A stretch of 64,000 nucleotides of DNA from Algoriphagus machipongonensis (GTDB lineage Bacteria; Bacteroidota; Bacteroidia; Cytophagales; Cyclobacteriaceae): assembly GCF_000166275.1 (NCBI RefSeq), contig NZ_CM001023.1, forward strand, positions 558,001 through 622,000, written 5' to 3'. The notes under the pieces were generated by a model that worked only from the letters and a program-made list of their open reading frames with translations, was not told where the DNA came from and made no database searches. This document shows positions 1 to 64,000 of this stretch, one piece after another. Position numbers and translations under genes: made by a program. How positions within the stretch are numbered: the first letter of the stretch is position 1; every line of letters begins with the position of its first letter.

Positions 1-491
1 TGGTCATCGTGGGTGACGTACCATTTATGGATGAGTATGCGACTTTATTGAAAAGTTTGGAAGATGATCGATTGTTGTTTTTAGGCTATGTCACGGATCC
101 GCATGAATTAGGAGCATGGTACACCCATTGTTATGCTTATTTCCATGGGCATGAATATGGTGGGACCAACCCAGCCATGCTTAAGGCTTTGGGATATGGC
201 TGTGCAATTTTAGCATTAGATACTCCATTTAATCAAGAGATGCTTCAAAATGGGAAACACGGTTGGTATTTTCAAAAAGAAGTTGATTCAGTAAAAGATA
301 TTGTAGAGACGGCCGAAGCTAGCTCCGAAAGAATGGAGTACTTCCGAAAAACTGCCAGAGAGGGTCTGATTCAAAAATACAATTGGGATTATGTGACAGA
401 GCAGTATTTAGCTGTGTTTGAAGAATTGGCAGGGTTTAAAGTCATCAATCCATCAGAAGAAAAGAAGAATTTGACAGAGGTGGAATCCTGA
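1..491 (+). CDS. Glycosyltransferase family 1-like protein, C-terminal part (5' cut by window)
   Basis: Only the C-terminal 160 or so residues are present; the reading frame is open through base 1 (…VIVGDVPF…), so the true start lies upstream. The sequence fits the nucleotide-sugar-binding half of a GT-B glycosyltransferase: a strand-turn before 'LLFLGYVTD', then 'CYAYFHGHEYGGTNPAMLKAL', the EGxxxPxxEA-type donor-binding loop in which H/E and the following GGTNP contact the sugar nucleotide, then 'GCAILALDTPFNQE'. The family usually builds cell-surface or extracellular polysaccharide. The tail after about residue 140 is polar and low in complexity. Acceptor and donor cannot be told from this fragment. 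Confidence 0.8.
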   Translation, partial: VIVGDVPFMDEYATLLKSLEDDRLLFLGYVTDPHELGAWYTHCYAYFHGHEYGGTNPAMLKALGYGCAILALDTPFNQEMLQNGKHGWYFQKEVDSVKDIVETAEASSERMEYFRKTAREGLIQKYNWDYVTEQYLAVFEELAGFKVINPSEEKKNLTEVES

Positions 492-569
492 GTTTTCTGA
501 AATTTGATTGAACCAAAACAGGTGATTTTTACTTATATACATAACTTTTAACCCTAAAAAATTTTAACC

Positions 570-983
570 ATGATTAGAAAAGCAACCGCCGTATGGCAAG
601 GAAATGGAAAAAATGGCAAAGGTCATTTGACCACTCCAAGTACTGTTTTAGATAAAACACAATATTCCTTTAATTCTCGATTTGAGGATGGAGTGGGTAC
701 TAACCCAGAGGAATTAATTGCTGCTGCTCATTCGGGATGTTTTGCCATGAAACTAAGTTTCAACCTTCAAGAGGCTGGTTTTACAGCTGATGAATTGGAT
801 GTAACTTCCAATATTACTTTTGAAGATGGAACGCTGAAAAAGTCACATTTAGTGCTGAAAGCGAAAGTGGATGGCATCGAACAAAGTAAATTTGATGAGC
901 TAGTGAAAGATGCTGAAAAAAATTGTCCTATTTCTCAAGTTTTGAATTTGGAAATCAGCGTTGAGAGTACTTTGAACGCTTGA
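570..983 (+). CDS. OsmC/Ohr-family peroxiredoxin-like protein
   Basis: A 137-residue protein of the OsmC family, cytoplasmic thiol peroxidases that reduce hydroperoxides. Both family cysteines are visible: C57 in 'HSGCFAM' and C119 in 'NCPISQ', with R37 and E48 ('TNPEEL') in the positions expected to activate the peroxidatic thiol. The length is typical of OsmC. The gene stands alone: 78 bases separate it from the upstream glycosyltransferase, and a strong hairpin terminator follows. It is one of two OsmC-type proteins here; the other, at 17672, lacks the second cysteine. Assignment to the family is secure, the exact peroxide substrate is not. Confidence 0.92.
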   Translation: MIRKATAVWQGNGKNGKGHLTTPSTVLDKTQYSFNSRFEDGVGTNPEELIAAAHSGCFAMKLSFNLQEAGFTADELDVTSNITFEDGTLKKSHLVLKAKVDGIEQSKFDELVKDAEKNCPISQVLNLEISVESTLNA

Positions 984-1048
984 TTTTATTAAAAGTATCA
1001 AGGTTTTAGAACCAAGTTTTAAAATTTGATGCGATAAAAAATGGGAAA

Positions 1049-1081
1049 GGGGGTCTGAATTAGTTCAGACCGCCTTTTTTT
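1049..1081 (+). terminator. Rho-independent terminator after the OsmC gene
   Basis: GGTCTGAA and TTCAGACC form a perfect 8-bp stem around TTAG, extended by GGG/GCC flanks and followed by seven T. It lies 65 bases after the OsmC stop codon. Confidence 0.85.
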
Positions 1082-1124
1082 GCTTATTGACTAGCCTGAA
1101 AAGAATAATACTTAAACTATTCTT

Positions 1125-1463
1125 GCGAGTGAGGACACTCGCAAAGGCGAAAATTGCCCTGATTCGTGTCTCCACGAATCAATTGATGCCTTATCCCTGC
1201 GAGTGGAGACACTCGCAGAAGCGCAAGAAGATATTTCTATGCTGTAGACTTTTTTTCTGTGATCCTTGGACAAAAATCCAAGTACCTGATACCTGTCTTT
1301 ACGAATCAATTGAATCCTTTTTCCCGGGAGTGGAGTTACTAGCAAAGGCGAGAAATACTTACTATGCCCTGATTCGTGTCTCCACGAATCAATTGGTGCC
1401 TTATCCCTGCGAGTGGAGACACTCGCAGAAGCGCAAGAAGATATTTCTATGCTGTAGACTTTT
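1125..1463. repeat. Intergenic repeat array built from short hairpins, with a 99-bp direct repeat
   Basis: Two 99-base copies at 1155-1253 and 1365-1463 differ at one base (A/G at offset 32). Each holds two perfect hairpins: GATTCGTGTCTCCACGAATC (1161-1180, 1371-1390) and GCGAGTGGAGACACTCGC (1199-1216, 1409-1426), then a conserved AGAAGCGCAAGAAGATATTT tail. Another hairpin, GCGAGTGAGGACACTCGC, opens the array at 1125-1142. A decayed third unit lies between the copies, with ACGAATCAATTGA at about 1301-1313 and a broken GGGAGTGGAGTTACTAGC at about 1326-1343. The array fills most of the 984-1530 spacer. It resembles REP/BIME-type non-coding repeats; the 134-residue open frame that crosses it is a by-product of the repeat. 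Confidence 0.85.
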
Positions 1464-1530
1464 ACGGGACGCTTGGACTTACCAAAATTAATATTCCAAA
1501 ACTTACTATTTCCTCACCTTGTTTTTATTT

Positions 1531-2490
1531 TTAATACCATCGTCTTTTTGCCCAGCCTTCTTGTTGCGTGGGATTTAGAAAAGTCCAGGCAATGAATCGA
1601 GTTTTTTTATTTCCATGTGTCATCTGGATGATTTTTCGCTCAGCAACATTTGCTTTTTTCAAGGCAAGAATCAAATCTTTTAAATGCTCCTCTTTCGATA
1701 CCAAAGAAGTAAACCAGTAACAGTTGAATTTGTAGATTTTACTTTCCAGAATCATTTTACGAATAAAAGTCAGTTCGCCTCCTTTACACCAGAGCTCATT
1801 GCTTTGCCCTCCAAAGTTTAGCGTGACAGTTTTGCCCACCTTCCCTTTCAGGTTTTTCACCTTACGGGTGCTTCCAGCCAATGCTGCCTCTTTGGATTCG
1901 TGAAACGGTGGGTTGCAAAGTACAAGATCAAAAACATCGTCTGATCGGATGATACCACTCAGAATTTCCTTGGGGTTTTCCTGAAGTCTCAGGTTTACCT
2001 TTTTTAGGATTTGTGGATTTGAGTTGAGGTTTTGCTGAGCGGAATGAATCGCTTTGGGATCAATTTCTGAACCCACAAAATTCCAATTGTAAATTCTGGT
2101 TCCCAAGAGTGGGTAAATACAATTTGCGCCTGTCCCAAGGTCCAAAACATTTACTTTTTCTCCTTCGGGTAGCTTACCTTTATTACAGTCTGAAAGTAAA
2201 TCTGCCAAATAATGCAAGTAATCTACTCTTCCAGGAATAGGTGGGCAAAGATAGCCCGAGGGAATATCCCAATCTGATATTTGATAAAAATGCTTTAAGA
2301 GGGCTCGATTAAGTTCTTTGACCGCTTTTGGGTCGGCGAAATCTATGCTGAGATCTCCATACTTATTCTCAGCCACAAATTTTTCAAGTTCAGGCTGGGT
2401 GTTTATTAAGCTAGGGAAATCATATCGATCTCGATGGAGGTTACTTGGATGTAAGCCAGGTTTGAGTTCGTTTTTTGGAGTCTTTTTCAA
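1531..2490 (-). CDS. rlmF: 23S rRNA (adenine1618-N6)-methyltransferase RlmF
   Basis: A 319-residue SAM-dependent methyltransferase matching RlmF (YbiN), which methylates N6 of A1618 in 23S rRNA. The family's N-terminal 'GLHPSNLHRDRYDF' signature is at residues 12-25, 'IPGRVDYLHYLADLL' near 85-99, SAM-binding motif I 'DLGTG' at 117-121, and the catalytic N6-adenine motif 'NPPF' at 193-196, followed by 'HESKEAA'. The length agrees with the family. It is the second gene of a pair: the SIMPL-domain gene upstream ends one base before this gene begins, so the two are probably co-transcribed. Confidence 0.95.
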   Translation of the reverse strand: MKKTPKNELKPGLHPSNLHRDRYDFPSLINTQPELEKFVAENKYGDLSIDFADPKAVKELNRALLKHFYQISDWDIPSGYLCPPIPGRVDYLHYLADLLSDCNKGKLPEGEKVNVLDLGTGANCIYPLLGTRIYNWNFVGSEIDPKAIHSAQQNLNSNPQILKKVNLRLQENPKEILSGIIRSDDVFDLVLCNPPFHESKEAALAGSTRKVKNLKGKVGKTVTLNFGGQSNELWCKGGELTFIRKMILESKIYKFNCYWFTSLVSKEEHLKDLILALKKANVAERKIIQMTHGNKKTRFIAWTFLNPTQQEGWAKRRWY

Positions 2491-2491
2491 A

Positions 2492-3226
2492 TTAATCTAC
2501 TTCAAAAACCAGCTTCATCGTGATGGAAGCAGTTTTGTTTTTATCTGCCGTATTAAAGGTTCCACCCCAGGAATAGTCTTCCCCTGAGTTTTGGCCTGTG
2601 ATCTGAAAGATACCCATATTTGCGGATATCAGGTCTCCTAAGTCGCCTTTTGAGTTCTCGGCAATCCTCTCTGCACGAACTCTCGCATCTTCAGTAGCCT
2701 TGGCGATCATTTCTAGTTTCAATGACTCCAATCCGGTATAATAATACCGTGGAGGCTGAGAATAGAAGGCGATTCCTTGGTTTAACAATTCCGTGATTTC
2801 TCTACTGATTCGCTCAACTTTTTCTACGTCTTCGGATTCTATTTTTAAGGATTGATTCAAAGTATACCCCTCAAAAGTTTGACCTAGGTATCGCCCATCA
2901 TTGGAGTAATTCTGTCGATATTTTGGATTTGTATTGACCGCATTAAAAATCAGTTTGTCAGCGGAAATACCTTTTGAGATCAAGTATTCTGTTACAAGCT
3001 TTTTATCCTTTTCAAGGTCTGCATAAGCTGATTTTAAATCTAAACTCTCCCTTGAGAAATTTCCTTCCCAGACTACTAAATCGGAAGTAAAGTTGCTCTC
3101 CCCAAGACCTGTCACATGTATGGTGCCTTGAGGCCGATTTCGTTTGATTACTGCATTCCCTAAAACTATGGAAGCTATTACAATTGCTAGAGCAAAGAGA
3201 ATGGAGGATAGGTGCTTGTTCATCAT
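2492..3226 (-). CDS. SIMPL-domain (DUF541) envelope protein
   Basis: A 244-residue protein with an N-terminal hydrophobic helix at about residues 6-27 (uncleaved anchor or signal peptide) and a periplasmic SIMPL/DUF541 domain. Family features are the opening 'IHVTGLGESNFTSDLVVWEG', the central 'YLISKGISADKLIFNAVNT' and 'KATEDARVRAERIAENS'. SIMPL proteins (for example BP26, YggE) are oligomeric envelope proteins of uncertain biochemical role. Two Met codons begin the frame; either could be the start. It directly precedes rlmF with a one-base gap, an association that probably reflects shared transcription rather than function. Confidence 0.85.
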   Translation of the reverse strand: MMNKHLSSILFALAIVIASIVLGNAVIKRNRPQGTIHVTGLGESNFTSDLVVWEGNFSRESLDLKSAYADLEKDKKLVTEYLISKGISADKLIFNAVNTNPKYRQNYSNDGRYLGQTFEGYTLNQSLKIESEDVEKVERISREITELLNQGIAFYSQPPRYYYTGLESLKLEMIAKATEDARVRAERIAENSKGDLGDLISANMGIFQITGQNSGEDYSWGGTFNTADKNKTASITMKLVFEVD

Positions 3227-3277
3227 TTTGAAAAATCAGAGATGGAAAATAACAATAATTACTTGTTGATAATCAAA

Positions 3278-3303
3278 AAAACCGCCAAGTGACGGGTTTT
3301 TTG
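3278..3303 (-). terminator. Probable terminator after the M14 peptidase gene
   Basis: On the minus strand AAACC and GGTTT flank an 11-base loop and are followed by a T-rich run. It lies 24 bases beyond the M14 peptidase stop. The stem is short and has inner mismatches. Confidence 0.5.
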
Positions 3304-3326
3304 GATTGAAGAACATTTATTAACAA

Positions 3327-4808
3327 TTAATAAATGGGTTGCATGAATAGCTCATCTTTAGGATTTTCCAAGTCAATCAAATAGCCGTTGACTAAGGCGT
3401 ATTTTAAATTTCCATTTTTGGAGAGATAGAAATTAGGAGCAGAGCCTGTAGTCCAGCCACCAGAAAAAGTATCCGTGCTTTTTAAAACTAAAATTGGAAG
3501 GTGATGTACCTCCTTTGGCATTCCACTTTTTATTTTCACAGCTAAAAATCCTTCTTTTAATAGCTCTAGAGCCTTTTCTTCAGTAAGATCTTCTATGGAA
3601 TTAAATGTAGTTTCATAAACTTTTCCTTCTGTGAACTCAAGACCTGAAGCATCCAGCGTTTCCCGAGCAAAATAAACCTGCATATCTCCAAGGTCATCAA
3701 TGGAGCCAGAGACATAATAGCCATTTGGGATTTCAGATTCCCTTCTACGGATCACTAGGTCGATTGGGTATTTCTTTCCATTTACATTGACCTGCATTTC
3801 GTTGATCAATAAATCTACGAGCTTGGAATCGTTATCAGGAATGGCAAAATATTGCTCGGTAGTATAGCTTTCATATCCTTTGGTAGCAATTTCATGCAGG
3901 GCTTCCAAGATGATCATAAAATTGAGTTGACGGATATACTGTTTATCTGGATCTCCCCAATAGCCGCCAGATTCAATTAAAATAGTGCTGGTTCCCCATT
4001 TGGTAATATTGTCTCCAAATGCCCTTGGTTCGAAAGCATCGTCGTATTTCCCTACTTGCCCGGGAATCACTTGCTGTAAAACCTGGTTCATTCCTACGAT
4101 GGTCTGCATTGCTTTTTCCCTCACATCATTCACATCAGTAGCATAATTATAGGCAGGAGCCAAAACAGAAATAGTCGCTTGTTTTGGAGTGCCTTCTACA
4201 TTATAATACACTTGCTGATCATGTAGGTTGAACCCAAATTCTGGTTCGAAATCATCTCTGGCTTTTTTAAGAATAATGGCCTCTGGAGAAATTTGAGAGA
4301 TAGCATCTCGATTCAAATCAATATCTAAGCTGTTTCTTCTTTTGAAAGCCTCTGCGCCGTCAGGGTTGATCAAAGGGATAAATTTGATTTCTAAATTTTC
4401 TTTGAGTGTATTTCGGATCGGATCAAATTCATCTCCACTTCCTTCTAAAAAGTTGAAAAGATCAAAAAGGGCCATGGTGGCAGTACTTTCATTGCCATGC
4501 ATTTGAGACCAAAGCATCACTTTGGTTTTGCCATTTCCCCAATCCATACTGGAAATTGAACGGTGATCGATAGACTCACCTAAGACTTCCACTTTAAATT
4601 CTTGGGAGTGTTTTTGTATCAAAGGTTGCAGGTCGGCATGCTTGAATCGCCGATTAGTAATAGCAGCCTCTTTATATTTTTTATATGCAGCCTCTAAAGT
4701 TTCGATAGATAGTGGCTCATTCGTATATTTATTTGCAGTTTTGTAACTAGTTAGCAAAAAGCAAAACAGCAAAAAAATGCTAACATGGGATGCCCGGGAT
4801 ATTTTCAT
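3327..4808 (-). CDS. M14-family zinc carboxypeptidase, secreted
   Basis: A 493-residue metallopeptidase. The start at 4808 (MKISRASHVSIF…) is preferred over an in-frame Met 14 codons upstream because it places a signal peptide directly at the N-terminus. Counted from that start, zinc ligands are H104 and E107 in 'SQMHGNE' and H196 in 'FNLHDQ'; substrate-binding 'NPDG' is at 148-151 followed by 'DLNRD', and the general-base glutamate is E279 in 'LIESGGYWG'. The catalytic domain is N-terminal; about 200 further residues form an accessory region I do not recognise. It is probably periplasmic or surface-located, and removes C-terminal residues from peptides. It diverges from the dipeptide epimerase gene, so a shared role in cell-wall peptide breakdown is possible but unproven. 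Confidence 0.88.
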   Translation of the reverse strand: MKISRASHVSIFLLFCFLLTSYKTANKYTNEPLSIETLEAAYKKYKEAAITNRRFKHADLQPLIQKHSQEFKVEVLGESIDHRSISSMDWGNGKTKVMLWSQMHGNESTATMALFDLFNFLEGSGDEFDPIRNTLKENLEIKFIPLINPDGAEAFKRRNSLDIDLNRDAISQISPEAIILKKARDDFEPEFGFNLHDQQVYYNVEGTPKQATISVLAPAYNYATDVNDVREKAMQTIVGMNQVLQQVIPGQVGKYDDAFEPRAFGDNITKWGTSTILIESGGYWGDPDKQYIRQLNFMIILEALHEIATKGYESYTTEQYFAIPDNDSKLVDLLINEMQVNVNGKKYPIDLVIRRRESEIPNGYYVSGSIDDLGDMQVYFARETLDASGLEFTEGKVYETTFNSIEDLTEEKALELLKEGFLAVKIKSGMPKEVHHLPILVLKSTDTFSGGWTTGSAPNFYLSKNGNLKYALVNGYLIDLENPKDELFMQPIY

Positions 4809-4895
4809 ATGGCTTCTATTTTCTTTTTGTGTCAAAGTAAAACTAGCCATTGGGAATGAAAAAGTATATGAAACGCCCTAAAAATTAATGAACAT

Positions 4896-5906
4896 ATGAA
4901 ACTTACCTATTTCGTAGAGGATCTTCCTTTAAAGCATACATTTACCATTGCTCACCAGAGTAGGGATATTCAGGATACACTCCTTGTCAAACTAGAAGAA
5001 AATGGCATGGTGGGATATGGAGAATCTACTACGAATCCATTTTATGGAATGACGGTAGAAAATATGAGTGAAGCATTAGAGTGTTTTAGGGAAACGGTAG
5101 AAAACGGCAATTGGAATAGCCCCGAGGAATTATGGGAGCTAGGAAAAGATTGTTTTAAGGAAAACCCATTTGCACAATGTGCTTTGGATATGGCTGCTTG
5201 GGATTTATTTGCTAAAAAGAAGGGGCAAAAGTTATATGAGTATTTAAAATTGGATCCAGCAGATATTCCTACAACCAATTTTACTATTGGTATTGATACT
5301 GTGCCAAAGATGGTTTCTAAAATGCAGGAGGTTCATTGGCCTATTTATAAGATCAAGTTAGGCACTTCAGATGATCTTGCCATTGTGCGGGAACTTAGAA
5401 AGCATACAGATGCGGTTTTTCGTATTGATGCCAATTGTGCATGGTCAGCAGAGCAGGCAATAAATTATTCTGGGGAGTTGAAGAAGTTGGGTGTGGAGTT
5501 TATGGAGCAGCCACTGGGGAAAGATGATCTAGAAGGGATGAAGGAAGTTTATCTGCATTCGCAGCTTCCGGTAATTGCTGATGAGAGCTGTATTGTCGAA
5601 TCTGATGTCAAAAAATGTCATGGGCTTTTTCATGGAATTAACGTCAAGTTGGTGAAAGCTGGAGGGATAACTCCTGGGCTCAGAATGATTCATGAAGCAA
5701 AATCTTTAGGGATGAAAACGATGGTTGGTTGTATGACAGAGTCGTCTATAGGTATTTCTGCGATTGCACATATTGCTCCATTACTAGATTATGTAGATAT
5801 GGATGGAGCGATGCTTCTGGCTAAAGATCCTGCAAAAGGGGTAACTATTACACCTGAAAAAGTAACTTTCTCGGAAGAGAATGGTATAGGTGCCACTTTG
5901 GTTTGA
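4896..5906 (+). CDS. L-Ala-D/L-Glu (dipeptide) epimerase, enolase superfamily
   Basis: A 336-residue enolase-superfamily enzyme of the dipeptide-epimerase group, which interconverts L-Ala-D-Glu and L-Ala-L-Glu during murein-peptide recycling. The K-x-K catalytic motif is 'KIK' at 152-154; metal ligands are D178 ('RIDAN'), E204 ('MEQPL') and D229 ('IADES'); the opposite-face lysine is K251 in 'NVKLVKAGG'; and the C-terminal 'MVGCMTESS' loop, typical for this group, binds the substrate amino group. The fold is complete from the capping domain (1-125) through the barrel. Substrate choice within the dipeptide epimerases varies between species, so the exact dipeptide is inferred. A strong terminator follows. 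Confidence 0.9.
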   Translation: MKLTYFVEDLPLKHTFTIAHQSRDIQDTLLVKLEENGMVGYGESTTNPFYGMTVENMSEALECFRETVENGNWNSPEELWELGKDCFKENPFAQCALDMAAWDLFAKKKGQKLYEYLKLDPADIPTTNFTIGIDTVPKMVSKMQEVHWPIYKIKLGTSDDLAIVRELRKHTDAVFRIDANCAWSAEQAINYSGELKKLGVEFMEQPLGKDDLEGMKEVYLHSQLPVIADESCIVESDVKKCHGLFHGINVKLVKAGGITPGLRMIHEAKSLGMKTMVGCMTESSIGISAIAHIAPLLDYVDMDGAMLLAKDPAKGVTITPEKVTFSEENGIGATLV

Positions 5907-5925
5907 TTAAAAAGGTGCTAAAATC

Positions 5926-5960
5926 AAAAGAGGCATGGAAATTAATCCTTGCCTCTTTTA
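5926..5960 (+). terminator. Rho-independent terminator after the epimerase gene
   Basis: AAAAGAGGCA pairs perfectly with TGCCTCTTTT across a 14-base loop, starting 20 bases after the stop codon. The symmetric A and T flanks would also serve the converging response-regulator transcript. Confidence 0.85.
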
Positions 5961-6040
5961 GATAGTCTATTTAAAATCGGTAATACTTCTAGAACGATTC
6001 CCAACTGCTTATGTTGGATTTATTCCCGACTATTTAATAT

Positions 6041-6733
6041 TTATTCACTTACGATCAACTTAAAGCCTTCACCATGAACGGTGATGATCTGTACTTTTGG
6101 ATCGTCCTTGAGTAGTTTTCTGATTTTGCTGAGATAAACATCCATACTTCTTGCGTTGAAGTAGCTGTCATCTCCCCAGATTTGCTTCAAAGCATGACTT
6201 CTGTTGACCAAGTTATTTATTTCAGAAGCTAATAGTCTGATGAGTTCATTTTCCTTAGAAGTGAGTTTATGCTTCCCTTTTGGGCCTTCTATGAATTGCT
6301 CGTCATAGTGAAGGACAAAACCTCCAAACGTATAGGTTTTAAGTGGAGATACTTCTGAGCTTTTTTGAGTTCTTCTTAAGATAGCTGTTACTCTTAATAG
6401 TAGCTCCTCCATGCTAAAAGGCTTCGTGATATAATCGTCAGCGCCTATTTTTAGCCCCTCGATGATATCGTCCTTTTGATTTTTAGCTGTTAAGAATAAA
6501 ATAGGTAGGTTGTCCTGTACCTTTTTGATTTCCTTCGCAAGCGTAAAGCCATCTTTCTTAGGCATCATAATATCCAAAAGACAAAGGTCGTATTTGTCTT
6601 TTTTGAATTTATTCCAGCCTTCTTCCCCATCTCTGCAGAGTGTGGGTTCGTAGCCTTTCATTTCTAAATATTCCTGAAGTATATCGCCAAGATTTGGGTC
6701 ATCTTCTACAACCAATAGTTTTGCTTTGCTCAT
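6041..6733 (-). CDS. OmpR-family response regulator (RprY-like)
   Basis: A 230-residue regulator with an N-terminal receiver (1-120) and a C-terminal winged-helix DNA-binding domain (about 135-230). Receiver residues are D11/D12, the phospho-acceptor D54 in 'CLLDIMMP', T82 in 'FLTAK' and K104 in 'YITKPF'. The winged helix shows 'KHKLTSKENELIRLLA' and 'DVYLSKIRKLLKDDP'. Its start overlaps the stop of the histidine kinase by four bases (ATGA), so the two form one translationally coupled two-component system. Similarity to the Bacteroides RprX/RprY pair is my reading of overall architecture; the regulon is unknown. Confidence 0.93.
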   Translation of the reverse strand: MSKAKLLVVEDDPNLGDILQEYLEMKGYEPTLCRDGEEGWNKFKKDKYDLCLLDIMMPKKDGFTLAKEIKKVQDNLPILFLTAKNQKDDIIEGLKIGADDYITKPFSMEELLLRVTAILRRTQKSSEVSPLKTYTFGGFVLHYDEQFIEGPKGKHKLTSKENELIRLLASEINNLVNRSHALKQIWGDDSYFNARSMDVYLSKIRKLLKDDPKVQIITVHGEGFKLIVSE

Positions 6734-8442
6734 TGTTTTTTGGGTAAGTTTATGGTGAACGTGGTTCCCTTTCCAACTTCACTTTCCACTTGAATTCCTC
6801 CTTTGTGTGCTTCTAGCATGGCTTTAACATAAGATAAGCCCAGGCCAAAGCCTTTTACATCATGCACGTTTCCAGTAGGAACTCTATAAAATTTATCAAA
6901 TATTTTCTTTTGGGCATCTTTAGACATCCCAATTCCATTGTCTTTGATCTTGATGATTACTTGATCCTCACCGTCACTGGCTTCCATTTTTATGGTGGGA
7001 GCGTTTGGCGTGTATTTGATGGCATTATCCAATAAATTATTGAAAATATGCGTCAAATGAAAAACGTCTCCTTCGATCAAAGGTTCTTTTAGGCTATCTC
7101 TTAAGGTCAAGGTACCGCCTTTTTTCTCTACTTGAAGGCTGATGTGCTGCATGGTTGATTCCAACAGTTCGCTTAGGTTGACCTCTTCAAACTTCAATTT
7201 GAAATCCTGTTTATCTAATGCTGCGGCCTGCAATACTTTTTCCACTTGGGCTGTGAGCCTCTTGTTTTCATCTTTGATGATTCCCAAATAGCGATTTCTA
7301 AATTTACCCTGAGTAGAAAGCTCAGGATCTTGTAAAGCTTCTACTGCGAGACTAACAGTTGCCAATGGAGTTTTAAACTCATGGGTCATGTTATTGATGA
7401 AATCATTCTTTGTGTCGGATAAGGCTTTCTGTTTGAAAATTACCTTGATCGCATAGATGAAACAGAAAATAATGACGGCTATAAATAGAACTGAGCTGGA
7501 TAATGGCAGCCATACTTGCCTGATAACATGATAGCTTTTATCAGGAAAGTAAATGTATAGGAAGTTGTCCTCACCTAGAATGTCATTTGGAAATAGCTGA
7601 GCTTTTGTTCCTTTATCTATTAATGTGGCTGGATCTGTAACTGGCCCCAATGGCGTTAATTCCCCATTGTTTTTTAATAAACCCATTTCGAAAGATTCGG
7701 AAATTCCGCGTTCTATCAAATGGTTACGTAAAAGTGCTCTTGCTTGCAAAGTGTCAAGTCTTTCTAAAATGGCCTTTTGTCCTGCTAACTCATTCCAGGT
7801 TTTTTCAACCATATCAATCTTGAAATTTGCCCTACGTATTTTTTCAAGGATATCGTCTGAAATGTTGATTTGGGTAAAAACTTCAGGTCTTTGAGCAGTC
7901 CTACCACCTGAAATTTTTGTAGCCTTCTCCCTTTCGCTGAGATATTTAAGTTGCCTTTCCTTTTCTTCAAGCAAAATTTCCATTTCATCTGGAGTGAACA
8001 TGCTGGAAGCAAGTTCGGGAGTCATGTAGGTGAAAAACATTTCCAACTCCTTCAATAAACTCATATCAAATCCTCTGGATTCTAGGATTCGACGGAAAGT
8101 AGGGCTTACTTCAGGTGCAGGTTCATTTAATAAAGTATCGACAATAGATGGCCTGGATGGATAGACGGAACGCTGTTGAATTTGAAAAGTGATGGGTTCA
8201 ATTTTTTCAAAAAGGGATTCCTGCAGTACAGAGTCTTTCATAAGTGAACTCAGCAACACATCCGAGGTTTCACTTTTTTCCAGTTGGTCAATGGTGCCTG
8301 AAAGTGCCATGTAAACATTTTGGTCAAATCTTTCCCGGTTTATGCTTACTGCATTACGCACCCAATAGTATTGAAATCCCATCAAACCGAAGCTTGCGAG
8401 GGACATCAAAACGATGATAAGCGTAATGTTTCTTTTAGACAT
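6730..8442 (-). CDS. Membrane sensor histidine kinase (RprX-like)
   Basis: A 570-residue kinase. Transmembrane helices lie at about 7-29 and 311-333, enclosing a periplasmic sensor of about 280 residues rich in helical, charged sequence with no recognised sensor fold. The cytoplasmic part has the HisKA H-box 'NNMTHEFKTPLATVS' around residues 350-362, and HATPase motifs: N-box 'NNLLDNAIKYT', G1 'IKDNGIGM', F-box 'IFDKFYRVP', G2 'GFGLGLSYV' and 'GKGTTF'. It precedes and overlaps its response regulator by four bases. A TAAATTTG promoter box ends only four bases before the ATG, so the transcript may be leaderless. Confidence 0.93.
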   Translation of the reverse strand: MSKRNITLIIVLMSLASFGLMGFQYYWVRNAVSINRERFDQNVYMALSGTIDQLEKSETSDVLLSSLMKDSVLQESLFEKIEPITFQIQQRSVYPSRPSIVDTLLNEPAPEVSPTFRRILESRGFDMSLLKELEMFFTYMTPELASSMFTPDEMEILLEEKERQLKYLSEREKATKISGGRTAQRPEVFTQINISDDILEKIRRANFKIDMVEKTWNELAGQKAILERLDTLQARALLRNHLIERGISESFEMGLLKNNGELTPLGPVTDPATLIDKGTKAQLFPNDILGEDNFLYIYFPDKSYHVIRQVWLPLSSSVLFIAVIIFCFIYAIKVIFKQKALSDTKNDFINNMTHEFKTPLATVSLAVEALQDPELSTQGKFRNRYLGIIKDENKRLTAQVEKVLQAAALDKQDFKLKFEEVNLSELLESTMQHISLQVEKKGGTLTLRDSLKEPLIEGDVFHLTHIFNNLLDNAIKYTPNAPTIKMEASDGEDQVIIKIKDNGIGMSKDAQKKIFDKFYRVPTGNVHDVKGFGLGLSYVKAMLEAHKGGIQVESEVGKGTTFTINLPKKQ

Positions 8443-8446
8443 AATG

Positions 8447-8454
8447 CAAATTTA
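8447..8454 (-). promoter_or_regulatory. Bacteroidota -7 promoter box for the RprX-like kinase
   Basis: TAAATTTG on the minus strand fits the TAnnTTTG -7 consensus. Its last base is four bases from the ATG at 8442, which would put +1 at or next to the start codon. Confidence 0.5.
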
Positions 8455-8600
8455 GTCTGATTCTTAGGTCAGCTATAGAGGTTAACAATATTTAACTGCG
8501 TATAGAATTGTAAAGGAAGCCTGTTTTAACAACATTTTGGGAAATGTATCCGATCTTGAGCGATGATTTCTTAATTACACCTTAATAAGGTAGGAAAACA

Positions 8601-8623
8601 GGGGGCTTATGCCTCCTTTTTTT
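8601..8623 (+). terminator. Terminator-like hairpin in the kinase/lysA divergent spacer
   Basis: GGGGGC-TTAT-GCCTCC folds into a six-pair stem (one G-T pair) and is followed by seven T. There is no gene on the plus strand upstream to terminate, so it either ends a short unannotated RNA or insulates lysA. Confidence 0.5.
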
Positions 8624-8633
8624 CTGAATTGGC

Positions 8634-8641
8634 TATCTTTG
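8634..8641 (+). promoter_or_regulatory. -7 promoter box for lysA
   Basis: TATCTTTG, an exact TAnnTTTG match, 17 bases before the ATG at 8659. It implies a leader of about 10-14 bases and rules against the in-frame TTG at 8629, which would lie upstream of transcription start. Confidence 0.7.
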
Positions 8642-8658
8642 GGCGCAAATTTCAGACC

Positions 8659-9891
8659 ATGCCTAGACCTCAACACCCCTTAACGATTCAGGGAGTATCC
8701 TTAAATTCAGTAGCTGAACAGTTTGGTACGCCCGTATATGTGTACGATGGAGACAAAATCACCTCCCAGATTAAAACATTACAGCAAGCATTTTCCAAGG
8801 TGCCGTTGAAGATCAAATATGCGACTAAAGCTTTGACTAATGTTAATATTCTGAAAGTTGTTAAGCTAGCTGGTGGTGAAGTGGATGCTGTTTCCGTTCA
8901 GGAAGTCCGATTGTGTTTAGAAGCTGGTTTTAAAGCTGAAGACATTATGTATACTCCTAATGGAGTGAGTTTGGAAGAAATCAAAGAAGTGGTTGAGCTA
9001 GGTGCCATGATTAATCTTGATAATCTTCCAGTCTTGGAATTGTTTGGTCAAACTTATGGCCATGAAGTTCCGGTTTGCATCCGAATCAATCCTCATATTA
9101 TGGCAGGCGGAAATGCCAAGATATCCGTAGGGCATATTGCAAGTAAGTTTGGAGTATCTATTCATCAGCTGGATGAGATTTTGGAGCTTGTAAAGAAATA
9201 TAATATTCAAGTGACAGGGCTTCATTTGCATACAGGTTCTGATATTTTGGATGCTGAAGTATTCTTAAAAAGTGGAAATGTCTTATTTGAGGCTGCATTG
9301 AAATTTCCTGAACTGAAGTTTCTTGATTTTGGAGGAGGCTTTAAAGTAGGTTATAAAGAAGGAGATGTTGTCACCGATATGATGGAAGTTGGGAACCGTG
9401 TGTCAGAGGCATTCCTGAAGTTTTGTGAGAAGTATGGTAAGAAATTGGAATTATGGCTAGAGCCAGGGAAGTTTGTAGTAAGTGAAGCTGGCTCCCTATT
9501 AGTACAGGCTAATGTGGTTAAGAAAACTCCTCAAATTACTTTTGTGGGAGTTAATTCAGGTCTGAACCACTTGATAAGACCCATGATGTATGATGCATAT
9601 CATGATGTTTATAATTTAAGTAATCCAGAAGGAGAAGAGAAGAAATATAATGTGGTAGGCTACATCTGTGAAACTGACACCATCGCTGCCGAAAGGGATA
9701 TTGCAGAGGTAAGAATGGGGGATTTTCTAGCGATTAAAAATGCAGGTGCTTATGGTATCAGCATGGCTTCCAACTATAATTCAAGATTAAGGCCAGCAGA
9801 GGTGTTGATTTGGGAAGGTAAGGCTAGGTTAATCAGAAAACGTGAAGAATTTGAAGATCTACTCCGAAACCAGGTAGTTTTAGATCTTTAA
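8659..9891 (+). CDS. lysA: Diaminopimelate decarboxylase
   Basis: A 410-residue fold-type III PLP enzyme that decarboxylates meso-diaminopimelate to L-lysine in the last step of lysine synthesis. The PLP lysine is K57 in 'KYATKAL'; the barrel shows 'HTGSDI', the phosphate-binding 'DFGGGFKVGY' and 'LEPGKFVV'; the C-terminal domain has the active-site cysteine motif in 'GYICETDTIA' and the substrate tyrosine in 'NAGAYGISMASNYN'. The start is set at 8659 from the TATCTTTG box at 8634-8641. The gene is monocistronic and diverges from the two-component operon. Confidence 0.95.
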   Translation: MPRPQHPLTIQGVSLNSVAEQFGTPVYVYDGDKITSQIKTLQQAFSKVPLKIKYATKALTNVNILKVVKLAGGEVDAVSVQEVRLCLEAGFKAEDIMYTPNGVSLEEIKEVVELGAMINLDNLPVLELFGQTYGHEVPVCIRINPHIMAGGNAKISVGHIASKFGVSIHQLDEILELVKKYNIQVTGLHLHTGSDILDAEVFLKSGNVLFEAALKFPELKFLDFGGGFKVGYKEGDVVTDMMEVGNRVSEAFLKFCEKYGKKLELWLEPGKFVVSEAGSLLVQANVVKKTPQITFVGVNSGLNHLIRPMMYDAYHDVYNLSNPEGEEKKYNVVGYICETDTIAAERDIAEVRMGDFLAIKNAGAYGISMASNYNSRLRPAEVLIWEGKARLIRKREEFEDLLRNQVVLDL

Positions 9892-10121
9892 TGGGAATAA
9901 TTTAATACTAAAAATTTCTTTGGTATAGTTATTGATTTTCAATGCCAAAATTGACGGATAAACATAAAAAAATTGTGTTTTGTCAATATGGTTTGAAACC
10001 AAATAAGATTGTTTGCCTCAATCATAAGCCCTAGTAGTTTCACAACCTACATTTTATTTAAATTTCACATAACAGCGTTGCAGTTTGTTTAAATTGATCG
10101 TTGGATAGGTGAAGAAAGATT

Positions 10122-11165
10122 ATGTTGAGGAAGATCTTAGGCATAGGTATTTTAATATGGGCACTGTTACAGCTGCCAATAAGCTCCTATGCTCAAGATA
10201 CCCAGTTTTCACAATTTTATGCGGCTCCTTTATTTTTAAACCCAGCTTTAACGGGCTCTTCAGAATTAACTAGAATAGGAATCAATTACAGAAACCAATG
10301 GCCTGGCTTAGACCAGAGTTTTAATTCCTACTCCGCGTACATTGACCATTATATATTTGACTATAATTCTGGTGTTGGATTGATTTTCAATGGAAGTCAG
10401 GAATCAATGGCGCAGCTTTCAACCAATGAAATTGGTCTCTTGTATTCTTATAAGCTTCAAATTTCGGAAAACCTCTTCTTTAGTGTTGGTGGTCAAGCAA
10501 GTTACATGCAGCGAAATGCCTTTTTTTCAGACTTGGTTTTTGGAAGCCAAATAGATATCATCAACGGGACGGTCGGAGGAATAACGGATGAGCTGAATGG
10601 GGTGCCTCTTGATTCCAAGTACAGTTTTATGGACTACTCTATCGGAGCTCTTATATTTACAGATAAATATTGGTTTGGAGTTTCTGCGCATCATTTATCT
10701 GAACCCAACCGCTCATTTGTGGATGGTCAGCTTTCAAAGCTTCCCATGAAGCTTTCCGCTCAAGGTGGAATAAAATTCGATTTGGGGCATGGAGGCAGAG
10801 ATTATTTCACCCATCAATATTCGGAACGCTCAATTTCCTTCGCGTTTAATTATAAGCAGCAGGATCCTTTTAGCCAATTGGATGTCGGAGCCCAATTATA
10901 TTTGGAGCCATTGGTTTTAGGTTTATGGTATCGAGGTCTTCCAACAAAAAATTCATTGCCCAACAATGAGGCTTTCATTGGTCTAGTAGGAGTATCACTT
11001 CCAAGTGGATTAGATATAGGATATTCCTATGATGTAACAGCCTCAAAACTAGGTTTAAAAAACAGTGGTGGAGCACATGAGGTCTCTGTGAGATATACTT
11101 TTCTTTGGGGAGATCCTAAAAACCGAAATCAAAGAGGAAGAGTAATTCCCTGCTTCAAATACTAA
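10122..11165 (+). CDS. PorP/SprF-family type IX secretion outer-membrane protein (paralogue 1)
   Basis: A 347-residue protein with a signal peptide (about 1-24, cut after 'SSYAQ'), then the family signature 'QFSQFYAAPLFLNPALTG' and 'YRNQWPGLDQSFNSYSAYID'. PorP/SprF proteins are outer-membrane beta-barrels; SprF of Flavobacterium johnsoniae is needed for secretion of the adhesin SprB. The protein ends in a beta-strand with aromatic and charged residues ('VRYTFLWG') and the tail 'PCFKY', which it shares with the second paralogue at 13607. Across the whole protein the two are strongly alike, so they derive from a duplication either side of the cargo gene. A terminator separates it from the cargo. 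Confidence 0.92.
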   Translation: MLRKILGIGILIWALLQLPISSYAQDTQFSQFYAAPLFLNPALTGSSELTRIGINYRNQWPGLDQSFNSYSAYIDHYIFDYNSGVGLIFNGSQESMAQLSTNEIGLLYSYKLQISENLFFSVGGQASYMQRNAFFSDLVFGSQIDIINGTVGGITDELNGVPLDSKYSFMDYSIGALIFTDKYWFGVSAHHLSEPNRSFVDGQLSKLPMKLSAQGGIKFDLGHGGRDYFTHQYSERSISFAFNYKQQDPFSQLDVGAQLYLEPLVLGLWYRGLPTKNSLPNNEAFIGLVGVSLPSGLDIGYSYDVTASKLGLKNSGGAHEVSVRYTFLWGDPKNRNQRGRVIPCFKY

Positions 11166-11225
11166 ATTGGACTTCTCTTAGAGTCAATTATAGAAAAATA
11201 TTAATTTTTCTGGAAAATTTTTTCT

Positions 11226-11250
11226 AAGCCTGATTTTCAGGCTTTTGTAT
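11226..11250 (+). terminator. Terminator after PorP/SprF paralogue 1
   Basis: AAGCCTGA and TCAGGCTT form an eight-pair stem around TTT, followed by TTGTATTTT. It separates the first PorP gene from the cargo-PorP pair. The rest of the 11166-11536 spacer is AT-rich with no open frame or repeat that I can see, so it probably holds the promoter of the cargo gene. Confidence 0.75.
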
Positions 11251-11536
11251 TTTATGCTCAAAAAAAAGCATCACCACCTACTTTTTTTGGGTATGGTAAT
11301 ATTTTAAGAAAAATAACACTATTTAAAGGAGTATTTCATTTTTTGCCTAAGCCTCTCAACGCTTGGATATTAGAATTATTCTGTATTTATTTCAAATAAT
11401 CTTCAAATTTTAAGAATATCATTTTGCTGTATATGACTTACAAAAAATAATATTCTTAAAAATGAAATACAAAAACCCTATTATATAAGGCAATTTTACC
11501 CTACTGAAAATCAGTGTCCTGAATTCCAGGTTAATT

Positions 11537-13603
11537 ATGAAAAAGGCATTCTTATTTTATGGCTTGATGGTATTCCTACCCCTTTTGGTGAATGGGTCTG
11601 TTTTGCCTTTGAATGCAAACAGCTTTTTCACCTCTCCAAATTTGGAGAATACCCCTGGTTTGGGTTCAGAAGTAATACAAGTAGACGTTTCCGGTAAACT
11701 TGCTCTATGCTCTCATTCCGAGAAGGGGCATATCATTTTAACAGTTTCAGGAGGAGTTGCTCCTTATACTTACAAATGGAATACACTTGAAACTACCAAA
11801 GATCGTACCAATTTATATGCCGGTACCTATACGGTTGATATAACTGATGCCGAGGGAACAGTTCATACAGAAAGAATAGTTGTTCAACCTCCATTTCCAT
11901 TAATATTAGATCCAATAGAAGTTGAAAATGCATCCTGTGGATCTGGTGCAAATGGGAAGGCAAAAGTGAGTGTGAAGATTGGAAGAGGCGAACCCTATAC
12001 TATAAAGTGGAGCAATGGGATCACTGATCAATGGGAAGTGGATCAGCTTCAGCCAGGTACTTACTCTGTTACAGTTGGAGATAAATATAACTGTGATGTT
12101 ACGGTTTCTTTTGAAGTTAAAAGTGAATCAGAGGGAATTACTGTTTCAGAGGATATTCAAAATGAAACCTGTACAGAAACCGGTAATGGCTCTATTAACC
12201 TAAGTGTCAGTGGAGGGCAAGCTCCTTATACTTATTCCTGGAGTAACGGTTCTACTCAGCCAAACCTTTCTAACCTGAAAGCAGGTAGCTATACAGTGAT
12301 AGTGAAAGACCAGACGGGCTGCTCATATACAGCAAGCTATGAGGTTACTTCACCAGTTTCCTTTTCCTTATCTGAGAATGTAGAAAACCCAAGTTGTTTA
12401 GGAAATGCGGATGGGAAAATAGATGTGGCAGTAGTAGGAGGAAGTGCTCCATTTACCTATCAATGGAATAATGGACAAGGTGGACCTTCTCTTTATGGAC
12501 TAGAAGCTGGAGTTTATTCAGTATTAGTATCAGATGCATCTGGATGTACAGTATCCAAGGAATTTAATTTGACTAATAACTCGCAGTTAAACTTGAAGCT
12601 TGTTGAAAAGCAAGATGTAAGCTGTGAAGGGGACGACTCAGGGAAAATTTTCTTAGAAGTATCCGGGGCATCTGGAGAAGTGGAAGTTTTATGGTCTGAT
12701 GGAGTCAAAGGGTTATTAACCAGAGAAAATTTGGCTCCGGGAGCCTACAGCGTAACAGCCACTGAAATAGGTGGGTGTGAAGTCAGTAATTCATTTGAAA
12801 TAAAAGCAGCAGGTTCGATGAATGCACGAATCGAAAGCATGCTGGATGTTGATTGTGATCAAGGCTCAATTACAGGAGTAGCTTGGGTTTCTATTCAAGG
12901 AGGAGTTGAGCCTTATTCCATCGAGTGGAACACAGGAGATACTGATTTGAGAGAGGTTCAATTCTTCCAAAGCAAGACACTTCAAGTAAAAATTTCGGAT
13001 GCCACAGGATGCTCAGTTGTCTCCGAAGCAAAAGTTGATTACCCATCCTTCTCCACCCAAGAAGGAAGATTGAATTTTCAGTTTAGAAAACTGGAAATTA
13101 CTAATGAACCAGAAGTAAAAGTAGATGAGCAGGTCCTTTTTGAAAGTGAAATTCCCGAAGAGTTTATCGCCTGGGAATGGCATTTTGGAGATGGACAGAA
13201 GTCTACTGATAAAGACCCAGTACATGTTTTTGAAAAAGCAGGGGCTTTTGAAGTGACTTTAACTGCTTATGATTTATATGGATGTTCAAGTGTTGAGAAA
13301 AATACTGTTCAGGTAACCCAGCCTGAAGAAATGGTAGTTATTCCCAATGCATTTTCACCAAACGGTGATGGCCTAAACGACACGTTTATACCCAAAATGA
13401 AGGCTGTCACAAATTTCTCCATGGAAGTATTCAATACCTGGGGAGAAAAAATGTATGCAACGACCAGTCTTGAATCCAAAGGCTGGGATGGAACATACAA
13501 AGGTCAGGCTTTGCCGGCCGGAAATTACTTATACAAGATCACCTATACTTCTGCAACTGGCGAAAATTTAAGCCTAACTGGAGGTATCACCCTTATTAGA
13601 TAA
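11537..13603 (+). CDS. SprB-repeat surface protein with T9SS type B (gliding-associated) C-terminal domain
   Basis: A 688-residue secreted protein. After a signal peptide (about 1-20) come six SprB-type repeats of roughly 75 residues (about 45-515), each with a Cys near its start, 'GGxAPYTYxWSNG', 'LxAGxYxVxVxD' and a closing 'GC'. A PKD domain follows (about 520-590: 'WEWHFGDGQKSTDKDP'), then the gliding-motility-associated C-terminal domain: 'IPNAFSPNGDGLNDTFIP', 'VFNTWGEKMY', 'GWDGTYKGQALPAGNYLYKITY'. That last domain is the type B signal for the type IX system. The stop is three bases before the second PorP/SprF gene, so cargo and partner are co-transcribed. It is likely an adhesin or matrix protein held at the surface; its ligand is unknown. 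Confidence 0.93.
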   Translation: MKKAFLFYGLMVFLPLLVNGSVLPLNANSFFTSPNLENTPGLGSEVIQVDVSGKLALCSHSEKGHIILTVSGGVAPYTYKWNTLETTKDRTNLYAGTYTVDITDAEGTVHTERIVVQPPFPLILDPIEVENASCGSGANGKAKVSVKIGRGEPYTIKWSNGITDQWEVDQLQPGTYSVTVGDKYNCDVTVSFEVKSESEGITVSEDIQNETCTETGNGSINLSVSGGQAPYTYSWSNGSTQPNLSNLKAGSYTVIVKDQTGCSYTASYEVTSPVSFSLSENVENPSCLGNADGKIDVAVVGGSAPFTYQWNNGQGGPSLYGLEAGVYSVLVSDASGCTVSKEFNLTNNSQLNLKLVEKQDVSCEGDDSGKIFLEVSGASGEVEVLWSDGVKGLLTRENLAPGAYSVTATEIGGCEVSNSFEIKAAGSMNARIESMLDVDCDQGSITGVAWVSIQGGVEPYSIEWNTGDTDLREVQFFQSKTLQVKISDATGCSVVSEAKVDYPSFSTQEGRLNFQFRKLEITNEPEVKVDEQVLFESEIPEEFIAWEWHFGDGQKSTDKDPVHVFEKAGAFEVTLTAYDLYGCSSVEKNTVQVTQPEEMVVIPNAFSPNGDGLNDTFIPKMKAVTNFSMEVFNTWGEKMYATTSLESKGWDGTYKGQALPAGNYLYKITYTSATGENLSLTGGITLIR

Positions 13604-13606
13604 TTT

Positions 13607-14629
13607 ATGAAACGATTATTTACGCTTTTAATGATGGGACTTCTGTCCTTGAGTCTCTATGCTCAGGATGTTCAGTACTCCCAGTTTTATGCTGCACCTC
13701 TCTACCTTAATCCTGCCATGGCAGGCTCTTCAGAAATGACACGAATAGGTGTGAATTATAGAAATCAATGGCCTGGTTTAGACCAATCCTTTAATTCTTA
13801 TTCAGCCTATATAGATCATTATTTATTTAATATAAATAGTGGAATTGGTCTGATTTTCAATAAATCCCAGCAAAGCATGGCCAACTTGAGCGTTTCAGAA
13901 ATAGGAGCAGTTTATTCTTATAGAATGCGTTTAGGCTTTAGATCTTTTTTGAGAATAGGTGGCCAGGTAAGCTATATGGATAGAGATGCCTACTTCGGTG
14001 ACTTGCTTTTTGGTAGCCAAATTGATGATCAAACAGGAGCGATCGGTGATTATAGCGGTGAAAATATTGGTGAAGATTTTCGTCAGCAGTTTGTTGACTA
14101 CAGCTTTGGCTTTTTATACAATAATGAAAACGTTTGGTTTGGTCTTTCTACGGCTCATGTCACTCAACCTAATATGTCATTTATAGATGGTCAAAGTAGA
14201 CTTCCGCTTAAAGTTTCAGCTCATGGTGGAGTGAAATTCGATTTGTCTGGGGGTAGTTCAAGGGCGTTTTATAATCAAAAGTCCGGTACTAGAGAATTGA
14301 CATTAGCTTTCAATTACAAAAACCAAAAACCATTTTCTCAATTGGATATTGGAGCTCAAGTTAATATTCAGCCTATTGTATTGGGGGTTTGGTATAGAGG
14401 TATTCCAGTATCTAATTCAGAGCAACCCAATCACGAGTCCATCGTGGCCCTAGTAGGTATGTCTCTGGGAGGAGGACTGGATATTGGGTATAGCCATGAT
14501 TTTACTTTATCATCCCTAGGAAATGCTAATACCGGAGGAGCACATGAGATATCATTACGATATAGCTTCCTTTGGGGAAAAGCCTCTGAAGGAGGAAGAA
14601 AGTCTTCAATGCCTTGTTTCAAATATTAG
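13607..14629 (+). CDS. PorP/SprF-family type IX secretion outer-membrane protein (paralogue 2)
   Basis: A 340-residue paralogue of the protein at 10122: signal peptide to about residue 19 ('LSLYAQ'), 'YSQFYAAPLYLNPAMAG', then the same 'YRNQWPGLDQSFNSYSAYID' block and the same 'PCFKY' end. It starts three bases after the SprB-repeat cargo gene. By analogy with SprF for SprB it probably assists secretion or surface attachment of that cargo, with paralogue 1 as a second copy or a partner of different specificity. The two differ most in the middle (about 130-180), between 'GSQID' and the following 'DYS' strand. Confidence 0.92.
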   Translation: MKRLFTLLMMGLLSLSLYAQDVQYSQFYAAPLYLNPAMAGSSEMTRIGVNYRNQWPGLDQSFNSYSAYIDHYLFNINSGIGLIFNKSQQSMANLSVSEIGAVYSYRMRLGFRSFLRIGGQVSYMDRDAYFGDLLFGSQIDDQTGAIGDYSGENIGEDFRQQFVDYSFGFLYNNENVWFGLSTAHVTQPNMSFIDGQSRLPLKVSAHGGVKFDLSGGSSRAFYNQKSGTRELTLAFNYKNQKPFSQLDIGAQVNIQPIVLGVWYRGIPVSNSEQPNHESIVALVGMSLGGGLDIGYSHDFTLSSLGNANTGGAHEISLRYSFLWGKASEGGRKSSMPCFKY

Positions 14630-14769
14630 AGAAAAGAACTTCCATTGAATGGCTCTTTAGAAAAACTAATTTAGTTATAGATATTTTGGAAGTCTTTTAG
14701 CGTTCATTTTCCTTATGATTCGCATCAATTCAAAAAATATCACAAGAGAATTGAAATTTTTATAAAATA

Positions 14770-14792
14770 GCCCTCCCGACAGCTGGGAAGGC
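14770..14792 (-). terminator. Terminator after the VioB-like gene pair
   Basis: GCC-TCCC pairs with GGGA-GGC (one A/C mismatch) around GACAGCT, and the minus-strand flank is TATTTTATAAAAATTT. It lies eight bases beyond the stop of the 345-residue partner gene. Confidence 0.65.
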
Positions 14793-14799
14793 CAGAATT

Positions 14800-15834
14800 C
14801 TAATCTTTGAGTGGGATCGAGAGAGTTCCGCTACACCAGCCTGCCATTAAATCTCCGTCATATTGACCTAGATAATATAAAATTTCCCAGTCTTTCTCCG
14901 TGTCTATTTGGTAAGGGCCAAAATACTCTTGGTCTGCAATGGGAGTGGGTTCCATTCCACTATTGCCCCGAATTGTATGACGGTATAATTGTCTAAGTGG
15001 GATTCTACTTAATAGGCGATTTGCCAAAACTGTCGGACCTGTCGCTTGTGTAAAAAAATTAACTGCATACAATCTGGAGCGATAGGCCTCAGCCAATGCC
15101 GGTTTGTTGATAGCCTCAGCCTCAACAATTTTACTTTTTAACCAAACCATTCTATTTTGAAAATAGGTGTTCAGGTCATCTTGGGTTAACCCAATTTGGG
15201 CCAGACCATCTGTAGAAAGAGCAAACCGTTGATATGGAAGCCTTCTATCCAAAATCGTGTTTGGGAAAACCTCGTAGAGTTGTTTATCAGGATACTCCAT
15301 ATCCAAGGGGTCAAATCTTGATATTACTGTTTTGCTATCATCAGGAGTATTGATTGTGAAAAGGAAGGGATTGACTGTAAATCGATCTGGGTCACCATCT
15401 GAGGTTATTTGGTTTCGGCCCTCAAAAATAGGTCCTTTATAAGGGCCATTTGATTTGGGACGATTTGCAAATCGGCAAAGAGCTCCCTTCATTTTTTCAT
15501 TTAACTCGGGAACTGTCTCACCATTAATCTGTACTTCTTTTACTAATATCCCGATTCCTCTGGAGTTATAATTCGAATAGTCTGGAGAAGCTTCCCTAAT
15601 GTTTTTAATATCAAATTGGGTATTGCTTCGCAATGGATCCTTAAAGCACTCCTCTTTTGGACCATATGCTTTTTCTATGTCTTTGGCTTGTGACCAAATA
15701 GACGGATCTAGTAAAGTTTCACCGGCCACTGAATAAGTAAAGCCACTGATCCCTCTCTGTTCATTGGATGGATCAGGGTCCGTAGCCAACCTGCATTGAA
15801 AATACCCGTCAAAAATAATGTCTAGAATTGCCAT
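14800..15834 (-). CDS. Uncharacterised partner of the ferritin-like protein
   Basis: A 344-residue protein. The start at 15834 (MAILDIIFDGYFQCRL…) is chosen because it follows the upstream stop by eight bases, whereas longer starts run into the upstream gene. I recognise no catalytic motif or signal peptide. The opening 'DGYFQCRLATDPDPSNEQRGISGFT' looks like a conserved block that recurs in proteins encoded beside ferritin-like domains; that is recollection, not a search result. The N-terminus of VioB begins in a loosely similar way ('ILDF…F.G…'), so this could be the split equivalent of VioB's non-ferritin half. Five cysteines are spread through the sequence. It is probably cytoplasmic and made with the upstream ferritin-like protein. 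Confidence 0.8.
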   Translation of the reverse strand: MAILDIIFDGYFQCRLATDPDPSNEQRGISGFTYSVAGETLLDPSIWSQAKDIEKAYGPKEECFKDPLRSNTQFDIKNIREASPDYSNYNSRGIGILVKEVQINGETVPELNEKMKGALCRFANRPKSNGPYKGPIFEGRNQITSDGDPDRFTVNPFLFTINTPDDSKTVISRFDPLDMEYPDKQLYEVFPNTILDRRLPYQRFALSTDGLAQIGLTQDDLNTYFQNRMVWLKSKIVEAEAINKPALAEAYRSRLYAVNFFTQATGPTVLANRLLSRIPLRQLYRHTIRGNSGMEPTPIADQEYFGPYQIDTEKDWEILYYLGQYDGDLMAGWCSGTLSIPLKD

Positions 15835-15842
15835 AAAAAGTC

Positions 15843-17537
15843 TTAGTTGAATGTTGTGGAATAGTTTTGAAATCCTCGTGAAGAAATTGGAGCTACCATA
15901 TCTCCATTCCAATAGGCTTTAAAGTTTTTACCCATTCTTTCGAAGTTTTCTGCCAGATAACCAAAGGACACGTCAAAATCCCTTGCATCGTCTTGTAAGT
16001 AAAAAGCCATATGATATCCTCTTTCTTTACATAGGTTTTGGAGATCAATTGCTTTAGTTTTCATCGATTCAAATCTTTCTAAATAGTCCTCTAATTGATC
16101 ATAAGGAGCGATCATTTTATCTATTTCATCTTGATTGAACTGTGATACATCCAGCATAAAGTCCGGACCTGCACATCGCTCTGGAATTTTTCCACCGTCA
16201 GGAATAAAGCTTTCATCAGCAGGAAGCCTACAAATCATTTCACCTAAGGGCCTAATTACATTGGTCATGAATGGGTAAAAGGCAGTTTGGAAATAGGCAT
16301 TTACCTGTTTAGGACGAATTCCTGTAGTCTGATCAATTTCATAATGACCAAAGAAACCACTCAGCATTTTTACCATTAGGGTATAAGCTTCATTAAAGAG
16401 TTGCATCGCTAGGACAGAAACCTGATTTGAAATTTGATTGGTTGCGTTACTTGATAAGCTTGGAATGTTTTTGATCAAATGTCGATCGGCTTGAATGGAG
16501 TAAGTAGGGTTCCAAACTACCGGTAGAGCTGCATCAAAGGGTAGCCCTGAAACTTTTTCCTCTTTCTGTAAGTCGTCAAGAATGGATTGGAAAACCCAAA
16601 AGTGGCTTCCTAAGGAAGGTGGAATGCCATGAACTCCCTCGCCTTCTTCCAAAATTTGGCTGACCGCCTCTTCCACGTATTCAACAAACTGTCCAACAAT
16701 TAGTGGGTTTAATGAAATATTAAAGCCATAGTGTTCATCGACTATTCTCTCAAAATTTTCTCCTTCAATGATTTGGTATTTTAAGGCGATTACTAAATAA
16801 AGTTGGAGAAAAGTATACAACTCCTCAACGCTATTAAAATATGTGTTTTCAGTTAATGGATTGTGGATTTGGTTTAATTGGTCCTGAGATAAATTCTTCG
16901 CGAAGAAGTCTAATAGAAAATCCATTGCTTTGGATTCAGTTGCTTCTTTGTCGAAAGGCTTGGCTTTTTTATGTGGAATATTAAAAAGGCTTTTCATTTG
17001 CTCTGGAATCCCTGATGCCTCCAGTGGATCAGAAACTGGTAAGTGGTCGGGCTTTTCCCAGTATCTGAAAATCTCAATAGCGATAGGGCTAAATGGCATG
17101 AGGTTAACGGGCTTTTCCATTGGAAAGCTCGTGGCCGGAACAGGGAAATTAGGACGGAATAAATACGGGTTTTCTCCTAAAATGGCTAGCAGATTCATAT
17201 CATAACACAAATGACCCATCTCTTCTCTGGAGACCATCAGGATATTCGCCTCCCACCTTCTGATTTTTTCTACCTGAGCCATTCGGATTTGATTGATTCT
17301 TTGTTGTCCAGGATCTAAAGATCCAGGTACATAATCCGAAAACTCTTCTGGATATTTTTTTAAACTAAAGCTAGTAAACAAGTACTGCATAGCGAGTAAA
17401 TGTTCCGTGGTGCTTGCTTGCTTGAGAAGTGAGTAAATAAGGTTTATAAACTCCTTTTTCTCTGAATCATTTAAATTTTGAACCTTTTGGTCTAAATCTG
17501 GGGCAAGCTGAATTTTTCTATGATTTTTTTGTGTCAT
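15843..17537 (-). CDS. VioB-type ferritin-like domain protein
   Basis: A 564-residue protein with a ferritin-like domain of the VioB/iminophenyl-pyruvate dimer synthase type. Candidate metal ligands are E45 in 'STTEHLLAMQYLF' and the ExxH of 'SREEMGHLCYDMNLL' (E106, H109), followed by 'LGENPYLFRPNFP'. A second helical stretch at about 385-480 ('NEAYTLMVKMLSGFFG', 'YFQTAFYPFMTNVIRPLGEMICRLP', 'AGPDFMLD') also resembles the end of VioB. In violacein synthesis VioB oxidises and couples amino-acid-derived imines, but no VioA-type flavin oxidase or other pathway gene lies nearby, so the substrate is unknown. It leads a two-gene operon and diverges from the OsmC-FIST-cyclase operon, sharing a 134-base control region. 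Confidence 0.78.
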   Translation of the reverse strand: MTQKNHRKIQLAPDLDQKVQNLNDSEKKEFINLIYSLLKQASTTEHLLAMQYLFTSFSLKKYPEEFSDYVPGSLDPGQQRINQIRMAQVEKIRRWEANILMVSREEMGHLCYDMNLLAILGENPYLFRPNFPVPATSFPMEKPVNLMPFSPIAIEIFRYWEKPDHLPVSDPLEASGIPEQMKSLFNIPHKKAKPFDKEATESKAMDFLLDFFAKNLSQDQLNQIHNPLTENTYFNSVEELYTFLQLYLVIALKYQIIEGENFERIVDEHYGFNISLNPLIVGQFVEYVEEAVSQILEEGEGVHGIPPSLGSHFWVFQSILDDLQKEEKVSGLPFDAALPVVWNPTYSIQADRHLIKNIPSLSSNATNQISNQVSVLAMQLFNEAYTLMVKMLSGFFGHYEIDQTTGIRPKQVNAYFQTAFYPFMTNVIRPLGEMICRLPADESFIPDGGKIPERCAGPDFMLDVSQFNQDEIDKMIAPYDQLEDYLERFESMKTKAIDLQNLCKERGYHMAFYLQDDARDFDVSFGYLAENFERMGKNFKAYWNGDMVAPISSRGFQNYSTTFN

Positions 17538-17671
17538 ATTGAGATAAAAAATAAATAAGTGTATACAAAATAAAGATTTATAGTGACATAAATATAACCT
17601 TAAGTTTGGACTAGCACCTTTTTTTGGTATATTTCATTAGTATTTTTATCACACAAAAAAATTTTTAAAAG

Positions 17672-18238
17672 ATGCCAAACATTAAAAATGGAGTCAACCT
17701 CGATAATATTGAGGCGCTTGTTGGAGCAATCCAAAATGATCCAGAAGTTGCAAAAGTTCAGTTCAAAGCACAATCAGAATGGAAAGGTGGAACCCAAGCT
17801 TCTGTCACGGTTTCTGAATTATTTTCAAACGGAAATAATATCCGAACTGAAGCGAGTAAATTTAACTTAATAGTGGATGAGCCAGCAGTTCTTGGAGGGA
17901 AAGATGAATACCCCAATCCGGTAGAATATTTAGCTTCTGCTCTATGTGGTTGCTTGACCGCAGGAATAGCTACAAATGCTGCACTTTTTGGAACAGAGCT
18001 GGAAAAAATCAACGTGGAAGTATTGGTTAATTTTGATATCCACGGAGTTTTGGGATTAGATAGATCCAAGCCTAGTGGTCCTTTGGATTTACATTACAAG
18101 GTAACTTTAAAGGGGAAAAATGGGGCTAAAATGGAAGAACTGATCAAATCTAAAGAGACTTTGGATAAAAAGTCTCCTATAAAAAACACGATCGAACTTC
18201 CTTTAAAAGTAACCACTGAGGTAGTTATTGAGGAATAA
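17672..18238 (+). CDS. OsmC-family protein lacking the second cysteine
   Basis: A 188-residue OsmC-fold protein with an N-terminal extension of about 30 residues. The family block 'NPVEYLASALCGCLTAGIA' (82-100) carries C92 and C94, but the position usually held by the second cysteine is S168 in 'KKSPIKNTI'. A normal OsmC two-cysteine cycle is therefore unlikely; the vicinal CxC may act instead, or the protein may bind rather than reduce its ligand. It begins the operon with the FIST gene, two bases downstream, and the cyclase. It diverges from the ferritin-like gene. Confidence 0.88.
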   Translation: MPNIKNGVNLDNIEALVGAIQNDPEVAKVQFKAQSEWKGGTQASVTVSELFSNGNNIRTEASKFNLIVDEPAVLGGKDEYPNPVEYLASALCGCLTAGIATNAALFGTELEKINVEVLVNFDIHGVLGLDRSKPSGPLDLHYKVTLKGKNGAKMEELIKSKETLDKKSPIKNTIELPLKVTTEVVIEE

Positions 18239-18240
18239 TT

Positions 18241-19479
18241 ATGTCTGCAAAAGCTACTTCATTTGGTGTGGGGTTCGCCGAAACGACCGATTCCTTACTC
18301 GCAGGAGTAGAAGCTAGCAAGCAGGCATTACAGACAGCTGGACTTTTTCCTGAGGAGGTCCAGCTTTGTTTTTTATTTTGTACTTCCCGACATGAGGCAG
18401 AGCATTTTTTTGAAGGAGTAAAATCCTGTTTAGGAGAACAGACACAGTATTTTGGAGGCTTTTCCAATGGAGCATGTACTAATACCGAACTAGGATATGA
18501 CGGATATCAAGCAATCGTGGGTTTGTTAGGTAAAGGTGATTTTAAGTTTGACTTAATGATCCAAGAAGGGATAGGATTTCATGAATTTGAAACTGGAAAA
18601 TCTTTAGGGTTAAAAATTCAAGCCCAAAAGTATGATTCTGAACCACAGATGTTTTTGCTTTTTGATGCTGTAAATAGGCTGGAAGGAAGATTTAGGATGA
18701 ATTATGGCACTCCTTTTATCAAAGGCATGAGTGAATCCATTCAAAAATGGCCAAATACCATTGGAGCTAGAATGCTTGGAGATATGAAATTTAAGCCTAC
18801 TCGGCAGTGGTGTGGACAAAGCATGAGTCAAAATGCGGCTATGGCTTTGTTGATGCATGGGAATATTAAGATGGATTCTCAGATTATGCATGGCTGTCAA
18901 CCTGCAAGTGCTTACCATAAAGTAACCGCAGTAAAGGGAGCTAATATTTTGGAATTGGACCATAAACCGGCTTTAGAAGTCGTGGGGAAGATTCTGGGGC
19001 CTGATCTAATGGAGAGACCACAGGAATTAAAATTTTTTGTAACCCTCGGAAAAAACGTGGGGGATAAATGGGAAGCTTTCAATCCGGGGAATTACATCAA
19101 CAGAATGTGTGTGGGAGTGGATACTCAAGGGAAGGGGATATACATGGCGGAGATGGATATTGAGACCGGGATGGAAGTCCAATTGATGCGTAGAAGTTTT
19201 GAAATGGAATATGTTTCAGTAAGGACTAAGAAATTGATCCAACGAGTGAAATCCCAAAACCGGAGGATTATTTTTGGGTTATATATTAATTGTTCTGGTA
19301 GAGCTGCAGCCTATTCTAATCATACGGACGAAGATGTAAGGTATGTGCAAGAGGCAATAGATGGGGAGTTCCCGCTGATGGGAATTTACGAAGCAGGAGA
19401 ATTAGCAATGATTGGTGAAAAGCTTCAGGTACTGGATTGGACAGGGCTCTTTTGCATTTTTAGTGAGGAAATAAACTAA
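18241..19479 (+). CDS. FIST-domain sensory protein
   Basis: A 412-residue protein made of FIST_N (about 20-215) and FIST_C (about 220-400) with nothing else attached. FIST_N landmarks are 'LLAGVEASKQALQTAG', 'LCFLFCTSRHEAEHFFEGV' and 'YFGGFSNGACTNTELGYDG'; FIST_C ends with 'GLYINCSGRAAAYSNHTDED' and 'ALI/MGIYEAGELA', the typical 'GxxtyGEI' region. There is no signal peptide, so it is cytoplasmic. FIST is a predicted small-ligand sensor usually joined to, or encoded beside, signalling outputs. Here it sits two bases after an OsmC-like gene and 14 before an adenylate cyclase, which makes the cyclase its probable output. Confidence 0.9.
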   Translation: MSAKATSFGVGFAETTDSLLAGVEASKQALQTAGLFPEEVQLCFLFCTSRHEAEHFFEGVKSCLGEQTQYFGGFSNGACTNTELGYDGYQAIVGLLGKGDFKFDLMIQEGIGFHEFETGKSLGLKIQAQKYDSEPQMFLLFDAVNRLEGRFRMNYGTPFIKGMSESIQKWPNTIGARMLGDMKFKPTRQWCGQSMSQNAAMALLMHGNIKMDSQIMHGCQPASAYHKVTAVKGANILELDHKPALEVVGKILGPDLMERPQELKFFVTLGKNVGDKWEAFNPGNYINRMCVGVDTQGKGIYMAEMDIETGMEVQLMRRSFEMEYVSVRTKKLIQRVKSQNRRIIFGLYINCSGRAAAYSNHTDEDVRYVQEAIDGEFPLMGIYEAGELAMIGEKLQVLDWTGLFCIFSEEIN

Positions 19480-19493
19480 CCATAAGTAAAAGA

Positions 19494-20888
19494 TTGGAAG
19501 CTAAGGATAAACATATCGAAGAGCTGCAGCGGCAAGTTGACTATTACCGAAAACTCTCGGATGAAGTAGCAGGTCAAAATATCCGTAGTGACTCTCAAAT
19601 ATCCTTGTTAAAAAGAAAGCTGACTCAAAAAGAAAATGGCTTTACCATCTTGTCAGCTTTACATGATTCTTTTGGGCAGCAAATTTTTGAAGATGAGTTT
19701 TTTAATAACACCTTGATGTTGATCAATACCACCCTAAAGATGGATAAGACAGTGGTGTTGTGGAAATCCCCAAATAACTTTGATTCTTTCATCCCAAAAT
19801 TCAATATGGGCTTTAATAGAACAGAGGTTGAGAAGCTAAAGCAAATCGAAATTGATTTCCAGCAAGAGGAAGAAGTAATCCAAAGACCATTTATTAAAAA
19901 CAAAAGGTTGGTGCCCAATGAGGTGTCAAAAAAGATTAGTGCCAAAATTCAGATTCCCTATTTCATTGCTGTACCGATTCGTACCCATGGAAAAATAGTT
20001 GCTTGGATCATATCTGGAAGAGAGAAAGAGGCCTGGCCTTTTTATCCCACTTTGGACGAGGGAGATTTGGATACGATGGTGTCAATATCCGGTTTTTTGG
20101 AAGCGGGGATTTCGAATGCAAACCTTTATTATAGCTTGGAAAAAGCAAATGAAGAGTTGGAGGCATACAATCAGGAACTGGAAAAAAGGGTGGCAGAACG
20201 CACCAAAGATTTGAGGATCAAAAACCAAGAACTCACGGTAGAGAAAAAACGATCAGAAGATTTACTTCTCAACATTCTTCCTGAAGAAACAGCTGAGGAA
20301 CTAAAAAAATATGGTTTTGCCAAAGCTAAGCTCCAGGAAAATGCAACAGTCATGTTTACTGATTTCGTGAACTTTACCAAATTTTCATCTAGTATTTCCT
20401 CGGAGGAATTGGTGTCTGAGTTGGATCATTGCTTCAGGAATTTTGATGCGATTACGACCAAATATCGATTGGAAAAAATTAAAACAATAGGTGATGCCCA
20501 TATGAGTGCCTGTGGAGTTACCGGAGATGGTGGGGATGTGGCTGATGTAATTCGAGCGGGAATAGAAATGCGTGATTTTGTTCAGTCTTATGCTAAAGAA
20601 AAACCCAAACATCTCCAGGAATATTTTCAGATTAGAGTGGGTATTAATACAGGCCCTGTGGTGGCAGGTGTGGTGGGGTTAAAAAAGTTCTCATTTGATA
20701 TTTGGGGAGACACTGTCAATACTGCAGACCGGATACAATCAGGGTCAGTTGCAGGAAAAGTAAACGTTTCGGAAAGCACCTATTTGTTGACCAAAGACCT
20801 TTTTGACTTTGAAAACAGGGGCAAAATTTCTGCAAAAAACAAGGGTATGATTCCCATGTACTTTGTAGAAAATCTGAAAAAGGATTAA
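19494..20888 (+). CDS. Class III adenylate cyclase with GAF-like sensor and signalling helix
   Basis: A 464-residue cytoplasmic cyclase. Residues 1-30 form a short coiled coil, about 45-220 a GAF-like sensor, about 225-275 a signalling helix ending in 'LLLNILPEETAEELKKYG', and about 280-460 the class III catalytic domain. Metal aspartates are in 'VMFTDFVNFT' (about 285-294) and 'IKTIGDAHM' (about 330); the purine-selecting pair is K in 'EKIKTIGD' and D in 'SFDIWGDTVNTADR', which fits ATP over GTP; the N and R of 'NTADR' stabilise the transition state. No ATG is available: the frame upstream of the TTG at 19494 offers only ATA or sense codons, so TTG is taken as the start. It follows FIST by 14 bases. 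Confidence 0.9.
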   Translation: MEAKDKHIEELQRQVDYYRKLSDEVAGQNIRSDSQISLLKRKLTQKENGFTILSALHDSFGQQIFEDEFFNNTLMLINTTLKMDKTVVLWKSPNNFDSFIPKFNMGFNRTEVEKLKQIEIDFQQEEEVIQRPFIKNKRLVPNEVSKKISAKIQIPYFIAVPIRTHGKIVAWIISGREKEAWPFYPTLDEGDLDTMVSISGFLEAGISNANLYYSLEKANEELEAYNQELEKRVAERTKDLRIKNQELTVEKKRSEDLLLNILPEETAEELKKYGFAKAKLQENATVMFTDFVNFTKFSSSISSEELVSELDHCFRNFDAITTKYRLEKIKTIGDAHMSACGVTGDGGDVADVIRAGIEMRDFVQSYAKEKPKHLQEYFQIRVGINTGPVVAGVVGLKKFSFDIWGDTVNTADRIQSGSVAGKVNVSESTYLLTKDLFDFENRGKISAKNKGMIPMYFVENLKKD

Positions 20889-21805
20889 CTACTAGGTTTT
20901 TTCTCAAGGACCACCCGAGTTTTTGGTAAGCTATCAGGGTAATTTTTCTGAATGAATTCAATCATTTTTTCCCTAACATAAACTCTTAAATCCCAAGCGA
21001 TAGGAGAGTTCCTGGCGCTGACCAAAATTCTTGTTTCTACTGTAAACTCCTTAGCATCACTGACTTGTAAGACTTTCACTTTCTTGTCCCAAAGATCTGT
21101 AGTTTCGAGAATTCTATCGAGTTCTTTTCTAAGTTCATCGAATGGGATTGTATAATCTGTGTACAGAAATACGGATCCTAATAAATCTCCTGATGTCCTC
21201 GTCCAATTTTGAAATGGAGTTTCTAAAAAATAAGTTGTAGGTAAGACCAGTCTTCTTAGATCCCAAATCCTGACAACAATGTAGTTTAAGTTGATTTCTT
21301 CTATCCAGCCCCATTCACCTTCTACTACAACGGCATCTTCTAATCGAAAGGGTTGTGTAAATGCTATTTGAATACCTGCTATTAAGGTTCCAATGGCTTT
21401 TTGGGCAGAAAAGCCGATGATAATACCGGCGACTCCAGCTGAAGCAAAAAACCCTACACCTACTTTCCTGACAGATTCAAATGACAATAGTACTAAGCCA
21501 ATTGCCAAAAGAATAATGATGAAATTGGCGATTTTAACAAGGATATTAATCTGTGTGTAGACTTTCCTAGCCCTTAAATTATCCTCTTTTGAAATGTCGT
21601 ACTGCTTCAAAAACATACTCTTGAGGATTTGCATTGAAGCAAGAAGACACCAAGTAAAACCACTGATGATTAACACGGTATTGATGTGCGGGATATAAGC
21701 CATCAAGCCCTCCCATTCTTTTGCCTGAGCTCCAAAATAGAACTTAGAAAATCCCAATATTAATGTTACCAACAAGGGTAAAATCAGTCGTTTATAATAT
21801 TTCAT
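20885..21805 (-). CDS. MscS-family mechanosensitive ion channel
   Basis: A 306-residue small-conductance mechanosensitive channel of the inner membrane. Three to four hydrophobic helices occupy about 5-150; the pore-lining helix is 'VGFFASAGVAGIIIGFSAQKAIGTLIAG', with the Gly/Ala packing typical of MscS TM3, followed by the beta-domain 'QPFRLEDAVVVEGEWGWIEEINLNY' and 'LVLPTTYFLETPFQNWTR'. The C-terminal domain (about 210-300) is cytoplasmic. It releases solutes on hypo-osmotic shock. Its stop overlaps the stop of the adenylate cyclase by four bases in tail-to-tail arrangement, with no terminator between them. Confidence 0.93.
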   Translation of the reverse strand: MKYYKRLILPLLVTLILGFSKFYFGAQAKEWEGLMAYIPHINTVLIISGFTWCLLASMQILKSMFLKQYDISKEDNLRARKVYTQINILVKIANFIIILLAIGLVLLSFESVRKVGVGFFASAGVAGIIIGFSAQKAIGTLIAGIQIAFTQPFRLEDAVVVEGEWGWIEEINLNYIVVRIWDLRRLVLPTTYFLETPFQNWTRTSGDLLGSVFLYTDYTIPFDELRKELDRILETTDLWDKKVKVLQVSDAKEFTVETRILVSARNSPIAWDLRVYVREKMIEFIQKNYPDSLPKTRVVLEKKPSS

Positions 21806-21929
21806 GATCTTAGGAAAAAAGAGTTCGGAATAAACAGATCAGCTTTGGCTAATCATTCAAAAAGGCGACTTTGGGATTTATTAAGATCAGAAATTAGGTA
21901 TTTGAAAGCAGAATGTCAAAAGTAAGAAC

Positions 21930-22391
21930 CTACAAATCACATGGAACAGGACTGAGTTCATACGAATTGCTGTAATCCAAAGAGTCTAAATTTACCTGAA
22001 CAGGCACTCCATCGACCACCTTCATTTCTCCAAAACCTTCTTCCCATCCTTCAGTAGTTTTTTTGAAAACAACCTGTCGGGTAGAACTATCACCTTCAGC
22101 CAAATAATTGTATTCAGCTATCAGTAAATTATCTCTTACCTCACCTTGGATAGTACCAAAGGTTTTATCTTTTTCATAGAATAGGTAGTCTAGGGTTCCT
22201 GTTACGCTCGTTCCATCAATTTCTGTACTTAGTTTGATAGTATCTTGATCGTTTACGTATTGGAAGCAGTTGATATTCAGATCTCTTTCGGATTCTGGGG
22301 AAAATGCTTCTTCTATTGGGGAATCTTTTTTCACTCCGTTGCAGGCTACTAGTAATAAAGCAACGAAGAATAGTGTATAATGTCCTTTCAT
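21930..22391 (-). CDS. Hypothetical lipoprotein
   Basis: A 153-residue protein read from the ATG at 22391, which gives a lipoprotein signal directly (MKGHYTLFFVALLLVAC, lipobox LVAC). A Met 12 codons further upstream would place a polar stretch before it. The mature part is mostly beta-strand with the pattern 'VTGTLDYLFYEKDKTFGTIQGEVRDNLLIAEYNYLAEG', as in small calycin-like lipoproteins of Bacteroidota, with cysteines near residues 42 and 151 that may pair. Function is unknown. It is transcribed alone. Confidence 0.8.
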   Translation of the reverse strand: MKGHYTLFFVALLLVACNGVKKDSPIEEAFSPESERDLNINCFQYVNDQDTIKLSTEIDGTSVTGTLDYLFYEKDKTFGTIQGEVRDNLLIAEYNYLAEGDSSTRQVVFKKTTEGWEEGFGEMKVVDGVPVQVNLDSLDYSNSYELSPVPCDL

Positions 22392-22845
22392 AGCTGATTT
22401 ATAGTTAGTTATAGTATTATAGCGCAAAAAAACCGCCAGTTTCCTGATGGATTTGCAGATGTTTAAAATAACTCAACTAATTAAGGGATAATATATAGGT
22501 TTGGATACCGTTTTTTCTTCACACCCAAAGTATCTTTTCTATAGATAGGAAAGAGCTGTAGGAATCAAATAAAAAAATCAATTATAGTTTTAAGGCTTCA
22601 TCAGCTAAAAATTCAAAAATTTAGTTTGGAGTTTTTATAATATAAAATCTTTTCATATTGATGTCCAGTGATTTGTATTTATTTTATTATCCGGAATCTT
22701 GCCAGTGCCCAAAATTTCTTTGCTCAACTTGCCAGTAGATAGAAGACAGAAGCAGGCAAAATTTTTATAATCTCATTATCATATGATGCTTTTGAATACT
22801 TACTAGTAAAAATTGGTGATACATACAATTAATTAAGAAATTCTA

Positions 22846-22975
22846 GACCCAATTGGGGTCAAAGCTTCATTACCCAGGGTTTCAACCCTGGGTAATAATG
22901 GATTAGATTTCTCCAAGCGCTGGCCAGGGATTTTATTTCTGAGACAGATCGTTTTGCCAGCAAGATGGAACCAAA
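22846..22975 (-). repeat. Composite hairpin repeat, copy 1 (inverted relative to copies 2 and 3)
   Basis: The minus strand reads, in order: a CTTGCTGGC…TCCCTGGCCAGCGCTTGG block, a perfect CCCAGGGTTGAAACCCTGGG palindromic hairpin extended by ATTA/TAAT, then AGCTTTGACCCC-AATT-GGGGTC. The same modules in the same order occur at 54297-54450 and 54722-54860. The rest of the 22428-23101 spacer (about 670 bases) is AT-rich; I see no gene in it. Confidence 0.8.
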
Positions 22976-23043
22976 TCTTATAATGTTTTTGGATAATTAC
23001 TGGAATAAAAGCTGATTTTTATATTATTTTATTTCTAAATGAA

Positions 23044-23074
23044 AAATCCAGCTGCATTTAATACAGCTGGATTT
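23044..23074 (-). terminator. Terminator after the GH43 gene
   Basis: AAATCCAGCTG pairs perfectly with CAGCTGGATTT over a nine-base loop, followed on the minus strand by TTTCATTT. It starts 28 bases past the GH43 stop. Confidence 0.85.
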
Positions 23075-23101
23075 CAAAAAAAGGCTAGGACTTTAAAGTC
23101 T

Positions 23102-24133
23102 TTATTGGATAGGGTTAGCTTCAACTCCCTCGAATGTCATTTTGATTGGTTTGATCGTTCCGTCTTCATTAAACTCCATTACATCAATACTTGTGACACG
23201 GTGATCTCTTCCTTCGTTAGGAATAGGGCGGCGATGATATACCATGTACCAATCATCTGATCCAGGCTTTTGGAAGGCCGAATTATGTCCAGCTCCAGTG
23301 GCAATGGTGGTATCTGACTCTAGTATAGTTCCGATTCTTTCCCAAGGCCCTGTGATTTGGTCAGACATGGCATAGGCAACTTTATAGCTGTCATTGGTCC
23401 ATCCACCCTCAGACCACATAAAATAGTATTTTCCATTTCGGATAAATACAAAGGGTCCTTCTACATAGCCTTCCGGAGTAATTTCATGAAATAATTCCCC
23501 ATCTTCCCATGGCTCGAATCCGGTAAAATCATCGTTCAGTTTGCCAATATTACAGTGACTCCATCCACCATAGAGCATGTAATAGGAACCATCGGTATCC
23601 TTAAATACAAATTGGTCAATGGGTTGGGCATCGTTATAGAAATCATCAATGAGAGGCTTGCCCAAATAATCCTTAAATGGGCCACCTGGATTATCTGCCA
23701 CAGCGATACCAATCCCACCATAATGATTGATGTCATTATCTGGATCCCATCCCGGTCTGCTTGGTCGCTGTACATCATTCGCTGCAAAAAAGAAGTAATA
23801 CTTACCGTCTTTCTCTATTGCTGCTGGAGCCCACATGGCTTGTTTTGCCCATTTGATAGCTGCTGTATCCAAGATGTTTGCATGCTTTTCCCAGGTTACG
23901 AGATCCTTGGAAGAAAAGGCATCAAAGTGGAGCTGGTCTGTATAACCTGCCGAATAGGTTGGATAAATCCAGTATTCATCGCCAAATACGATGCCCTCTG
24001 GGTCAGCATACCAGCCTTCAAAAATGGGGTTCCCGGATAGTTCAACAACCTCTTCTTCCTTTGTTTCTTTTGGAGATGAGCAGGCAAAAGCCAGAGCTAG
24101 CGCTCCGAATAGTAATTTATGATTGAGTTTCAT
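23102..24133 (-). CDS. Glycoside hydrolase family 43 lipoprotein
   Basis: A 343-residue five-bladed beta-propeller glycosidase. The start at 24133 gives a lipoprotein signal (MKLNHKLLFGALALAFAC); the earlier in-frame Met adds a hydrophobic leader that would spoil it. The general-base aspartate is in 'EGWYADPEG' just after the signal, the pKa-modulating aspartate in 'QPIDQFVFKDTDG', and the catalytic acid in 'YVEGPFVFIRNGKYY', the usual GH43 EGP motif. The family acts on arabinose- and xylose-containing glycans, often as arabinofuranosidase, xylosidase or galactan hydrolase; the subfamily cannot be set by eye. The neighbours are not polysaccharide genes, so it is not part of a classical utilisation locus. 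Confidence 0.9.
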   Translation of the reverse strand: MKLNHKLLFGALALAFACSSPKETKEEEVVELSGNPIFEGWYADPEGIVFGDEYWIYPTYSAGYTDQLHFDAFSSKDLVTWEKHANILDTAAIKWAKQAMWAPAAIEKDGKYYFFFAANDVQRPSRPGWDPDNDINHYGGIGIAVADNPGGPFKDYLGKPLIDDFYNDAQPIDQFVFKDTDGSYYMLYGGWSHCNIGKLNDDFTGFEPWEDGELFHEITPEGYVEGPFVFIRNGKYYFMWSEGGWTNDSYKVAYAMSDQITGPWERIGTILESDTTIATGAGHNSAFQKPGSDDWYMVYHRRPIPNEGRDHRVTSIDVMEFNEDGTIKPIKMTFEGVEANPIQ

Positions 24134-24357
24134 AAGTTGACATAATTGAATGAAATCGAAAAATAAGAAGTACTTAAGTAAAGTTCTTGCTATTGATGTA
24201 AAACTGATAAACAAAATCAATAAAAGAGACCTTTAATGGGAAATAGAACATCAATCGAGTCTGTATTAATAGGAGCTATGGAGAATTCAGGTTTTGAAGA
24301 AAGTATACTGTTAAAGCATTTTTTCCCTTTTACCCTCCCAAAAAGGGGGATTTCTCC

Positions 24358-24365
24358 TATCTTTG
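24358..24365 (+). promoter_or_regulatory. -7 promoter box for ileS
   Basis: TATCTTTG, an exact TAnnTTTG match, 127 bases before the ileS ATG. It implies a leader of about 120 bases, which contains a GCAAAGC…GCTTTGC stem (24426-24432 with 24457-24463). Confidence 0.55.
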
Positions 24366-24492
24366 TGCCTGCTTTTGAGGAGGATGCTTCCTAGAAAGTG
24401 ATGTGGATGAAATGGTATTTATTTTGCAAAGCAAAGTAAATCAAAATAGCATCCCCGCTTTGCGTTTTCTATCAAAGCGATCCCAGAAATAA

Positions 24493-27400
24493 ATGAACAC
24501 CTACTTGCCCCCAAGAAAGGATATTGTGAAGACATATAAAGAGTTTAAACAGGTTGATTACCCCGGAATAGGGGAAGATGTACTTCAGTATTGGAAGGAC
24601 AAAAAGATATTTGAGGAATCCGTTGCTAATAGAGAAGGAGCAGAAACCTTCACTTTTTTTGAAGGTCCACCTTCTGCCAATGGTACTCCAGGGATTCACC
24701 ATGTGATGGCGAGAACTTTGAAAGATATTTTCTGCCGCTATAAAACCCTACAAGGATATCAAGTTAAAAGAAAAGGAGGCTGGGATACGCACGGGTTGCC
24801 TGTAGAGCTTCAAGTAGAAAAAGAATTAGGCATTACCAAAGAGGATATTGGTAAGAAAATATCCGTTGAGGAGTACAATAAAAAGTGCCGCGAAACGGTC
24901 ATGCGCTTTAAAAATGAGTGGGATGATCTGACTGAGAAGATTGGGTATTGGGTAGATTTAGATGATCCGTACATCACTTTTGATTCCAATTACATTGAAA
25001 CCCTTTGGAGCCTTCTCAAAAGATTATACGAAAAGGGCCTACTTTATAAAGGATACACAATCCAGCCTTATTCTCCGGCAGCAGGTACGGGGTTAAGTTC
25101 TCATGAATTAAATCAGCCGGGTACCTATAAAGATGTAAAAGATACCTCCATCACCGCTCAGTTTAAATTGAAAGGTGAAGAGAATACTTATATCATCGCC
25201 TGGACGACGACTCCTTGGACATTGCCTTCAAACTCAGCTTTAGCAATAGGTGAAAAACTGGATTATGTAAAAGTAAAGACCTTCAATCCTTACACTCATG
25301 ATCCATGTTTTGTGATCTTGGCAAAAGCTAGAATGAATGCCTATCTCAACCCAAAAGCAAAGGATATCAAGTTGGAGGATTATACTCCTGGAGATAAACT
25401 GATACCTTTTGAAGTGGTGGATGAGTTCAAAGGAAAAGATATGCTGGGCTGGGAATACGAGCAGCTATTTCCAATTGCAGATTTAGCTTTACCGAACCCG
25501 GCTTTCACCGTAGTGTCTGGAGATTATGTAACCACAGAAGATGGTACTGGAATCGTCCATCTCGCTAAGGCTTTTGGTGCAGATGACTTTAGAACTTTGG
25601 TTCAAAATGATGTTCCTGGAGTTTTCGTAAAAGACGAAAAAGGAAATGAAATTCCAGTTGTAGATAAGCAAGGGAAATTCCTCCCTGTAGTAGGAGAATA
25701 CTTGGTAGCAAAAATGGAAGAGCATTCCATTACTGCTCATAAGACTTATTCTGCTAACGATTTCTTTGTTAAAAACTATCTGGAGGATGATGAAAATGCC
25801 TCTGATTATAAGAATACGGATGTCATTATTTCGATCATCCTCAAAAATGAAAACAAGGCTTTTAAAGTAGAAAAATACGAACACAGTTATCCGCACTGTT
25901 GGAGAACTGATAAGCCTGTACTTTATTATCCTTTGGAAAGCTGGTTTATCAAAACCACTGCTTACAAAGACCGCTTAGTAGAACTCAATAAAACCATCAA
26001 TTGGAAACCAGAAGCGACAGGAACTGGACGTTTTGGTAACTGGTTGGAGAATTTGGTGGACTGGAACTTGAGTAGATCGAGATTCTGGGGCACACCTCTT
26101 CCAATTTGGAGAACTGCCGAAGGAACAGAAGAAAAGTGCATTGGTTCTATCGAGGAACTTCAGGCTGAAATTGAGAAGTCTGTTGCCAAGGGCTTCATGG
26201 AAAAATCACCCTATGAAGGAAAGGAATTAGATCTTCACAGACCATTTGTGGATGATGTAGTTTTGGTTTCTGAAAGCGGTGAAAAGATGTTCCGTGAGCC
26301 TGATTTGATAGATGTGTGGTTTGATTCCGGAGCAATGCCTTATGCACAATGGCATTATCCATTTGAGAACGAAGATATCTTTAAGGCTAACTATCCAGCA
26401 GATTACATTGCGGAAGGAGTGGATCAAACCAGAGGTTGGTTCTTTACCCTTCACACGATTGCAGTCATGTTATTTGATAGCATTGCATTCAAGAATGTCA
26501 TTGCCAATGGTCTGGTTTTAGATAAGAATGGAAACAAAATGTCTAAGCGATTAGGCAATGCAGTAGATCCATTTAAAACCATCAAAGAATATGGGCCAGA
26601 TGCTGTTCGTTGGTATATGCTTAGCAATGCTAATCCTTGGGATAATTTAAAATTCAATTTAGAAGGAGTAGCTGAAGTCCAAAGAAGATTTTTTGGAACA
26701 CTTCAGAATACCTATAATTTCTTTGCCTTGTATGCAAACTTGGATGAGTTTGTCTATGACAAATCAAAGGTGGTTCCAGTCTCTGAAAGAGCAGAACTTG
26801 ACCAATGGATTGTTTCTAAGCTTCAATCCCTGATTGTCGAGGTGGAAGAAGCCATGGATAATTATGATGCAACCAAAGCAACAAGGGCTATCATGGGCTT
26901 TACGGTGGATCAGCTATCCAACTGGTATGTAAGATTGGCGAGAAAACGTTTCTGGAGAGGTGAAATGAATGCGGATAAGCAAGCTGCTTATGAGACGCTT
27001 TACGAATGTTTATTGTCACTTTCTCAGTTGATGTCTTCTTTTGCGCCGTTCTATTCTGATTGGTTGTATCAAAACTTAACAGAGGCGAGCCAGGATGGAA
27101 AAATTTCTGTTCACCTAACAGACTGGGCTAAAGGTAACAGCAGCTTAGTGGATACGGATCTTGAAGAAAGCATGGCTTTGGCACAGACCATTTCCTCTCT
27201 TGTACATTCATTAAGAAAGAAAGAGAAAGTCAAAGTTCGTCAGCCGTTACAGCGTATTTTGATTCCTATCTTGAAAGAAAAAACCAAAGAGCAGATCAAA
27301 CATCTTTCTGAGTTGATCAAATCTGAGGTTAATATCAAGGATATAGAGTTTATCGATGATGCCTCTGGAATCCTTGTTAAAGATGTAAAGCCAAATCTTC

Positions 27401-27900
27401 CAGTATTGGGTAAGAAATTAGGCCCAAAAATGCGTTTTGTTGTTGCTGCTATCAAAAGCTGGGGACAAGAACAAATTGCAGAAATCGAACGTGAAGGAAA
27501 AATCAGCGTAGATGTGGAGGGTGAGCCTTTGGAATTGCTGCTTGAAGAAGTTTTGATCAGTTCACAGGATATCCCAGGTTGGTCTGTAGCTTCCGATGCT
27601 GGAGTGACAGTAGCCTTGGATGTGACCATTTCAGATGAATTGAAGCAAGAAGGTGTTGCAAGAGATTTGGTCAATAGAATTCAGAACCTCAGAAAAGATA
27701 TGGGACTGGAAGTTCAAGATAAAATCAATATCTCTATTGCCGCTGGGATCGATGTTGTTCAAGCTTCTGTTGAGAGCTTTGGAGACTATATCCAATCAGA
27801 AACACAAGCATTGAGTTTGCAAATTGTTCCAGAGTTAGAAGGTGGTTCATTATTAGATATGGATGATTTTGAAGTCAATTTAAAAGTGGAAAAGGCCTGA
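24493..27900 (+). CDS. ileS: Isoleucyl-tRNA synthetase
   Basis: A 1135-residue class I aminoacyl-tRNA synthetase that charges tRNA-Ile. The HIGH motif appears as the variant 'GTPGIHHVMART' (64-75), the KMSKS motif as 'NKMSKRLGN' at about 683-691, and the editing domain includes 'TTPWTLPSN' near 240. 'GWDTHGLPVELQVEKELG' and 'FDSGAMPYAQWHYP' are also family marks. The length and the G-x-x-H-H variant fit the eukaryote-like, second type of bacterial IleRS, a type associated with low sensitivity to mupirocin; resistance here is inferred only. It is followed by lspA after 16 bases, a common pairing in bacteria. Confidence 0.97.
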   Translation: MNTYLPPRKDIVKTYKEFKQVDYPGIGEDVLQYWKDKKIFEESVANREGAETFTFFEGPPSANGTPGIHHVMARTLKDIFCRYKTLQGYQVKRKGGWDTHGLPVELQVEKELGITKEDIGKKISVEEYNKKCRETVMRFKNEWDDLTEKIGYWVDLDDPYITFDSNYIETLWSLLKRLYEKGLLYKGYTIQPYSPAAGTGLSSHELNQPGTYKDVKDTSITAQFKLKGEENTYIIAWTTTPWTLPSNSALAIGEKLDYVKVKTFNPYTHDPCFVILAKARMNAYLNPKAKDIKLEDYTPGDKLIPFEVVDEFKGKDMLGWEYEQLFPIADLALPNPAFTVVSGDYVTTEDGTGIVHLAKAFGADDFRTLVQNDVPGVFVKDEKGNEIPVVDKQGKFLPVVGEYLVAKMEEHSITAHKTYSANDFFVKNYLEDDENASDYKNTDVIISIILKNENKAFKVEKYEHSYPHCWRTDKPVLYYPLESWFIKTTAYKDRLVELNKTINWKPEATGTGRFGNWLENLVDWNLSRSRFWGTPLPIWRTAEGTEEKCIGSIEELQAEIEKSVAKGFMEKSPYEGKELDLHRPFVDDVVLVSESGEKMFREPDLIDVWFDSGAMPYAQWHYPFENEDIFKANYPADYIAEGVDQTRGWFFTLHTIAVMLFDSIAFKNVIANGLVLDKNGNKMSKRLGNAVDPFKTIKEYGPDAVRWYMLSNANPWDNLKFNLEGVAEVQRRFFGTLQNTYNFFALYANLDEFVYDKSKVVPVSERAELDQWIVSKLQSLIVEVEEAMDNYDATKATRAIMGFTVDQLSNWYVRLARKRFWRGEMNADKQAAYETLYECLLSLSQLMSSFAPFYSDWLYQNLTEASQDGKISVHLTDWAKGNSSLVDTDLEESMALAQTISSLVHSLRKKEKVKVRQPLQRILIPILKEKTKEQIKHLSELIKSEVNIKDIEFIDDASGILVKDVKPNLPVLGKKLGPKMRFVVAAIKSWGQEQIAEIEREGKISVDVEGEPLELLLEEVLISSQDIPGWSVASDAGVTVALDVTISDELKQEGVARDLVNRIQNLRKDMGLEVQDKINISIAAGIDVVQASVESFGDYIQSETQALSLQIVPELEGGSLLDMDDFEVNLKVEKA

Positions 27901-27916
27901 GGGCGAAAAGGAAAGA

Positions 27917-28561
27917 ATGAATAAATACATCAAATATTTTGGTATTGCCTTCTTAGTGATTTTGATTGACCAAGCGGTGAAAATGCTCGTTCATTTCGAA
28001 ATGGATTTTGGATCCCCCGGGCAAATAAAAGTTTTTGGCGATTGGTTTAAACTACATTATACAACGAATCCTGGGATGGCTTTTGGGATGGAAATTGGAT
28101 CGGAATACGGGAAACTTATTCTGACTTCTTTTAGATTAGTAGCCATGGCCGGTATAGGTTATTATTTATATACGATCATTAAGGCTAAGAGTCATCCGAC
28201 TTTCATTGTATGTATTGCCATGATTCTAGGTGGAGCTATTGGTAATTTGGTAGATTCTATCTTCTATGGAGTTTGGTTAAATAATGCACCTTACAATGCA
28301 CCATCTCCTTGGTTCCACGGGCAAGTAGTAGATATGTTTTACTTCGATATTTGGGAAGGGTATTTGCCTGATTGGCTTCCTATATGGGGAGGTGATTATA
28401 CTGCACTTTGGCCTATCTTTAATGTGGCTGATGCTTCTATTTTTATTGGTGTTGCTATCATCTTGATATTTCAAGGGAGCTTTTTTCCAGATCCAAAACC
28501 TAATCCCAAAGCTGAGGAAAAGGAGGATGAAAGAATCGAAACCCCGCAGGAAAGTAACTAA
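27917..28561 (+). CDS. lspA: Lipoprotein signal peptidase (signal peptidase II)
   Basis: A 214-residue inner-membrane aspartyl protease that cleaves the signal peptide of lipid-modified prolipoproteins. Four hydrophobic helices are visible. Conserved elements are D18 in 'VILIDQAVKM', N51 in 'TTNPGMAFGM', and the catalytic pair D113 ('GGAIGNLVDSIFYG') and D172 ('FNVADASIF'). The loop between them is long (about 120-165), as is usual in Bacteroidota, and the C-terminus carries a charged tail 'KAEEKEDERIE'. It is co-transcribed with ileS. Several lipoproteins encoded in this window would be its substrates. Confidence 0.95.
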   Translation: MNKYIKYFGIAFLVILIDQAVKMLVHFEMDFGSPGQIKVFGDWFKLHYTTNPGMAFGMEIGSEYGKLILTSFRLVAMAGIGYYLYTIIKAKSHPTFIVCIAMILGGAIGNLVDSIFYGVWLNNAPYNAPSPWFHGQVVDMFYFDIWEGYLPDWLPIWGGDYTALWPIFNVADASIFIGVAIILIFQGSFFPDPKPNPKAEEKEDERIETPQESN

Positions 28562-28563
28562 TT

Positions 28564-28603
28564 AAAAGGCTTCATCTTATATTTTTAGGTTGGAGCCTTT
28601 TTT
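28564..28603 (+). terminator. Terminator after ileS-lspA
   Basis: AAAAGGCT…CA and TGG…AGCCTTTTTT form an interrupted stem just after the lspA stop, ending in six T. Confidence 0.75.
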
Positions 28604-28783
28604 ATGGGATTATGATTTTTTGTCACATTTTTTGAAAAAAAAGGGCTCTAAAACTCCTTTCTGAGCAATTTTTATGTAATTTTCAAACTGCATTCATCGC
28701 AAAATGTGATGATCATGTCACTTTTGGTCACTTTTAAGAATTTCTTTTTTAAGAAATGACCTTTCATTATTCTAGTACCTTTT

Positions 28784-31708
28784 ATGATAGTTGATCCAGA
28801 AAAGCCATTTGAGATAATTTATTCCCTTTTTAGCCATGAGTATTTAGGATTGCTGCTAGATTCCTATGTTATCCAACTGGATGAACAAGGAAGGCTTTCT
28901 TTAGCCAATCAAAATATCAGTTCTGTCAATGCCCATGAATTCTCTTCCAAATTGGATAAAGCTGATTTTGAGCTGATCAAGTTGATGGATAGCATGCAGC
29001 AGGATCAGGTGGTCAAGAAATACAATAAGCGAAACCTAAAGCCAAAAGAATTCCTTAGAAAAATCTATGAGGGTAAAGGTGTGAATGAATCCATTCAGAA
29101 ATTGATTGAGGAGAATCTGGAAATCACACGATCAAAGATTTTTCCTTTGTTGAAAGGGAAAAGGTTTTTTGAAATGGGGAATGATGGCAATCCTATTTGG
29201 AAAGAAATAGAAGTGGCAGATGAAAAGGCAACTGTCCTTTTCCACTTTCGCAAGAATGAAGAAAATACGCATTACTTTCCTACGATCAAGTATAAAGGAA
29301 CGAAGCTGGAATGGCAATACAGGCATGGCTTTCTAGTTTGTCATAACCCTGCATGGCTCGTGGTAAATAATATGCTGTTCAGCTTTGCAAAAGGTATCGA
29401 CGGTAATAAGTTGAAGCCATTTTTAAATAAGAAATTCATTGTGATTGATAAGCGTTTTGAACGCGAATACTATCGAAAATTCATCACACAGCTTTTATCG
29501 GTTTTTGATGTTTATGCAGAAGGTTTTGATATCAAAGTAGAACGTGGAAACCCACAACCGATCCTGTGTATAGCAGATCTTCCCGGGAATTTAGGGGTTG
29601 ATATGTTTGGGGATGCTGTAGAAAATAAAGTGGAGGACCAAGTCGTATTTTCACTGAAATATCAATATGGAGATTACACATTTGACTCGGCCGAATCCAT
29701 CAATAATTCGGTAAGGCTGGAAGAAAATGGTGAGCATTATATATTTCATAAAGTCATCCGAAGCAAGGAAAAAGAAAAGGCCATCATCAAATACCTAGAA
29801 GAGAGAGGACTTGATTTTGATCATGGAAAAAGGGGGATGTCCAAAACAAAAGCTTTCGATTGGATCAGCCAACATTTGGATAGGTTGGAAATCGAAGGAT
29901 ATAAATTTGAGCAGAAAGAAAGTCCAAGAGGAAAAGTATACCATATTGGACAAGCACAGATTTCTATTGAAGTTCAAGAAAATATTGATTGGTTTGATGT
30001 CAATGCACAGATTAAGTTTGGAATATATTTAGTCCCATTTGCCAAGCTTCGGAAGCTGTTAGTTCAAGGGAAAACAGAGTTTGAGCTCCCAAATGGTGAG
30101 TTTGCAGTGATTCCAGCCTCTTGGTTTGTCAATTACTCTGAGCTATTCTCTTTCTTAGAGGATAAAGGAAATACAGGGCAGCTAGTGATGAGAAAGCATC
30201 ACTTGGCTTTGGCGAAGACCTTAGAATCTGGAAACTTGGTTCAGTTAACACTCAGTAGAAAACTGGAGCAACTTCGAGATTTTGAAAGTATTGAAGACTA
30301 CGAGATTCCAGGCAAATTTGCTGGGACCTTACGTCCTTATCAGCATGCTGGATTCAATTGGCTCAGGTTCTTAAACGAATTCAAATTTGGTGGCTGTTTG
30401 GCGGATGACATGGGTCTGGGTAAGACGGTACAAACTCTTGCACTTTTGGCCCATGAAGCGGAAGTTAATCAAGGTCAAACATCGCTTTTGGTAATGCCTA
30501 CTTCCTTAATTTATAACTGGGAGTTGGAGGCAAGGAAGTTTACGCCAGATTTGAAAATCCTAGTCTATACCGGCACCCAGCGAGTTAAAGACCCCTATCG
30601 ATTCAGTGATTACGATTTGGTTTTGACATCCTATGGAATCATTCGTCTGGATATCAATATTCTTAAGGAGTTCTTCTTTAATTATGTGATTTTAGATGAG
30701 TCTCAGGCAATCAAAAATCCAGGAAGTAATATCGCTGCAGCTGTGAATCAGCTAAAGAGCAAGCAAAGGCTGATCCTTACCGGTACGCCTGTGGAAAATG
30801 GTACGATGGATCTTTGGTCTCAAATGAATTTCATCAATCCAGGGCTCTTGGGAACGCAGCATTCTTTTAAAAAGCAATTCCTGCTTCCAATTGAGAAGCA
30901 AAACGATAAGAATAAAGCACAGAAGCTTCATTCGATGATTAAGCCATTTATCTTAAGAAGGCTTAAATCTCAAGTAGCAACAGATCTTCCAGAAAAAATC
31001 ACCAATGTGAAGTATTCTGCCATGACGACAGAGCAGGAAAATGTATACGAAGAGGTGAAGAATTATTACCGGGAGAAGATTATTTCCGATATCAAGGCGA
31101 CAGGAAGAAATACGCAGCAGTTTACTTTGCTAAGAGGTTTAACTCAGTTAAGACAAATTGCCAATCACCCTAAGATGGTCAGAGATGACTATGAAGGTGA
31201 GTCAGGAAAATTGGAGGATATTACCTATATGCTTCAGTCCACTATTTCTGAAAATCACAAGGTGTTGGTGTTTAGTCAATTTGTCCGTCATCTTTCCATT
31301 GTTAAGGAATACCTGGACAAGGAAGGAATTCCATATTCTTACCTAGATGGGTCAACAAAAGATAGACAAGCTCAGGTAGAAGCATTTCAGGAGAATGATG
31401 ACATTAAAGTATTCCTGATATCCTTAAAAGCAGGTGGTGTTGGTTTGAATTTGACCAAAGCAGAATATGTGTTCTTATTGGATCCATGGTGGAATCCAGC
31501 AGTTGAGGCTCAGGCAATCGATAGAGCACATAGGATCGGTCAGGAGAATAAAGTGATCATCTATAAGTTTATTAGTAGAAACTCGGTAGAGGAAAAGATC
31601 ATGGCGCTTCAAAACAGGAAGTTGGCTTTGGCTGGAGAGTTGATTGGAACAGAGGAGAGTTTTATGAAAAGTTTGGATCAGGATGATATTGCTGCATTGC
31701 TTGCTTAA
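28784..31708 (+). CDS. SNF2-family (DEAD/DEAH-type) helicase-like ATPase
   Basis: A 974-residue Swi2/Snf2-type DNA translocase. The N-terminal half (1-515) is a Bacteroidota-type accessory region without a recognised zinc-binding SWIM domain. The ATPase core starts near 520 ('LRPYQHAGFNWLRFLN'), with Walker A 'DDMGLGKT' at about 541-548, Walker B-type 'ILDESQAIKNP' and motif III 'LTGTPVENG'; the second lobe has 'VFSQFVRHLSIV', 'SLKAGGVGLNLTKA' and motif VI 'QAIDRAHRIGQ'. Such proteins move along duplex DNA in repair or transcription recycling. The role here is not known. It stands alone between two terminators. Confidence 0.93.
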   Translation: MIVDPEKPFEIIYSLFSHEYLGLLLDSYVIQLDEQGRLSLANQNISSVNAHEFSSKLDKADFELIKLMDSMQQDQVVKKYNKRNLKPKEFLRKIYEGKGVNESIQKLIEENLEITRSKIFPLLKGKRFFEMGNDGNPIWKEIEVADEKATVLFHFRKNEENTHYFPTIKYKGTKLEWQYRHGFLVCHNPAWLVVNNMLFSFAKGIDGNKLKPFLNKKFIVIDKRFEREYYRKFITQLLSVFDVYAEGFDIKVERGNPQPILCIADLPGNLGVDMFGDAVENKVEDQVVFSLKYQYGDYTFDSAESINNSVRLEENGEHYIFHKVIRSKEKEKAIIKYLEERGLDFDHGKRGMSKTKAFDWISQHLDRLEIEGYKFEQKESPRGKVYHIGQAQISIEVQENIDWFDVNAQIKFGIYLVPFAKLRKLLVQGKTEFELPNGEFAVIPASWFVNYSELFSFLEDKGNTGQLVMRKHHLALAKTLESGNLVQLTLSRKLEQLRDFESIEDYEIPGKFAGTLRPYQHAGFNWLRFLNEFKFGGCLADDMGLGKTVQTLALLAHEAEVNQGQTSLLVMPTSLIYNWELEARKFTPDLKILVYTGTQRVKDPYRFSDYDLVLTSYGIIRLDINILKEFFFNYVILDESQAIKNPGSNIAAAVNQLKSKQRLILTGTPVENGTMDLWSQMNFINPGLLGTQHSFKKQFLLPIEKQNDKNKAQKLHSMIKPFILRRLKSQVATDLPEKITNVKYSAMTTEQENVYEEVKNYYREKIISDIKATGRNTQQFTLLRGLTQLRQIANHPKMVRDDYEGESGKLEDITYMLQSTISENHKVLVFSQFVRHLSIVKEYLDKEGIPYSYLDGSTKDRQAQVEAFQENDDIKVFLISLKAGGVGLNLTKAEYVFLLDPWWNPAVEAQAIDRAHRIGQENKVIIYKFISRNSVEEKIMALQNRKLALAGELIGTEESFMKSLDQDDIAALLA

Positions 31709-31730
31709 TTTTTGAACTAGAAAAGGAAAA

Positions 31731-31763
31731 AAAGGATAGGAATTCGATTTCTATCCTTTTTTT
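31731..31763 (+). terminator. Terminator after the SNF2 helicase gene
   Basis: AAAGGATAG pairs with CTATCCTTT over an 11-base loop and is followed by further T. It separates the helicase from the PhoH transcript. Confidence 0.85.
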
Positions 31764-31895
31764 ATTGACTTGATTGTCAAACAAATAGCTGAATCAGGTC
31801 AATTGTTAATCATAATTTATTGTCAAAAGAGAGGCAATACAAACAATATTTTTCTAAATTATACTAACTCAGTACCATTAGAACCTACCACGCGC

Positions 31896-33242
31896 ATGCC
31901 AAGAGCAAAAGCCGATAAAGATCGGAAAATCTTTGTGCTGGATACATCAGTAATCCTTTATGCACATAACTCCATTATGAATTTTGCCGAACACGATGTG
32001 GTCATTCCGATCACAGTTTTGGAGGAACTAGATCAGTTCAAAAAAGGCAATGACACCAAAAACTTCGAGGCGAGGGAATTTATTCGATTGCTGGATAAGC
32101 TATCCAAAGATCAGATGATTCATAACTGGACTCCACTGAATGGGAAAACGAAAGGGAACTTTCGGATCCTGATGAATCCAGAGAATCAGATCAATGCCAA
32201 TGAGATTTTTGGGGAGGAAAAGAATGATCATAAAATATTGAATGCCGCCCTCTACCTCAAGCAGCATGAAAAAAACCGAAAGGTCATTCTGGTTTCCAAG
32301 GATATTAATCTCCGATTGAAAGCCAAATCTTTGGAGCTCCTTGCGGAAGATTATGAAACTGGGAAGATCAAGAATATCACTGAACTTGAGAATACAGGGA
32401 AGTATTACTTGGATAACATCGACCCTGATTCTATTAATAAACTGTATGAGCAAGGCTTTATTGAGGCAAAGGCCGTATTGGGGACAAGGAAAAGAAAGGC
32501 AAATGCTTATTATATATTAAAAAGTGATAAGAATTCTGTCTTGGCTTATTTCAACCCTGAGGAAAATATACTGGAAAGGGTTGATAAAAAGCTTGCCTAC
32601 AATATTAAACCAAAAAATGCTGAGCAGACTTTTGCCCTCAATGCCATTACCAACCCAAGAATACGCTTGGTATCAATACAAGGTGTAGCAGGAACTGGGA
32701 AAACACTTTTGGCATTAGCTGGAGCGCTAGAACAACGCAGGGATTACAAGCAGATTTTCTTGGCAAGACCGATCGTGCCATTAAGCAATAAAGATATCGG
32801 TTACCTACCAGGGGATATTAAGTCCAAATTGAATCCGTACATGGAGCCACTTTGGGATAATCTGAAATTTATACAAAATCAATACAAAGAGACTGATAAA
32901 GAATTCCAGAAAATTACGGAGCTGGTCAACCAAGAGAAGCTCGTCATTCAGCCTTTGGCCTATATTCGAGGTAGATCGCTGTCGAATATCTTCTTTATCG
33001 TGGATGAAGCCCAGAATTTGACTCCGCATGAGATCAAGACGATTATCTCAAGAGCTGGTGAAAACACCAAAATCGTATTTACTGGGGATGTTCACCAGAT
33101 CGATACGCCTTATTTGGACTCGCAATCCAATGGACTTTCGTATTTGATTGATCGAGTAAAAGATCATCCTCTTTATGCGCATATCAAGCTTGAAAAAGGA
33201 GAAAGATCTGAATTGGCAAACTTGGCCAATGAATTACTGTAG
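31896..33242 (+). CDS. PIN domain-PhoH ATPase fusion protein (PhoH2/YlaK-like)
   Basis: A 448-residue cytoplasmic protein read from the ATG at 31896, which puts the PIN domain at the very start ('KIFVLDTSVILYAHN'); the 42 upstream codons lack any domain and probably include the promoter. The PIN ribonuclease domain (about 5-150) has acidic residues D in 'LDTSV', E in 'LEELDQFK', D in 'NDHKIL' and D in 'VSKDINLR'. The PhoH ATPase (about 240-445) has Walker A 'GVAGTGKT' near 263 and Walker B 'FFIVDEAQN'. Such PIN-PhoH fusions act as RNA helicase-nucleases in characterised cases. It is monocistronic. Confidence 0.93.
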   Translation: MPRAKADKDRKIFVLDTSVILYAHNSIMNFAEHDVVIPITVLEELDQFKKGNDTKNFEAREFIRLLDKLSKDQMIHNWTPLNGKTKGNFRILMNPENQINANEIFGEEKNDHKILNAALYLKQHEKNRKVILVSKDINLRLKAKSLELLAEDYETGKIKNITELENTGKYYLDNIDPDSINKLYEQGFIEAKAVLGTRKRKANAYYILKSDKNSVLAYFNPEENILERVDKKLAYNIKPKNAEQTFALNAITNPRIRLVSIQGVAGTGKTLLALAGALEQRRDYKQIFLARPIVPLSNKDIGYLPGDIKSKLNPYMEPLWDNLKFIQNQYKETDKEFQKITELVNQEKLVIQPLAYIRGRSLSNIFFIVDEAQNLTPHEIKTIISRAGENTKIVFTGDVHQIDTPYLDSQSNGLSYLIDRVKDHPLYAHIKLEKGERSELANLANELL

Positions 33243-33272
33243 TATTTTATAAAAAGTTGAGGAAAAAAGAAA

Positions 33273-33297
33273 GGTAGGCTAGTTTTTCTAGCCTACC
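33273..33297. terminator. Perfect hairpin between phoH-like gene and beta-barrel pseudogene
   Basis: GGTAGGCTAG-TTTTT-CTAGCCTACC is a 10-bp perfect stem. On the minus strand it is followed by TTTCTTTTTT, so it works best as terminator of the converging pseudogene's former transcript, and may also stop the PhoH transcript. Confidence 0.75.
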
Positions 33298-33361
33298 ATA
33301 GAATTCAAAGGATAGGTAATTCTTGAATTGATTTTTTAAACTAGCCTAGTGTTTTTTCATC

Positions 33362-33880
33362 TCAAAGTTGGACACCAATGGCCAGCGAATTGATCCAATG
33401 ATAGCTGGCTTTTTCATAGGTGTAAGAAAGAACTAAAGGTATCTTTATAGGTATAATATATCCTAATCTTAAACCAAAAACTTCTTGACCATGATCAGTA
33501 GTATTATACTGTAACACCTCCCCATTCCCGTCTATTTAAGTAGCCTCATTTCTTTCAAACCCTACCCGCCTATAGCGGAGTTGAGCCATAAAAGTATCTT
33601 TAGACTTGATTTGGATCGTTTTGGAAAGTCCGATCCCCATCCAATATCCATTTTGAAACCATTCTGAATAACATATTGAACAATCAAGCAATTTTTCATA
33701 TCCAATTCCACCTAAGCCATCAAGTCCGATTTTTTTAACAATAGGAAATCGGTACTCAACTCCAAGCCCTACTCCGGCATCAGAAAATCCCCTTAATCTA
33801 CTTTTTACTTGTTGATAGCTTAAGTTGACCTGAAATCGCTCTTAGTTGTAACCTGAAATTATAAGTCTATTTGTGAATAT
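33362..33880 (-). pseudogene. Decayed outer-membrane beta-barrel protein gene, C-terminal remnant
   Basis: One minus-strand frame encodes alternating beta-barrel-like sequence ('GFSDAGVGLGVEYRF', 'WFQNGYWMGIGLSKTIQIKS', 'FGLRLGYIIPIKIPLVLSY') ending in 'WINSLAIGVQL' and TGA at 33362-33364. It is interrupted by in-frame TAA codons at 33536-33538 and 33842-33844, and a further TAA at 33881-33883, with no N-terminus or signal peptide upstream. The last strand of about 10 residues with a hydrophobic end is what outer-membrane barrels show. I take it as a dead gene of which about 170 codons remain; the exact family is unknown. The region 33881-34181 holds no recognisable gene. Confidence 0.75.
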
Positions 33881-34181
33881 TTAGACTTCTATACTCCATG
33901 GAATAAATCAGTAAGGTTGTCATTTTACACCTTTTGAAGATCGATCCTAAAATTTAGCAACTCCTTTTATTTCCTAATTTCTGCTAATAAAAGGTTAAAT
34001 CTTGCATTTGTCTGTAACCAAATTTTGTATTGTTTTTTGTCCGACCCTGACTTTTATGTGTACGGAAGTGGACAGGTGTAAACTGTGAAAAGTACCTCTA
34101 ATGCGAAATCAGGCTGTTTTTTCAGTTTGGGTCACTTTTTGGCATATACCTATCACGAATTTAAACCAATTATTTACTGCC

Positions 34182-34427
34182 ATGATAGCTACATACTTAT
34201 CCCAAAAAAACATTTGTGCTGTACTTGGCTTACTAATGGCTTTCACCATTGTTTGGAAGGCCAAAACAGAAGCAAGTTCTTACACACAAGATCATACTGC
34301 CCGATTTGAAACTACTAAACCAACGAAGTCTATCGGACAAAGCGAAGGTGTATATCACCTTAATCAAAAAACAATAAAGCCTGAAATCTCAAGCGAAATG
34401 CTGGAACTCAGGCCTGTAAAATCTTAA
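34182..34427 (+). CDS. Small hypothetical protein with N-terminal membrane segment
   Basis: An 81-residue frame starting at ATG 34182: residues 1-26 form a signal-anchor or signal peptide (MIATYLSQKNICAVLGLLMA), the rest is polar and predicted unstructured. The reading starting upstream at 34101 adds an unlikely aromatic leader, and an overlapping frame at 34085-34309 is less protein-like. A strong terminator 46 bases after the stop favours a genuine transcript. No homologue or function is recognised. Confidence 0.45.
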   Translation: MIATYLSQKNICAVLGLLMAFTIVWKAKTEASSYTQDHTARFETTKPTKSIGQSEGVYHLNQKTIKPEISSEMLELRPVKS

Positions 34428-34472
34428 AGATAATTACTCGTAAGGGTTAATTTGGTTGATTGTTTGGTTATT

Positions 34473-34503
34473 CAAAAGAGGTGGGTTTTGCCCACCTCTT
34501 TTG
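34473..34503. terminator. Bidirectional terminator
   Basis: CAAAAGAGGTGGG and CCCACCTCTTTTG form a 13-bp perfect stem (TTTTG loop) with A and T flanks on both sides. It ends the small plus-strand gene and the converging LytTR regulator gene, whose stop codon is seven bases away. Confidence 0.9.
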
Positions 34504-34509
34504 TTTTGA

Positions 34510-35265
34510 TCAACTCTCTGTAATGGTGTTCAGTTTCGCTAAGAAACTGTTATAATATTGTCGACCTACTTGGACGATAGCCCCACCTTTGAGGGTGATT
34601 TCTTTGGTGGTGAAGTGTTCTATCTGTCCAAGATGGACAATGTAAGATTTCTGTACTCTTAGGAAAATATGGGATGGAAGGATTTCTTCGATTTCCTTCA
34701 TGGACTTACGGATGCTATAATCCCGGTTTTTGGTATAAATAGTCACCATATTACCATTCGCTTCTACATAGTAAATGTCCTCATAAGGTACTTTCTCAAA
34801 TGCATTGTCTGCCTTGATAAATACCGCGTCTGTTACTAGGTATGGGCTGTCAGTAGTGTTATTAACGACTGCTGTATCTGTACTTGGTTTTGTCCTTTTA
34901 TTATAAAGAACAATCTCCACGATCGCATGGATATCATTGGTGTTGAATGGCTTCACAATGAACCCTGCTGGGTTTATTCTCTTAGCTCTCTCGATAATGG
35001 TAGGGTCGCTGTAAGAAGTAACATAAACTAATGGCGCATCTACCATTTGCTTCACAATCTCCCCGAGTTCAATTCCATCTTTATCTCCTTTGAGTTTGAT
35101 ATCCATGAAAATCAAATCCGGTCTGAATTTCTTGATTACTTTGATACACTGATTGGCCGAGTTGGCTATATCAATATTTGTGTACCCTAGGAGTTCAAGA
35201 ATTTCCTGGATGTTTTCAGCGATGCTTAATTCATCTTCGACTATTAATATCCGCTCTTCTCTCAT
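34510..35265 (-). CDS. Orphan LytTR-type response regulator
   Basis: A 251-residue regulator: receiver domain 1-125 with acidic D11/E12, phospho-acceptor D55 in 'IFMDIKLKG', T88 region 'VYVTSYSD' and K105 in 'IVKPF'; a linker rich in Thr (130-145); and a LytTR DNA-binding domain about 148-250 ('IYYVEANGNMVTIYTKN', 'FLRVQKSYIVHL'). The receiver's 'MDIKLKGDKDGIEL' resembles receivers from hybrid kinases more than those of its neighbour. No kinase is adjacent in the same transcript; 129 bases separate it from the next regulator. The partner kinase is unknown. Confidence 0.9.
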   Translation of the reverse strand: MREERILIVEDELSIAENIQEILELLGYTNIDIANSANQCIKVIKKFRPDLIFMDIKLKGDKDGIELGEIVKQMVDAPLVYVTSYSDPTIIERAKRINPAGFIVKPFNTNDIHAIVEIVLYNKRTKPSTDTAVVNNTTDSPYLVTDAVFIKADNAFEKVPYEDIYYVEANGNMVTIYTKNRDYSIRKSMKEIEEILPSHIFLRVQKSYIVHLGQIEHFTTKEITLKGGAIVQVGRQYYNSFLAKLNTITES

Positions 35266-35394
35266 AAGTAGCTTTAGGCAATCATTAAAGGTTTGACAAG
35301 CTCCAGTTTAAATCTAGAACTTTAGTATACACTAATTACAGAATTTAATTCTGGAAATCAAATGCTTTTTAATGGATACGAAATATTTTAATCC

Positions 35395-36129
35395 TTAAAG
35401 ACTCATCATTTCCTTAAATCTAGCAGCTTGTCTTCTGCTGACTTCTATCCTATCTCCACCTTTAAGAGTCACTACAAGACCACCATTAAACCAGGGTTCT
35501 ATACCTTCAACCCAACCTAAATTGATAATGTGTTTTCTACTTGCTCTAAAGAATGATTTCTCGTCCAATCGCTCGTCCAAAGCATTTAAGGATTTATGGA
35601 TCATAGGCTTAAAGTTGTCAAAATAAACCTTAATGTAATTACCATCAGATTCAAATAACCTCACATTAGAGAGCCTTACAAACCAGCAGCGATCCCCGTC
35701 TTTGACAAATACTTGATCTTGCAGGGTTAATTTTTTTTGATTGACAGGAAATTCTTCCTCTTCCTTTTTAGCAGACCCATCAATTTTGGCAGTGAGTTTT
35801 GTAATCGCCTCCTCTAATCTCTTTGGCTCAATTGGTTTTAATAAATAATCCAAAGCATTTACTTGGAATGCTTTTAGGGCGTATTCATCATAGGCTGTGG
35901 TGAAAATCACGTGAGGAACATTGTCCAGTTCTTCAAGTAATTCAAAACCTGTCTTTTCTGGCATTTGAATATCAAGGAATATGACATCCGGGCTTAGCTG
36001 ATCAATTTTCTCTTTTGCATCGTCCACATTCACTGCTTCTCCTACAACTTCAACACTTTCCAATTGATTTAAAAGGGTGATTAGCTCCTTTCGAGCTAGT
36101 CTTTCATCATCTATTACAATCGCTCGCAT
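35395..36129 (-). CDS. LytTR response regulator (partner of the LytS-like kinase)
   Basis: A 244-residue LytR/AlgR-type regulator: receiver 1-120 with D7/D8, acceptor D53 in 'FLDIQMPEKTG', T81 ('IFTTAYD') and K101 in 'YLLKPI', then a LytTR domain about 140-242 ('VRLFESDGNYIKVYF', 'FFRASRKHIINLGWV', 'IEVSRRQAARFKEM'). It begins 18 bases after the histidine kinase stop, so the two form one operon and probably one signalling pair. Confidence 0.93.
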   Translation of the reverse strand: MRAIVIDDERLARKELITLLNQLESVEVVGEAVNVDDAKEKIDQLSPDVIFLDIQMPEKTGFELLEELDNVPHVIFTTAYDEYALKAFQVNALDYLLKPIEPKRLEEAITKLTAKIDGSAKKEEEEFPVNQKKLTLQDQVFVKDGDRCWFVRLSNVRLFESDGNYIKVYFDNFKPMIHKSLNALDERLDEKSFFRASRKHIINLGWVEGIEPWFNGGLVVTLKGGDRIEVSRRQAARFKEMMSL

Positions 36130-36147
36130 TTTTATATATGGATTTTG

Positions 36148-37200
36148 TTATTCTAAGTTAACTCTGTTCTTAGGAATTTTTATTTCAGTGATCACATACT
36201 GTGTCCCAGAGTTAAAGATACGTAAAGTGCCTTTATCTCCATAAATAAGTTTTAACCTTTGTTGGGTGTTACTAAGGCCATGTCCTCCTTCACCTTTGGG
36301 CTGAAGGCTTGGTTGGGACAACAATCGACCACTGTTTTTGACTTGGATGTATAAATCATCATCTACTCCTTCTCTACATTTGATCTCTATGATTCCCCCT
36401 TTGAGGAGGTTAGAAATACCATGTTTGATGGCATTCTCGACAATTGTCTGAAGCATCATAGGAGGTATTTTATAACTATAGGCCTCATCTTCTATGATGT
36501 AAGAAACCTGTAGCCTTTCTTCAAAACGAATGGATTCTAGAGCAAGATAGTCTTTGACAGTATTCATCTCATCATTGAATTCAATGACCTGCTTTTTGTC
36601 CATCATTAAGGAAAAACGAAGAATATTAGAAACTCTGGTAATTGCAGATTTTGCTTTGGCAGGATCCTCATCTACTAGAGCACGAACGCTATTGAGCGCA
36701 TTGAAAATAAAGTGAGGATTCAATTGACTTTTGAGGTGATTTAGCCTGATCTCGTTGATTTTAGCCTCGTATTTTAATGAAGTGTTATAGTTGTCCAGGA
36801 AATGAAATAGAAAATAAGACAGGAACCAGATGGCATAAAACAGGAAACTCAGGAATAAGTTGGCGAAAATCACCAAAAACTTAAAGTCTTCCTCCGGGTT
36901 CAATGTGCCAAAGGCAATATTAATAAAGACTTGGGCAATGGTATTGATAAGGCTGAGCGCCAAAAGGGCTATTAATGCCTGAAGAAGTAATTGGGGGATT
37001 TCTAATTTAAACCATCCATAGCTTTTGACTATAAATCTTAAGAAATGGGTGGAAATCAGGTAAAAAGCCGACAAGACCACAAATGCCCAAATCTGCACTG
37101 GAGATAGACCTCTGGAAAGCTCTGCAAAGAAAATATTGACAAAGGCAAAGAAGCCCCAACCCAATATTTGTAATATCCAATATAGACTGAATCTGTTCAT
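36148..37200 (-). CDS. LytS/YehU-type sensor histidine kinase
   Basis: A 350-residue membrane kinase with four hydrophobic helices (about 5-25, 35-57, 70-95, 105-135), a short linker, and a His_kinase domain. The phospho-acceptor is H163 in 'LKSQLNPHFIFNALNSVRAL', and the ATPase has 'VENAIKHGISN' and 'GGHGLSNTQQRL'. It lacks a large periplasmic domain, so the stimulus is probably sensed within the membrane. It is followed by its LytTR regulator. A TATCTTTG box lies seven bases from the ATG, leaving almost no leader. Confidence 0.93.
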   Translation of the reverse strand: MNRFSLYWILQILGWGFFAFVNIFFAELSRGLSPVQIWAFVVLSAFYLISTHFLRFIVKSYGWFKLEIPQLLLQALIALLALSLINTIAQVFINIAFGTLNPEEDFKFLVIFANLFLSFLFYAIWFLSYFLFHFLDNYNTSLKYEAKINEIRLNHLKSQLNPHFIFNALNSVRALVDEDPAKAKSAITRVSNILRFSLMMDKKQVIEFNDEMNTVKDYLALESIRFEERLQVSYIIEDEAYSYKIPPMMLQTIVENAIKHGISNLLKGGIIEIKCREGVDDDLYIQVKNSGRLLSQPSLQPKGEGGHGLSNTQQRLKLIYGDKGTLRIFNSGTQYVITEIKIPKNRVNLE

Positions 37201-37207
37201 TCAATGC

Positions 37208-37215
37208 CAAAGATA
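37208..37215 (-). promoter_or_regulatory. -7 promoter box for the LytS-like kinase operon
   Basis: TATCTTTG on the minus strand, an exact TAnnTTTG match, seven bases before the ATG at 37200. The transcript would begin within a few bases of the start codon. Confidence 0.6.
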
Positions 37216-37283
37216 GCTATCAACAATAATTGATATTCTTTAATGTGATAAATGGAATAAAGCCTTGATTATGATACAGATCG

Positions 37284-40112
37284 TTAGTTTAACTCCAACC
37301 GAAGGAATTTGGCAGTATGGCTCTCTTGGTTCTTGGCTACTTTTTCTGGGCTGCCTTGATCGACAATATTTCCACCTTTATTTCCTCCTTCTAAGCCAAG
37401 GTCTACAATATAATCGGCCATTTTCACGACGTCCATGTTATGCTCAATGATCAGGACTGTATTGCCTTTGTCTACCAATCGATTCAATACCAACATCAAT
37501 AAATCAATGTCCTGAAAGTGTAATCCGGTAGTAGGCTCATCAAGGATATAAAACGTCTTCCCAGTATCTTTTTTAGATAGCTCGGTTGCGAGTTTTACAC
37601 GTTGAGCTTCTCCCCCTGAAAGTGTAGTGGCATGTTGACCTAAAGTGATATAACCAAGGCCAACGTCGTTTAAGGTTTTGATCTTCCTAAGAATCTTGGG
37701 TTGATTTTCAAAGAAATCTACCGCCTGCTCCACAGTCATATCCAATACATCTGCGATAGATTTACCTTTGAAGCGTACCTCCAAGGTTTCTCTGTTGTAT
37801 CGTTTCCCTTTACAGGTTTCGCAAGGAATATGTACATCAGGCAAGAAGTCCATCTCGATCAATTTCATTCCCGCTCCCTCGCAATCCTCGCATCTTCCTC
37901 CTTTTACATTGAAAGAAAAGCGACCGGGTTTATATCCCCTGATTTTGGCTTCAGGAAGTTCTGTAAATAATGTTCTGATATCTGAAAAAACACCCGTATA
38001 GGTGGCAGGGTTAGATCTAGGGGTTCTGCCTATAGGAGATTGATCCACTTCGATTACTTTGTCCAATTCTTTCAGCCCATCGATACTCTTAAAAGGCATA
38101 GGTTCCTTTTTTGATCGATAAAATTCACGATTCAAGATGGGATAAAGGGTTTCGTGTATCAAGGTACTTTTACCGCTTCCTGACACTCCTGTGATACAAA
38201 TCATAGTGCCCAGAGGTAATGTGAGGTTTACGTTTTTGAGGTTATTCCCCGAAGCCCCCTTAAGAACCAAGTTCTTTTCTTTGCCTTTTCTTCTAGTGCT
38301 TGGGACAGGCATACCTATTTCTCCACGCAAATAACTAGCAGTGGTGCCATTGGATTTCAAGATTTGCTCAGGTGTGCCAGCTGCCACCACATGACCTCCA
38401 TGTCTACCTGCGCCAGGCCCCATGTCTAGCACATAGTCAGACTCTAACATCATATCTCGGTCATGTTCTACAACCAAGACAGAATTGCCCAAGTCTCTTA
38501 GGCTTTGCAAGGCTTTGATCAATTTCACATTATCTCGCTGGTGCAATCCAATGCTAGGCTCATCCAAAATATATAAAACCCCCACTAGTTGGGTCCCTAT
38601 CTGTGTGGCAAGTCTGATTCTTTGGGCTTCTCCACCAGAAAGCGTTCGTAAGGGGCGGTTTAAGGTTAAATAGTCAAGGCCAATGTCCAAAAGGAAACCT
38701 ATTCGCTTACGTATTTCCTTCAGCACTTCTGCGGCAATAATATTTTGTTTGTCAGTAAGTCGACTTTCTATCCCTTCAAACCATTCTCCTAAAGCTCTGA
38801 TGTCCATCTGAGCCAACTGACCAATATGCTTATTGTCTATCAAAAAATGGAGAGATTCTTTTTTAAGACGATATCCGTCACAATCTGGGCAGACTTGCGT
38901 GGTTGTAAATTCACTTACCCATTCCTGAATTTTATCTGAACTACCTTCTTGATATTTAGTGAGGAAATTGATGATCCCTTCAAAAGTAGTGTGCCATTTA
39001 GTTCCCGGATGTTTGATCGAATCGACAGCAACCTCTATTTTATCTCCATGTAATAGTATATCAATTACTTCCTCAGGAAGGTTTTTAATAGGAGTGCTTA
39101 TGGAGCACTTATAATGTTTGAGAATAGCCTCTATCTTTTTGAAGATCCAAATGTTTCTGTATTCTCCAAGTGGAGCAATTCCTCCTCGGGTAATACTTAA
39201 CTCTGGATCAGGAATGATGCTTTCCCTAGTGATTTCTTCTGTGATTCCTAAGCCGTTGCAGGTTTGACAAGCACCATAAGGACTATTAAAAGAAAAGTTG
39301 TTTGGAGCAGGTTCATCGTAAGAAAGGCCAGTTTCTGGATCCATCAAGTATTTGGAAAAATGATGGATTTCACCTTCTTCATCTCTAATCATTATGACGC
39401 CTTTTCCATGCTGAAGAGCAGATTTTAAGGATTGTGTAATCCTAAAACGATCTGATTCGTCTGCGACAATCCTGTCTATGACGATTTCGATGTCGTGTAT
39501 TTTGTATCGGTCCACCTGCATTTTAGGTACCATCTCCAGAACCACTCCATCCACTCTTACTTTTGAGAAGCCCATTTTTCGGATTTGCTCAAAAAGCTCC
39601 CGATAATGCCCCTTTCTACCTTTGACTACAGGAGCAAGTATGTAGAGTTTTTTATCCGAAAACTTGGCAAAAAGCTGATCAATGATCTGATCTTCTGTCT
39701 GCCTTATCATTTTAGCCCCTGTCATATAGGAAAATGCTTCACCGGCTCTTGCATACATCAAGCGCATGAAATCATAAATCTCGGTGACGGTTCCTACTGT
39801 TGATCTTGGGTTTTTGGAAGTCGTTTTTTGCTCAATCGCGATGACTGGAGAAAGTCCATTGATTTTATCAACGTCAGGTCGCTCCATTCCCCCCAAAAAT
39901 GATCTTGCGTAGGCAGAAAAAGACTCCATGTAGCGTCTTTGGCCTTCCGCATAGATTGTATCAAAAGCGAGAGAACTCTTTCCACTCCCACTCAGGCCTG
40001 TCACTACCACAAGTTTATTTCGTGGTATTTTCAGGTCTAGGTTTTGAAGGTTATGCTCGCGCGCACCAAAAATTTCAATAAATTCTTCCTGATGAGAAGT
40101 AGGCTGACTCAT
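37284..40112 (-). CDS. uvrA: Excinuclease ABC subunit A
   Basis: A 942-residue ABC-type DNA-damage recognition protein of nucleotide excision repair. Walker A motifs are 'GLSGSGKSSLAFDT' near 38-51 and 'GVSGSGKSTLIHETL' near 645-659; ABC signatures are 'LSGGEAQRIRLA' and 'LSGGEAQRVKLA'; Walker B is followed by 'LDEPS/T'. The C-terminal zinc module is whole ('CEDCEGAG' … 'CETCKGKR'). The zinc module in the first half keeps only its later pair ('GACQTCNGLG'); the preceding CxxC found in E. coli UvrA is replaced by 'MDPETGLSYDEP'. A further CxxC occurs at 'VCPDCDGYR'. It is monocistronic with its own promoter. Confidence 0.97.
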   Translation of the reverse strand: MSQPTSHQEEFIEIFGAREHNLQNLDLKIPRNKLVVVTGLSGSGKSSLAFDTIYAEGQRRYMESFSAYARSFLGGMERPDVDKINGLSPVIAIEQKTTSKNPRSTVGTVTEIYDFMRLMYARAGEAFSYMTGAKMIRQTEDQIIDQLFAKFSDKKLYILAPVVKGRKGHYRELFEQIRKMGFSKVRVDGVVLEMVPKMQVDRYKIHDIEIVIDRIVADESDRFRITQSLKSALQHGKGVIMIRDEEGEIHHFSKYLMDPETGLSYDEPAPNNFSFNSPYGACQTCNGLGITEEITRESIIPDPELSITRGGIAPLGEYRNIWIFKKIEAILKHYKCSISTPIKNLPEEVIDILLHGDKIEVAVDSIKHPGTKWHTTFEGIINFLTKYQEGSSDKIQEWVSEFTTTQVCPDCDGYRLKKESLHFLIDNKHIGQLAQMDIRALGEWFEGIESRLTDKQNIIAAEVLKEIRKRIGFLLDIGLDYLTLNRPLRTLSGGEAQRIRLATQIGTQLVGVLYILDEPSIGLHQRDNVKLIKALQSLRDLGNSVLVVEHDRDMMLESDYVLDMGPGAGRHGGHVVAAGTPEQILKSNGTTASYLRGEIGMPVPSTRRKGKEKNLVLKGASGNNLKNVNLTLPLGTMICITGVSGSGKSTLIHETLYPILNREFYRSKKEPMPFKSIDGLKELDKVIEVDQSPIGRTPRSNPATYTGVFSDIRTLFTELPEAKIRGYKPGRFSFNVKGGRCEDCEGAGMKLIEMDFLPDVHIPCETCKGKRYNRETLEVRFKGKSIADVLDMTVEQAVDFFENQPKILRKIKTLNDVGLGYITLGQHATTLSGGEAQRVKLATELSKKDTGKTFYILDEPTTGLHFQDIDLLMLVLNRLVDKGNTVLIIEHNMDVVKMADYIVDLGLEGGNKGGNIVDQGSPEKVAKNQESHTAKFLRLELN

Positions 40113-40136
40113 AAATCATTAGGCAAATTCAATCGG

Positions 40137-40144
40137 CAAAGGTA
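40137..40144 (-). promoter_or_regulatory. -7 promoter box for uvrA
   Basis: TACCTTTG on the minus strand, a TAnnTTTG match 24 bases upstream of the uvrA ATG. Confidence 0.6.
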
Positions 40145-40323
40145 TGAAATTTAGAGGGTAAGAGGTAGGTGAATTCCAAAATGGATTCAATGTTTATTCA
40201 AAACCGAAAGAAATATGACAATTACCCTCTCATATTTTTCAATTTAGAATTTTTTCAATCCTAAAACCTTCTGAAAAACCATAGAACTCTTGAATTGTTC
40301 ATGGATTCAAAGCACTTCCCAAT

Positions 40324-41265
40324 TTATTGAGGAAGTACTATTTGGTATGACTTACCTCTTTTCACATTAAGGTCCCTATCTCTCAGCCAAGGATTGTATA
40401 ATTTTAGCTCCTTATAGCTACTGCCATTTTGTTTTGCCCAAGCGGCCAGGTTTTTAATATCATCATCCACTTCTATGGTTTTAAGTGGAGGGTTTTGATA
40501 AAAATCACTCTCTTTCAGGTGAAAGCCAAAGGCTCCGGGATTTTCAAAAATGACTTTAAAAGCTAAAATCCGAAACATGTATCTGCTTGTTTCATCATTG
40601 AGGTATAAGTCGTAGTAATTGTCAATTAATTGCTCGGATTGTCTTCTGCTAAAACCAGTTTGACCCATATTGTAACTTGCTGCAACTGCAGTCCAGTCTC
40701 CGAATTTTGCATGAGATTTATTCAGGTATTTGGTAGCTGCCAAAGTAGCTTTCTGCAGGTGATACCTTTCATCGACGTCCTTGGAGACTTCTAACCCATA
40801 TTCCTTTCCGGTAGAGGATAGAAATTGCCAAAAACCCTTTGCTCCTGCAGGAGAGGCAACATTCATTAAAGCAGACTCAGCCATAGCTAAGTATTTGAAA
40901 TCATCAGGAACCCCATTTGCTTTCAGGATTTCCTCTATTTCTGGGATGAACTTTGACGAACGCTTCATAAGGAGAATCATATTGGATTGCCAATAGGCAT
41001 TCACATATATTTCACGCTCCAGTCGCTCTTTGACATCCGCTATTTCTAACGGGACTTTTTCTCCTGCAAAAGTCAATTCTGCGGGTATATCAAATAACAT
41101 GACCGAATCTCTCGAGGGTCTAGGCATGCTCTGAAGCATTTCCTCACCAGCCACTGGATTGGCTAATGGGGAACTTGTTGATGGAGATTTGAAAATCGCA
41201 TAAGCGGACATCCCAATACTCAAAATCAAAAGAAAATAAATAAGATAAAAATGGGTGTTCTTCAT
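40324..41265 (-). CDS. Membrane-anchored lytic transglycosylase (MltD-like SLT domain)
   Basis: A 313-residue murein lytic transglycosylase. An N-terminal hydrophobic helix (5-25) anchors or exports it; the SLT domain (about 105-235) holds the catalytic E130 in 'AMAESALMNVASPAGAKGFWQF', plus 'AATKYLNKSHAKFGDWTAVAASYNMG'. The C-terminal about 45 residues ('LKLYNPWLRDRDLNVKRGKSYQIVLP') look like a peptidoglycan-binding LysM-like or half-LysM segment. It cleaves the glycan strand to 1,6-anhydro-MurNAc ends. It overlaps the LOG-family gene by one base (TAATG), so the two are translationally coupled. Confidence 0.9.
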   Translation of the reverse strand: MKNTHFYLIYFLLILSIGMSAYAIFKSPSTSSPLANPVAGEEMLQSMPRPSRDSVMLFDIPAELTFAGEKVPLEIADVKERLEREIYVNAYWQSNMILLMKRSSKFIPEIEEILKANGVPDDFKYLAMAESALMNVASPAGAKGFWQFLSSTGKEYGLEVSKDVDERYHLQKATLAATKYLNKSHAKFGDWTAVAASYNMGQTGFSRRQSEQLIDNYYDLYLNDETSRYMFRILAFKVIFENPGAFGFHLKESDFYQNPPLKTIEVDDDIKNLAAWAKQNGSSYKELKLYNPWLRDRDLNVKRGKSYQIVLPQ

Positions 41266-41999
41266 TAGAAATTAGGGCTAAGCAAGTATTTGCTGTAGAA
41301 TTCATCAATAACTTTTACGGCTTCTGTTGCATCTTCTACGATACAAAAAAGGTCTAAGTCTGTCTCACTAATATATTGGTGTTCCAAAAGCGTGTTTTTA
41401 ATCCAATCCAGCAAACCTGTCCAATAATCTTTTCCTACTAAGACAATCGGGAATCGGCCAATTTTATTGGTTTGAATTAAGGTAAGTGCTTCAAAAAACT
41501 CATCCATGGTACCGAATCCTCCCGGGAGGACGACAAATCCCTGAGAATATTTCACAAACATCACCTTTCTCACAAAGAAGTAATCAAAGGTCATGAGTTT
41601 ATCCCTGTCAATGTAAATATTGTTGAATTGTTCGAAAGGCAGCTCAATGTTTAATCCAACAGATTTACCACCTTCCGAATGAGCTCCTTTGTTACCGGCT
41701 TCCATGATTCCTGGTCCACCACCGGTGATGACCCCGTAGCCATGCCTAACTAGCTTGGCAGCAATTTCTTCAGCAGTTTTATAATGTTTATGATCTCTTG
41801 CAGTTCTTGCCGACCCAAAGATGGATACACAAGGACCAATTTTCGCTAGTTTTTCAAAACCATCAACAAATTCAGCCATCACTCTAAAAATCACCCAGGA
41901 ATCTGAGCTTTTTATCTCATTCCAATCTCTTTCTTTAAAAGCCTGTCGGATTCTTTCTTCCTGTTTTTGTTCTTCCTTATTGCTCATATCATTCTTCAT
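41265..41999 (-). CDS. LOG-family (TIGR00730) Rossmann-fold protein
   Basis: A 244-residue protein of the 'lysine decarboxylase-like' LOG family, whose characterised members release cytokinin-type bases from nucleoside 5'-monophosphates. The phosphoribosyl motifs are 'VITGGGPGIMEAGNKGA' (90-106) and 'PGGFGTMDEFFE' (159-170). The N-terminal extension of about 45 charged residues is longer than in plant LOG and is common in bacterial members. The start is the first Met (41999) or Met5. It is the first gene of a pair with the lytic transglycosylase. Its physiological substrate in this organism is unknown. Confidence 0.9.
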   Translation of the reverse strand: MKNDMSNKEEQKQEERIRQAFKERDWNEIKSSDSWVIFRVMAEFVDGFEKLAKIGPCVSIFGSARTARDHKHYKTAEEIAAKLVRHGYGVITGGGPGIMEAGNKGAHSEGGKSVGLNIELPFEQFNNIYIDRDKLMTFDYFFVRKVMFVKYSQGFVVLPGGFGTMDEFFEALTLIQTNKIGRFPIVLVGKDYWTGLLDWIKNTLLEHQYISETDLDLFCIVEDATEAVKVIDEFYSKYLLSPNF

Positions 42000-42162
42000 T
42001 TACTTAAAGAAAACGATCTCTATTGAAAAAAGGATAGTTTCAGTATAGATATCTGGCTTTTTGATAATCTAAACAGCTGAAATTCAGCTGGAAAAATATA
42101 AATGGCACTAAGAGAATCTTATGTGAATCCTTTGTCTACCTTCGCAGGAAATTTACATAGGG

Positions 42163-42762
42163 ATGAATCTAGCTGATAAGTCTCAGGCCGTTCTGAATTT
42201 ATTCGGAGACCTTGAGGAGGAATCAAAATTATTTACCTCCAAAAGTGGCTTAGGCTGTCTGAATGGATGTGGTGCGTGTTGTTCCAAGCCTGAAGTTTCG
42301 GCGAGCGCATTAGAATTTTTACCTCTTGCTTTTGATTTATATAAGAAGGGGTTGGCTGAGTCCAGCTTAGAATTGTTAGATAAAGAAGGGGAGGGTGCTA
42401 GTTGCTTAATGTATAAGTCCCATTCTTTGGATGGGAAAATGGGCTTTTGTGGCAACTATTCCAACAGAGGGATGATCTGCAGACTTTTTGGAGCTTCCTA
42501 TCGGAAGAATAAATATGGTCAGAAAGATATAATCACCTGTAAAATCCTGAAGGAAAATAAAGAGGAAGCATTTTTAAAGGCCAGTATCTCGATAAATGAT
42601 GAATTGCCAATACCAAATGCCACTAAATATTACATGCATTTAGAGGAGATAGATGAAGCCTTATGTAGGCAGGTTCCCATTAATCTTGCTATTGGTAGAG
42701 CTTTAGAACTTGTGCTTAGGTTTAAGTTTTATGAAGAAGAAGAAATAGAGGTGCTCACCTAA
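42163..42762 (+). CDS. YkgJ-family cysteine-cluster protein
   Basis: A 199-residue cytoplasmic protein with a cysteine pattern typical of YkgJ/UPF0153 metal-binding proteins: C32, C36, C39 and C40 in 'GCLNGCGACC', then 'CLMYK', 'GFCGNYSNRGMICRLFGASY' and 'DIITCKIL'. The family is thought to bind zinc or an iron-sulphur cluster; the role is unknown. It starts 163 bases after the LOG gene start on the other strand and precedes the holin-like/PcrB genes, from which 60 bases separate it. Confidence 0.88.
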   Translation: MNLADKSQAVLNLFGDLEEESKLFTSKSGLGCLNGCGACCSKPEVSASALEFLPLAFDLYKKGLAESSLELLDKEGEGASCLMYKSHSLDGKMGFCGNYSNRGMICRLFGASYRKNKYGQKDIITCKILKENKEEAFLKASISINDELPIPNATKYYMHLEEIDEALCRQVPINLAIGRALELVLRFKFYEEEEIEVLT

Positions 42763-42822
42763 TTTTTTTGGTCCTACGATTTGAAGTATATTGTGATTCA
42801 AATTTGAACCAAATTTTACTAT

Positions 42823-43194
42823 ATGTTAAATATTGGAGATATAGTTCAGACAGTCAAAGGAATTGTTGAGACTAAAATCGATATTGTTAAGCATGACATT
42901 CAAGAAGAGTTTCTAGGAATTATTTCCAGACTATTGCTGCTTTTCTTTATGGCAGCAATCTGTTTACTAGTGCTTTTGTTTTTCAGCTTTTCACTTGCTT
43001 TCTATCTCAGTCAATTTACCAACACGCCTTTCATGGGCTTCTTGTTAGTAGGTCTGATTTACTTGGCAATTTTAGGCTTTCTTTACGTTAGTAGATATTC
43101 TAAAAGTATTCAGAGAAATATTCAAAGTGGTATGAAGGTATTCATTTTCAATGCCCGGAAGATTAAGAATAATAAAGATGAGCAAGGAACTTGA
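42823..43194 (+). CDS. Holin-X-like (phage holin superfamily III) small membrane protein
   Basis: A 123-residue membrane protein with two hydrophobic helices (about 35-60 and 70-92) after an amphipathic N-terminus ('GDIVQTVKGIVETKIDIVKHDIQEEF'). It matches the layout of the Actinobacterial holin-X/PF07332-type family, widespread in Bacteroidota and not linked to phage here. Its end overlaps the next gene's start by 17 bases. Function is unknown; a role in membrane organisation is a guess. Confidence 0.8.
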   Translation: MLNIGDIVQTVKGIVETKIDIVKHDIQEEFLGIISRLLLLFFMAAICLLVLLFFSFSLAFYLSQFTNTPFMGFLLVGLIYLAILGFLYVSRYSKSIQRNIQSGMKVFIFNARKIKNNKDEQGT

Positions 43195-43564
43195 AGACAA
43201 AGCTGAGGAGTTAGAGCAAACGCTTTCAAAGCAGCTTGACTTATTAAAGAAGGATTCTGAACAATGGGTGAAAATAGGCGCAGTGGCTCTTGCCGGTGGC
43301 TTGATAGCCTTTGCGATTACCAGTAGAAAGAGTCGTAAAAAGAACCGGGATACTGAAAAAGCAATTGCAGTTCTGGAAAAAGAAGGCCTTTTGACTGAAG
43401 AGCTTGAGCATAAATTAAAAAGCTCGAATAAATCTGGAGGGTTTTGGCCTAGCTTAAGCCAAAGGTTAATGATTCTGGGACTAGCCATGGCCAAAGAAAA
43501 GCTATTGCCAAATTTATTTAGTAACCCCTCAGAGGATGCTGAAGAAATCGAAAAAGGTAAGTAA
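43178..43564 (+). CDS. Hypothetical protein with coiled coil and one membrane segment (YtxH-like)
   Basis: A 128-residue protein starting at ATG 43178 (MSKELEDKAEELEQ…); an earlier in-frame Met at 43151 would overlap the holin-like gene further. A charged coiled coil (1-30) is followed by a transmembrane helix at about 33-50 ('KIGAVALAGGLIAFAIT') and a basic, lysine-rich segment, ending in a glycine-rich tail with 'KLKSSNKSGGFWPSLSQRL'. This resembles YtxH or DUF883-type stress proteins. It overlaps both neighbours (17 and 29 bases). Confidence 0.7.
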   Translation: MSKELEDKAEELEQTLSKQLDLLKKDSEQWVKIGAVALAGGLIAFAITSRKSRKKNRDTEKAIAVLEKEGLLTEELEHKLKSSNKSGGFWPSLSQRLMILGLAMAKEKLLPNLFSNPSEDAEEIEKGK

Positions 43565-44315
43565 ACTCCTCAAGGATCTGCACCAGTCGAAAAGTAAAGG
43601 TTTGGCTTGGTTAATAGATCCTGATAAATGGCAGGGAACCGATCATTTTCTAAAAAATTTCTCTTGGGTTCAAGAGTCAGGTTTAGATCTGATATTGATT
43701 GGGGGAAGCCATTTAGAAAAGAATAATTTTGATAAGGTAGTTTCTACTATTCGGCAACATACTGGTAAGATTCCGATTGTTATTTTCCCAGGATCTCAAA
43801 TGCAGCTTTCGGAGGCTGCAGACGCTATTTTATTTTTATCTCTAATCTCAGGTAGAAATCCAGAGTTTTTGATTGGTCAGCAGGTAGCGGCAGCTCCCCT
43901 TGTAAATTCTATGGGGTTGGAAGTGCTGCCAACAGGCTATTTACTTGTTAATGATGGTGAGATTCACAGTGTTCATGCAGTAAGTCAAACCTTGCCCATC
44001 CCTAATTCTAAATCGAAGCTGGTAAAGGCCACCGCTTTGGCAGGTTACTTTTTGGGAATGAGGTATTTCTTTTTAGATGCTGGAAGCGGTGCTCAAAAGC
44101 CTGTTTCAAGTCAAGTGATCGAAACCCTCTCAAAAGCCATTTCATGCCCTTTGATTATTGGTGGAGGTATTGATTCTCAGGAAAAAGTAAGAGAAGCCTA
44201 TGAAGCGGGAGCTGACTTAGTTGTGCTTGGTAATAGCATAGAAAAAGACCCCGACTTTTTAGCCGAGGTCTTAAATTTTAAGGCTTGGTATAATTCTACG
44301 TTAAACGTTAATTAA
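43536..44315 (+). CDS. PcrB-type geranylgeranylglyceryl-phosphate synthase
   Basis: A 259-residue (beta/alpha)8 prenyltransferase-like enzyme of the GGGP synthase/PcrB family, which joins an isoprenoid diphosphate to sn-glycerol-1-phosphate. Visible marks are 'AWLIDPDKWQG' (25-35), 'LILIGGSHLE', 'IVIFPGSQMQLSEAADAILFLSLISGRNPEFLIGQ', 'GYLLV' and the phosphate-binding 'IIGGGIDSQEKVREAYEAGADLVVLGNS'. Archaeal ether-lipid synthesis uses this reaction; bacterial members of Bacteroidota form a distinct group, whose product is established only for some species. It begins inside the preceding gene (29-base overlap) and ends inside the converging AraC gene's tail (15-base overlap). Confidence 0.9.
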   Translation: MLKKSKKVSKLLKDLHQSKSKGLAWLIDPDKWQGTDHFLKNFSWVQESGLDLILIGGSHLEKNNFDKVVSTIRQHTGKIPIVIFPGSQMQLSEAADAILFLSLISGRNPEFLIGQQVAAAPLVNSMGLEVLPTGYLLVNDGEIHSVHAVSQTLPIPNSKSKLVKATALAGYFLGMRYFFLDAGSGAQKPVSSQVIETLSKAISCPLIIGGGIDSQEKVREAYEAGADLVVLGNSIEKDPDFLAEVLNFKAWYNSTLNVN

Positions 44316-45227
44316 GGATTCTCTCCTTCTCATTTTACCAGCTGGTACTCCGTACATCATTTTAAAACGTCTACAGAAGTAAGCGGTATCTTTATAACCA
44401 ACCTCTTTCCCGATATCCCGGATTGATTTCTTGGTTGTTCTCAAAAGCTCAACTGCAGCCTCCATTCTTTGATATTCTATGTAATCCTGAGGATTAATAC
44501 CTGTTAGCATCTTGAAATATTGACCTACGTAGTCCTCGGAAACATTGGCAACTTTGGCTAGAATCTTATTTGAAAGGTCTCCGCCAAGGTTGGTCTTGAT
44601 GTAATTGAACAGGTCTATTAATCTAGGATCTTTGAAGTAGGTAGAATTGGTGGACAATTCCTCAAGAAATAATCTATTTTTGAGAATATGTCTCAATAAT
44701 TCGATGACCAATAATTCAGTTTGTGATTTTAAAGCGCGTTCTTTTCCAACATTGCTTTGCTCCATTTCCTTCATCAAATCTTCTATGATCGTAGCCAAAC
44801 GATCGTTGAACCTAATGATGAAAGGAGGGATATCAAGAGAGTTGAAGAAATTAACAACATCAAACACTTTAGATTCAAAGCTGACCATAGAAATACAGTC
44901 ATCTTCAGTGTTCTTAATCTCTCTGAAACTTAAACTTTGAAGGTGCTTTCGCTTGGATTCCGTAAACTGATCTAAGCTCATTTCGCTTTTTTTGGCGCTT
45001 CCGCCAAAAGTCAGAACAGTTTTCTGGCCTCCAGGTAAGAAAAGTACTTCGCCTTCGTTAACTAATTCTTGGTCTTCACCAAATTTCAAAGAACCATGAT
45101 GAAGCAGGACTAGCGTATTTTCAGGTTCCTCGTAGTTAACTATTGTTGCAGGCTTTTCCACCTGATAATTATTGCCCTTTAAAAAGCGGACATTAATCGA
45201 TTCAATAACTTTATTGTAGTATTCCAT
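44301..45227 (-). CDS. AraC-family transcriptional regulator
   Basis: A 308-residue regulator with an N-terminal ligand-binding or dimerisation domain of cupin-like strands (1-120: 'VLLHHGSLKFGEDQELVNEGEVLFLPGG'), a helical middle and an AraC-type double helix-turn-helix (about 208-300: 'NKILAKVANVSEDYVGQYFKMLTGINPQDYIEYQRMEAA', 'KEVGYKDTAYFCRRFKMMYG'). A TATTTTTG promoter box lies 27 bases upstream. It converges on the PcrB gene. Target genes and inducer are unknown; the next gene on that strand, acyl-CoA dehydrogenase, lies upstream, 140 bases away. Confidence 0.92.
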   Translation of the reverse strand: MEYYNKVIESINVRFLKGNNYQVEKPATIVNYEEPENTLVLLHHGSLKFGEDQELVNEGEVLFLPGGQKTVLTFGGSAKKSEMSLDQFTESKRKHLQSLSFREIKNTEDDCISMVSFESKVFDVVNFFNSLDIPPFIIRFNDRLATIIEDLMKEMEQSNVGKERALKSQTELLVIELLRHILKNRLFLEELSTNSTYFKDPRLIDLFNYIKTNLGGDLSNKILAKVANVSEDYVGQYFKMLTGINPQDYIEYQRMEAAVELLRTTKKSIRDIGKEVGYKDTAYFCRRFKMMYGVPAGKMRRRESLINV

Positions 45228-45253
45228 TAATTTTTTGAAGAAAAACCAAAAAT

Positions 45254-45261
45254 CAAAAATA
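45254..45261 (-). promoter_or_regulatory. -7 promoter box for the AraC-type regulator gene
   Basis: TATTTTTG on the minus strand, a TAnnTTTG match 26 bases upstream of the ATG. Confidence 0.5.
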
Positions 45262-45367
45262 TGATTTTTCTTACTTAATTACTAAAAAATTTGATAAATG
45301 GTTATAAAAAATAAAAAAAGGCGTAATTTCTTGTAATTATACCTGTTCAATAAAGCTTGAAACTGGA

Positions 45368-46507
45368 TTATCTTAATAAACTTCTGGATATTACTATTTT
45401 TTGTATCTCTGAAGTGCCCTCGTAGATCTGAGTGATCTTAGCATCTCTCATTAATCTTTCTACGTGATACTCTTTGACATAGCCATAGCCTCCATGAACC
45501 TGAATCGCTTCTACTGTGACATCCATCGCAACTTGAGAAGCATATAATTTTGCTATCGCCGAAGCTTGAGAGTAATCTTCGCCTTGATCTTTGGTCCAAG
45601 CGGCTTTGTAGACTAACAGACGAGCCGCTTCAATTTGGGTTGCCATATCTGCAAGTTTAAATTGAATGGCTTGATGTTTACTGATGGGTTTGCCAAAAGC
45701 TTCGCGTTCTTTTGAATAAGCCAAAGCCAATTCATAGGCTCCTGCAGCAATTCCAAGAGCTTGAGCAGCAATGCCAATTCTGCCTCCATTAAGTGTTTCC
45801 ATGGCATAAGTAAAACCAAAGCCTTCTTCTCCAATTCTATTTTCTACAGGAACTTTGACATCGGTAAACATGAGTGAATGGGTGTCAGAGCCTCGAATTC
45901 CTAGCTTATCTTCTTTTTTACCTACGACAAATCCATCCCACTCTCTTTCTACAATAAATACAGAAATTCCTTTATGGCCTAATTCCGGATGAGTTTGGGC
46001 AATGACCAAGTATATACTGGCAGAATTGCCATTGGTAATCCAATTTTTCGTACCATTTAAAATGTAATGATCTCCATTAAGTTTGGCCTCTGTTCGCTGG
46101 GAGGTGGCATCCGAACCAGCTTCTGGCTCCGATAAACAAAAAGCTCCTAAAACTTCTCCTGATGCCAAGGGTCTTAAGTATTTTTCTTTTTGGGCTTCGG
46201 TCCCATATTTTTCAAGTCCCCAGCAGACCAAAGAGTTATTGACAGACATGGCTACTGAAGCAGAAGCATCAATTTTGGACAGTTCCTCCATGGCTATCAC
46301 ATAGGATAAAGTATCCATTCCGCCGCCATTATTTTCAGGCTTGACCATCATTCCCAAAAATCCCAGTTCCCCCATTTTTTTGACCTGTTCTTTTGGGAAA
46401 ATCCCATGGGTATCTCTTTCAATTACACCTGGTAAAAGCTCAGTTTGGGCAAATTCTCTGGCCGCTTCTTTTACTGCAAGATGCTCTTCTGTCAATTGAA
46501 AATCCAT
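45368..46507 (-). CDS. Acyl-CoA dehydrogenase
   Basis: A 379-residue FAD-dependent acyl-CoA dehydrogenase of fatty-acid beta-oxidation. The general-base glutamate is E363 in 'YEGTSEIQ', the position used by short- and medium-chain members. FAD-binding elements are 'FCLSEPEAGSD' and 'WITNGNSA', followed by 'REAFGKPISKHQAIQFKLADM'. The length is typical. Chain length cannot be read by eye, although it is closest in style to butyryl-CoA dehydrogenases. Electron transfer flavoprotein genes are not in the window. Confidence 0.94.
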   Translation of the reverse strand: MDFQLTEEHLAVKEAAREFAQTELLPGVIERDTHGIFPKEQVKKMGELGFLGMMVKPENNGGGMDTLSYVIAMEELSKIDASASVAMSVNNSLVCWGLEKYGTEAQKEKYLRPLASGEVLGAFCLSEPEAGSDATSQRTEAKLNGDHYILNGTKNWITNGNSASIYLVIAQTHPELGHKGISVFIVEREWDGFVVGKKEDKLGIRGSDTHSLMFTDVKVPVENRIGEEGFGFTYAMETLNGGRIGIAAQALGIAAGAYELALAYSKEREAFGKPISKHQAIQFKLADMATQIEAARLLVYKAAWTKDQGEDYSQASAIAKLYASQVAMDVTVEAIQVHGGYGYVKEYHVERLMRDAKITQIYEGTSEIQKIVISRSLLR

Positions 46508-46553
46508 AAAATACTTGGTTTATTGTAACTATATGGAAGATATGGCAAAAAAA

Positions 46554-46581
46554 GAAGAGGGACAAAAGCTTGCCCCTCTTC
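46554..46581 (-). terminator. Terminator of the panC-panD-flippase-peptidase operon
   Basis: GAAGAGGG-CAAG… pairs with …CTTG-CCCTCTTC (one G/A offset) over TTTT; on the minus strand it is followed by seven T. It lies 22 bases after the zinc peptidase stop. Confidence 0.8.
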
Positions 46582-46602
46582 TCAATTCTTATTTGATCTG
46601 TA

Positions 46603-47289
46603 TCAATCTCTTCCTCCGAAAAACACCATGATATAGTATGCTAAAGTGGTGATAGAGGCTAATGCCGCAACCACATAAGTCATGGCAGCCCATTTAAGAG
46701 CATCTTTAGACATCTCATACTCACTAGGCGTTACGATGTTTCGGGTTTTTACCCATGCCAAAGCCCGGCTACTTGCATCAAATTCCACAGGAAGCGTAAC
46801 GATGGTAAATAGTGTGATGACACTATAGGAACCAACCACAATGTAGCCTATAAAAGGAATGGGGAGTCCCAAAGCAAAACCTCCAAATAGGGAAGCGATC
46901 AAGACAATATTTAAAATCTTGCCAGCACTATGCTGAATTGGAACTAGGGTAGACCTCAGGTTTAACCAAGTGTAAGAAGTTGCATGCTGCACCGCGTGCC
47001 CACACTCGTGCGATGCAACTGCTGCAGAAGCTGCATTTCTACCATAATAAACATCTGGGCTCAAGTTGACTGTTCTGTTTGCTGGGTTGTAATGGTCTGT
47101 TAATTGACCTTCCACACAAACTACCTGAACATCTGAGATGTTATTATCTGCCAACATTAATTTGGCGATTTCAGCCCCTGACAGGTTTGCCTGCAAAGGA
47201 GTCTGAGAATATTTTTTGAATTTGCTTTTTAGCCTTGAACTGACCGCGAAACCGGCGATGGCAAAAAGGATTACAATGACAAAAATCAT
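46603..47289 (-). CDS. Membrane-bound zinc metallopeptidase (YugP/DUF2268-like)
   Basis: A 228-residue membrane protein with an N-terminal helix (1-19) and two or three further helices after residue 130. The zinc-binding motif 'HECGH' is at 94-98, preceded by the family's 'VNLSPDVYYGRNAASAAVASHECG' and followed by 'HATSYTWLNLRSTLVPIQ'. This is the YugP-type 'neutral zinc metallopeptidase' family (PF04298), whose substrates are not known. It is the last gene of the panD-flippase-peptidase series, 29 bases after the flippase-like gene. Confidence 0.9.
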   Translation of the reverse strand: MIFVIVILFAIAGFAVSSRLKSKFKKYSQTPLQANLSGAEIAKLMLADNNISDVQVVCVEGQLTDHYNPANRTVNLSPDVYYGRNAASAAVASHECGHAVQHATSYTWLNLRSTLVPIQHSAGKILNIVLIASLFGGFALGLPIPFIGYIVVGSYSVITLFTIVTLPVEFDASSRALAWVKTRNIVTPSEYEMSKDALKWAAMTYVVAALASITTLAYYIMVFFGGRD

Positions 47290-47318
47290 AGCTTTATTGT
47301 TTGCTTGTTGATAACGTA

Positions 47319-48326
47319 TTAATGACTTTCAGGTTGTTTATAGGTCGGTAATTTCATCATGGTTAACCAACTTATTAAACCTAATACAATAACCAGAATT
47401 AACTGTGTTCCATGGATGATGGCTGCGAAAATTTTACCATCCACTTCTGATACTCCAAATTGGATCAAAATAAAGGCCACAAGTGCGTGAAAGGTACCAA
47501 TTCCCCCTTGAACAGGCGCTACCATGCCAATACTTCCCATAACCATGACTAAAAGGACTTCTCCACTGGACAAATTGGCAGTGCTACTTATACCCAAAGA
47601 TACAAGATACATGGTCATGAAATAAATGATCCAAAGCACAATTGATCCTATCCAAAAGCCCCATGGATTATCCATCTGGCCAATTCTTTTTAATCCTCCA
47701 CCAATTTCCCGAAAGAAGTGTTGGATTTTATTAATGATACCATGATCAGAAAACCTTTTGAAGATTAACCTGAGAATTAGGATTAGCACTAATAATCCTC
47801 CAAAAACAATGGGCAAATTGGATTGTAAGCTTGCTAAAAGTGAATCTATATTCACTAATTGGCCTGCTAGCTCAATAAATAATTCGTTTTGTAAGATGAA
47901 TGCTAGAAAAATGGTAGCAATAAGGCAAAGCAAATCTACACTTCGCTCTAAGATGACGGTGCCTAATAAATGTCCTAAAGAAACCCCATTCGTTCGCGTT
48001 AACACCCCGCATTTTGCAACTTCACCTGCTCGAGGAATAAGTAAGTTTACCAAGTACCCAACCATGGTGGCATGATAACCTCGGTTGGGAGTGACTTTCT
48101 TTCCTTCCACCTCATGAATCAATAAAGTCCATCTCCAGCCTCTTAAATAATAGCCAAAAAAGGAGATAAATATAGAAGCTCCAATCCATAACCAATTACT
48201 GGTTTTAATTTGCTGAATCAGGCTTTCAATGGCAATATCTTTATATAAAAACCAAAAAATCCAGACGGCTATCCCTAAGGAAATGGCCACCTGGATCCAT
48301 TGTTTAAGCTTTTGATTGTTCATCAA
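47319..48326 (-). CDS. Flippase-like integral membrane protein (UPF0104, LPG synthase TM-region family)
   Basis: A 335-residue polytopic membrane protein with about eight helices, of the family related to the transmembrane half of MprF-type lysylphosphatidylglycerol synthase. Visible family stretches are '[22 protein letters not shown]', '[38 protein letters not shown]' and '[20 protein letters not shown]'. The protein lacks the soluble lysyl-transferase domain. Such stand-alone proteins are likely lipid or glycolipid flippases; the cargo here is unknown. Its start overlaps the panD stop by four bases. Confidence 0.9.
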
Positions 48327-48670
48327 ATGATTTTGTTATTATCGTCTGGGAAGATAACGATAGGTTTATGTTGCTTGGCTTCCGACTGCTCCATGCCTGC
48401 ATAAGAAATAATGATGACTACATCCCCAACTTGTGCCTTTCTTGCGGCTGGGCCATTTAAGCATATCTGTCCGCTACCTCTCTCGCCAGTAATCACATAG
48501 GTTTCTAATCGTTCCCCATTATTGATATTGACAATTTGAACTTTTTCATTCTCGATCAAATTGGCTGCATCCATTAAGTCTTCATCAATAGTTACGGAAC
48601 CTACATAATGTAGTTCTGCCTGGGTTATTTTAACTCGATGGATTTTAGATTTTAATACTTGGATTTGCAT
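48323..48670 (-). CDS. panD: Aspartate 1-decarboxylase (pyruvoyl enzyme precursor)
   Basis: A 115-residue enzyme that forms beta-alanine from aspartate for pantothenate and CoA. It self-cleaves between G24 and S25 ('HYVGSVTID') to give the pyruvoyl group; K9 and '[16 protein letters not shown]' supply further active-site residues. The length is typical of bacterial PanD. It starts 21 bases after panC and overlaps the flippase gene by four. A TAATTTTG box inside the end of panC may give it a separate promoter. Confidence 0.96.
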
Positions 48671-48686
48671 TGCTTGAAATTTGCCG

Positions 48687-48694
48687 CAAAATTA
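48687..48694 (-). promoter_or_regulatory. -7 promoter box for panD
   Basis: TAATTTTG on the minus strand, a TAnnTTTG match overlapping the last codon of panC and 16 bases before the panD ATG. Confidence 0.5.
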
Positions 48695-49540
48695 AGGAAT
48701 TATTGGAAGGTTATCTATTAATCTGATATTTCCAATATAAGAAGCTACACAGATACTGGAAGCTTTTGACTGTGCAATGGATTCAATGACTTGAAAATTA
48801 TCTGGGTTGATAAGCTCAAAATACTCTAAATTGGCCAGTGGCTCATCCTCAAATTTTTGCTGAATTTGGTTTCGAACTGCCAACCAATCTTTACCAGCTA
48901 AAAGTTCATTTTTAGCAAGATTTAAACTTTCTATCAGGATTAAAGATGCATCTCTTTCTTCTTTACTAAGTCTCAAGTTTCTGGAGGACAATGCTAAGCC
49001 GTCTTCTTCCCTGCGAGTGGGCACAGTGATAATTTCTGTCTGAAAGGAAAGGTCTTTAACCATTCTTTTGATTACAGCCACCTGCTGTAAATCTTTCTGA
49101 CCAAAGAAAGCCTGATGAGGTCGGATAATATTAAAAAGTTTAGAAACGATAATGCCTACCCCACTGAAATGTCCCGGTCTAAAAGCGCCTTCTAAAACAG
49201 ATTCCAAGTCACCAAAATGCATGCTTAGAACTGGTTTTTCAGGGTACATACTTTGGGGATCGGGAAGGTAAACTACGTCCACATTTTCTTTCTCCAAAAG
49301 GGCTAAATCCTCCTTGATTAGGGATGGATAATTGTCAAAATCCTCTTGATTATTGAACTGAATGGGGTTTACGAAGATAGAAACTACTGTAATATCATTT
49401 GATTTCTTGGAGTTTCTAATCAGATCTAAATGCCCTTCATGTAAGGCGCCCATTGTAGGTACGAAACCGATGATTTTCTGGCTTTGGAGCGATTGGAGCC
49501 ATATTTTTTGCCATTCTGCTCCCGTTTTTAAAACCTGCAC
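48692..49540 (-). CDS. panC: Pantoate-beta-alanine ligase (pantothenate synthetase)
   Basis: A 282-residue enzyme condensing pantoate and beta-alanine with ATP hydrolysis. The HIGH-like motif is 'PTMGALHEGH' at 28-37 (H34 and H37), 'VSIFVNPIQF' follows, and the KMSKS-like 'DGLALSSRN' near residue 180 is present. It leads the pan operon and is followed immediately by panD, the gene supplying beta-alanine. panB is not in the window. Confidence 0.96.
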   Translation of the reverse strand: MQVLKTGAEWQKIWLQSLQSQKIIGFVPTMGALHEGHLDLIRNSKKSNDITVVSIFVNPIQFNNQEDFDNYPSLIKEDLALLEKENVDVVYLPDPQSMYPEKPVLSMHFGDLESVLEGAFRPGHFSGVGIIVSKLFNIIRPHQAFFGQKDLQQVAVIKRMVKDLSFQTEIITVPTRREEDGLALSSRNLRLSKEERDASLILIESLNLAKNELLAGKDWLAVRNQIQQKFEDEPLANLEYFELINPDNFQVIESIAQSKASSICVASYIGNIRLIDNLPIIP

Positions 49541-49621
49541 GGAATAGGGGTATTTAATAGGTAAATAGCAGCAAAACTAGATTAATATTTAGAAAAACAA
49601 GGCTTATAAGGCTTTTTTTAT

Positions 49622-49629
49622 TATCTTTG
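49622..49629 (+). promoter_or_regulatory. -7 promoter box for the GT5-like gene
   Basis: TATCTTTG, an exact TAnnTTTG match 42 bases before the ATG at 49672. Confidence 0.55.
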
Positions 49630-49671
49630 TGCCGTTGTTTATCACCATAATAACGATAAAATCCAAAGAGC

Positions 49672-50484
49672 ATGTCTAAACTACGTATCCTCTACGTTGC
49701 AAGTGAAATCAACCCTTTTCTCCAAACTTCCGAAGTAGCCAATTTCCTAAGATCTCTTCCTCAAGCGATGCAAGAGAAAGGAATGGAAATTCGAATTTTG
49801 GTGCCAAGATTTGGTTTGATCAATGAAAGAAAAAACAGACTTCACGAAGTAGTTCGTCTTTCAGGAATCAATATTGCAGTGGGAGAAGAAGAAAAACCTT
49901 TAGTAATCAAAGTGGCTTCCATTCCGAATGCGAAATTGCAGGTCTACTTCATAGATAACGAGGATTACTTCCAGCGTAAGAGCGTGTTCCATGACAAGCA
50001 GCAGAAATTTTACGAAGATAACGACGAAAGAGCGATCTTCTTCTGTAAGGGAGTTATAGAGACTGTTAAGAAATTGGGTTGGGCTCCTGATATCGTGCAT
50101 TGTAATGACTGGATGACCAGTTTAATTCCAATGTATTTGAAAACGACCTACAAAAACGAACCTTTATTTAAAGATACTAAATCTGTTTTTGCTATTTATA
50201 ACAACGGATTTTCTCATACCTTTGGCGACGATTTGTTAAACAAGGTTAAGATGGTAGACATAGATGATACTATTTTAGCACCTTTGAAAAGCAAAGACTT
50301 TGAAGGCTTTATCAGCATGGGAATGCAGTATGCAGACATGGTGGTGAAAGGCGGAGAAGTGTCAGATAAATTGAACCAACTAATAGAGGATTTCTCAAAA
50401 GACAAGAAGTTTGAAATCAGCATCGAAGCAGAAGAACAGGCTCATGAAGAGCTCTACGGCATTTACACAACACTCGCCGGCTAA
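49672..50484 (+). CDS. Truncated glycogen/starch synthase-like protein (GT5 N-terminal domain only)
   Basis: A 270-residue protein matching the N-terminal Rossmann domain of GT5 glycogen synthase ('LRILYVASEINPFLQTSEVANFLRSLP', 'PDIVHCNDWMTSLIPMYLK'), where full enzymes run to about 480 residues. The C-terminal nucleotide-binding half is absent. The ADP-glucose motif K-T-G-G-L, expected at residues 15-20, is 'LQTSEVA'. It is therefore probably not a working synthase; a regulatory or binding role is the likely alternative. The gene overlaps the DUF4270 lipoprotein gene by 41 bases, so the two are co-transcribed. Annotation tools commonly call such proteins glycogen synthase. Confidence 0.85.
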   Translation: MSKLRILYVASEINPFLQTSEVANFLRSLPQAMQEKGMEIRILVPRFGLINERKNRLHEVVRLSGINIAVGEEEKPLVIKVASIPNAKLQVYFIDNEDYFQRKSVFHDKQQKFYEDNDERAIFFCKGVIETVKKLGWAPDIVHCNDWMTSLIPMYLKTTYKNEPLFKDTKSVFAIYNNGFSHTFGDDLLNKVKMVDIDDTILAPLKSKDFEGFISMGMQYADMVVKGGEVSDKLNQLIEDFSKDKKFEISIEAEEQAHEELYGIYTTLAG

Positions 50485-51829
50485 ATTGGCCCTATGGGCC
50501 CTCTTGTCCATCATTTTAACTAATTCTTGCAGCGACCCTGCTACGGTGGGTATCGAACTTGCTCCGGGAAACAACCAGATTGGTACGTTTTTCGAAGAGT
50601 TTGAATTACCTGCTGAGGTTGTGTTAATCGATTCATTCAATACCACCAAGAGAGGTAATCTCGTGGTGGGTATTGAGCAAGATGATTACTTTGGCCGTAC
50701 TGAAGCAACAGGATACACTCGTTTACACGTGGATGTAAATAAAGAGCGACCAACTCCTGAGGCATTTTTGGACTCCATGTTTTTTGACGTGAGAGTGATC
50801 AGTGTGGATGGGGAAAATTTGGATGAAGGAAAAACCTTAAATATTTATCGCTTAACTGAGCCTATTTTAGATACGGCTTACTATAGCTTTGATAAGTTAA
50901 TGTTTGAGGAAAATCCTATCGCCACAGGAGAATTTACTTTTGGTGAAGTGAAAGACACCATTATTTCCTTACCTCTAAATGAAGAATTTCGTGAAGATTT
51001 CTTTGGGAAAATGAAGCGTGGGCTTGAGTTTCAAGACCTGTTTTTATTTAGAGATTATTTTCCTGGTGTAGCTTTTAAAGGAAAAGAAGGGGATAATACC
51101 ACTCTTGGTATTGCTCTAAATACCGATACCAAAATCGCTACTTATTATCATTACCCGGGAGATACAGCGTCAACTTTATATGAAGTAAGTACTGCGGTTT
51201 CTACTGCAGCCTCCTCAAGATATTTTACTGGAATTGAAAGTGATAGAACAGGTACTCCAACTGCCGTTGTCACAGAGCCATCAGAAAATTATTCAACAGG
51301 CCCCAAAGTAGGCTTAAAAGCTGGCCTTGGCATGATGATCAAATTGGATACTAGTCCAATAGATAGCTTTCTCGACACCTTGCCTGGAGTAACGTTCAAT
51401 CAGGTAAATATTATGATTGGAGAAGTGGATGAATACCCAGAAGGACAAACAGCCCCACAGAAACTATCGTTATATTTTACTGATGACTCCAATCAGTTTA
51501 TAGAAAGTGGAACGTCCGTTTATTTTACGGTTCAGGCCGATGGCCAATCTCAGGTCTTTACCAATGAGGATGGTGATGAAGTGCCCAACGTTTCTGCTCC
51601 AGCAGCAATTAATTTTGATTCGGAAAAAGGTTCTTATAACCAATTGATAACTTCTTACTTGAATGCGGTTTATCGGGGTCAATTACTTCGAAAAGATTGG
51701 CTAGTTTATGGTGGTTTTGTAAGTAGTCCCATTGCTTCGGGCCAAGACCCTTTTAGACAATCTTTACGACAGTTTATAGTAGATAAAAATAAAATTAAAC
51801 TTCAGGTAATCTATTCTAAGGTTAGATAA
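50444..51829 (+). CDS. DUF4270 lipoprotein
   Basis: A 461-residue lipoprotein starting at ATG 50444, which sets a signal peptide with lipobox 'LTNSC' near residues 25-29. It begins 41 bases inside the preceding gene. The mature protein is beta-rich and ends '…FRQSLRQFIVDKNKIKLQVIYSKVR', the usual C-terminus of DUF4270. Members are widespread in Bacteroidota and appear to be outer-membrane or surface lipoproteins of unknown function. The coupling to a GT5-like protein is of interest. Confidence 0.88.
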   Translation: MKSSTAFTQHSPAKLALWALLSIILTNSCSDPATVGIELAPGNNQIGTFFEEFELPAEVVLIDSFNTTKRGNLVVGIEQDDYFGRTEATGYTRLHVDVNKERPTPEAFLDSMFFDVRVISVDGENLDEGKTLNIYRLTEPILDTAYYSFDKLMFEENPIATGEFTFGEVKDTIISLPLNEEFREDFFGKMKRGLEFQDLFLFRDYFPGVAFKGKEGDNTTLGIALNTDTKIATYYHYPGDTASTLYEVSTAVSTAASSRYFTGIESDRTGTPTAVVTEPSENYSTGPKVGLKAGLGMMIKLDTSPIDSFLDTLPGVTFNQVNIMIGEVDEYPEGQTAPQKLSLYFTDDSNQFIESGTSVYFTVQADGQSQVFTNEDGDEVPNVSAPAAINFDSEKGSYNQLITSYLNAVYRGQLLRKDWLVYGGFVSSPIASGQDPFRQSLRQFIVDKNKIKLQVIYSKVR

Positions 51830-51851
51830 AGCCAGATTTATAAAATCAGAT

Positions 51852-51892
51852 TTAGCCCACTTATTAAATTTTAATAAGTGGGCTATTTTTTT
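51852..51892 (+). terminator. Terminator after the DUF4270 gene
   Basis: TAGCCCACTTATTAAA pairs with TTTAATAAGTGGGCTA over a very short loop and is followed by eight T. Confidence 0.9.
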
Positions 51893-51948
51893 TGGCATGA
51901 AACCTGTTTCTTTACGGAAGTTCTAAAAAAGAAACAGAATTTTTAATT

Positions 51949-53790
51949 ATGTGTGGAATTGTCGCGTATGTGGGCCAGCAGGAAGCTTTGCCTATCATCT
52001 TAAAAGGACTCCGAAGATTGGAATATAGAGGGTATGATAGCGCTGGAGTCGCTTTATTAAACGAAAAGGGTTTAGGAGTATATAAAAAGAAGGGAAAAGT
52101 CTCTGAATTGGAGAATTTTTTGAGTTCCAATGAAGGCCTAACTTCCAAAATTGGAATTGGCCACACTCGGTGGGCGACTCATGGAGAACCAAATGATGTC
52201 AATGCACATCCTCATTATTCTTCTTCTGAAAAATTGGCAATTATTCACAATGGGATAATTGAAAATTATGAAGTACTAAAAAAAGACTTAGAGAAAAGAG
52301 GCTATCAATTCCAAAGTGATACTGACACAGAGGTTTTTGTCAAGTTTATTGAGGATATCTACGTCAACAATGACTGTAGTCTGGAAGAAGCCCTAAGACT
52401 TGCTTTACATAAAGTAGTAGGTGCATATGCGATTGTTTTGATCAACAAAGAAGAACCTGATACCTTAATTGCCGCTAGAAAAGGATCTCCTTTAGTGATA
52501 GGAGTTGGAGAAGATGAGTATTTTTTAGCTTCTGATGCTACACCGATTATTGAGTATACTAATAAAGTGGTATATCTAGATGATTATGAGATTGCAGTGA
52601 TCAGAAATAATAGGCTGCAAGTCAAAACTATTGAAAATATTGAGACCAGTCCTTATATCAATCAGCTTGAACTAGAGCTAGAGGCCATAGAAAAAGGTGG
52701 GTATGAGCATTTTATGCTCAAAGAAATTTACGAACAGCCAAAATCAATAGCTGATTGTCTTCGAGGTAGGCTAGATGCTAAATCAGGAAGATTGGTCTTA
52801 GGTGGATTGAGGGATTACATGAATAAATTCCAAAATGCAGAAAGGATTATCATTACTGCCTGTGGAACTTCCTGGCATGCCGGATTAGTAGCAGAGTACC
52901 TTTTTGAAGAATTTGCTAGAGTTCCTGTGGAAGTAGAATATGCTTCGGAGTTTCGATATAGGAATCCAGTGATCAATGAAAAAGACTTTTTGATAGCAAT
53001 TTCCCAATCTGGTGAAACTGCAGATACCTTGGCTGCCATAGAGCTGGCGAAATCTAAAGGAGCCACCATTTTTGGAGTTTGTAATGTGGTAGGTTCTTCT
53101 ATTCCGAGGGCAACGCATGCGGGTTCTTATACTCATGCTGGGCCGGAAATAGGTGTGGCTTCAACCAAAGCATTTACTGCTCAAATATCCGTTTTGGCAA
53201 TGATGGCCTTGAAATTAGGATATCAAAGAGGAACGTTGACAGAAAGTAAATACGTTCAATTGCTACATGAATTGGCTTCGGTACCATCTAAAGTGGAAGA
53301 GGCATTGACTAGTAATGAAGCAATTAAATACATTGCTGAAGAATATAAGGATGTTAGAAACGCGCTTTACTTGGGAAGAGGGTATAATTTCCCGGTGGCA
53401 CTAGAAGGTGCATTGAAATTGAAAGAAATTTCTTATATCCATGCGGAAGGGTATCCGGCAGCAGAAATGAAGCATGGACCCATTGCTTTGATTGATGAGG
53501 AAATGCCGGTGATTTTCATTGCTACTCAAGACAGCTCTTATGAGAAAGTGGTCAGCAATATTCAAGAAGTAAAAGCAAGAAAAGGGAAAGTGATCGCTGT
53601 AGTGACTAAAGGGGATACACAGGTGAAAAATATGGCAGACCATGTGATTGAAATACCTGCAATCCATGAAGCATTCGTGCCGCTGGTAGCAGTGGTGCCT
53701 CTACAATTGCTTTCCTATCACATTGCCGTTATGAGAGGCTGTAATGTAGATCAGCCTAGGAATCTGGCAAAGTCTGTTACGGTAGAATAA
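51949..53790 (+). CDS. glmS: Glucosamine-fructose-6-phosphate aminotransferase
   Basis: A 613-residue enzyme making glucosamine-6-phosphate, the first step to UDP-GlcNAc. The N-terminal glutaminase begins with nucleophile C2 ('MCGIVAYVG') and has 'GHTRWATHGEP' and 'AIIHNGIIENY'; the two SIS domains form the isomerase, with 'ISQSGETADT' and the C-terminal 'NLAKSVTVE' seal. The length matches bacterial GlmS. The 120-base upstream region shows no glmS ribozyme that I can make out. The gene ends at a bidirectional terminator. Confidence 0.97.
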   Translation: MCGIVAYVGQQEALPIILKGLRRLEYRGYDSAGVALLNEKGLGVYKKKGKVSELENFLSSNEGLTSKIGIGHTRWATHGEPNDVNAHPHYSSSEKLAIIHNGIIENYEVLKKDLEKRGYQFQSDTDTEVFVKFIEDIYVNNDCSLEEALRLALHKVVGAYAIVLINKEEPDTLIAARKGSPLVIGVGEDEYFLASDATPIIEYTNKVVYLDDYEIAVIRNNRLQVKTIENIETSPYINQLELELEAIEKGGYEHFMLKEIYEQPKSIADCLRGRLDAKSGRLVLGGLRDYMNKFQNAERIIITACGTSWHAGLVAEYLFEEFARVPVEVEYASEFRYRNPVINEKDFLIAISQSGETADTLAAIELAKSKGATIFGVCNVVGSSIPRATHAGSYTHAGPEIGVASTKAFTAQISVLAMMALKLGYQRGTLTESKYVQLLHELASVPSKVEEALTSNEAIKYIAEEYKDVRNALYLGRGYNFPVALEGALKLKEISYIHAEGYPAAEMKHGPIALIDEEMPVIFIATQDSSYEKVVSNIQEVKARKGKVIAVVTKGDTQVKNMADHVIEIPAIHEAFVPLVAVVPLQLLSYHIAVMRGCNVDQPRNLAKSVTVE

Positions 53791-53791
53791 A

Positions 53792-53830
53792 ATCAATAAG
53801 GCCACTTCAATTTGAAGTGGCCTTATTGAT
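53792..53830. terminator. Bidirectional terminator shared by glmS and the Kazal gene
   Basis: ATCAATAAGGCCACTTC pairs perfectly (17 bp) with GAAGTGGCCTTATTGAT over AATTT. The stop codon of the Kazal lipoprotein gene (minus strand) is inside the stem. Confidence 0.9.
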
Positions 53831-54050
53831 TACAAGCTCCCTCTGTCCAAGAAAGGAGTCCAGAGGTTTCTGCTACGCATGAATTCCCATATGTTTGACC
53901 ATCACAGCCGCAGACAGGTTGGTATTCCATGGTGCATCCATCATTGCTAATTTTTTCTGGATCGATGCAGGTTTTTATTGGTTCTTCTTTTTCACAACTG
54001 CTTGCAGCTATCCAAACCAAGAGAAAGGTTGCTGTTTTTATATAGTTCAT
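53823..54050 (-). CDS. Kazal-type serine protease inhibitor lipoprotein
   Basis: A 75-residue lipoprotein: signal peptide with lipobox 'AASSC' (C19), then a single Kazal domain (28-73) with six cysteines at 28, 39, 47, 49, 58 and 73 and the family core 'PVCGCDGQTYGNSC'. Kazal domains inhibit serine proteases by a canonical loop around the second and third cysteines; here the loop would be near 'TMEYQPV'. Bacterial members may protect the cell from host or competitor proteases. It converges on glmS, with its stop inside the shared terminator. Confidence 0.85.
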   Translation of the reverse strand: MNYIKTATFLLVWIAASSCEKEEPIKTCIDPEKISNDGCTMEYQPVCGCDGQTYGNSCVAETSGLLSWTEGACNQ

Positions 54051-54256
54051 GATCTATGGACGAGACTTCTATGGTAAGCGCTACTAGTCTATGGATTATT
54101 ACCTCGGGCGGTGGGTCACAGACCGAAATCTAATTCCAATTTATAAAGAGTTCTGTATTCGAGTTTACTAGGTAAAGGGTTTAGCTGGCGTTGTTTCTGA
54201 GTTTCTCGATCATGGTTTGTTCCTGACTGTCCGAAAGCTGTTCTCCACATCTCGTT

Positions 54257-54280
54257 GTCCTGCTTCTCTAGAAGCAGGAC
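54257..54280. repeat. Perfect hairpin GTCCTGCTTC-tcta-GAAGCAGGAC
   Basis: A ten-pair perfect stem with a four-base loop, upstream of the second copy of the composite repeat. It is not followed by a T run and does not read as a terminator. It is one of several hairpins in the 54051-55145 spacer, in which I see no credible gene; minus-strand frames through the repeats are rejected below. Confidence 0.75.
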
Positions 54281-54296
54281 TATCCATTGTTCACCT

Positions 54297-54450
54297 TCAT
54301 CTTGCTGGCGAAATGTTCTCGCCTCCAAATGACGATCCCGGGCCAGCGCTGGGGGATTCAAGGTTTTTATTTACCTGGCATTTCAGCCTTCCTTCCTCAG
54401 GCTTTCATACCAGGCTATAAAGCTTTGACCCCGATGGGGTCTGTCGATTA
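54297..54450 (+). repeat. Composite hairpin repeat, copy 2
   Basis: Carries the CTTGCTGGCGAAATGTTCTC…GGGCCAGCGCTGGGG module, then, in place of the CCCAGGGTTGAAACCCTGGG hairpin, a diverged ACCTGGCATTTCAGCC…ACCAGGCTAT stretch, and ends with AAAGCTTTGACCCC-GAT-GGGGTC. It is the most diverged in its middle third. Confidence 0.75.
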
Positions 54451-54512
54451 ATCCTCACTTGGACTATTTGCCATTGGGTATATGAGGTTTTTGGTGTGCC
54501 GTCTGGACCGTT

Positions 54513-54562
54513 AAAAAAAATCGGCTAGCTCGCGAGCTTCGATTGAGATCCGCCGATTTTTA
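54513..54562. repeat. Long interrupted inverted repeat AAAAATCGGC…GCCGATTTTT with internal palindrome
   Basis: AAAAATCGGC (about 54516-54525) pairs with GCCGATTTTT (54552-54561); the loop contains AGCTCGCGAGCT, itself a 12-base palindrome. A terminator role is possible on either strand. Confidence 0.6.
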
Positions 54563-54663
54563 GGTAAAGACAAGCTCCAAAAATCAAATCGGTCGAAAAT
54601 CGATTTGTTTTCTCATAATAAAGACAGATTTGAAGCATAGACGCTGGCAAGAGGTTTTGCCTG

Positions 54664-54704
54664 CCTGCCGGAAGGCAGGGGTACTTTTGCCTTTCAAAAG
54701 TACC
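54664..54704. repeat. Two adjacent hairpins before repeat copy 3
   Basis: CCTGCC-GGAA-GGCAGG (54664-54679) is followed directly by GGTACTTTTG-CCTT-TCAAAAGTACC (54680-54704), two near-perfect stems sharing no spacer. The AAGAAGATATT that follows also occurs in the repeat array at 1226-1236. Confidence 0.7.
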
Positions 54705-54721
54705 AAGAAGATATTCCTGTT

Positions 54722-54860
54722 TCTATCTTGCTGGCGAAATGTTCTCGCCTCCGAATGATGATCCCGGGCCAGCGCTGGGGAAAATACTGCATCTTATTAC
54801 CTAGGGTTGAAACCCTGGGCTAGGCTAAAAGCTTTGATCCCGAAGGGCTTTTCCAACTAG
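54722..54860 (+). repeat. Composite hairpin repeat, copy 3
   Basis: TATCTTGCTGGCGAAATGTTCTC…GGGCCAGCGCTGGGG, then TTATTACCTAGGGTTGAAACCCTGGG, then AAAGCTTTGATCCC-GAAGGGC. It aligns through its length with the reverse complement of copy 1 (22846-22975), and its first 55 bases match copy 2 at all but a few positions. Confidence 0.8.
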
Positions 54861-55145
54861 ACGTCACTTGAACTAGTCGTGATTGATTGTTGGAGATTTT
54901 TTTGGTTGATTCGTGAGACAGGAGTCAGAGCGATTGGAGAATGTGGAAGATAATCATGAGTCACAAAAAATTATTAAATCTATCTGCTTTTACCTTAAGA
55001 AGGGCTTGGTAGTCTTTGAATTTTTATCATTATATGGATTATTTCCGCCTTCTAAAAAATTGGTACTACTAGTACTGTTGGAATGGGACGATTTAATAAT
55101 TGTATTGGGTTAAGCTACTACTTCTGATTTTCGAGTAATAATCCC

Positions 55146-55153
55146 TATTTTTG
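55146..55153 (+). promoter_or_regulatory. -7 promoter box for prfA
   Basis: TATTTTTG, a TAnnTTTG match 18 bases before the ATG at 55172, which excludes the earlier in-frame ATT/TTG-type starts. Confidence 0.6.
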
Positions 55154-55171
55154 CATCGCAAAAGTTTAATT

Positions 55172-56248
55172 ATGCTGGATAAATTACAGGCCCTAAAGGA
55201 ACGTTTTGAGGAAGTTGGGCAACTGATCATCCTGCCGGATAGTATGGCAGATATGAGTAAGTACGCAAAGCTGACGAAGGAATATAAGGATCTTGAAAAA
55301 ATCGTAAGTGCTTACGATGAGTATAGCTTGGTATTGCAAAATATCACAAGCTCTAAGGAAATGCTCGACAAAGAGAAGGATCCCGAGTTCAGAGAAATGG
55401 CCAAATTGGAAATAGATGAGCTTCGAAGTAGAAAGGATGAATTGGAAGAAGAGCTCAAGCAGCTATTAATTCCTAAAGATCCCAATGATTCCAAAGATTG
55501 TATCCTGGAAATACGTGGTGGATCCGGTGGAGATGAGGCATCTATTTTTGCAGGAGACTTATTCAGAATGTACGAGAGGTTTTGTGAAATGCAGGGCTGG
55601 AAACTGACAGTTCTGGATTTAACATTTGGATCAGCAGGTGGATATAAAGAGATCATTGCTACCGTTTCTGGAGCAGATGTTTATGGTATGCTGAAATATG
55701 AGTCGGGAGTACATCGAGTGCAGCGGGTTCCCGCTACTGAATCCCAAGGAAGAGTTCATACTTCTGCAGCTTCTGTGGCAGTTTTACCCGAAATGGATGA
55801 AGTAGAGGTTCATCTTGATATGAATGATGTCAGAAAAGACACTTATTGTTCCTCTGGTCCAGGTGGACAGTCTGTCAATACCACCTATTCTGCTGTTCGT
55901 TTGACTCACAATCCTACTGGATTGGTAGTTACTTGTCAGGATGAAAAGTCTCAAATTAAAAACTTCGAAAAAGCCCTGAAAGTACTTCGGTCCAGATTGT
56001 ATGAAATCGAACTGGCAAAACATAATGAATCAGTAGGTGCCCAAAGGAAATCCATGGTTGGAAGTGGAGATCGTTCTGATAAAATCAGAACCTATAATTA
56101 TTCCCAATCTAGGGTGACTGACCATAGAATCAATAAAACGGTTTATAACCTACCTGATGTCATGGATGGACACATTGAGGAATTTATCTCCGCATTGAGA
56201 CTGGCTGAGAACCTAGAAAAAATGCAAAACAGTGGTTTAGCAGAATAG
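55172..56248 (+). CDS. prfA: Peptide chain release factor 1
   Basis: A 358-residue class I release factor that reads UAA and UAG. The stop-codon-reading tripeptide is in 'RVPATESQG' (P-A-T near 188-190), and the peptidyl-tRNA hydrolysis motif GGQ is in 'SSGPGGQSVNTT' near 231-233, with 'SAVRLTHNPTGLVV' after it. The start at 55172 (MLDKLQALKERF) fits both the usual N-terminus and the promoter box at 55146. The gene follows a long repeat-rich spacer and is monocistronic. Confidence 0.97.
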   Translation: MLDKLQALKERFEEVGQLIILPDSMADMSKYAKLTKEYKDLEKIVSAYDEYSLVLQNITSSKEMLDKEKDPEFREMAKLEIDELRSRKDELEEELKQLLIPKDPNDSKDCILEIRGGSGGDEASIFAGDLFRMYERFCEMQGWKLTVLDLTFGSAGGYKEIIATVSGADVYGMLKYESGVHRVQRVPATESQGRVHTSAASVAVLPEMDEVEVHLDMNDVRKDTYCSSGPGGQSVNTTYSAVRLTHNPTGLVVTCQDEKSQIKNFEKALKVLRSRLYEIELAKHNESVGAQRKSMVGSGDRSDKIRTYNYSQSRVTDHRINKTVYNLPDVMDGHIEEFISALRLAENLEKMQNSGLAE

Positions 56249-56334
56249 GCAAGCTATTTGTCTGAATTATTTTTCGCAATTTTATACATTCTGAAATAAG
56301 CCTATTATCTTAAGGGATTAACCAAAGGACTTTT

Positions 56335-56865
56335 ATGATCATCGCAGGAGAAAGAGCAATTAGTTTAGTGACTTGGAATGAGTCGCATTTTCATCAACTC
56401 TATCCTCTCGCTAATAATCCAAAAATTGCCATGAATTTAAAGGATAGCTTTCCGCAGCCTTATACGATTCATGATGCACGTTATTGGATTGAACACAATC
56501 AAAAATTTAATCCGCCTCAAAATTTCGCAATTGAGTTTGAAGGAAAGCTTGCTGGAGCCATTGGTTCAGATAGAGGGAGCGATGAACTTCGAACTAATAT
56601 GGAATTGGGGTTTTGGATAGGAGAACCCTATTGGGGGAAAGGTATTGCCTGTGAGGCCGTAAAGCTTTATACCAAGTTCATTTTTGAAAAATTCGATATT
56701 CAGCGGATTTTTGCTCAGGTATATGATTTTAATGGGCAATCCATGAATGTTTTGGAAAAAGCAGGTTACATACCTGAAGCAATCTTAAAGAGAGCCTTTA
56801 TTAAAAATGGAGTGATTGGAGATATTTTCCAATATGTAATCGTAAGAGGAGAAGACGGAAACTAA
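56335..56865 (+). CDS. GNAT-family N-acetyltransferase (RimJ/RimL-type)
   Basis: A 176-residue acetyltransferase. Motif A, the acetyl-CoA pyrophosphate loop, is 'LGFWIGEPYWGKGIACEAVKLYTKFIFE' (about 95-122); the 'NGQSMNVLEKAGYIPEAILKRAFIKNGVIGDIFQYVI' tail is typical of RimJ/RimL-like members that acetylate N-terminal or small-molecule amines. The substrate is unknown. It starts 86 bases after prfA and converges with the T9SS Asp-box protein gene. Confidence 0.92.
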   Translation: MIIAGERAISLVTWNESHFHQLYPLANNPKIAMNLKDSFPQPYTIHDARYWIEHNQKFNPPQNFAIEFEGKLAGAIGSDRGSDELRTNMELGFWIGEPYWGKGIACEAVKLYTKFIFEKFDIQRIFAQVYDFNGQSMNVLEKAGYIPEAILKRAFIKNGVIGDIFQYVIVRGEDGN

Positions 56866-56878
56866 CTTTTTCCCTTAC

Positions 56879-59698
56879 TTACTTAACGATCACTTTTCTA
56901 ATTTGAATTCCTTTTTTACCTTTTAAAACAACCATCCAAAGACCTTTGGGCATTTCTGTGAAATTCACTTCTCTTTGCCCTTCAAGTATCGTCTTTTGCA
57001 TGACTTCTTGACCTAGCGCATTGACTAGATTAATCTCTTGATAGTGGGATAAATTCTCAGAGGATATAGTTATCGAACCCTGGCTTGGATTTGGAAAGAT
57101 TTTGAGATTAATATCCGCAGCTGGTTCCAGCCCGGTAATAATATTTACATTAACCGCTATCTCCCTTGATTCTCCATCATTACATTGGTTTTGGGGCGTT
57201 ACACTGATAGAAAAATCCCCTTCTACCAGCCATTCCACCTGTATTTTGGAGTTCCCCTGACCAGAAATAATTCTTCCTCCTTCGCCAATTTCCCATTGAT
57301 AATCTACCTCTGAAACTTCTTCTACTTCATAGAAATATTCTCCAATTCCTACTTGAGCTTCCCCTATAATTGGACTTGGCTGCATTGGAGGAGCATTTAC
57401 CAAAACCGGCATCACAATTTCTGAGGACTGTCCACAGCTATTTGCCAAAATTACTGAAAGAGACGTTTCACCTTTTTCTGCCCAAAGTACCTCAATTTCA
57501 GCTGTACCTTGTCCAGAAATAATTTCTCCACCTTCTACTGACCAAGTATAGTCGGTAGCCATTTCACTTTCAATCGTGTATGTTGATTGCTGATCTATGC
57601 AAACCGAACCTTGACCATCGATTTCCAAGTCACTTGAAGGTATTTTGGATACTAGGACTTCCAAAGCCGAAGTTTCTCCATTTCCACAAAAATTCTGTCT
57701 ACTGACAAAAACCCCTTGTCTTCCTTCCTTGGTCCAGTTGATCTGTATGCTATTGGTGCCTTGCCCGGAAATGATTTCTCCTCCATCCACTCTCCATACA
57801 ATTTGAGACCCTTCGCTTGAATCGTCTATAATTGAATAAGTACTTTCTCCCAAACAAACATTTTCGTTTCCTGAAATCTCGCTTATTCCAGATGGGGGCA
57901 CGCAGTCATATTTTAAAATGGTCCCATCATCACCCACTGTAAAAGCCACTAAGGAATTACCCATGCTCACACCATATAAATCGCGTGTCGTACCACTATT
58001 TAGTTTAAACCAGTTTTCCCCTCCATCTTTGGTGAGAATGATATGCCCTCCTTTTCCCACTGCCATTCCCAAAAACTCATTCCAGAAATCTACATCTAAC
58101 AAATCCGTGTCAAATGGCGTATTGATGGCTTTCCAGGTTTGGGCTTTATCCTCAGATTTTAAAATAGCCCCTTTGTTTCCTACTATTACAGCCGTATTGG
58201 AGTCTAGTTTTGCTAATGCATTTAAATTGCTTTCCGTTAATTTTGGAAGGTTTTCCCAGGTATTTCCTCCATTGGTCCAGCTAATTTGTCCATTATCTCC
58301 CATGGCAAAACCTACCTGAAAATCGTAATATGTGACATCATCTAAGTTTTCATTGGTATTGGTGACAATATCCGAATCCCAAGTTCCTCCTGAATCAAAA
58401 GATCTTGCGATATAACCATTGGTTCCAGTGACATACAGCACTGATGGAGCAAAAAGATACATTCCTGTAATGGTCTCAGGAGTTTGAGCTGGCACAGAAA
58501 CCCAGGCACTTCCTGCATTGCCTGTTCTGAAAATTTGTCCATTTGCTCCAGCGGCATAGCCAAAACTTGTGTTCCAAAAATCCATGCCTTTTATATCCAT
58601 TTCTACCGGTAAGGATCTGTTGACCACTGTTCTTGCGCCATTTGTGGTGATATAAAAGCTTCCTTTTTCACCTCCAATAAAGCCTCTGGCATCTGATTTA
58701 AATTCAGCTTCTCTGAAATTTGATCTTATTCCAGCTAAAAGAGTACTCCAAGTACTCCCAGCATTATTGGATCTTATGAGATAACCATCTTTTCCTACAG
58801 CAAATACCACATTTTGGTTCGGGGAAAAATTTAAACCATAAACATCTCTTGAATTCCCGTTGCCCAAATTGGCTTTGCCAAAGCTACTTCCTGAATTGGT
58901 AGACCTTAAGGCAACTGCCTCCCTACCCACTACGGTAACCAGGGCAGGGTTGATTGGGCTAATAGCAATGGAAGTCAATTCCGAATTGACCGTAGAATTA
59001 AGAGCTGCCCAATTCTCACCCCCATCTTCCGTCTTAATAATGATTCCATTGGCTCCAACGGCATAACCTATCTCTTCTGAGCTAAAAGCCAAACTGTTAA
59101 GATGAGTCGATGTACCAGTACTTAGTTTCTCCCAGCTTGTCCCTTTATCCTCACTTTTTAATATGCTTCCATTGTCTCCAGCTATATAAATGAGTTGCTC
59201 GTTGAGTACTGAAATAGACCTTAGATCATTTGTTATTCCAGAAGATATTTGGGTCCAATTTCCCCCCTGATCCTTAGAATGAAGTATTTTCCCCCCTTCA
59301 GCTACTGTTAAAAGGCTGTTTTCACTTATGAATTTTAGGTCGTAATAAGTAGAGGGAACCAAATTGCCTAAGGCTTCCCAGCTTTTACCCCCATCATTGG
59401 TTTTTATTAAGGTGCCTTGATTTCCCAACGCGATCCCCTGATTTTCATCCCAAAAGTCAATAGCTTGTATCCTATTAAAGTCAGGGGTTTGAATTTCTTC
59501 CCAAGTTATTCCTCCATCTTGGGTTCTTATCAATAAATTTTCACCTGCAGCAATGCCAGTTTCAGAGTTAATCCAATGAATAGCATGAAGGTCTAGGCCC
59601 CAGCTTTGCATTCTTTCCCAGCTTTGAGCAAATAGGGAATTGCCTGAAAGGAAAAGTAGTAAAAAGAAGCAAAAAAGCTTTCGCATAGCTAAAGGCAT
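56879..59698 (-). CDS. T9SS type A cargo with Ycf48-like Asp-box repeats and PKD-like domains
   Basis: A 939-residue secreted protein. Signal peptide about 1-24 ('LFAQ'). Residues about 25-600 are Ycf48/BNR-type beta-propeller blades: at least ten copies of an Asp-box-like 'DGGxxW' or 'DxGxxW' turn, such as 'TQDGGITWEE' and 'NDGGKSWEAL'. Residues about 600-855 hold three PKD/Ig-like modules, each with a 'GGEIISGQG…IQVxW' signature. The C-terminal 80 residues carry a T9SS type A sorting domain ('NLKIFPNPSQGSITIS', 'LVNALGQEV', 'MPKGLWMVVLKGKKG', 'RKVIVK'). It is likely an extracellular or surface protein; the propeller ligand is unknown. It diverges from the DUF3365 gene. Confidence 0.93.
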   Translation of the reverse strand: MPLAMRKLFCFFLLLFLSGNSLFAQSWERMQSWGLDLHAIHWINSETGIAAGENLLIRTQDGGITWEEIQTPDFNRIQAIDFWDENQGIALGNQGTLIKTNDGGKSWEALGNLVPSTYYDLKFISENSLLTVAEGGKILHSKDQGGNWTQISSGITNDLRSISVLNEQLIYIAGDNGSILKSEDKGTSWEKLSTGTSTHLNSLAFSSEEIGYAVGANGIIIKTEDGGENWAALNSTVNSELTSIAISPINPALVTVVGREAVALRSTNSGSSFGKANLGNGNSRDVYGLNFSPNQNVVFAVGKDGYLIRSNNAGSTWSTLLAGIRSNFREAEFKSDARGFIGGEKGSFYITTNGARTVVNRSLPVEMDIKGMDFWNTSFGYAAGANGQIFRTGNAGSAWVSVPAQTPETITGMYLFAPSVLYVTGTNGYIARSFDSGGTWDSDIVTNTNENLDDVTYYDFQVGFAMGDNGQISWTNGGNTWENLPKLTESNLNALAKLDSNTAVIVGNKGAILKSEDKAQTWKAINTPFDTDLLDVDFWNEFLGMAVGKGGHIILTKDGGENWFKLNSGTTRDLYGVSMGNSLVAFTVGDDGTILKYDCVPPSGISEISGNENVCLGESTYSIIDDSSEGSQIVWRVDGGEIISGQGTNSIQINWTKEGRQGVFVSRQNFCGNGETSALEVLVSKIPSSDLEIDGQGSVCIDQQSTYTIESEMATDYTWSVEGGEIISGQGTAEIEVLWAEKGETSLSVILANSCGQSSEIVMPVLVNAPPMQPSPIIGEAQVGIGEYFYEVEEVSEVDYQWEIGEGGRIISGQGNSKIQVEWLVEGDFSISVTPQNQCNDGESREIAVNVNIITGLEPAADINLKIFPNPSQGSITISSENLSHYQEINLVNALGQEVMQKTILEGQREVNFTEMPKGLWMVVLKGKKGIQIRKVIVK

Positions 59699-59823
59699 TG
59701 TTCAAACAAAAATACGTGAATTCCTTACTTGACAAAGAGAAGTATAATTCAATAGTTTGCCTTTCTCAGTTTTTCAAGAGAAATAAAGGAATGATTCGTA
59801 ATTTTAATTATAAAGAAAAAGCT

Positions 59824-60480
59824 ATGGAAAGAATAAGCATATATGCCTGGGTGTTCACTTTGTTGGTCTTTTCCTGTGGACCTAGAGAGAGAATCCCAAA
59901 AGAGGCTTTTGAAGAAGTGAACAAGAATATGGAGATCAAGAGGATTTCTGAAGTAGAAATTTTGGAGAGTGCCATGGAATGGGGGGATTCATTGACGACC
60001 AAAGCGCAGAAAAATTTAATTGAGAATTTGCAACAGGCAATTGCTGATGGGGGCTTTGGAGAGGCAATCAAATTTTGCAAAACCAATGCAACAGAATTGG
60101 AGAATGAGCTATCCGGAAATGAAGAAATTCTTATCCGTAGAGTTTCTACCAAACACCGCAACCCCAGCAATGCTCCGACGGAAGAAGAAGCTATGATTTT
60201 GGAGGCCTATGCCTACAATTCTGAGCAAGGTTTAGAGAGTGATCCCAATATTCAAAAAATAGAAGGTGGAGAGGTGTTTTTGTACACCAAGGCAATCATA
60301 TTTCCTGGTGGTTTGTGCAATAATTGTCATGGAAAACCTGAGGTGGATATTTCAAAGTCAACATTAGAGGTTATTAGTTCAAATTACCCGGAAGATATGG
60401 CAACGGGATTCAGAAAAGGAGATTTGAGAGGTATGTGGTCAGTCAGAATTCCGAAGAAAGAAGTGGTAAAACGACTATAA
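59824..60480 (+). CDS. DUF3365 (Tll0287-like) c-type haem-binding lipoprotein
   Basis: A 218-residue periplasmic protein read from ATG 59824, which puts a lipoprotein-like signal ('YAWVFTLLVFSC') at the N-terminus; the frame extends further upstream but that part overlaps the divergent gene's start. The DUF3365 domain ends in 'GGLCNNCHGKP' (C165-H169), a CxxCH haem-attachment site. Related proteins are redox sensors or NO/O2-binding haem proteins. The mature sequence ends 'GMWSVRIPKKEVVKRL'. It shares its upstream region with the large T9SS protein and precedes susC by 326 bases. Confidence 0.85.
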   Translation: MERISIYAWVFTLLVFSCGPRERIPKEAFEEVNKNMEIKRISEVEILESAMEWGDSLTTKAQKNLIENLQQAIADGGFGEAIKFCKTNATELENELSGNEEILIRRVSTKHRNPSNAPTEEEAMILEAYAYNSEQGLESDPNIQKIEGGEVFLYTKAIIFPGGLCNNCHGKPEVDISKSTLEVISSNYPEDMATGFRKGDLRGMWSVRIPKKEVVKRL

Positions 60481-60806
60481 TTCTGCTCAAAAAAAGGAAA
60501 AGCTAATTTTCATTCGAGAAAAATAATTTAAATAAAATATTATCAATATTTAGAAGGGAATATTAAGTAATTAATAATAAATGTTAGGGATTATTATTTA
60601 ATCCAAAATGATCAAATGAATAAATTGATAGTTTGTTATAATTTTTCTTTAAATAATTCAATAAAACCAGATATTTTGCTAGTGCAATCGATTGAATTGA
60701 GCAAGATTCAGTCAGTAAATAAAATGATTCAGTAATAAATTGGTTAGATTTATCGAGAATATTGATTGTTAAATTTTATTAATGCAACCCAAACCAATAA
60801 CCGCGT

Positions 60807-63800
60807 ATGAAAAACTCTACTCGATTTAAGCTTTTTGGCTTAACATTTTTAATGTACTTGGGCTTGATGAGCTCAGTATTGGCTCAGACCCGGGAGGTGT
60901 CTGGTGTCGTAATTTCAGGAGAGGATAATTTGCCGCTCCCAGGGGTTTCCGTCTTAGTGAAAGGTACCACTGTAGGTACAGTCACGGATGTTGACGGGAA
61001 ATTTGCAGTTAATGTAGATGGATCCGATGCTACATTAGTTTTATCATTTATCGGATTTACAACTCTTGAAGTTCCTGTTGGTGATCGAAGCACATTTGAT
61101 CTTACTTTATTACCAGACACCAAATCTTTGGAAGAGGTAGTTGTCGTAGGTTATGGTGAGCAAAAGAAAGAAACCATTACAGGTTCGGTAGCAACCGTAA
61201 AAGGTAAAGACCTTGTAAAGTCTCCTGCAATGAACCTTTCCAACTCCCTTGCGGGACGTATGGCGGGTGTAGTTGCAGTAAACCGTAGTGGTGAGCCTGG
61301 TTACGATGGATCTGGTATTCGGATTAGAGGTAGTAACACCTTAGGTAATAATGATGCATTGGTAGTAATTGATGGGATCCCTGCAAGAGCGGGTGGTCTT
61401 CAGCGTTTGAATCCAAATGATATTGAGAACATCTCTGTATTGAAAGATGCATCTGCTGCTATTTATGGTTCTCGTGCTGCAAACGGTGTAATTTTGGTAA
61501 CCACCAAAAGAGGATCTACAGGAGCACCTGAATTGACATTTCAAGTGAATCAAGGATGGGCTCAACCTACTGTAGTTCCAGATTTGGCAAATGCAGCACA
61601 GTATGCTGGTATGCTAAATGACTTAAGTGTTTATGAATTACCAACAGAAGAGTGGGCAGCAGCAAATGAAGCTTACAAGCAAAATGGTGAATATACTCGA
61701 CCAAATGGACAAGTAAGATCTGCTCCTTACACTCCAGATGAGTTAGAACTTTATAGAAATGGTTCTGACCCATGGTATTATCCAAATACTGATTGGTATG
61801 GAGAGACTTTAAAAACTTGGTCTCCACAGAGTAGATATAATTTGCAATTAGTAGGTGGTAGTGAGAATGTGAAGTATTTGACTTCTCTTGGCTATCAAAA
61901 TCAGGATGCCTACTATAAAGATGCCGCAACTGGTTATAAGCAGTATGATTTCAGAATCAACTTAGATGCAAATGTCAATAAGTACGTAAAAGTAGGATTG
62001 GGTATCTTGGCGAGAGAGGAATTTAGATTCTTCCCAACAAGAGGTGCCGGTGCTATTTTCCGTATGCAAATGAGAGGTAAGCCAAATCAGCCAGCATATT
62101 GGCCAAATGGATTACCAGGTCCTGATATCGAAAACGGTGAAAATCCTGTGGTAATTACTACCAACAAAACAGGATATGATCGTGACAAAAGGGATTACAT
62201 CCAAACTACTGGTACATTGGAAATCAAGATTCCTGGAGTGGAAGGCTTGAAATTCACAGGTACTGCAGCGATTGATAAGTACATTCAATATCAAAAAAGA
62301 TGGGAGATTCCATGGACTCTTTATGAACTAGGAAATGGTTTTGAAGCCGATGGTGTTACTCCTCAATTGGTAGGTACTCAAAGAGGTCCTGCAGAACCAA
62401 GATTGAGAGAAGCAAATGCGCAACAGTTAAATATCCTATTAGGAGGTGTAATTAACTATGACAAAACTTTCAACGAAGACCATACAGTTAACATTGTAGC
62501 AGGTGTAAACCGTGAAACTGTAGAAGGCAACAACTTTAATGCTTATAGAAGATTCTTTATCTCTACTGCAATCGACCAGATGTTTGCAGGTGGTGACTTG
62601 CAAAAAGATAATGGTGGAGGTGCCTTTAATAGAGCTCGTTTGAACTACTTCGGTAGAGTTGCCTATAACTACAAGGAGAAATACCTTGCAGAGTTTCTTT
62701 GGAGATATGATGGATCTTACATCTTCCCTGAGGACACACGGTTTGGTTTCTTCCCAGGTGTGATGTTGGGATGGGTAGTTTCGGATGAAGGTTTCTGGAA
62801 AAATTCTTTGGGATCTACATTTGATTTCTTCAAGATTAGAGGTTCATGGGGTCAGCTAGGTAATGACCAGATTGGTGAATACCAGTTCTTGTCTACTTAT
62901 GGTTTTAGCTCTTATATTATTGGAGGTGCTCAGACGAAGACTCTTTATGAAACTAGAATTCCTAATAGAGATATTACGTGGGAGATTGCAAATAATTCCA
63001 ACTTAGGATTTGAAGGTCAGTTCCTTCAAGGAAAAATATTCTTCGAATTTGATTTGTTCTATAATAAGCGTACTAACATCCTTTGGCAAAGAAATGCCTC
63101 TGTACCACAAACTACTGGTCTTTCTCTTCCAGCAGAAAACATCGGTGAAGTGGAAAACAAAGGTTTTGACTTGAACTTAGGAGTAAGAGGTGGAAAAGGA
63201 GAATTCCAATATTCTATCTCTGCAAATGGTGGATATGCTAAGAACCAAATCCTTTTCTGGGATGAGTCTCCTGGAGCTCCAGAATGGCAACAATCTACTG
63301 GTAGCCCAATGAACACTTTCTTGGTTTATCAGTATGACGGAGTATTCCCTGATCAGCAGTCAATTGATGCGGAAACTTTGGACTACACTGCGATCACGAA
63401 TAATCTTCGTCCAGGTGATATGAAATACAAGGATTACGATGGCGATGGTGCAATTACTCCAGATGACAGAGTGCGTATGGATGAAAATAACATTCCAACC
63501 TTCCAAGGTGGTGTAAATATCTCTGCAAATTGGAAAGGATTTGATTTAGCAATCCTATTTCAAGGAGCAACAGGCGCAAGACAGTACGTAAGTGCTGGTG
63601 AGTCAGGAAACATTGGTAACTATTTCTTAGACATCTATGAAAACAGATGGACCATTGATAATCCAAGTAGCACTCACCCAAGAATTGCTAATAGAAATGA
63701 TCAGTATTATTCTGGTGGAAACACTTACTGGTTCAGAGAAACAGACTACATAAGATTGAAAAACTTAGAGATTGGTTATAACCTTCCTGCAACAATTACA

Positions 63801-63959
63801 GAGAAAGTTGGTATCAGAAACGCAAGAATTTACGTAAATGGTTTAAACCTTCTTACTTGGGATAAGTTAGGAGTAATGGATCCAGAATCAAGTAATTCTA
63901 CTGGACAGTATTACCCACAGGCTAGAGTAATCAATACTGGACTTTCTGTTTCATTCTAA
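60807..63959 (+). CDS. SusC/RagA-family TonB-linked outer-membrane protein
   Basis: A 1050-residue TonB-dependent transporter. Signal peptide about 1-26 ('SVLAQT'), then a carboxypeptidase-regulatory-like domain (about 29-105: '[24 protein letters not shown]'), the TonB box region and plug ('[23 protein letters not shown]', '[21 protein letters not shown]', '[35 protein letters not shown]'), then the barrel, ending with '[11 protein letters not shown]'. SusC proteins import oligosaccharides or peptides with a SusD lipoprotein, which starts 13 bases downstream. The substrate is not evident, and no sigma/anti-sigma pair precedes the gene. The 60481-60806 spacer is very AT-rich and contains no gene I can see. 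Confidence 0.96.
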   Translation: [1050 protein letters not shown]

Positions 63960-63972
63960 AAAACCCGAAATA

Positions 63973-64000
63973 ATGAAAAGAAATATAAAACACTTATTTG
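63973..64000 (+). CDS. Probable SusD/RagB-family lipoprotein, first codons only
   Basis: An ATG at 63973, 13 bases after the susC stop, begins 'MKRNIKHLF', a basic start followed by hydrophobic residues as expected of a lipoprotein signal. The position directly after susC makes a SusD homologue likely, but only nine codons are in the window. Confidence 0.6.

Follow-up and report, generated by a model that had tools for sequence, protein, structure and literature searches.

How a FIST protein encoded as a separate chain between an OsmC-fold protein and a class III cyclase could pass on a signal, and which signal it would receive, was the question raised by this locus of Algoriphagus machipongonensis. 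The window, that is, the whole 64,000-nucleotide stretch of DNA that was analysed, carries the three genes on the forward strand with gaps of 2 bases (OsmC–FIST) and 14 bases (FIST–cyclase), and the coordinates and the Pfam assignments agreed on this triad (Table 1). FIST was reportedly proposed as a sensory domain by Borziak and Zhulin in 2007. We consider it rather probable that the locus holds a two-protein sensor–transmitter pair within a set of five genes, in which FIST acts through the N-terminal module of the cyclase (N-module) on cAMP synthesis. Gene starts were set at the first ATG, GTG or TTG, and a start codon lay at the TTG of the window cyclase or within a few codons of it in the four relatives looked at. 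The promoter-like element was assigned by the Bacteroidetes consensus; the pattern was no commoner than chance in the 64-kb window (6 matches versus 8.9 expected) and was conserved only in part in three relatives.

Table 1. Features of the locus, with positions in the window.
Feature	Positions	Strand	Remark
orf14800, about 344 aa	14800..15837	-	Family not recognised; linked to the triad
Ferritin-like (PF12902) protein, partial VioB match	15843..17537	-	Divergent from OsmC
Promoter-like TTTG-N19-TATATTT	17605..17634	+	Bacteroidetes type; weak
OsmC-fold protein, CGC type, 188 aa	17672..18238	+	PF02566
OsmC Cys92-Gly93-Cys94 codons	17945..17953	+	Invariant among FIST-linked OsmC
FIST sensor, stand-alone, 412 aa	18241..19479	+	PF08495 and PF10442
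FIST Cys351 codon	19291..19293	+	Cys in 173/173 relatives
FIST Glu387 codon	19399..19401	+	Glu in 173/173 relatives
Class III adenylate cyclase, 464 aa, TTG start	19494..20888	+	PF00211
N-module: helix 2-60 and GAF-like domain 61-189	19494..20141	+	Proposed FIST docking site
Signalling helix, residues 189-259	20058..20270	+	Predicted model
Cyclase catalytic domain, residues 279-461	20328..20876	+	Pfam match and predicted model

The catalytic domain of the cyclase scored 168.2 bits against a cut-off of 21.9 (PF00211). According to the residue positions and an alignment to adenylate cyclase 9, the full class III motif was in place. Asp290 and Asp334 are taken by us to bind metal, Lys330 and Asp402 are presumably the ATP pair, and Asn409 and Arg413 are assumed, from family knowledge and the same alignment, to be the transition-state residues; the Lys/Asp pair that the sequence-only reading had named was located in this way. 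Judged by these residues, the neighbour gene of FIST probably makes cAMP, and we infer that cAMP is also the product of the cyclase in the cell. The genome contained nine cNMP-binding matches, which are possible cAMP receivers. The N-module comprised the first approximately 215 residues, a long helix and a GAF-like domain. The GAF-like sensor claimed earlier was not recognised by Pfam in the window cyclase, and was borne out only through relatives: the GAF model matched 55 of 76 FIST partners (E <= 0.01), and the equivalent region of a natural fusion was predicted as a GAF fold. The prediction for this FIST-bearing chain (pLDDT 92.1) gave a pTM of 0.84, which describes the fused chain of a relative, with a FIST 39% identical to that of the window, and is not an interface score. 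The signalling helix weakly matched HNOBA (E 2.3e-4, under the cut-off of that model).

The pairing of FIST and N-module across bacteria was evaluated in 79 fetched loci, which lean towards the FIST subtype of the window because they come from the 80 best of the 258 candidates that were confirmed. The N-module followed FIST or was fused to it in 78 of these 79 loci, with OsmC lying between the two in four of the 78, and FIST, N-module and output formed one polypeptide in 18 of the 79. The one locus whose FIST lacks an N-module was L084; in L027, the module is missing for the first of its FIST proteins. The outputs joined to the N-module were histidine kinase, diguanylate cyclase, adenylate cyclase and SpoIIE-type phosphatase. 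Fourteen cyclase outputs were counted by Pfam in 76 rows (a tally that omits L027, L038, L084 and L091) versus 13 by our own models, and several kinase outputs had low scores with these models, although the total including kinase–cyclase proteins agreed with the 35 of Pfam. The set of 81 rows restored L027, L038 and L091, left out L084, and added the window, L003 and L004. The output class changed at least 20 times along the FIST tree, and well-supported sister pairs differed in output. The identities of FIST and N-module were correlated (Spearman 0.83, and 0.74 for pairs differing in output), a value reached by none of 500 permutations. Common descent would also give such co-variation.

Among 395 Bacteroidota genomes, strong FIST and strong N-module matches occurred in the same 4 genomes and were adjacent in each. 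The N-module as an ordinary, widespread GAF domain was rejected: the profile matched 101 of the 395 genomes, in only 4 of them more strongly than E 1e-20, and all 4 of these matches, the ones for which FIST adjacency was looked at, adjoined FIST. Matches in the other 97 genomes were at E 2.8e-9 or weaker and, with one exception in G431, started no earlier than model position 33. The locus and genome samples appear to overlap: L014 and G548 look like one genome and likewise L015 and G336. The neighbourhood comparison proposed with the sequence-only reading showed that the genes are not private to one genome. The order seen in the window recurred in other genomes and other phyla, by which a triad confined to this genome was rejected, and this recurrence is more than chance. 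The link from FIST to the cyclase thus has good support, as the two stay adjacent, are fused in nature and co-vary, and the FIST–cyclase pair is one case of a wider sensor–N-module–output design.

The part of OsmC was a different matter. The protein matched its fold family at 61.5 bits versus 27.5 (PF02566), and the residues C92, C94 and S168, which had been pointed out before, were invariant together with G93 and K167 in 20 of 20 aligned FIST-linked OsmC proteins. The first Cys of CGC was missing in all 9 readable unlinked OsmC proteins (10 taken), and the FIST-linked OsmC is, by these residues, a distinct CGC type. The peroxidatic and resolving two-Cys pair was not found; C92-G93-C94 stood instead, with Ser168 at the position that we take to be the resolving one from the classical OsmC/Ohr pair. 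That OsmC relays a redox signal, of thiol or peroxide origin, by way of FIST to the cyclase, as was first suggested, would agree with the invariant CGC, with the Ser at the resolving position and with the distance of 2 bases between the two genes. Nevertheless, this relay appears improbable, since OsmC was found in 19 of 79 loci and was missing beside FIST in 60 (best 80 of 258), the 19 being a lower bound because some contigs end upstream, and, within the genus, the genomes G082 and G130 had FIST and cyclase without an OsmC match. On these grounds OsmC was rejected as an obligate part and is regarded as accessory. The earlier proposal is partly supported, in its step from FIST to the cyclase.

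Beyond the three genes known from the sequence-only reading, and besides the shared N-module, two further linked genes were recognised. The ferritin-like protein passed PF12902 (140.5 bits versus 22.3) and failed VioB (TIGR04492, 48.9 bits versus 1250), its best stretch covering profile positions 608-773 of 1003. For orf14800, no Pfam or NCBIfam match was obtained at E 0.001, and only insignificant ones up to E 5. Of 72 genomes of the genus, the same 7 contained the CGC OsmC, the FIST subtype of the window, the ferritin-like gene and orf14800, and no genome had a partial set; the locus is a five-gene set inherited together. A second FIST subtype was present in 10 genomes of the genus, without this OsmC, the ferritin-like gene or orf14800; its signalling partners were looked at in 2 of the 10. 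In other loci, orf14800 recurred in L014, L015, L016, L018 and L021 and the PF12902 gene in L014-L018 and L021, while most of the 79 loci (best 80 of 258) contained neither. Moreover, 14 of 70 orf14800 relatives, its own included, apparently share a genome with a FIST relative, which suggests a linkage to FIST and does not prove it. Such a sporadic set is as expected for genes that travel together, and the cyclase could then obey its own GAF-like domain with no direct contact with FIST. We hold this to be quite unlikely, as FIST and N-module stay paired, often as one protein, across changes of phylum, of output and of the other genes.

The window FIST passed both curated cut-offs (PF08495, 71.9 bits versus 23.2; PF10442, 73 versus 28.5), and no solved structure matched its sequence at E 10. 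It has the FBXO22 fold, as predicted on a relative. Cys351 and Glu387 were conserved in 173 of 173 FIST relatives, a figure combining 84 locus-derived sequences and 89 from a separate, overlapping set; the Cys351 count is partly built in for the 84, because one of their two collecting patterns holds its motif, and the other 89 were chosen without that pattern. The two residues were 36 positions apart in 153 of the 173. In FBXO22, C326 and E362 are described as an aldehyde-reactive pair (PMC13316043). The usual Cys351/Glu387 spacing equals that of C326/E362 and the fold is the same, the two pairs being matched by fold and spacing. On this footing, redox and NO are no more plausible as the signal than a reactive carbonyl or an imine.

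A covalent carbonyl or imine sensor is a tentative reading, with perhaps a minor share of the probability. Cys351 and Glu387 would trap an aldehyde or imine formed by neighbouring oxidation enzymes, the adduct would alter docking on a universal helix–GAF receiver with cAMP, c-di-GMP, phosphotransfer or phosphatase output, and the CGC thiols of OsmC would clear or reset the adduct. The oxidation enzymes would be the ferritin-like/orf14800 pair here and an amine-oxidase-related flavoprotein family, which occurs in other FIST loci, elsewhere. Oxidase-like neighbours in 13 of the 19 OsmC-positive loci agree with this reading. However, no obvious ligand pocket was seen in the FBXO22 structure (PMC11185555), the loci were partly collected by the Cys351-bearing pattern, and the flavoprotein family gave partial matches in 6 of 72 genus genomes (E 1e-10 to 4e-12) and none in that of the window.

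A NosP-type haem protein, which would sense NO and switch cAMP as a bacterial counterpart of soluble guanylate cyclase, is a candidate of similarly low standing. NosP proteins are haem-binding FIST proteins that act on the product of a neighbouring gene (PMC12570481), and the NosP model (NF041558) weakly matched 22 of 25 aligned relatives (best E 2.3e-8). Against it, the window FIST had no match to this model up to E 10, no His was invariant (H51 was best, in 159 of 173), and the co-inherited OsmC, ferritin-like protein and orf14800 do not indicate NO. Redox is one possible FIST signal.

The sensor–transmitter pair that we prefer draws on the computed gene order, co-occurrence and co-variation, on the fusions and predicted folds, and on the complete cyclase motif. 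In this reading, FIST would bind or react with a small molecule and dock directly on the N-module of the cyclase, at its N-terminal helix and its GAF-like domain. The docked FIST may alter, in either direction, the signal along the 70-residue helix, by which the cyclase, as a homodimer, would set its synthesis of cAMP. The N-module would serve as a receiver for FIST in general, and in the course of evolution it would have acquired different ends: kinase, diguanylate cyclase, adenylate cyclase or phosphatase. The CGC OsmC and the ferritin-like/orf14800 pair may work on the same chemistry, whether they form, remove or repair the species that FIST senses, and these three would be dispensable for signalling as such.

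The separation of FIST from its output, regarded as unusual in the sequence-only reading, is already known for stand-alone FIST proteins beside kinases (NosP and VpsV). NosP proteins with NahK/NosK resemble the window pair in that a stand-alone FIST is encoded beside the signalling enzyme under its control; they differ in that haem-bound, NO-sensing FIST acts on a histidine kinase rather than a cyclase, in that NosK is described without a recognised sensory domain whereas the window partner has the shared helix–GAF N-module, and in the missed NosP model. VpsV of Vibrio cholerae is likewise encoded upstream of a cytoplasmic kinase, VpsS, as its proposed sensing partner (PMC4398556), but VpsS is a quorum-sensing kinase. 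Fusions of FIST-FIST_C to GGDEF, EAL or HD-GYP, reported in PMC8846402, place the same sensor on messenger enzymes, with c-di-GMP and one chain there versus putative cAMP and two chains here. The FIST domain of FBXO22 belongs to a eukaryotic ubiquitin ligase and shares no sequence score with the window FIST. Class III cyclases, soluble guanylate cyclase among them, share the order of sensor, helix and class III catalytic domain; the window differs in having FIST as a sensor on a separate chain and a Lys/Asp pair expected for ATP. No description of a FIST–cyclase–OsmC unit or of the N-module was found in a literature search that covered few subscription journals. The features that look new are the N-module common to different outputs, cAMP as an output and the locus of five genes.

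The locus offers a soluble cyclase readout, a defined binding module, an invariant Cys/Glu pair and co-inherited genes that possibly indicate the ligand. If the proposed mechanism is true, one sensor–receiver pair would explain how the same signal is wired to cAMP, c-di-GMP, kinases and phosphatases.

In the window (bases 558001-622000 of a single-contig 4.79 Mb genome), the genes for OsmC, FIST and a class III cyclase described by the sequence-only reading were found where it had placed them, with 2 bases between OsmC and FIST and 14 between FIST and the cyclase. The closest named relatives by FIST were Algoriphagus. The cyclase began with TTG, and in four relatives a start codon was present there or at most a few codons away. 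Its catalytic end carried Asp290, Asp334, Lys330, Asp402, Asn409 and Arg413; of these class III positions, we take the first two to serve metal, the next two ATP and the last two the transition state. In the predicted model (pLDDT 88.7, pTM 0.53), residues 2-60 formed a helix and residues 61-189 an alpha/beta domain; a further helix spanned 189-259, and the catalytic domain occupied 279-461. The same genome held four more class III cyclase domains (G000:C1 471110, 531876, 1908403, 3098971) and nine cNMP-binding matches.

Coordinates of the window genes and of enzymes at fetched FIST loci (L numbers)
Feature	Locus	Coordinates	Strand
orf14800	window	14800-15837	-
Ferritin-like protein	window	15843-17537	-
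OsmC	window	17672-18238	+
FIST	window	18241-19479	+
Class III cyclase	window	19494-20888	+
Flavoprotein	L019	3459-4946	
Flavoprotein	L023	3703-5292	
Flavoprotein	L025	11099-12565	-
Flavoprotein	L028	3724-5292	
Flavoprotein	L031	4525-5973	
Flavoprotein	L033	6727-8280	
Flavoprotein	L034	8951-10534	
Flavoprotein	L035	9998-11482	-
Flavoprotein	L037	4315-5970	-
Flavoprotein	L040	1216-2634	
Kinase-cyclase	L022	5153-7744	
Kinase-cyclase	L026	2870-5446	
Kinase-cyclase	L030	2249-4837	
Kinase-cyclase	L027		-

The association of FIST with its partner was evaluated in 79 loci from named genomes, obtained via a 25-sequence FIST alignment from the best 80 of 258 candidates. A match to residues ~8-210 of the window cyclase was found in the gene behind FIST, including in loci where no other part of that gene was related. 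According to the profile search, this N-module followed FIST or was fused to it in 78 of the 79 loci, with OsmC interposed in four; in L027 it lay behind a second FIST on the opposite strand, and L084 was the sole locus with no N-module by profile. FIST, N-module and C-terminal output shared a single open frame in 18/79 loci. Of the proposed signal from OsmC and FIST to the cyclase, the FIST-cyclase part was supported by this adjacency and these fusions. An exact 4-base overlap occurred in 23 of the 52 separate FIST-partner pairs measured. Moreover, FIST and N-module identities covaried (Spearman 0.83, reached by 0 of 500 permutations), also among pairs of differing output (Spearman 0.74). This covariation could be explained by common descent alone; a contact between FIST and N-module is favoured because natural fusions exist. 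Tandem FIST pairs stood ahead of one partner in L024 (14-4188) and L030 (7-2248).

The 81 partners classed (78 loci, the window, and L003 and L004) comprised 34 histidine kinases, 24 GGDEF proteins, 12 cyclases, 4 kinase-cyclases, 6 SpoIIE proteins and 1 cut-off partner. Pfam, run on 76 partners, gave HATPase_c in 35, GGDEF in 23, Guanylate_cyc in 14, SpoIIE in 6 and GAF in 55. The output class switched at least 20 times along the FIST tree, in which sister pairs of unlike output (L023 kinase and L024 cyclase; L025 cyclase and L035 SpoIIE; L032 kinase and L037 GGDEF) had SH-aLRT values of 97-99. Each of the four kinase-cyclases combined, behind its N-module, histidine kinase and class III cyclase in one protein.

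The window FIST query matched 12 of 148 genomes of the family, three strongly, its own among them. Of 395 Bacteroidota genomes, 87 had a match to the FIST profile and 101 one to the N-module profile, most of them weak; strong matches (E < 1e-100 and E < 1e-20, respectively) to both occurred in the same four genomes, side by side in all four. Two genomes showed four adjoining weak FIST matches each (G393:C4:176928-181532; G512:C1:96298-100722).

The locus consists of five genes rather than the three of the triad. The ferritin-like gene (PF12902, 140.5 bits; partial VioB match) was divergent from OsmC, and behind it lay orf14800, for which no family was found in Pfam and NCBIfam searches. The unnamed family to which orf14800 belongs is small, 70 proteins having been found, and R-L-A-T-D-P-D-P-S near the start is conserved in it. 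The invariant residues of the ferritin-like protein in seven sequences included E45, E106, H109, E298, E300 and H312, which would suit a putative metal site. The triad recurred in L014, L015, L016, L018 and L021, where both additional genes accompanied it, and in L020, within whose fetched stretch neither was found. The set formed one co-directional run in L021 (Verrucomicrobiaceae), and in L017 the ferritin-like gene ran to the contig end.

Seven of 72 genomes in the genus held a collinear set of orf14800, ferritin-like gene, CGC-type OsmC (E < 1e-100) and the FIST subtype of the window (E < 1e-180, except in G578, where the contig end truncates it); none of the four was present elsewhere, save for a lone weak ferritin-like match (E 8.8e-4) in G598. 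In the five of the seven that were checked (all but G553 and G578), a cyclase lay behind FIST in four and an N-module start in the fifth. Ten genomes, all outside the seven, had FIST of a second subtype (E about 1e-140), and the 72-genome search detected orf14800, the ferritin-like gene and CGC OsmC in none of the ten. No genome of the 72 held both subtypes. In G130 (L003) and G082 (L004), the two examined, a cyclase followed the second-subtype FIST, and the genus OsmC search gave no match.

CGC-type OsmC was beside FIST in 19/79 loci, ahead of it or, in L042, L051, L072 and L073, between FIST and kinase. C92, G93, C94, K167 and S168 were constant in all 20 FIST-linked OsmC proteins (window included), and the first Cys was missing in 9/9 readable sequences of ten fetched Bacteroidota OsmC proteins not adjoining FIST. 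OsmC is an accessory of some branches: it accompanied 7/9 cyclases, 5/6 SpoIIE proteins, 6/34 kinases, 0/24 GGDEF proteins and 0/4 kinase-cyclases, plus the cut-off partner of L017. An anti-sigma factor antagonist-like gene (9468-9815) lay behind the OsmC-FIST-kinase locus L072.

Flavoproteins of one amine-oxidase-related family occurred near FIST in 7/19 OsmC-positive and 3/60 OsmC-negative loci (with fragments in L059), PF12902 proteins in 8/19 versus 0/60, and either or both in 13/19 OsmC-positive loci (both in L025 and L035); these counts are lower bounds because most loci span at most ~6 kb per side. Flavoprotein identity was 28-39% among six compared and 75% between L033 and L034, with many invariant residues over 10 aligned members. 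In fungi, PF12902 proteins are reported near lodA/lodB amino-acid oxidase genes (PMC4417212).

NosP (PMC12570481; PMC8738867) and VpsV (PMC4398556) are stand-alone FIST sensors beside a kinase, whereas the stand-alone FIST of the window is next to a cyclase; a review describes FIST fused to GGDEF, EAL and HD-GYP proteins (PMC8846402). The literature searched, which covered few subscription journals, yielded no account of the N-module shared by the partners, of a cyclase as the output or of the locus with its five genes. The sequence-only observation was confirmed and its interpretation retained in part: FIST and its partner are one system, and FIST likely acts on the cyclase.
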